Origin: Bacillota bacterium
Lineage (GTDB): Bacteria; Bacillota; Clostridia; Lachnospirales; CAG-274
Reading direction: 5' to 3'
NCBI GenBank assembly: GCA_017627115.1
Contig: JAGAHK010000095.1
Location: forward strand, 1 to 17,461
Length of the DNA stretch: 17,461 nt
This document shows positions 1 to 17,461 of the stretch, piece after piece (the stretch's first letter is position 1; each line of letters opens with the position of its first letter). The notes under the pieces were generated by a model. It was not told the DNA's origin and made no database searches. It saw only the letters and a program-made list of their open reading frames with translations. A program made the translations under genes and the position numbers.

Positions 1-43
1 ATTGAAATTTGGTTTGATTTTACAGACTCGGAGAATATCGATA

Positions 44-1426
44 ATGGATGAAAAAAGAAAACATCATATACACCTTGCGCTGATGTTCGGGGCGTATATA
101 TTTTTGCATACTACCATACTTCTTTTGGCAAACCGCGAAAGCAACGGTTATATAAGTGCGGCGCTGGAGGAAAAGTTATATTATATCCATATGACATTTA
201 TGATATTGGGGCTTTTATCGTTTACACCGATAAACAGGCTCACAAAAGGCAAAACAAAGCTGTTTGATGTTTTTGCGCTTATTTTGCTTGCTGTGGGTAC
301 GGTCATTTTGTATACCGTAAAGCAGGCGTGGGTATTTGTCGGCATAGGCTCGGCGGCGGTGTTCTGTCTGGGATATCTCGGTGCGCTCGTGTATTGGCGG
401 ATGTCTATGGAAACGGCAGCGGCAAGCCGCACGGGGCTTGTTATGGGTATAGGCTGCGGTGCGGCATATACATTGCAGTATTTTTTTGAAGGACACGGAC
501 TTTCGCCCGTATTGCCTTTTATTATCGCCTTTGCTTTTGCCGCGTTGGGTTATGTGACGGTGAAACGCGGTGAAGAGCCGCAGTCTGCCGATGATAGCAA
601 GGATAACGAAAATATAAGGAAAAATCTGATATGTGCCGTGATCATCGCTTCGGGGCTGATATTTTTCAACAGCTTTTTCAACGGCTATCTTCATCATTTG
701 CAGATACAGTCGAATTTTGAACGGATAGATGCCTATGCGTGGCCGCGGCTTATGCTGGTGCCCGTGTACATTGTTTTCGGCTTGCTCGGTGATGTGAAAC
801 ACGGAAAATTTGTTCCGATAGCCTCGCTTTGTATGGGGCTTGTGACCCTGCTCCACTCCGTACTGACCGCCAGCGAAACGGCGTATTGGATAAATATGTG
901 TCTGTTCTATTTCAGCATAGCTTCGGCGGCATCGTATTTCAGTATAGTGTTCTGGAATATTGCGCCCAAAACACGCTTTCCCGAGCTTTGGGCAAGCACA
1001 GGACGAATTTTGGATGCACTTGCGGTCATTATACTTGGTGTATTAAAATTTTCGTCTTTGCATACGGCGGTCGTTCTTGCGCTTAATATCGCCGTAATTG
1101 CGGTGCTGATAATAACAATGGCAGTAAACAACGATTTTAATTTCTTTATGCAGGAAATTCAAAGTGTCAAAACAAAAATGACAAGCGAAGAGGCTATGGG
1201 AATTCTTCAGCGGCGGTATTCACTCACGCCGTCCGAAATGAAAGTGGCGAAAGAACTGCTGCTGACGGATGACAAGCAGTCCGAGATAGCCGAAAGGCTC
1301 TCAATAAAAGTCGGAACTGTTCAGTTTCACGCAACCAACATTTACCGCAAAGCGGGAGTGGAAAACAGGGCGGCTCTCGGTCGTGTTTTTAATGGCATAA
1401 TTGAGAAAAGTGGGATATTGACATAA
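44..1426 (+). CDS. Polytopic membrane regulator with C-terminal LuxR-type HTH
   Basis: A 460-residue predicted transcriptional regulator. The first ~370 residues contain about 12 hydrophobic segments (for example around AYIFLHTTILLLA and IAVIAVLIITMAV), resembling an MFS-like membrane sensor. Residues ~392-455 form a LuxR/GerE-type helix-turn-helix: LTPSEMKVAKELL, then SEIAERLSIKVGTVQFHATN and IYRKAGVENRAAL match the family pattern of an LTxxE start, an IAxxLxI turn, TVxxH recognition helix and NR end. The family normally binds DNA through this tail; the signal sensed by the membrane part is unknown. The start at 44 is chosen because GGAGA lies at 30-34 with 9-nt spacing; an in-frame TTG at 2 has no visible upstream sequence to judge. 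No receiver domain or histidine-kinase partner is seen. It stands alone, followed by a repeat-rich spacer, and may or may not control the large gene at 2102. Confidence 0.85.
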   Translation: MDEKRKHHIHLALMFGAYIFLHTTILLLANRESNGYISAALEEKLYYIHMTFMILGLLSFTPINRLTKGKTKLFDVFALILLAVGTVILYTVKQAWVFVGIGSAAVFCLGYLGALVYWRMSMETAAASRTGLVMGIGCGAAYTLQYFFEGHGLSPVLPFIIAFAFAALGYVTVKRGEEPQSADDSKDNENIRKNLICAVIIASGLIFFNSFFNGYLHHLQIQSNFERIDAYAWPRLMLVPVYIVFGLLGDVKHGKFVPIASLCMGLVTLLHSVLTASETAYWINMCLFYFSIASAASYFSIVFWNIAPKTRFPELWASTGRILDALAVIILGVLKFSSLHTAVVLALNIAVIAVLIITMAVNNDFNFFMQEIQSVKTKMTSEEAMGILQRRYSLTPSEMKVAKELLLTDDKQSEIAERLSIKVGTVQFHATNIYRKAGVENRAALGRVFNGIIEKSGILT

Positions 1427-1452
1427 GCATAGGGCTGTTGTCTCGCTGCCGT

Positions 1453-1531
1453 AAACCCCTCAGTCAGCCTTTGGCTGCCAGCTCCCGCTAAAGCGGCACA
1501 CGCCTGATCGCTGCGCTAAAGGGGAGCCAAG
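1453..1531. repeat. Intergenic palindromic repeat, AAACCCCTC...GGGGAGCCAAG type
   Basis: A 79-bp unit beginning AAACCCCTCAGTC and ending GGGGAGCCAAG, with an internal stem CAGCC-TTT-GGCTG. Similar units occur at 7306-7361 and inside the two larger elements at 1568-1823 and 12004-12194. The end CTGATCGCTGCGCTAAAGG is shared exactly with the unit at 12127-12188. Such units are widespread in gut Clostridia; their function is not known to me. Confidence 0.8.
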
Positions 1532-1567
1532 AGCCTGCGGCGCTGATTTCCTTAATACAATCAAGGC

Positions 1568-1823
1568 GTTGCATTAGTCTTGCCTCCCCTTTAGCGCAGC
1601 GTTTAGGGGAGGGGGACCGCGCGCAGCGTGGTGGAGGGGTTTATTTGCGACTGCTTTAGTGTTATACAACGGTATGCAACAACACTCGCAAACCCCTCAG
1701 TCGCGGCAAGCCGCGCCAGCAATCCATTCGGCAGCGAAGCTGACGGATGTTTGCCATAGAGTCCCGACGGCTTTGCCGCCGTCAGGACAAACCTGAAAGA
1801 AGGGGAGCCAAGGCTAATGCAAC
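1568..1823. mobile_element. MITE-like element, copy 1 (256 bp, terminal inverted repeats)
   Basis: The 22-bp ends at 1568-1589 (starting GTTGCATTAGTCTTG) and 1802-1823 (ending GGCTAATGCAAC) are inverted repeats matching at 20 of 22 positions. The left half carries the unit CTTGCCTCCCC...GAGGGGTTT, the reverse orientation of the unit at 1453, then a spacer, then a right half starting AAACCCCTCAGTC. The right half has extra internal hairpins such as GACGGC-TTT-GCCG. It has no coding capacity. A related 191-bp copy lies at 12004-12194. No clear target-site duplication is visible, so mobility by a transposase acting in trans is inferred from the structure only. Confidence 0.65.
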
Positions 1824-1872
1824 TCTACTACTAACGTAAATTTCAATTTACACCATATGATATAATAAACCC

Positions 1873-1908
1873 AAAGGCTGAAGCGTTTTTGACGCCGTAG
1901 CCTTTTTT
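1873..1908 (+). terminator. Rho-independent terminator-like hairpin
   Basis: AAAGGCT (1873-1879) pairs with AGCCTTT (1899-1905), with an inner GCGT/ACGC stem and a T-rich loop, followed by a T run to 1908. It lies ~450 bp after the regulator's stop codon and before the promoter at 2016, so it would stop readthrough into the next gene. Confidence 0.6.
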
Positions 1909-2015
1909 GTGTCATTCAGTGGCTTTAAGGCAGTACTTGGGGAAAACTTGGGTCGCTTTTTAAGCCGAATTTCAAAAAAATTGGTTAAACTCCAGTATGC
2001 AATAAACGATGGTTT

Positions 2016-2024
2016 TGGTATAAT
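2016..2024 (+). promoter_or_regulatory. Extended -10 promoter of the large dockerin gene
   Basis: TGGTATAAT gives a perfect TATAAT (2019-2024) with the TGn extension one base upstream. The -35 position 17 bp away (TATGCA, 1996-2001) is weak, as is usual for extended -10 promoters. Transcription would start near 2031, giving a ~70-nt leader that contains a small stem, AAAATGC (2046-2052) with GCATTTT (2060-2066), just before the ribosome binding site. Confidence 0.55.
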
Positions 2025-2084
2025 GTTTAGAAACAGACGGGCAGTAAAATGCTAAAATCGCATTTTTGCTACAACCAAACAGCC

Positions 2085-2091
2085 AAGGAGG
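2085..2091 (+). promoter_or_regulatory. Ribosome binding site AAGGAGG
   Basis: A full-consensus AAGGAGG 10 nt before ATG 2102. It fixes the start there and rejects the in-frame TTG at 2066, which lies upstream of it and would put a polar extension in front of the signal peptide. Confidence 0.85.
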
Positions 2092-2101
2092 GGAAAACGG
2101 A

Positions 2102-5100
2102 ATGAAGAGATTTTTAAGTGCATTATTAAGTGTTCTTATTGCCGCAGGCAGTACAATGCCGAGCGTGTATGCGGCAGAAAACGAAATGCCGCAGCAGTAT
2201 GAGAGCGGTTACGAGGACAGCGGTTTATTTCCCGAAGTTATCCACATAAGCGGGGATAAGCTGAAAGGAATGGTGGAGGAGTACGACGGGGAGCATCCCG
2301 ATGAGGCAGGCGAAGAGTCCGCCGATGACGGCGAATTAAGTCCTTATGCCTCGGACAGCCCTGTCGGAGTGTTTGCCGACGAAGAAGCCCCCGATATTTT
2401 GGGCGAAGAATTTACCGAAGCACCGATAAGGGCTTATGCAGACACAAATACATATACCGAATATGTGTATATCCGCAGCGCGGCAGACCTTTTGGCGATA
2501 GACGGGCATGACGGCGGATATTACGAGCTTGCATCGGATATAGACCTAAAAGGCATGGAATGGCCGGGTATAGCCCTTACAAACGCAGTTTTTGACGGCA
2601 AGGGGCATTATATCTACAACCTTACGCAGACAAGCGAAAAGAGTACGGGTCTTTTCAGCAATTCGGACAATAAAGACGCAAATGTCTATATTGCAAATGT
2701 AAATTTGTCCGATATAAATATAAATGTCACAAAGTGTACGGGCACTTCCGTTATGGTCGGTGTGCTCGGCAGTGCGGGCATCACGCCCGAAAACTGCTAC
2801 GCAAGCGGAACTATAACCACAAATGTAACGGTAAAAAATCTTGCTGTCTATGTTTTTTCACAAGGCATCAACTGTGATTCAAGGGTAAATATAAATATCG
2901 GCGGCAGCTGTACAGACCCCGGTGGTTCTTGGTATGTGTACAATATGATACAATGCAGGCACAGCGGATATGAGGGCGATATAAAAATAACGGGCACTCA
3001 TGACCATACCCGTGTATACGGGCTTTACGGCTGTACGGATAAATCGGTATTTTACGGCGATATAACGCTCAACGCCGATATTGTTGAGGATGCTTATGTT
3101 GATTTAGATGGTCTGTTCAACTGCGATGATGCCGCATTTAAGGGCAATATCGAGTCAAGACCCGTATTTAAAGGAACCGGCGGAATGGTAACTGCCTCCG
3201 GATTGGACGGTACCGACTGCGATTTTACGGGTGATGTTTCGACATATTCAAGCGGAGATACGAGGGGCATACCGAATGCAAGTGCGGGCGGCGGTAAAAA
3301 CTGTACTTTTACGGGTGATGTAAGTGTTTATACAAACGGACAGTCGAACGGTTTTGTAATGGGTATCGGCGGTGACTCTTCCACAATGACGGGCGATATA
3401 TACGCAAATGTTAACGTTTACGGATCGAAATATGCTGTGTTCGATGTTTACGGGATCGGTCGTGCCAAAAATTGTGTGCTAAACGGCAATATCACGGGAA
3501 AAGGTACGGATGTACTGGTAACGCCCATACATGATTATGCGGAAAATTGTGCGGTAAACGGGGACAGCACAAGTACAGACAGAATCCACGGAATATACAA
3601 CGGCTGTAAAAACTGTACGATAAACGGAAACCTTTCGGGAGTAGGCAATATTAACGGTAATACGGCAGGAATTTCAAACGGAAGCACCGATTGTACGATA
3701 AACGGCTTTATAAGCGTGCAAAAAGGCGATATTTACGGTATAATGGGCGGCAGCGGCAATACCGTAAACGGCGATGTTATGACACAAAACGGCAAAGGTG
3801 TAGGCATATACAAATCATCGGGCTCTTATATATCGGGCATGATATCGGAAAAACAGGGCTATGAGCCGTTGAGCGTTACGGCTGCAAGTCCGTATATGGG
3901 TTACTTTGAGTGTCAGGGCTGTCATCAGAGGGTAGTCAGCGCGCGCAACCTGTTAGACGAAGTTCACTGCACAAGAGTGAGTTCATCGGGAACGGTGACC
4001 GAATATAAGTACAAAAAAATATACGAAATGAATTACAGCAAGGAAACGGGCGAGGGAAGCGACAGCGGCGAGCCGATAGAATTCCCGCCCGACCGGGAGA
4101 AATTCCCTTATACAATAAAACTTGTCAGCACCGAGAGCGGCGAGGTCATACCAAACGCCAAAATAAGCATTGACGGCAAAGAATACACCACAAACGAAAA
4201 CGGCATTATCTCCGTTTCGGAGGGCGAAACAAATGTTATGCTTACCGTAAAGATAGACGGCAATATAATGCTTGTAAACAGAAATTTCTATCCGGTCAAA
4301 AACCGTGAAAACATTGTGGAAGTGTGCGAGATAGCGGTCGATGTCGATCTTGGCGAAAGCGACGAGGCTCCGGGCAACCCGCCGACGGGAAATTTCAACG
4401 GCAAAAAATTCTCCATGTTCGACCTGCCCGCAAGTGTAAGCCTGCCAAAAGTCGGCAATATGCAGATGACGTATGACAAAAACCGCAAGGCATACAGAAT
4501 TCTTTTCGGCGATCTGAAAGGCATAAAGAATACGGGCAAGGATTTCAACAGAATGTTTATAGGCGTTCAGAACCTTGTGACAAATGCAAAGAACGGCCTG
4601 TTTTCCGATAAGGATTTTATGAAGCTGGTAAACACCCCGCAAAAGGGTGCGCTCGGTTTCAGCGGCAGCGGCAATGTCGTGGGCTATATAGAACTGCAAA
4701 AAACCAAGGATGATACAGTTGCAACGGGTGCGGTATTGATGAAATATACCGCAAGGGCTGAAAATACCATACCTTTTGCCGCAGCACCCGTATTTTTTGT
4801 TACATACGGCGTAACAGGCACTTTAGAAGCGGGCATCACACTTACCATGAGTACAACTAACATGGTAAACAAGTCCTTTGAACCGCACGGTATGGTGGCT
4901 ATGTCCGTTACACCCAATGTGGGTCTCGGTATAGGCATGAAAAAATTTGCATCGGCGGAAGTCGGCTTTGATGCAATATTAAGGGGACAGATAACATACC
5001 CGTTCCGCTCTGTACAGCAGGATGTATCGGCTTGGCTTACGGGCGAGTTTTATATTCTCGGCAGCATAATGGGCTTTGAGGGCAGGACGGCATGGACTTT

Positions 5101-7279
5101 GGGCAGATGGAAGCTATATCCGCTTGAAAGTGGCGTAAAAACCGCGGGCGATAAAGTTATAACTTTCAATGCCGATGAAATGACCCTCGCCGACAGAAGT
5201 TATCTTAAAAATAAAACACAGGACACAAGAGAGGGTACTGTAAAATCGAATATTTATCCCTACAGTTCAGTTAAATTCGGAAGCGTGGACGGCAAACGAA
5301 TGATGGTCTGGCTTGACGACGACCCGACAAGGGACGACCTTAACAGAACCGCTGTCTATTATTCAATAAAGAACGATGACGGAACATGGACAGAACCAAA
5401 GCAGGTGTATGATGACGGAACAGCCGATTATCAGTTTGACATTTTTGTAAGAAGCGGTATGACCTACATTGTATGGCAGAATGCCGTTGAAAAAGTCACG
5501 GGAAATTCGCCCGACGAGATAGCACCGAAGGTCGATCTCTATTACTCCGAGATAGGACAGTATGTCGGCAAGTACGATTGGGAAGAGCCTAAGGCCATCA
5601 CAACAAATAACAGCGATTACGAATATGACCCGAAGATAGCGGCTGACCGAAGCTTCGGACAATACATTATATGGAAACAAAATGACAAAAACACTCCTCT
5701 GGCAGGCTATGTTGATGTAAAGGAAAGCATTTACAAGTTACACAAGGGCTACAGCACGATGGAGCCTGTTGAGAAAGCTGCCGAAAACCTGCCTTATGTC
5801 TACAGTATGGATGTCAGCGCAACAGGCAATGTTGCTTTTGTGACAGACAGCGATAACGATATAACGACTGCGGGCAGTACGCTCTATTGCAAAGGCACTT
5901 ACACCGACAGCAGCAATACCGAGCACAAAATCGACGAAAGCTATTCATCCGAAAGCGATATAACGGGTCTTATGCACGGCAGCGCAAGCTTCTTCTTTAT
6001 GGAGGACAGCACATTAAAAACGATGAATGCCAATGGTATCGTAACGGATGTACACAGTTTTGATGCGGAGGTCACAAATCCCGTTATACTTACGGGCGGC
6101 ACGGACAGCGTAAGCTCCGTTTTATACGAAGTTCCGAACGGTTTTGATACTTCTGTATACTATGCAAAACTCAATTATTACACGGGCTGGTCTGAACCGC
6201 TGTTTGCGGGCAGCTTTGACGAAAAAGTCCGCTCGTGGGATGTTATAGAGTCAAAAGAAACGGAAATAGCGGCGGTAATGGCGGATATAGACGTTAAAAA
6301 CGACTACAATGCGGAAAGTCTGCCCGAAAACACCATAAAGGCAAACGAGATAAAGGAGACCGTAAGGCTTGCATACACAACTATCAAGCCTGTTGAGGAT
6401 ATAAGTGCGCTGTATCTTGACTGCACGGATGATATAAAACCCGGCTGCGGTGCTTCGTTTGAGGTAGGCGTTAAAAACGACACCCTCAGAGCGTTGGAAA
6501 AAATGCACCTGAAACTGACGGACGACAAGGGTAATGTACTGTTTGACAAGGATTGTTATCCCAAGGTATCGAGCGGCGGCACAGATACGCTGTACGCATC
6601 GGCGACTATCCCCGAAGATTTTACAAGGGGTACGATAACAGCCGAGGTATCGGTCGAGAACCTTGAAGAAAGCGACAGGACAAACAACCTTGTTTCCGAG
6701 ACTTACGGCGGTACGGATCTTGAACTTAAAGTTAGGGCAAATTCTATTCACAGAACGGGCTGTGTTGATGTGAATGTTCGGAATAACGGCAGTATTGCTG
6801 CAAAGAACGCTGTTATCAGCATAAAGAACGAAGCAGGCGATGTGATAGCAAAACAGACCGTTTCGGAGATACTTTCTTCCGTCAGTGAAAAAGTGAGCAT
6901 ACCCGTTCCCGAAACCTACAGCCGTCCGAAAGAGAAAATAAAGATTTATGCGGAAGTTGTTTCGGATGACGAGCTTAACGACTACGACAATGCGGGCTTC
7001 ACAGAAATAGAGGAATACATCGCTGAAGCCGACGACAGCAGTAAATTTGTATTCGGCGATGTTGACGGCAACGGAAAGGTAGAGGCAGGCGATGCGACAT
7101 ATATTCTGCAAAAAGCGTTGGTAAGCACGTTTGAACTGCCTTTGCAGAAAAAGACGAATGATTGGATGAGATATGCCGATGTGGACGGCAACGGTAAGAT
7201 AGAAGCAGGCGATGCGACATTCGTGCTGCAAAAAGCGTTGGTAAGTACATTTGAACTGCCTGTCGAAAAACTGAAATAA
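2102..7279 (+). CDS. Large secreted multidomain protein with twin dockerin
   Basis: A 1725-residue exported surface or docked protein of unknown role. Signal peptide at 1-24 (MKRFLSALLSVLIAAG, cleavage near VYA). Residues ~27-115 are acidic and probably disordered. Residues ~120-600 look like a parallel beta-helix, with repeated rungs such as NCTFTGDVSVYT, NCVLNGNITG and NCTINGNLSG every ~25-30 residues. A CQGC...HC cluster follows near 603-622, then a carboxypeptidase-regulatory-like or Ig-like fold (~668-740), a beta-rich region (~755-1010), and a BNR/sialidase-like propeller region (~1050-1400). Two CARDB-like domains (~1430-1640) lead to a type I dockerin (~1651-1725) with two DVDGNGKxEAGDAT calcium loops, each followed by QKALVSTFELP. 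Dockerins bind scaffoldin cohesins, so it probably joins a surface complex. No catalytic domain is recognised. It might bind or degrade polysaccharide, but that is inference from the beta-helix only. Confidence 0.85.
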   Translation: MKRFLSALLSVLIAAGSTMPSVYAAENEMPQQYESGYEDSGLFPEVIHISGDKLKGMVEEYDGEHPDEAGEESADDGELSPYASDSPVGVFADEEAPDILGEEFTEAPIRAYADTNTYTEYVYIRSAADLLAIDGHDGGYYELASDIDLKGMEWPGIALTNAVFDGKGHYIYNLTQTSEKSTGLFSNSDNKDANVYIANVNLSDININVTKCTGTSVMVGVLGSAGITPENCYASGTITTNVTVKNLAVYVFSQGINCDSRVNINIGGSCTDPGGSWYVYNMIQCRHSGYEGDIKITGTHDHTRVYGLYGCTDKSVFYGDITLNADIVEDAYVDLDGLFNCDDAAFKGNIESRPVFKGTGGMVTASGLDGTDCDFTGDVSTYSSGDTRGIPNASAGGGKNCTFTGDVSVYTNGQSNGFVMGIGGDSSTMTGDIYANVNVYGSKYAVFDVYGIGRAKNCVLNGNITGKGTDVLVTPIHDYAENCAVNGDSTSTDRIHGIYNGCKNCTINGNLSGVGNINGNTAGISNGSTDCTINGFISVQKGDIYGIMGGSGNTVNGDVMTQNGKGVGIYKSSGSYISGMISEKQGYEPLSVTAASPYMGYFECQGCHQRVVSARNLLDEVHCTRVSSSGTVTEYKYKKIYEMNYSKETGEGSDSGEPIEFPPDREKFPYTIKLVSTESGEVIPNAKISIDGKEYTTNENGIISVSEGETNVMLTVKIDGNIMLVNRNFYPVKNRENIVEVCEIAVDVDLGESDEAPGNPPTGNFNGKKFSMFDLPASVSLPKVGNMQMTYDKNRKAYRILFGDLKGIKNTGKDFNRMFIGVQNLVTNAKNGLFSDKDFMKLVNTPQKGALGFSGSGNVVGYIELQKTKDDTVATGAVLMKYTARAENTIPFAAAPVFFVTYGVTGTLEAGITLTMSTTNMVNKSFEPHGMVAMSVTPNVGLGIGMKKFASAEVGFDAILRGQITYPFRSVQQDVSAWLTGEFYILGSIMGFEGRTAWTLGRWKLYPLESGVKTAGDKVITFNADEMTLADRSYLKNKTQDTREGTVKSNIYPYSSVKFGSVDGKRMMVWLDDDPTRDDLNRTAVYYSIKNDDGTWTEPKQVYDDGTADYQFDIFVRSGMTYIVWQNAVEKVTGNSPDEIAPKVDLYYSEIGQYVGKYDWEEPKAITTNNSDYEYDPKIAADRSFGQYIIWKQNDKNTPLAGYVDVKESIYKLHKGYSTMEPVEKAAENLPYVYSMDVSATGNVAFVTDSDNDITTAGSTLYCKGTYTDSSNTEHKIDESYSSESDITGLMHGSASFFFMEDSTLKTMNANGIVTDVHSFDAEVTNPVILTGGTDSVSSVLYEVPNGFDTSVYYAKLNYYTGWSEPLFAGSFDEKVRSWDVIESKETEIAAVMADIDVKNDYNAESLPENTIKANEIKETVRLAYTTIKPVEDISALYLDCTDDIKPGCGASFEVGVKNDTLRALEKMHLKLTDDKGNVLFDKDCYPKVSSGGTDTLYASATIPEDFTRGTITAEVSVENLEESDRTNNLVSETYGGTDLELKVRANSIHRTGCVDVNVRNNGSIAAKNAVISIKNEAGDVIAKQTVSEILSSVSEKVSIPVPETYSRPKEKIKIYAEVVSDDELNDYDNAGFTEIEEYIAEADDSSKFVFGDVDGNGKVEAGDATYILQKALVSTFELPLQKKTNDWMRYADVDGNGKIEAGDATFVLQKALVSTFELPVEKLK
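7058..7150 (+). repeat. Dockerin direct repeat, first copy
   Basis: A 93-nt segment encoding DVDGNGKVEAGDAT and QKALVSTFELP. It repeats at 7178-7270 with a 120-nt (40-codon) period and long identical stretches, including GCAGGCGATGCGACAT and CTGCAAAAAGCGTTGGTAAG. This is the normal duplicated F-hand arrangement of a dockerin, here with unusually high DNA identity. Confidence 0.85.
7178..7270 (+). repeat. Dockerin direct repeat, second copy
   Basis: Second F-hand copy, encoding DVDGNGKIEAGDAT and QKALVSTFELP. The near-identity with 7058-7150 means both helices could contact a cohesin in the same way (dual-binding mode known for type I dockerins). Confidence 0.85.
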
Positions 7280-7305
7280 ACCATATAATAATGGCGGTCA
7301 AAAAG

Positions 7306-7361
7306 AAACCCCTCAGTCACGGCTAAAGCCGTGCCGGCTCCCCTGAACAAGGGGAGCCAAG
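7306..7361. repeat. Intergenic palindromic repeat, short form
   Basis: A 56-bp unit of the AAACCCCTCAGTC...GGGGAGCCAAG type, made of two perfect hairpins: CACGGCT-AA-AGCCGTG (7318-7333) and GGCTCCCCT-GAACA-AGGGGAGCC (7336-7358). It sits 27 bp after the stop of the large gene. It lacks a T run, so it is not a typical terminator. Confidence 0.8.
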
Positions 7362-7454
7362 CGTAGGCACACTTCAATGACCGAGGGACTTCGGATCAAA
7401 GCCTGCGGCGCTAAAAATACTTAAAAAAATCATTTGACAGGAACTAAACAACAT

Positions 7455-7510
7455 AAGGGACTGAAACATTGAGTATTATCATATTCTTAATGTGACAGCC
7501 CCTTTTGTAT
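7455..7510. terminator. Bidirectional terminator between convergent genes
   Basis: AAGGGACTG (7455-7463) pairs with CAGCCCCTT (7496-7504) with one wobble, extended by ACATT/AATGT inside. On the plus strand it is followed by TTGTATTTTTATTTATT, serving the 2102 gene. On the minus strand it follows the stop codon of the gene ending at 7513 and would end the cobalamin-controlled unit, with a weaker T tract. Confidence 0.65.
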
Positions 7511-7512
7511 TT

Positions 7513-9975
7513 TTATTTATTCAAAAGTTCTTTTTCGATGTATTCATAAAGCAGGGAGCAGGTCTCGGCGCGCGTTATCGTGCGCTTTGGTTCAAACCTG
7601 CCGTTTGAGCCGTTTATTATGCCTTTTTCGGCAAAATATGCGGCGGCGGTATGGGCGTAGGCGGAAATATCGTTATCGTCCGAAAAATCCGTTTTGTCAT
7701 ATATGGGCTTTCCGTCCGTGAGCCTGTACAGTATTGCTGCCGCATCCTGCCTTGTTATCGGGGCGGAAGGCGCAAAATGTGTTTGGTCGATTCCGTATAC
7801 CGTTTTGTTTTCCGCTGCCCAGGTTATTGCTTCATAATACCACTGAGTTTTTACTACATCTTCAAAGGGACAGTTTTTGCCCTCGCCGCCGAATATCCTG
7901 TGCAGCATTGTCACAAATTCGGCGCGCGTTACACTGTCATCGGGGCAGAAAAGTCCGTTTTGCCTGCCGTTTACAATGCCCGATGCGTGCAGACATTCAA
8001 CGGGGTAAAAATACCATACGCCCGTCTCGACATCTTTGAAATAATTATCAAAAACGGTCGTTTCCTCCGTGTATTCGGCGGCTGCCGTGGTCTGTGCGCT
8101 CTGTGCACTCTGCGTAGTGGTCTCGGTCGCTATCTCGTTTGAGGAGTCCGAGCGCATATCGGTCTTTGTGTAATCGTCCGAGTACAGCAGAATAAGCGTG
8201 TCGCCGTCATCAAGAGTACATCCGCGCATGGCGGTCTGCACAAATACGCCGTTTTTGGTATACATCCAGCCGCTGTTTATGCCGTTGTCGAATTCCGCAA
8301 GCTTTACACCGTCGGGCGAGGTTATCTCCGAGATATAGCCGTTTTGGTGTATCACATATTTAAAGTCGTTTTTTTCAAGGGCATCAAGCACAAGATCTTC
8401 GGCCGAACTGCCTTTTTTTATTTTATAGGTATTGTTTTTGAGCCATACCGTGCTTGCGGTGTGTGCATCTGCACCGTGGGGCGTATCGCCTATTATCTCA
8501 AAGGAGACATTTATATATTCCGCCGCATACGAACCTCCGCCGCCTCCCGAATGTGAGGATGAATGTGACGGCGTTTGTGAAGCTGTTTCGGAAGCGGTTT
8601 CGGAAGCTGTTTGTGAAGCTGTTTGTGAAGTTGTTTCGGAAGCGGTTTCCGAAATCATTTCCGTTGTTATTTCCGAAATTGTTTCCGCAGGGTCATCGGG
8701 TGTTTTGTCGGGCGAAAAAGCTATTATCCACCCCGAATCGTTCTGATAGTACAAAACCCCGTCCCGGTCGATATTTATGCGGTTTATGCAGTACTGTCCG
8801 TATTCCTCGGACGGCGTGAAAAACTCGGTCAGCTCAAAGCCGTTTTTGCTGTCTTTCAGGCGCATTGCCTTGCCCGGGGTGTAATTGCAGGTGAAATAGG
8901 CATATACCGCACCCTCGCTTGCAAAAACCAAAGGCCGTGCCTGCACATTGCCCAAAACATCGAATTTTGCAAGCCTTTCAAGCGAAAAGGCATCAAAAAC
9001 ACAGAAACTGCCGTTTGTGTAGCCGCCGTCCGAACCGCCGACATAGACCCTGCCGCCGATCATAACGGGCTCGCAGGAGGAGTCTGCGCAGAAAGCCGTG
9101 CTTACGGCATTGCCGAAACCGTTTTCGGTAACTTCCGCGCGCCACAGTCTGCCGTCCTTTGTGGTAAAATATGCGTTTTTGCCGTCAATGCTTACGGTCG
9201 AACGCATATTTGCACCTGTTTGCAGGCTGTCCTTTATCCTGCCGCTTGCTTTGTCGGCAAGGTAGACCGTGCCGTCCTCGCTGCCGAATATTATATTTTC
9301 GCCGCAGAACGCCGCACCCGTGCCGTAAAAGCCTATGCTTGAAACACCGCTTTCGCTTGGTGCAAACTGCCATACAAAGGGCTTGACCTCGTATTCGTTT
9401 GAAGGGTCCGCGTCAAGGGTGTCAAGGCAGTAATAACTGCCCGTGCCGTAGTTTTTGTTCATCACGACCGTGCCTGCATATATATGCCCGTTATCGCAGC
9501 TTATAGGCGAAAGCCCCTGACCGTAGTCGCCGCTTACGGGTGTTTCGCTTATCCACAGCGATTTCAGGGTATCGGCGGAAAAAGCCTGCACAATGCCGTT
9601 TTTAAGCTGCACAAAAAGCGTGCCGTTTTCCTGCGCCATATAATAGGTATAGCCTATCGTGCCGTAAAGGTTCGCCGTGTTCACGGTTTTGCCCGTAAAA
9701 CGGTCTATCTTGTAGATTTTTCTGTCCGCTGCGGTGTAGATATGGTTTTTGTACACAACACAGCTGCAAAAGCCGCTCATTATGCTTTTTTTTATTTTGT
9801 TTGTCCATTTTATTGCCGCATTTTCACCCGTGTCTGCAAAAAAGCCCCCCGAAGAGACTGTTGCATCGTTTGCATAGACTGTCGCTTCGGCGGGGTCATT
9901 CTGCGCAGCTGCCGTTATGTTTAAAAGTATGGTGAAAATAAGCAGCAGTGCGATCTTTTTATTCATATTGGTCAT
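7513..9975 (-). CDS. SLH-anchored PQQ-like propeller protein with DUF4430 domain
   Basis: An 820-residue exported protein, second gene of the cobalamin-riboswitch unit. Signal peptide ~1-25. Residues ~55-422 form a PQQ-type beta-propeller with repeats such as DGTVYLADKASG and DGRLWRAEV. A Ser/Thr/Glu linker (~425-482) is built from SETAS/SQTAS repeats and ends in a Gly run. A DUF4430 transcobalamin-like domain lies at ~487-602 (SGWMYTKNG, then DDGDTLILLYSDDY). After a second linker come three SLH domains (~646-813) with SVTRAEF, PITRQDA and TITRAET motifs, which in this family bind the pyruvylated wall polymer. ATG 9975 is only 2 nt past the upstream gene's TAA, suggesting translational coupling; ATG 9966 is an alternative, and neither has a strong binding site of its own. 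The likely role is surface binding of cobalamin or a corrinoid complex, inferred from the domain and riboswitch. The propeller ligand is unknown. Confidence 0.85.
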   Translation of the reverse strand: MTNMNKKIALLLIFTILLNITAAAQNDPAEATVYANDATVSSGGFFADTGENAAIKWTNKIKKSIMSGFCSCVVYKNHIYTAADRKIYKIDRFTGKTVNTANLYGTIGYTYYMAQENGTLFVQLKNGIVQAFSADTLKSLWISETPVSGDYGQGLSPISCDNGHIYAGTVVMNKNYGTGSYYCLDTLDADPSNEYEVKPFVWQFAPSESGVSSIGFYGTGAAFCGENIIFGSEDGTVYLADKASGRIKDSLQTGANMRSTVSIDGKNAYFTTKDGRLWRAEVTENGFGNAVSTAFCADSSCEPVMIGGRVYVGGSDGGYTNGSFCVFDAFSLERLAKFDVLGNVQARPLVFASEGAVYAYFTCNYTPGKAMRLKDSKNGFELTEFFTPSEEYGQYCINRINIDRDGVLYYQNDSGWIIAFSPDKTPDDPAETISEITTEMISETASETTSQTASQTASETASETASQTPSHSSSHSGGGGGSYAAEYINVSFEIIGDTPHGADAHTASTVWLKNNTYKIKKGSSAEDLVLDALEKNDFKYVIHQNGYISEITSPDGVKLAEFDNGINSGWMYTKNGVFVQTAMRGCTLDDGDTLILLYSDDYTKTDMRSDSSNEIATETTTQSAQSAQTTAAAEYTEETTVFDNYFKDVETGVWYFYPVECLHASGIVNGRQNGLFCPDDSVTRAEFVTMLHRIFGGEGKNCPFEDVVKTQWYYEAITWAAENKTVYGIDQTHFAPSAPITRQDAAAILYRLTDGKPIYDKTDFSDDNDISAYAHTAAAYFAEKGIINGSNGRFEPKRTITRAETCSLLYEYIEKELLNK
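8566..8652 (-). repeat. 15-nt tandem coding repeats in the linker
   Basis: On the minus strand, degenerate 15-nt units encode SETAS, SQTAS and variants (residues ~442-470 of the SLH protein). They form a flexible, potentially O-glycosylated spacer between propeller and DUF4430. Repeat number could vary by slippage without changing frame. Confidence 0.75.
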
Positions 9976-9977
9976 TC

Positions 9978-11420
9978 TTACGCTTCACAGGGGAGAGGGA
10001 AGGTGCTTACAAGTACTTTCTGCATAACAAAGGCTGCATCCTCCGCATCCACACTGCCGTTTTGGTTGATGTCGATATATGCTGTATCATCGGCAGGTGC
10101 GGGGAAAGTGCTTACAAGCGCTTTCTGGAGTATGTTTGCGGCATCGTCGGCAAGGACCTTGCCGTCAAGGTTATAATCACCGTAAAGCGGTTTTTCTGTT
10201 GGCTCAAGCTCAACATCTATGGTTATATCGTCATTTGTTACCTCAAAGTTGTCCGCTGCCGTAAAATAGCCGTCAAGCTCCGCAGTATACAGATAATTGC
10301 CCGGTAAAAGCGAATAGCCGCCCCAGGGGTTTTCCGCGATCTCTTCGCCCGTGCCCGCATTGGCAACAGTGACTTTTGCGCTCGGAGTTGTGTTTATGGT
10401 TACGGTATAGCCGTAGAATTCGCGGTAGTCGTCATAGTAGTGGAAAACTATCTCGTCGCCTGCCTGTACCTTGTAATCACGCAGCGCAACGGAGGGTGAC
10501 TCGCCGTTTACGGTATATATCCAGCCGCTTTTGTCGCCGTTTGTAAATTCGCCTACGGTCTCGCCGCCTGCTGTTTTAACTGCGGAGATATAGCCGTACT
10601 GTTCATTGTAAACGATCTCGCCGCCAATGGATTTTATAAGCTCTGTTACATATTTTTCGGCTGTGCCGCCGTCTTCGGGTGTGAATTCGCTGCCTGCCCA
10701 GAGAGTGTATGCGCTGTGTGCGCCCGCTTCGTGTACGTTATCGCCGTATATCTTTGCGGTAACTACATCCGTTTTTTTCTCCAATACCGCATTTATGACA
10801 GCATCGTCATCAACTATCTCAAAGCTGCCCTCGAGAGTTTTGTAGCCGAGTTTTTTTACGGTATATGTATACTTGCCTTTCGGGAGGGAATAACCCCAGC
10901 CATAGTCAATTATTTCATTGCCCGTGCCGTCAAATATCTTAACTTCCGCATCATCGGGGGTCACGCTGATTTTTGCGCCGTAGCCGTAGATGTCGCGGTA
11001 ATCGTCAATATAATATACCTCGACCGCATCGTTGTCCGCAAGCTGGTAATCGGCAAGACCCACAGAGGGAGCAGTGCCGTTTACATTGTACATCCAGCCG
11101 CCGTAGCCGACATTGCTCTTGCCCGGAAGAGTGATGCCCTTATCGGAAGTGATGGAGTAAAGGTAGTTTGAGTCGTCATAGTAAACATAGCTTAAACCGC
11201 CTTTTTCAAGTGCGTTAAAAAGTGCGTCTTTTGCCGTCATACCGTTGGTAAAATCGCAGTCTGTTTCAAGCCATGTCTCGTATGCCGTGTGCTGTTTGGG
11301 CTCGTGATCGCTGTCGCCCGTTATCTTTACGCTTACCGCCGCAAATACGCTTGTTGACATCATAAAGGCCGTTATAACGCCCAAAGTGCCCGCAAGCAGC
11401 TTTTTGTTGAATTTTTTCAT
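9978..11420 (-). CDS. Cobalamin-riboswitch-controlled double DUF4430 protein with dockerin
   Basis: A 480-residue exported protein. Signal peptide 1-28 (ends STSVFA). DUF4430 copy 1 at ~29-145 (GGWMYNVNG at 107-115, then ADNDAVEVYYIDDY), a PEGA-like beta domain at ~148-215, DUF4430 copy 2 at ~219-335 (SGWIYTVNG, then AGDEIVFHYYDDY), a second PEGA-like domain at ~337-406, and a dockerin at ~412-476 (DYNLDGKVLADDA and DINQNGSVDAEDA, each followed by QKALVSTF or QKVLVSTF). DUF4430 (PF14478) is described as transcobalamin-like. With the cobalamin riboswitch directly upstream, a role in binding extracellular B12 or another corrinoid is likely but not shown. The dockerin implies attachment to a cohesin protein. 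The start is ATG 11420, placed by AAGGAGG 7 nt upstream; a TTG directly before it is rejected. The protein looks like an internal duplication of a DUF4430-PEGA unit. Confidence 0.88.
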   Translation of the reverse strand: MKKFNKKLLAGTLGVITAFMMSTSVFAAVSVKITGDSDHEPKQHTAYETWLETDCDFTNGMTAKDALFNALEKGGLSYVYYDDSNYLYSITSDKGITLPGKSNVGYGGWMYNVNGTAPSVGLADYQLADNDAVEVYYIDDYRDIYGYGAKISVTPDDAEVKIFDGTGNEIIDYGWGYSLPKGKYTYTVKKLGYKTLEGSFEIVDDDAVINAVLEKKTDVVTAKIYGDNVHEAGAHSAYTLWAGSEFTPEDGGTAEKYVTELIKSIGGEIVYNEQYGYISAVKTAGGETVGEFTNGDKSGWIYTVNGESPSVALRDYKVQAGDEIVFHYYDDYREFYGYTVTINTTPSAKVTVANAGTGEEIAENPWGGYSLLPGNYLYTAELDGYFTAADNFEVTNDDITIDVELEPTEKPLYGDYNLDGKVLADDAANILQKALVSTFPAPADDTAYIDINQNGSVDAEDAAFVMQKVLVSTFPLPCEA

Positions 11421-11427
11421 CAAAATT

Positions 11428-11434
11428 CCTCCTT
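11428..11434 (-). promoter_or_regulatory. Ribosome binding site AAGGAGG
   Basis: Consensus AAGGAGG on the minus strand, 7 nt before ATG 11420. It fixes that start. It lies far below the riboswitch aptamer and is not visibly paired with it. Confidence 0.85.
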
Positions 11435-11485
11435 ATTGTTTTTTGCATTTTAACTGCTTTGCACGCTCCCGTCCAAGCGCGCATC

Positions 11486-11543
11486 CGAAAACGCGGTATA
11501 AAAATATCAAAATATTTTCCGACCGCTGTTTTTATACTTTTCG
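11486..11543 (-). promoter_or_regulatory. Riboswitch expression platform: anti-P1 versus terminator-like hairpin
   Basis: Read on the minus strand. The 3' strand of P1 and the following bases (CGAAAA-GTATAAAAA, 11543-11529) can instead pair with TTTTTATAC (11504-11496) and TTTTCG (11491-11486), a 15-bp stem with a 4-nt bulge. A competing hairpin at 11526-11493 has GCGGT/ACCGC and AAAATA/TATTTT stems and is followed by GTTTTC. The two share bases 11496-11497, so they exclude one another. With P1 closed by ligand, the second hairpin is free to form. A transcription-terminating OFF switch is inferred; the short T tract makes this uncertain. Confidence 0.5.
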
Positions 11544-11728
11544 CGGCAGGTCTTCTGACTTGCGGTTCGACCTCGGCGGCGCCTTCTCACAATGCAAAAA
11601 CAAAGTCGGTAAGCAAATTGTTTTCGCTTCGCAATGGTATATGCCGCTTTGTAGCCGCTTACAGCAGGGACGGGGCTGTATCGGTCTTTCACCGATTTCC
11701 CTTTTCACGTTTGCCGCACCGCGAAAAA
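11537..11728 (-). promoter_or_regulatory. Cobalamin (B12) riboswitch aptamer
   Basis: On the minus strand the hallmark elements appear in order: GGGAA, a GGTGAAAGACC hairpin, CAGCCCC followed by CTGCTGTAAGCGG, then GAGAAGGC, and finally the B12 box CAAGTCAGAAGACCTGCC (11562-11545). The outer P1 stem is perfect over 10 bp including one wobble: TTTTTCGCGG (11728-11719) with CCGCGAAAAG (11546-11537). The family binds cobalamins and usually represses when bound. It controls the two genes reading down to 7513. Confidence 0.93.
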
Positions 11729-11740
11729 CAGTATAACAAA

Positions 11741-11769
11741 ATTTTAATGTTTTTTTGCTGAAATGTCAA
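11741..11769 (-). promoter_or_regulatory. Promoter of the cobalamin-controlled unit
   Basis: On the minus strand TTGACA (11769-11764) and TAAAAT (11746-11741) are separated by exactly 17 bp, a near-consensus housekeeping promoter. Transcription would start near 11734, a few bases before the riboswitch P1 stem. Confidence 0.8.
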
Positions 11770-11808
11770 TAAAAAAATCGTTTTGGGGGTGCTTTTTTGT
11801 TTATGCTC

Positions 11809-11960
11809 GTTGTCGCGCAGCGACAACATCGCCGGAGAAAAGCAGGCTTTTCTCCGGAAATGCAGTCACACTGCGCGCCGCCTGCGGCGTCACTTGGTGC
11901 CTGTAAGGAAGAAAAAACAAGTTTTTTCTCCTCGGCGAAAACGCGGTTTCCGCCTGCGGA
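11809..11960. repeat. Cluster of tandem perfect hairpins, non-coding
   Basis: Successive inverted repeats: GTTGTCG-CGCAG-CGACAAC (11809-11827), CCGGAGAAAAG-CAGG-CTTTTCTCCGG (11832-11857), CGCCG-CCTG-CGGCG (11876-11889), GAAAAAAC-AA-GTTTTTTC (11911-11928), and CCG-CCTG-CGG (11951-11960). None has a proper terminator T run. The open reading frame across it looks spurious (Arg/Lys-rich, no family resemblance). It could be a structured RNA, a repeat relic or an extragenic palindrome cluster. Confidence 0.6.
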
Positions 11961-12003
11961 TTAAAGTCTGCGACACTTTGAGTTACTTTAAAAAAGAAAA
12001 GAC

Positions 12004-12194
12004 GTTGCATTAGTCTTGCCTCCCCTTTAGCGTAAGCGGTTAGGGGAGGGGGACCGCGCGCAGCGTGGTGGAGGGGTTTATTTGCAGCAACTTTAGTGTT
12101 GTATAACGGTGAGCATCAACAATCGTAAACCCCTCAGTCAGCCTGCGGCTGCCAGCTCCCCTGATCGCTGCGCTAAAGGGGAGCCAAGACTAAT
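12004..12194. mobile_element. MITE-like element, copy 2 (191 bp)
   Basis: The left end (12004-12025, starting GTTGCATTAGTCTTG) is identical to that of the copy at 1568. The right end GGGGAGCCAAGACTAAT (12178-12194) is complementary to most of it, but the last bases of the inverted repeat are missing. The left unit, the ~50-nt middle and the right unit are all homologous to copy 1, which carries an extra hairpin segment in its right half. It lies between the hairpin cluster and the purC promoter. Confidence 0.65.
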
Positions 12195-12269
12195 TTCTTT
12201 TTATTCACACCCCTAAAACATATATACAAGAAAAATTGATCGGGAAACAGAAATAAATTTAAAAAACAA

Positions 12270-12298
12270 TTGCTTATTATGGCAAAATTTGATATAGT
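12270..12298 (+). promoter_or_regulatory. purC promoter
   Basis: TTGCTT (12270-12275), a 17-bp spacer, then TATAGT (12293-12298) preceded by TGa, an extended -10. The leader is ~50 nt, AT-rich, and holds no recognisable purine riboswitch. A GAGGT ribosome binding site lies at 12344-12348. Confidence 0.65.
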
Positions 12299-12356
12299 TA
12301 TTATATATGTAGTTTTTTACAAAACAAAAATTTTAATAAAAGCGAGGTAATAAATC

Positions 12357-13079
12357 ATGGCAGAAAAAAAGGAACTTCTTTACGAGGGCAAGGCAAAAAA
12401 GGTATACGCAACAGACGACCCCAATCTTTGCATTTTTGAGTACAAGGATGACGCTACGGCTTTCAACGGCATCAAAAAAGGCTCATTTGAGGGCAAGGGC
12501 GAGATAAACAACCAGATGGCAAACTTTATCTTCCGTCTGCTTGAAAAAAAGGGCATCAAGACACATATGGTAGAGGAACTTTCAAAGCGCGAAACGCTTG
12601 TTAAGAAAGTTGACATCATCCCCCTTGAAGTTATTGTAAGAAATATCGCAGCAGGCAGCTTTTCAAAGCGTTACGGCGTTGAGGAGGGCACACCTTTCAA
12701 GGAACCTACACTTGAATTCAGCTACAAAAACGACGAACTCGGCGACCCCCTTATCAACGACTACCACGCACTTGCGCTTGGCATTGCAACAAGAGAAGAT
12801 ATAAAAACTATCGCAAATATCGCATTTTCCGTTAACGATGCGCTTAAAGAGATATTCAAAAACATCGGTATCAAGCTTGTTGACTTCAAGATAGAAGTGG
12901 GCAGAACGGCAGAGGGCGAAATTGTGCTTGCAGACGAAATAAGCCCCGATACCTGCCGCCTTTGGGATGCGGAAACAAACAAAAAGCTCGATAAAGATCA
13001 ATTCCGCCGCGATCTCGGCGAATTTGCGGAGGTTTACCACGAAGTTTGGGCAAGGTTGAATGATTATTATAAGAAATAA
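12357..13079 (+). CDS. purC: Phosphoribosylaminoimidazole-succinocarboxamide synthase (PurC)
   Basis: A 240-residue cytoplasmic SAICAR synthetase. It ligates CAIR and L-aspartate with ATP hydrolysis to give SAICAR in de novo purine synthesis. The N-terminal [11 protein letters not shown] strand, the first signature [14 protein letters not shown] and the second signature LVDFKIEVG are all present, as is the [12 protein letters not shown] segment of the active site. The length is typical for bacterial single-domain PurC. ATG 12357 has GAGGT 8 nt upstream. It is separate from other pur genes here. No terminator is seen in the 32 bp before the next gene, so transcription may continue into the exported-protein cluster. 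Confidence 0.97.
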
Positions 13080-13111
13080 TCTGCTTATTCTGATTTTCAA
13101 AGGGTGATTTG

Positions 13112-14866
13112 ATGAAATTCAAAAAACTTTTGCTTACATTGCTTATCAGCACTTTATTTTCCGTCTCGGTCTATGCCGAAGAGACTCCTGTCGGTATGCC
13201 CGACAACGAGCCGAAATATGTCTTCAAAACCCTCGAACGCCGTCCTGTCGGTGACAAAGGACATTATTATGTCAAATACTTGAGATATACCAAAGACAAT
13301 GCCGAGTGCGGACAAGGATATATTGTCGAAGACGGAAGCGGCAAAGACCTGTATACACTGATATGCACTCCGGGCGAGGGTAATTCGTTGTGGGTGATAA
13401 ATGACAAAGCCGAGATTTACGGCATACGCTATGACGGCGATATAAACCACAATTACGACGACGCTTACGCTTTTATGAATGATGACCTCAAAACATTCGG
13501 AGATATCAACTGCGAATTTTCGAGCAATTATCCCACTTGTGTAGATTTCGGGGATTTTTGCCTGCCTTTGGCAACTTCAAAAGACCCGATGAAAGACGGT
13601 GTATTCTATGACCCCGACGGAAACATTATCAATGATATAGGCGCATATCTCAAAGAACACGGTAAAAAGCTGTCCGACGGCAAATATTACAACAAAAGAG
13701 CCAACAACAGAGGCGCACGCGATATACGCACTTTGGGCGAGACCCCAAACCCGAAAGATTTTGTCTTTTCAGAGCGTAATTACCGCGCCGTAGTCGGCAG
13801 CGGCACGGGCGAAACATGGGTGGAAGACAAAGACGGCACAGACCTTACCGACATTATAGACGGCGAGATCTCCGTCCTGCATTACGGCTGTGATGTGTAT
13901 ATAATAAATTATCCAAACGGCGAAACGGAACTTATGACAGCCGATTTTGAGCCGTTCGGCAGAGGTGTGTTTGACGTAAATGTGCTTGATTTTGACGGTA
14001 CATACCTTATTGCCGAAAGCAAAAGCGGCGCTTCGCCCTATGATGCGGAAAGTACCGTATATTATGACTCGATGGGAGCGCCTGTTCCTGCTGACAAGAT
14101 AAAGGAAATAACGGGAAAAGACCTTGAAGACGGCGTTGTTTCCGTAGATACCGAGCCTGTACTCGACCCGCGTGGGCGCACGGAGCATTACACGAAATTT
14201 ATCCCCGAAGAACAGAGATTTATTTTTAATGAAAAGCAGTACCCGCGCAGAAAAATAGACGGTTCGGAGCTTTATATAGCAGGCGACCGCAAGGATAAAG
14301 ATGTCGGTGAGTGGCTTGAAAAAGAGGACGGCACGGACGTTTCTCTTGCAACTGCGGCAATAGACTGTGTATGCGGTGAGCATAATGTTTTCCGCGTGCT
14401 GACAGAGGTTGACGGCGAATATTTCTACAGCGGCTATCAAGACGGTATAGTCTGGTTCGGGCGCAGGGGAAAATACTTCTACTGCCTACACTGCGGTGAT
14501 GTGCATATTCTTGCAAGCAGTACGGAGGATGTTTCGCCTTTTGATACGGAACACGTTTCGTATTTTATGACCGATGATACCGATAAAAAAATAGACGATA
14601 TAAACGCATATTTAGCCAAACAGGGATTAAAACTCACGGACTTTACCGCAGTTTCCGAAACAGAAACGCATGATGCGCCCATAACGGGCGAAAATCCCGC
14701 GCTGAACAAGGAAGAAAGCACCAATAACAATTCTCTTGAAGTATTCTCTCCGCCCGAGCATATTTTCACCAAACCCCAACTTATAGGCATGGGCGCATGT
14801 GGTGTGATTCTGGCGGGAGTGTTTGTAAAAAACGTGATCAAGGAAATAAAAAAAGGGTTAAAATAA
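13112..14866 (+). CDS. Exported membrane-anchored protein with three copies of an unknown module
   Basis: A 584-residue protein of no family I recognise. Signal peptide 1-22 (LLISTLFSVSVYA), three related beta-rich modules at ~37-195, ~218-345 and ~368-513, a polar linker, and one C-terminal membrane segment (~556-573) with a Lys-rich tail, giving an outside-facing anchored protein. Each module starts with an R/Y..VG...Y/W segment leading to a WVEDKDGTDL or WLEKEDGTDV type motif. Copies 1 and 3 end with an IxDIxAYLxxxGxKLxD motif, and copy 2 has a diverged version. Copy 3 has CVC (419-421) and CLHC (458-461), a possible disulfide or metal cluster. ATG 13112 is chosen over TTG 13109 because AAAGGGTG precedes it. 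It lies 32 bp after purC and 4 bp before its paralogue. The role is unknown; surface recognition or envelope sensing is conjecture. Confidence 0.8.
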   Translation: MKFKKLLLTLLISTLFSVSVYAEETPVGMPDNEPKYVFKTLERRPVGDKGHYYVKYLRYTKDNAECGQGYIVEDGSGKDLYTLICTPGEGNSLWVINDKAEIYGIRYDGDINHNYDDAYAFMNDDLKTFGDINCEFSSNYPTCVDFGDFCLPLATSKDPMKDGVFYDPDGNIINDIGAYLKEHGKKLSDGKYYNKRANNRGARDIRTLGETPNPKDFVFSERNYRAVVGSGTGETWVEDKDGTDLTDIIDGEISVLHYGCDVYIINYPNGETELMTADFEPFGRGVFDVNVLDFDGTYLIAESKSGASPYDAESTVYYDSMGAPVPADKIKEITGKDLEDGVVSVDTEPVLDPRGRTEHYTKFIPEEQRFIFNEKQYPRRKIDGSELYIAGDRKDKDVGEWLEKEDGTDVSLATAAIDCVCGEHNVFRVLTEVDGEYFYSGYQDGIVWFGRRGKYFYCLHCGDVHILASSTEDVSPFDTEHVSYFMTDDTDKKIDDINAYLAKQGLKLTDFTAVSETETHDAPITGENPALNKEESTNNNSLEVFSPPEHIFTKPQLIGMGACGVILAGVFVKNVIKEIKKGLK

Positions 14867-14870
14867 TCTT

Positions 14871-15581
14871 ATGATGAAGTACAGAATAATGTTACTTACA
14901 TTATTATTAATTTCCCTGCTTAACGTATCGGCATATGCCGGGACAGACAAACGCGGTGCGCATGATCTTGTAGTTCAATACAGCGGCAGTGATGAAAATA
15001 TACAAAGGTACAAGAGGGAAGCTGTGGGAGACCGCAATATTTACCTTGTAGGCGATGGCGGAAAAGGCTCGGAAGGCAAATGGCTTGAGGACGAGGACGG
15101 AAATGATATTTTCGGCGGATATGAGAATATGTGGGTGATGGATGCCGAAAGCGGACTCTTCGGCGCAGATCTGAGCCATACATACGCTGTTGTGCATTGT
15201 GATGAAAATAACAATTGCAATATTATATTGAACAACTGCAATTATCCTTTCTGCATAAAATTTCGTGACCGTGCCGTTATTGCCGTTGCAAACTCCTATA
15301 GCGCCGTTCAGGATCCGAGAAATACCGATGATTTTTCGTATTTCAACAGCGTCGGGGGTTCGATAAACCTTTACGAATATCTTTCCGTGTTTAATATCGA
15401 CCCGACAGAGGGTGTTTTTTACGATGCTTTCATTACACAGGAATATATACCATTTGCGGAAGAACGGAAAATAGAACCTGTGAAATTGTTTCTCGCAGTG
15501 CTTGCTGTTTTTGCGGCGATCGCCGTTTACGGGGTCTCGGTTTTGCTGATTTTCGGAGAAAAGAACAAAAAAGCGGAGTAA
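14871..15581 (+). CDS. Exported membrane-anchored protein, single-module paralogue
   Basis: A 236-residue member of the family that starts at 13112. Signal peptide 1-23 (LLLISLLNVSAYA), one module at ~45-185 (REAVGDRNIYLVG, WLEDEDGNDIFGG, then SINLYEYLSVFNIDPTEGVF) and a C-terminal membrane helix (~204-228) with a charged tail EKNKKAE. It begins 4 nt after the preceding stop, indicating co-transcription and probable coupling; its own binding site is poor. ATG 14874 is an equally possible start. Function is unknown. Confidence 0.8.
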   Translation: MMKYRIMLLTLLLISLLNVSAYAGTDKRGAHDLVVQYSGSDENIQRYKREAVGDRNIYLVGDGGKGSEGKWLEDEDGNDIFGGYENMWVMDAESGLFGADLSHTYAVVHCDENNNCNIILNNCNYPFCIKFRDRAVIAVANSYSAVQDPRNTDDFSYFNSVGGSINLYEYLSVFNIDPTEGVFYDAFITQEYIPFAEERKIEPVKLFLAVLAVFAAIAVYGVSVLLIFGEKNKKAE

Positions 15582-15617
15582 TAATACACAGTATGTCACT
15601 TGCAAAGGAGCGATAAT

Positions 15618-15788
15618 ATGGACAGATTTGAAATAATTTACCGCGAAAACACTCCTATGGGGAAAATGCAGATAAAAATACTTGTGGATAAGGAAACGGG
15701 CGTTAATTACCTGTTCACTTCCGACGACTGCGGTGCAGGCATAACACCGCTTCTGGACAGTGACGGCAGACCCGTGATAACAAAATGA
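15618..15788 (+). CDS. Small DUF6440-family protein
   Basis: A 56-residue protein beginning MDRFEIIYRENT. The central VDKETGVNYLFTSDDC and GITPLLDSDGRPVI segments match what I recall of the DUF6440 family, small Firmicutes proteins of unknown function. It has no signal peptide or membrane segment, unlike its neighbours, so it is likely cytoplasmic. AAAGGAG (15604-15610) 7 nt before ATG 15618 sets the start and rejects an upstream TTG at 15600. It is embedded in the exported-protein cluster on the same strand, 36 bp after one member and 20 bp before the next. Confidence 0.8.
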   Translation: MDRFEIIYRENTPMGKMQIKILVDKETGVNYLFTSDDCGAGITPLLDSDGRPVITK

Positions 15789-15808
15789 GTTTTTTGGAGT
15801 GGTAAGAT

Positions 15809-16666
15809 ATGAAACTGAAAAAGTCGATATTTGCTCTGCTGCTAATATCTGTGTTTTCGGCAAATATTTATGTGGAAACGGCGCAGGGCGGGACAGATGC
15901 TGTTATAAGAGATTTCAGGGAGCAGCATTATCCTGCCGATAAGGTCGAGGGGCATTTTTTCAATCTTGTTGAATTTGAGAATTTTGAGTTTATTGCGGTC
16001 ACGGACTATTATAAAAATTTTCTTGATGATACGACAAAAGCCGACAGCAACGAATATTTTGAGTTAAACGGCAGCAAAATACCCGACATTTACGTTTATA
16101 TCACAGACCACGGTGTGGAACCGTCCGAGGGGAAATATCATAATTACACGGCGCAGAGGGATATGCCGTTTGAGCCTATACCGCCCGTGACAGGTGCTAT
16201 GGATCTGTTTCCCGATATTGAAGGCGTTTCGCAACCGCAGCCGCGTTACCGCGTGGGCGAAAGCAATCACTATCTTGTCGGCAGTAATGTTCCCGAAACG
16301 GGTATCGGAATGTTCGTCGAGGACGAGGACGGCACCGACAGGCTCGGGGCAGTGCCGTCATATATAGGCGGCTCGGGTCAAGCGGTATGGGTGACCTGCG
16401 AATATCCCGAAATGTATGTTGTTCATTACGAGTTCCAACATCCCGCGGGACAGCTTTATGAAGAATACAATGGCGGTTTTGTCAAAGTCGGCAACGGAGA
16501 GACTTACGGTGGAAAACAGCCCGTACTGCTCGGAAGTACTCGCTCCGAAGATATTGAAACAAAAATAATAGATAAAGTGTCAAAGATCAATCTGAAGCAT
16601 GCCGCCTTTGCGGCTGTAATTGCGGTGATCATAGGGCTTTGGCTGAAAAAGAAAATGCAGGATTGA
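15809..16666 (+). CDS. Exported membrane-anchored protein with rearranged half-modules
   Basis: A 285-residue member of the tandem family. Signal peptide ~1-26, C-terminal membrane helix (~263-279) and KKKMQD tail. Unusually, residues ~56-112 match the end of a module (NGSKIPDIYVYITDHGVEPS) and residues ~145-228 match the beginning of one (YRVGESNHYLVGS, then MFVEDEDGTDRLG), so the halves appear in swapped order. This suggests loss of the outer halves from a two-module ancestor, or a permutation. GGAGT at 15796-15800 precedes ATG 15809, within a stretch nearly identical to that before the next gene. Function is unknown. Confidence 0.8.
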   Translation: MKLKKSIFALLLISVFSANIYVETAQGGTDAVIRDFREQHYPADKVEGHFFNLVEFENFEFIAVTDYYKNFLDDTTKADSNEYFELNGSKIPDIYVYITDHGVEPSEGKYHNYTAQRDMPFEPIPPVTGAMDLFPDIEGVSQPQPRYRVGESNHYLVGSNVPETGIGMFVEDEDGTDRLGAVPSYIGGSGQAVWVTCEYPEMYVVHYEFQHPAGQLYEEYNGGFVKVGNGETYGGKQPVLLGSTRSEDIETKIIDKVSKINLKHAAFAAVIAVIIGLWLKKKMQD

Positions 16667-16691
16667 AAAGAATCTTTGGGAGTGGTTCGAT

Positions 16692-17461
16692 ATGAAATTT
16701 ATAAAAATCATAATGCCCTGTTTGGTTGCGTATTTTATATTTTCGATACCCGTTTTTGCGGCGGATAAAAAGGGCGTAGCCGATGAATTTGCAAATGCGG
16801 AATATTTGAATAAATACGACCGTACAGAAGTGGGTAAACGCGGACATTATCTTGCACATTATTCTTGCGGCGGTCAAATCCCGCATTCCGGCTTTGTTGT
16901 TGAAGATATTGAGGGAAACGATCTTTTTGTATTGAAAAATGATGCAACGCAGTCGAATTCTATTGAGATACTCGACAATGAAAACGAGATTTATTGCATA
17001 AAATACAACACAGACCTAAACCATAATTTTGATGATTACTCTGTTTTTATGAACGGAAGTTTCAAAATTTTCGGCAATGCGTCAAATACATCGGGATTAA
17101 AACCTTATTGTATAAAGTTTAATACTTTTTGTATACCTGCTATTTCCGAAGGTTTGCCGGGGCTTAACGGCAAAACGATATTTTATAGTATCGATGGCAA
17201 TAAAATTGAAAATATAGAGCAGTACCTTAAAGACAGAAAAGTCAAACCATCCGACGGCACTTACCAAACCGAGCTTTCGGCAAGCGAAAAAAGCGCAGGT
17301 ATGTCAAGTACAAGAGTTTTCGGAGAAACAGGTGCTGACAGGTTAAAAGCCGAAAATGCCGCACGTAATGTTCAAACAACGGTGCAAATGTTTTCTCCTT
17401 CGCAGATAATAATATTTATTTTTGGGATTTTTTTGTGTTTGATACTTTTATTAAGAATAGG
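16692..17461 (+). CDS. Exported membrane-anchored paralogue, cut by window end
   Basis: An open frame of 256 codons with no stop before the window edge. Signal peptide 1-24 (FIFSIPVFA), one module at ~40-192 and a membrane helix at ~237-254 (IIIFIFGIFLCLILLL), so only the short tail should be missing. Its module is closest to copy 1 of the 13112 gene: NTDLNHNFDDYSVFMNGSFK here against DGDINHNYDDAYAFMNDDLK there, and both end with a YLKxxxxKxSDGxY motif. ATG 16692 follows GGGAG (16678-16682) and the context GGAGTGGTTCGATATG, nearly the same as before the 15809 gene, which supports local duplication. Function is unknown. Confidence 0.8.
   Translation, partial: MKFIKIIMPCLVAYFIFSIPVFAADKKGVADEFANAEYLNKYDRTEVGKRGHYLAHYSCGGQIPHSGFVVEDIEGNDLFVLKNDATQSNSIEILDNENEIYCIKYNTDLNHNFDDYSVFMNGSFKIFGNASNTSGLKPYCIKFNTFCIPAISEGLPGLNGKTIFYSIDGNKIENIEQYLKDRKVKPSDGTYQTELSASEKSAGMSSTRVFGETGADRLKAENAARNVQTTVQMFSPSQIIIFIFGIFLCLILLLRI

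Follow-up and report, generated by a model that had tools for sequence, protein, structure and literature searches.

The riboswitch and the two genes at positions 11769 to 7513 on the minus strand of the window, by which we mean the whole 17,461-nucleotide stretch of Clostridia DNA that was analysed, probably form the surface arm, under riboswitch control, of a system for acquiring corrinoids (B12) that hands over to an ECF transporter; corrinoid binding and transport are predicted functions. Corrinoids are contested among bacteria and, in the gut, between bacteria and host. An earlier note on this DNA had suggested a surface corrinoid trap, and this putative role is supported by the predicted fold of the DUF4430 domains, by a class-wide linkage between cobalamin riboswitches and DUF4430 genes, and by a CbrT-like ECF transporter encoded in the same genome. 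Further support comes from the sister genome G005, where the counterpart of the ECF gene adjoins the riboswitch.

The Riboswitch and the Two-Gene Operon

The operon is read from the minus strand in the order riboswitch, P0001 gene, P0002 gene. Its features are as follows:

11741..11769, minus strand: sigma-70-like promoter TTGACA-17-TAAAAT, directly upstream of the aptamer (consensus scan, 11 of 12 positions)
11528..11738, minus strand: complete cobalamin riboswitch aptamer (RF00174, 93.4 bits), with a counterpart in the sister genome G005
11421..11527, minus strand: predicted expression platform, hairpins and then an AGGAGG ribosome-binding site ahead of the ATG (sequence and RNA fold)
9978..11420, minus strand: P0001, with signal-peptide-like N-terminus (by eye), DUF4430, PEGA-like, DUF4430, PEGA-like and dockerin parts (open reading frame with ATG at 11420, and Pfam)
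10983..11336, minus strand: DUF4430 domain 1 of P0001 (Pfam)
10410..10763, minus strand: DUF4430 domain 2 of P0001 (Pfam), with a predicted structure resembling the transcobalamin beta domain
10011..10184, minus strand: type I dockerin of P0001 (PF00404 Dockerin_1, 32.7 bits, cut-off 22.9)
7513..9975, minus strand: P0002, with signal-peptide-like N-terminus (by eye), propeller, Ser/Thr/Glu-rich linker, DUF4430, linker and three SLH domains (open reading frame and Pfam)
8701..9858, minus strand: PQQ/BamB-like beta-propeller of P0002, approximate limits (PF13360 PQQ_2, 42.1 bits, cut-off 27.6)
8161..8514, minus strand: DUF4430 domain of P0002 (PF14478, 35.6 bits, cut-off 23.8)
7516..8043, minus strand: three SLH domains of P0002, approximate limits (PF00395, 97.8 bits over three stretches)

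The RF00174 match, running from 11738 to 11528, spans model positions 1-189 with an E-value of 1.7e-22 and lies far above the gathering score of 31.5. It is the only one found in the window genome (G000; 2.24 Mb in 457 contigs, 86% complete). The promoter candidate is the best of 10 promoter-like sites between 7200 and 12400, while shuffled sequences give 6.7 (sd 2.6), so that its position and quality speak for it but the number of sites does not; taken alone, the match is no evidence of promoter function. The leader from 11540 to 11400 is predicted to fold into hairpins at -35.1 kcal/mol (z -4.26), which would suit control by a terminator as well as control at the ribosome-binding site.

The DUF4430 profile (PF14478) matches P0001 with 77.5 bits over two stretches (cut-off 23.8), while the stretches resembling PEGA or CarboxypepD_reg stay under their Pfam cut-offs. 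The SLH domains of P0002 are presumed to be a cell-wall anchor. No alpha/alpha-toroid, the counterpart of an alpha domain, was found in either protein by Pfam. The start of the second gene lies 2 nt past the stop codon of the first, making it very likely that both are on one transcript. The earlier note had read the locus correctly in its coordinates and gene order, in the clear B12 riboswitch, and in the domains of both proteins, two DUF4430 and a dockerin in the first and a propeller, one DUF4430 and three SLH in the second. It had also called the system possibly docked, which is only partly backed: the dockerin is there, but no cohesin was found in the window genome (86% complete), whereas all five other genomes of the genus have cohesin matches. 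The neighbouring protein P0003 also has a dockerin by Pfam.

The Fold of DUF4430

Transcobalamin is made up of an alpha domain and a beta domain, which jointly enclose cobalamin. The earlier note had likened DUF4430 to the beta domain of transcobalamin and intrinsic factor. A sequence profile built from 60 DUF4430 domains did place transcobalamin-2 first among PDB sequences, but at an E-value of 0.033, which is only suggestive. With a profile of seven sequences rotavirus VP4 came first (E 0.14) and transcobalamin-2 fifth (E 0.26). As the sequence comparison with PDB was not significant, it was replaced by a comparison of structures.

Structure prediction, which the earlier note had proposed for all three DUF4430 domains, was run on domain 2 of P0001. 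The AlphaFold2 model, made from a 60-sequence alignment headed by this domain, has a pLDDT of 93.5 and a pTM of 0.86. Ranks 1-19 of the 116 Foldseek matches in PDB are taken up by transcobalamin (14 rows), intrinsic factor (2), haptocorrin (1) and two chains of 3u7z, a Ruminococcus gnavus protein with the PDB title putative metal binding protein. These have probabilities of 0.98-1.00, E-values from 1.4e-3 to 3.5e-2 and TM scores (query) of 0.45-0.63; none of the 116 reaches an E-value of 0.001, and at rank 20 the probability falls to 0.06. DUF4430 accordingly has, as modelled, the predicted fold of the C-terminal beta domain of transcobalamin, and the likeness drawn by the earlier note holds for this domain. 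An earlier publication (PMC4350170) likewise describes TCN proteins as having DUF4430 at their C-terminal end.

An ECF Transporter in the Window Genome

On another contig of the window genome, C257, four genes lie in one direction. They encode a toroid protein, a DUF4430 protein, EcfT, and a fusion of two ATPases and an S part. Judged by eye, the toroid protein begins like a signal peptide and the DUF4430 protein is hydrophobic near its N-terminus. The reading frame of the ECF fusion is open. When the S part was compared with PDB the sole sequence match up to an E-value of 1 was 6FNP_A (E 3e-5). This chain is CbrT, described in its publication (PMC5997447) as the S component of ECF-CbrT, a B12 transporter from Lactobacillus delbrueckii, and the S part is thus related to CbrT. 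In Pfam it matches PF07155 'ECF-type riboflavin transporter' (35.6 bits) and PF12822 ECF_trnsprt (33.2 bits). Among the uptake genes that the earlier note had proposed to look for under the same riboswitch class, a CbrT-like ECF transporter is therefore present, but the C257 operon has no RF00174 match of its own in the scan of the genome (86% complete), and FecCD gave no match in G000.

The model of the C257 toroid protein has a pLDDT of 94.3. Of the 30 best Foldseek rows for this model 11 are transcobalamin; farnesyltransferase and terpene cyclases also stand there and match about as well. A toroid sequence profile searched against PDB found cyclases and alpha-2-macroglobulin and, up to an E-value of 1, no transcobalamin. 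With such mixed matches the predicted structure fits a transcobalamin alpha domain yet does not prove one; model and profile both agree with the superfamily without singling out transcobalamin.

The Riboswitch Locus and B12-Linked Proteins in Sister Genomes

Six genomes of the genus were compared. DUF4430 is found in two of them, the window genome and G005, and RF00174 in four. In G005 the order is the end of an ECF gene, a riboswitch, a DUF4430-dockerin gene and a propeller-DUF4430-SLH gene. This contig, CANRCU010000032.1, comes from uncultured Clostridia bacterium isolate Lapin-026__bin61, a name suggesting a rabbit source. It begins at ECF residue 326 in the numbering of the C257 protein, and another G005 contig stops inside an ECF gene at the residue aligning to 254, which makes it most likely that the riboswitch locus of this genome stands next to the toroid, DUF4430 and EcfT genes. 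The G005 relative of P0002 is 50% identical over the aligned region, and that of P0001 is found by phmmer at an E-value of 3e-109. Among the loci fetched for the class survey described below, only those of G000 and G005 have the propeller form. A contig search with the propeller-DUF4430 region of P0002 returned the G005 record alone; as its two peptide patterns were narrow and the window genome may lie outside its reach, it is a poor gauge of rarity.

G002 and G004, which have no DUF4430, have a single riboswitch each, followed by an operon encoding the chelatase CbiK, a binding protein, FecCD and an ABC protein (by Pfam in G002, by reading of open reading frames and a FecCD match in G004). 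The FecCD match in G005 is partial (27.5 bits), and that in G003 is strong, although RF00174 gave no match there. With DUF4430 and ECF genes at the riboswitch of G005 and FecCD operons at those of G002 and G004, the riboswitch position in this genus holds alternative uptake systems.

The search for B12-linked proteins covered PF02310, NrdJ, PF01923 and TIGR00276. The B12-binding domain PF02310 was found in neither G000 nor G005 but is present in all four other genomes. NrdJ and the PF01923 adenosyltransferase were found in none of the six and do not discriminate between them. TIGR00276 (QueG-type) has matches in five of the six, G000 being the exception; two of the five are over the cut-off, and the one in G005 is split between two frames. 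Both G000 (86% complete) and G005 (90%) are incomplete metagenome-assembled genomes.

The absence of the searched B12-linked proteins from the window genome might mean that DUF4430 binds some other ligand (haem or another tetrapyrrole, cobalt, riboflavin, a protein or a glycan), the uptake of which supports or replaces B12-dependent metabolism and hence came under the riboswitch. The PDB title of 3u7z, the riboflavin transporters after which Pfam names the S part, and the riboswitch operon of G002, where CbiK stands with a binding protein weakly matching IsdE (haem), would all agree with this. However, the fold neighbours of DUF4430 whose ligand is known are cobalamin carriers, the S part matches a B12 component and no other PDB chain up to an E-value of 1, and hemin was not a competitor in the published CbrT assay, as far as the accessible text reports it (PMC5997447). 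We therefore regard another ligand as unlikely. The same absences could also be read as signs of a system on its way out, or of one that only withholds B12 from competitors, the host cell having lost its main B12-dependent enzymes: PF02310 is missing from precisely the two genomes with DUF4430, TIGR00276 is absent or split in these, and the ECF gene of G005 shows a frame break. Against this, both window genes and the C257 ECF gene have open frames, the window proteins have clear relatives in G005, both genomes are incomplete, and other B12-linked proteins such as EutBC, PduCDE or a CobA-type adenosyltransferase may be present; decay or withholding seems rather improbable.

Linkage of Riboswitch and DUF4430 Across the Class

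The preferred reading, a surface arm of corrinoid acquisition, was further examined among 293 genomes of the class, for which a completeness of at least 90% was asked for and to which G000 was added. DUF4430 is found in 121 of these at an E-value of at most 0.001, and in 119 over the cut-off. RF00174 was searched with stricter Infernal filters in the first 55 of the 121 by table order, and was found in 50 of them with 116 matches in total. The DUF4430 positions were those of the best 150 matches, which come from 93 genomes; as nine of the 55 genomes have none of these, the linkage counts are lower bounds.

At least 39 of the 116 riboswitches, in at least 33 of the 55 genomes, are followed within 8 kb by a DUF4430 match on their own strand. 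Without the three DUF4430 matches of the window the numbers are at least 38 riboswitches and at least 32 genomes. About 0.33 such riboswitches would be expected by chance, a figure computed without the window's three matches and assuming uniform placement and rounded genome sizes, and on the upstream side, used as a control, one of the 116 has a DUF4430 among the matches listed. Counted from the other end, a riboswitch stands no more than 12 kb upstream of 56 of the 82 DUF4430 matches listed; these 56 come from 35 of the 46 genomes with listed matches. In genomes with a single riboswitch, at least 18 of 29 have DUF4430 within 8 kb downstream of it. That ordinary S-layer or cellulosome-type surface proteins should have ended up behind a riboswitch by chance, as the dockerin of the adjoining P0003 and the cohesins of the genus might suggest, is contradicted by these counts and by the same gene order in G005, and this explanation is rejected as having hardly any probability left.

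Twenty of the linked loci were fetched as stretches of 8.5 to 15 kb and read; as they were chosen among linked loci, the fractions of gene content are valid for these only. All 20 have DUF4430. A toroid related to the C257 protein is encoded in at least 14, EcfT in at least 11 and a related S part in at least 10, and at least eight have all four together; neither EcfT nor a related S part was found within the fetched stretches of nine loci. Ten large proteins chosen from the fetched loci all have SLH domains by Pfam, and seven have DUF4430. One of the ten, encoded behind a riboswitch in G012, has DUF4430 and SLH and also matches PF01122, 'Eukaryotic cobalamin-binding protein', at 51.4 bits. 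The fetched loci have 34 toroid-bearing open reading frames, some of them cut at locus ends or present twice from one genome, and 13 of the 34 also encode DUF4430. The toroid is ahead of DUF4430 in 12 of the 13, the one with DUF4430 first being that of locus L084. In animal transcobalamin the toroid likewise precedes the beta domain. While the earlier note had treated the unit as an isolated system, the window operon thus looks like a rare form of a cassette common among relatives in Clostridia.

A Possible Mechanism

When intracellular adenosylcobalamin is low, the riboswitch would permit expression of the operon. P0002 would then sit on the cell wall by means of its SLH domains, while P0001 may either be held at the surface by its dockerin, through a cohesin of the kind not found in G000, or be released. 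The DUF4430 domains of both proteins would bind corrinoids. The two C257 proteins with DUF4430 and the alpha/alpha-toroid might then take over the corrinoid and deliver it to the CbrT-like S part of the ECF transporter, which would import it. It is a speculation that the propeller of P0002 could take the part of the alpha domain in enclosing the corrinoid.

A wider proposal is put forward tentatively. Systems that capture B12 in the manner of transcobalamin may form a broad family in Clostridia, with toroid and DUF4430 modules placed on the membrane or S-layer to feed CbrT-type ECF transporters, and this could bear on the origin of the animal carriers. In the lineage of the window the propeller would replace the usual toroid and close on DUF4430 around the corrinoid, and the dockerin-borne DUF4430 pair would be an added, detachable trap. 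If this is true, a widespread Clostridia system with the fold of the animal carriers gives DUF4430 a function that can be tested, and raises the question of whether bacterial proteins of this kind gave rise to the transcobalamins of animals.

Comparison with Known Systems

The system resembles transcobalamin, intrinsic factor and haptocorrin in two ways: DUF4430 is predicted to fold like the C-terminal beta domain of these carriers, and the toroid-DUF4430 frames of the linked loci join toroid and DUF4430 in one chain. However, the window proteins differ from the animal carriers in having no alpha domain and in their additional dockerin, propeller and SLH domains, and the toroid of the window genome is a separate protein encoded on another contig.

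The surface capture of B12 ahead of a transporter, putative here, is also known from BtuG of Bacteroides, and the available text on BtuG2 describes a seven-bladed propeller (PMC6143338). P0002 has a propeller match too, although the two propellers are likened by description and that of P0002 is of the PQQ/BamB type. BtuG is a lipoprotein interacting with BtuB, while P0002 has SLH domains and DUF4430.

BtuFCD(B) and CbrT are the known B12 uptake families in the accessible part of a survey of gut genomes (PMC6593275). The operons behind the only riboswitch of G002 and G004, with binding protein, FecCD permease and ATPase, resemble the BtuFCD type, which sets them apart from G000 and G005 with their missing and partial FecCD matches, respectively. 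ECF-CbrT, or CbrUVT, is closest to the C257 transporter, which has ECF ATPases, EcfT and the S part matching 6FNP. It differs from ECF-CbrT in its ATPase-ATPase-S fusion and in the adjoining DUF4430 and toroid genes; the CbrT literature, as far as its text was accessible, makes no mention of surface feeder proteins. Nor was any account found, in the open-access literature to the extent available, in which DUF4430 or toroid proteins of bacteria make up a B12 system. The tie between DUF4430 and the C-terminus of TCN (PMC4350170) was thus already known, and B12 transport of the CbrT type is established for CbrT itself (PMC5997447). What is new is a variant of corrinoid uptake and not a new kind of uptake.

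Distribution of the B12-binding Domain in the Genus

Proteins with the B12-binding domain PF02310 and proteins with DUF4430 were found in different genomes of the genus. A PF02310 protein is present in all four genomes that lack DUF4430 (G001-G004), while none was found in the two of six that encode DUF4430, the window genome G000 and G005.

In two sister genomes, the only cobalamin riboswitch is followed downstream by genes encoding the cobalt chelatase CbiK together with an ABC importer (L016 of G002, 5558-10807; L015 of G004, 1896-7174). The start of CbiK in both loci is lipoprotein-like as judged by eye, and a protein encoded between CbiK and the importer had no Pfam match in the search, which was run on L016.

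Other Genes and Repeats in the Window

The Ser/Thr/Glu-rich linker preceding the DUF4430 domain of P0002, the propeller and SLH protein, is encoded by direct repeats at 12-nt spacing (8543-8662). The strand opposite to the riboswitch operon encodes a 1725-aa protein (2102-7279) in which a dockerin at the C-terminus (PF00404, 32.6 bits) is the sole Pfam match above the cut-off; a 94-nt direct repeat encodes the repeats of this dockerin. The products of three consecutive genes at 13109-16666 gave no Pfam match above the cut-off; two of the three genes share a 29-nt repeat.

A MITE-like element lies a short way upstream of the cobalamin riboswitch promoter and is also represented elsewhere in the window:

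12009-12194, MITE-like element ending in 24-nt inverted repeats (ATTAGTCTTGCCTCCCCTTTAGCG)
1503-1702, second copy (about 1.5-1.7 kb)
7306-7318, 13-nt motif of the element (about 7.3 kb)
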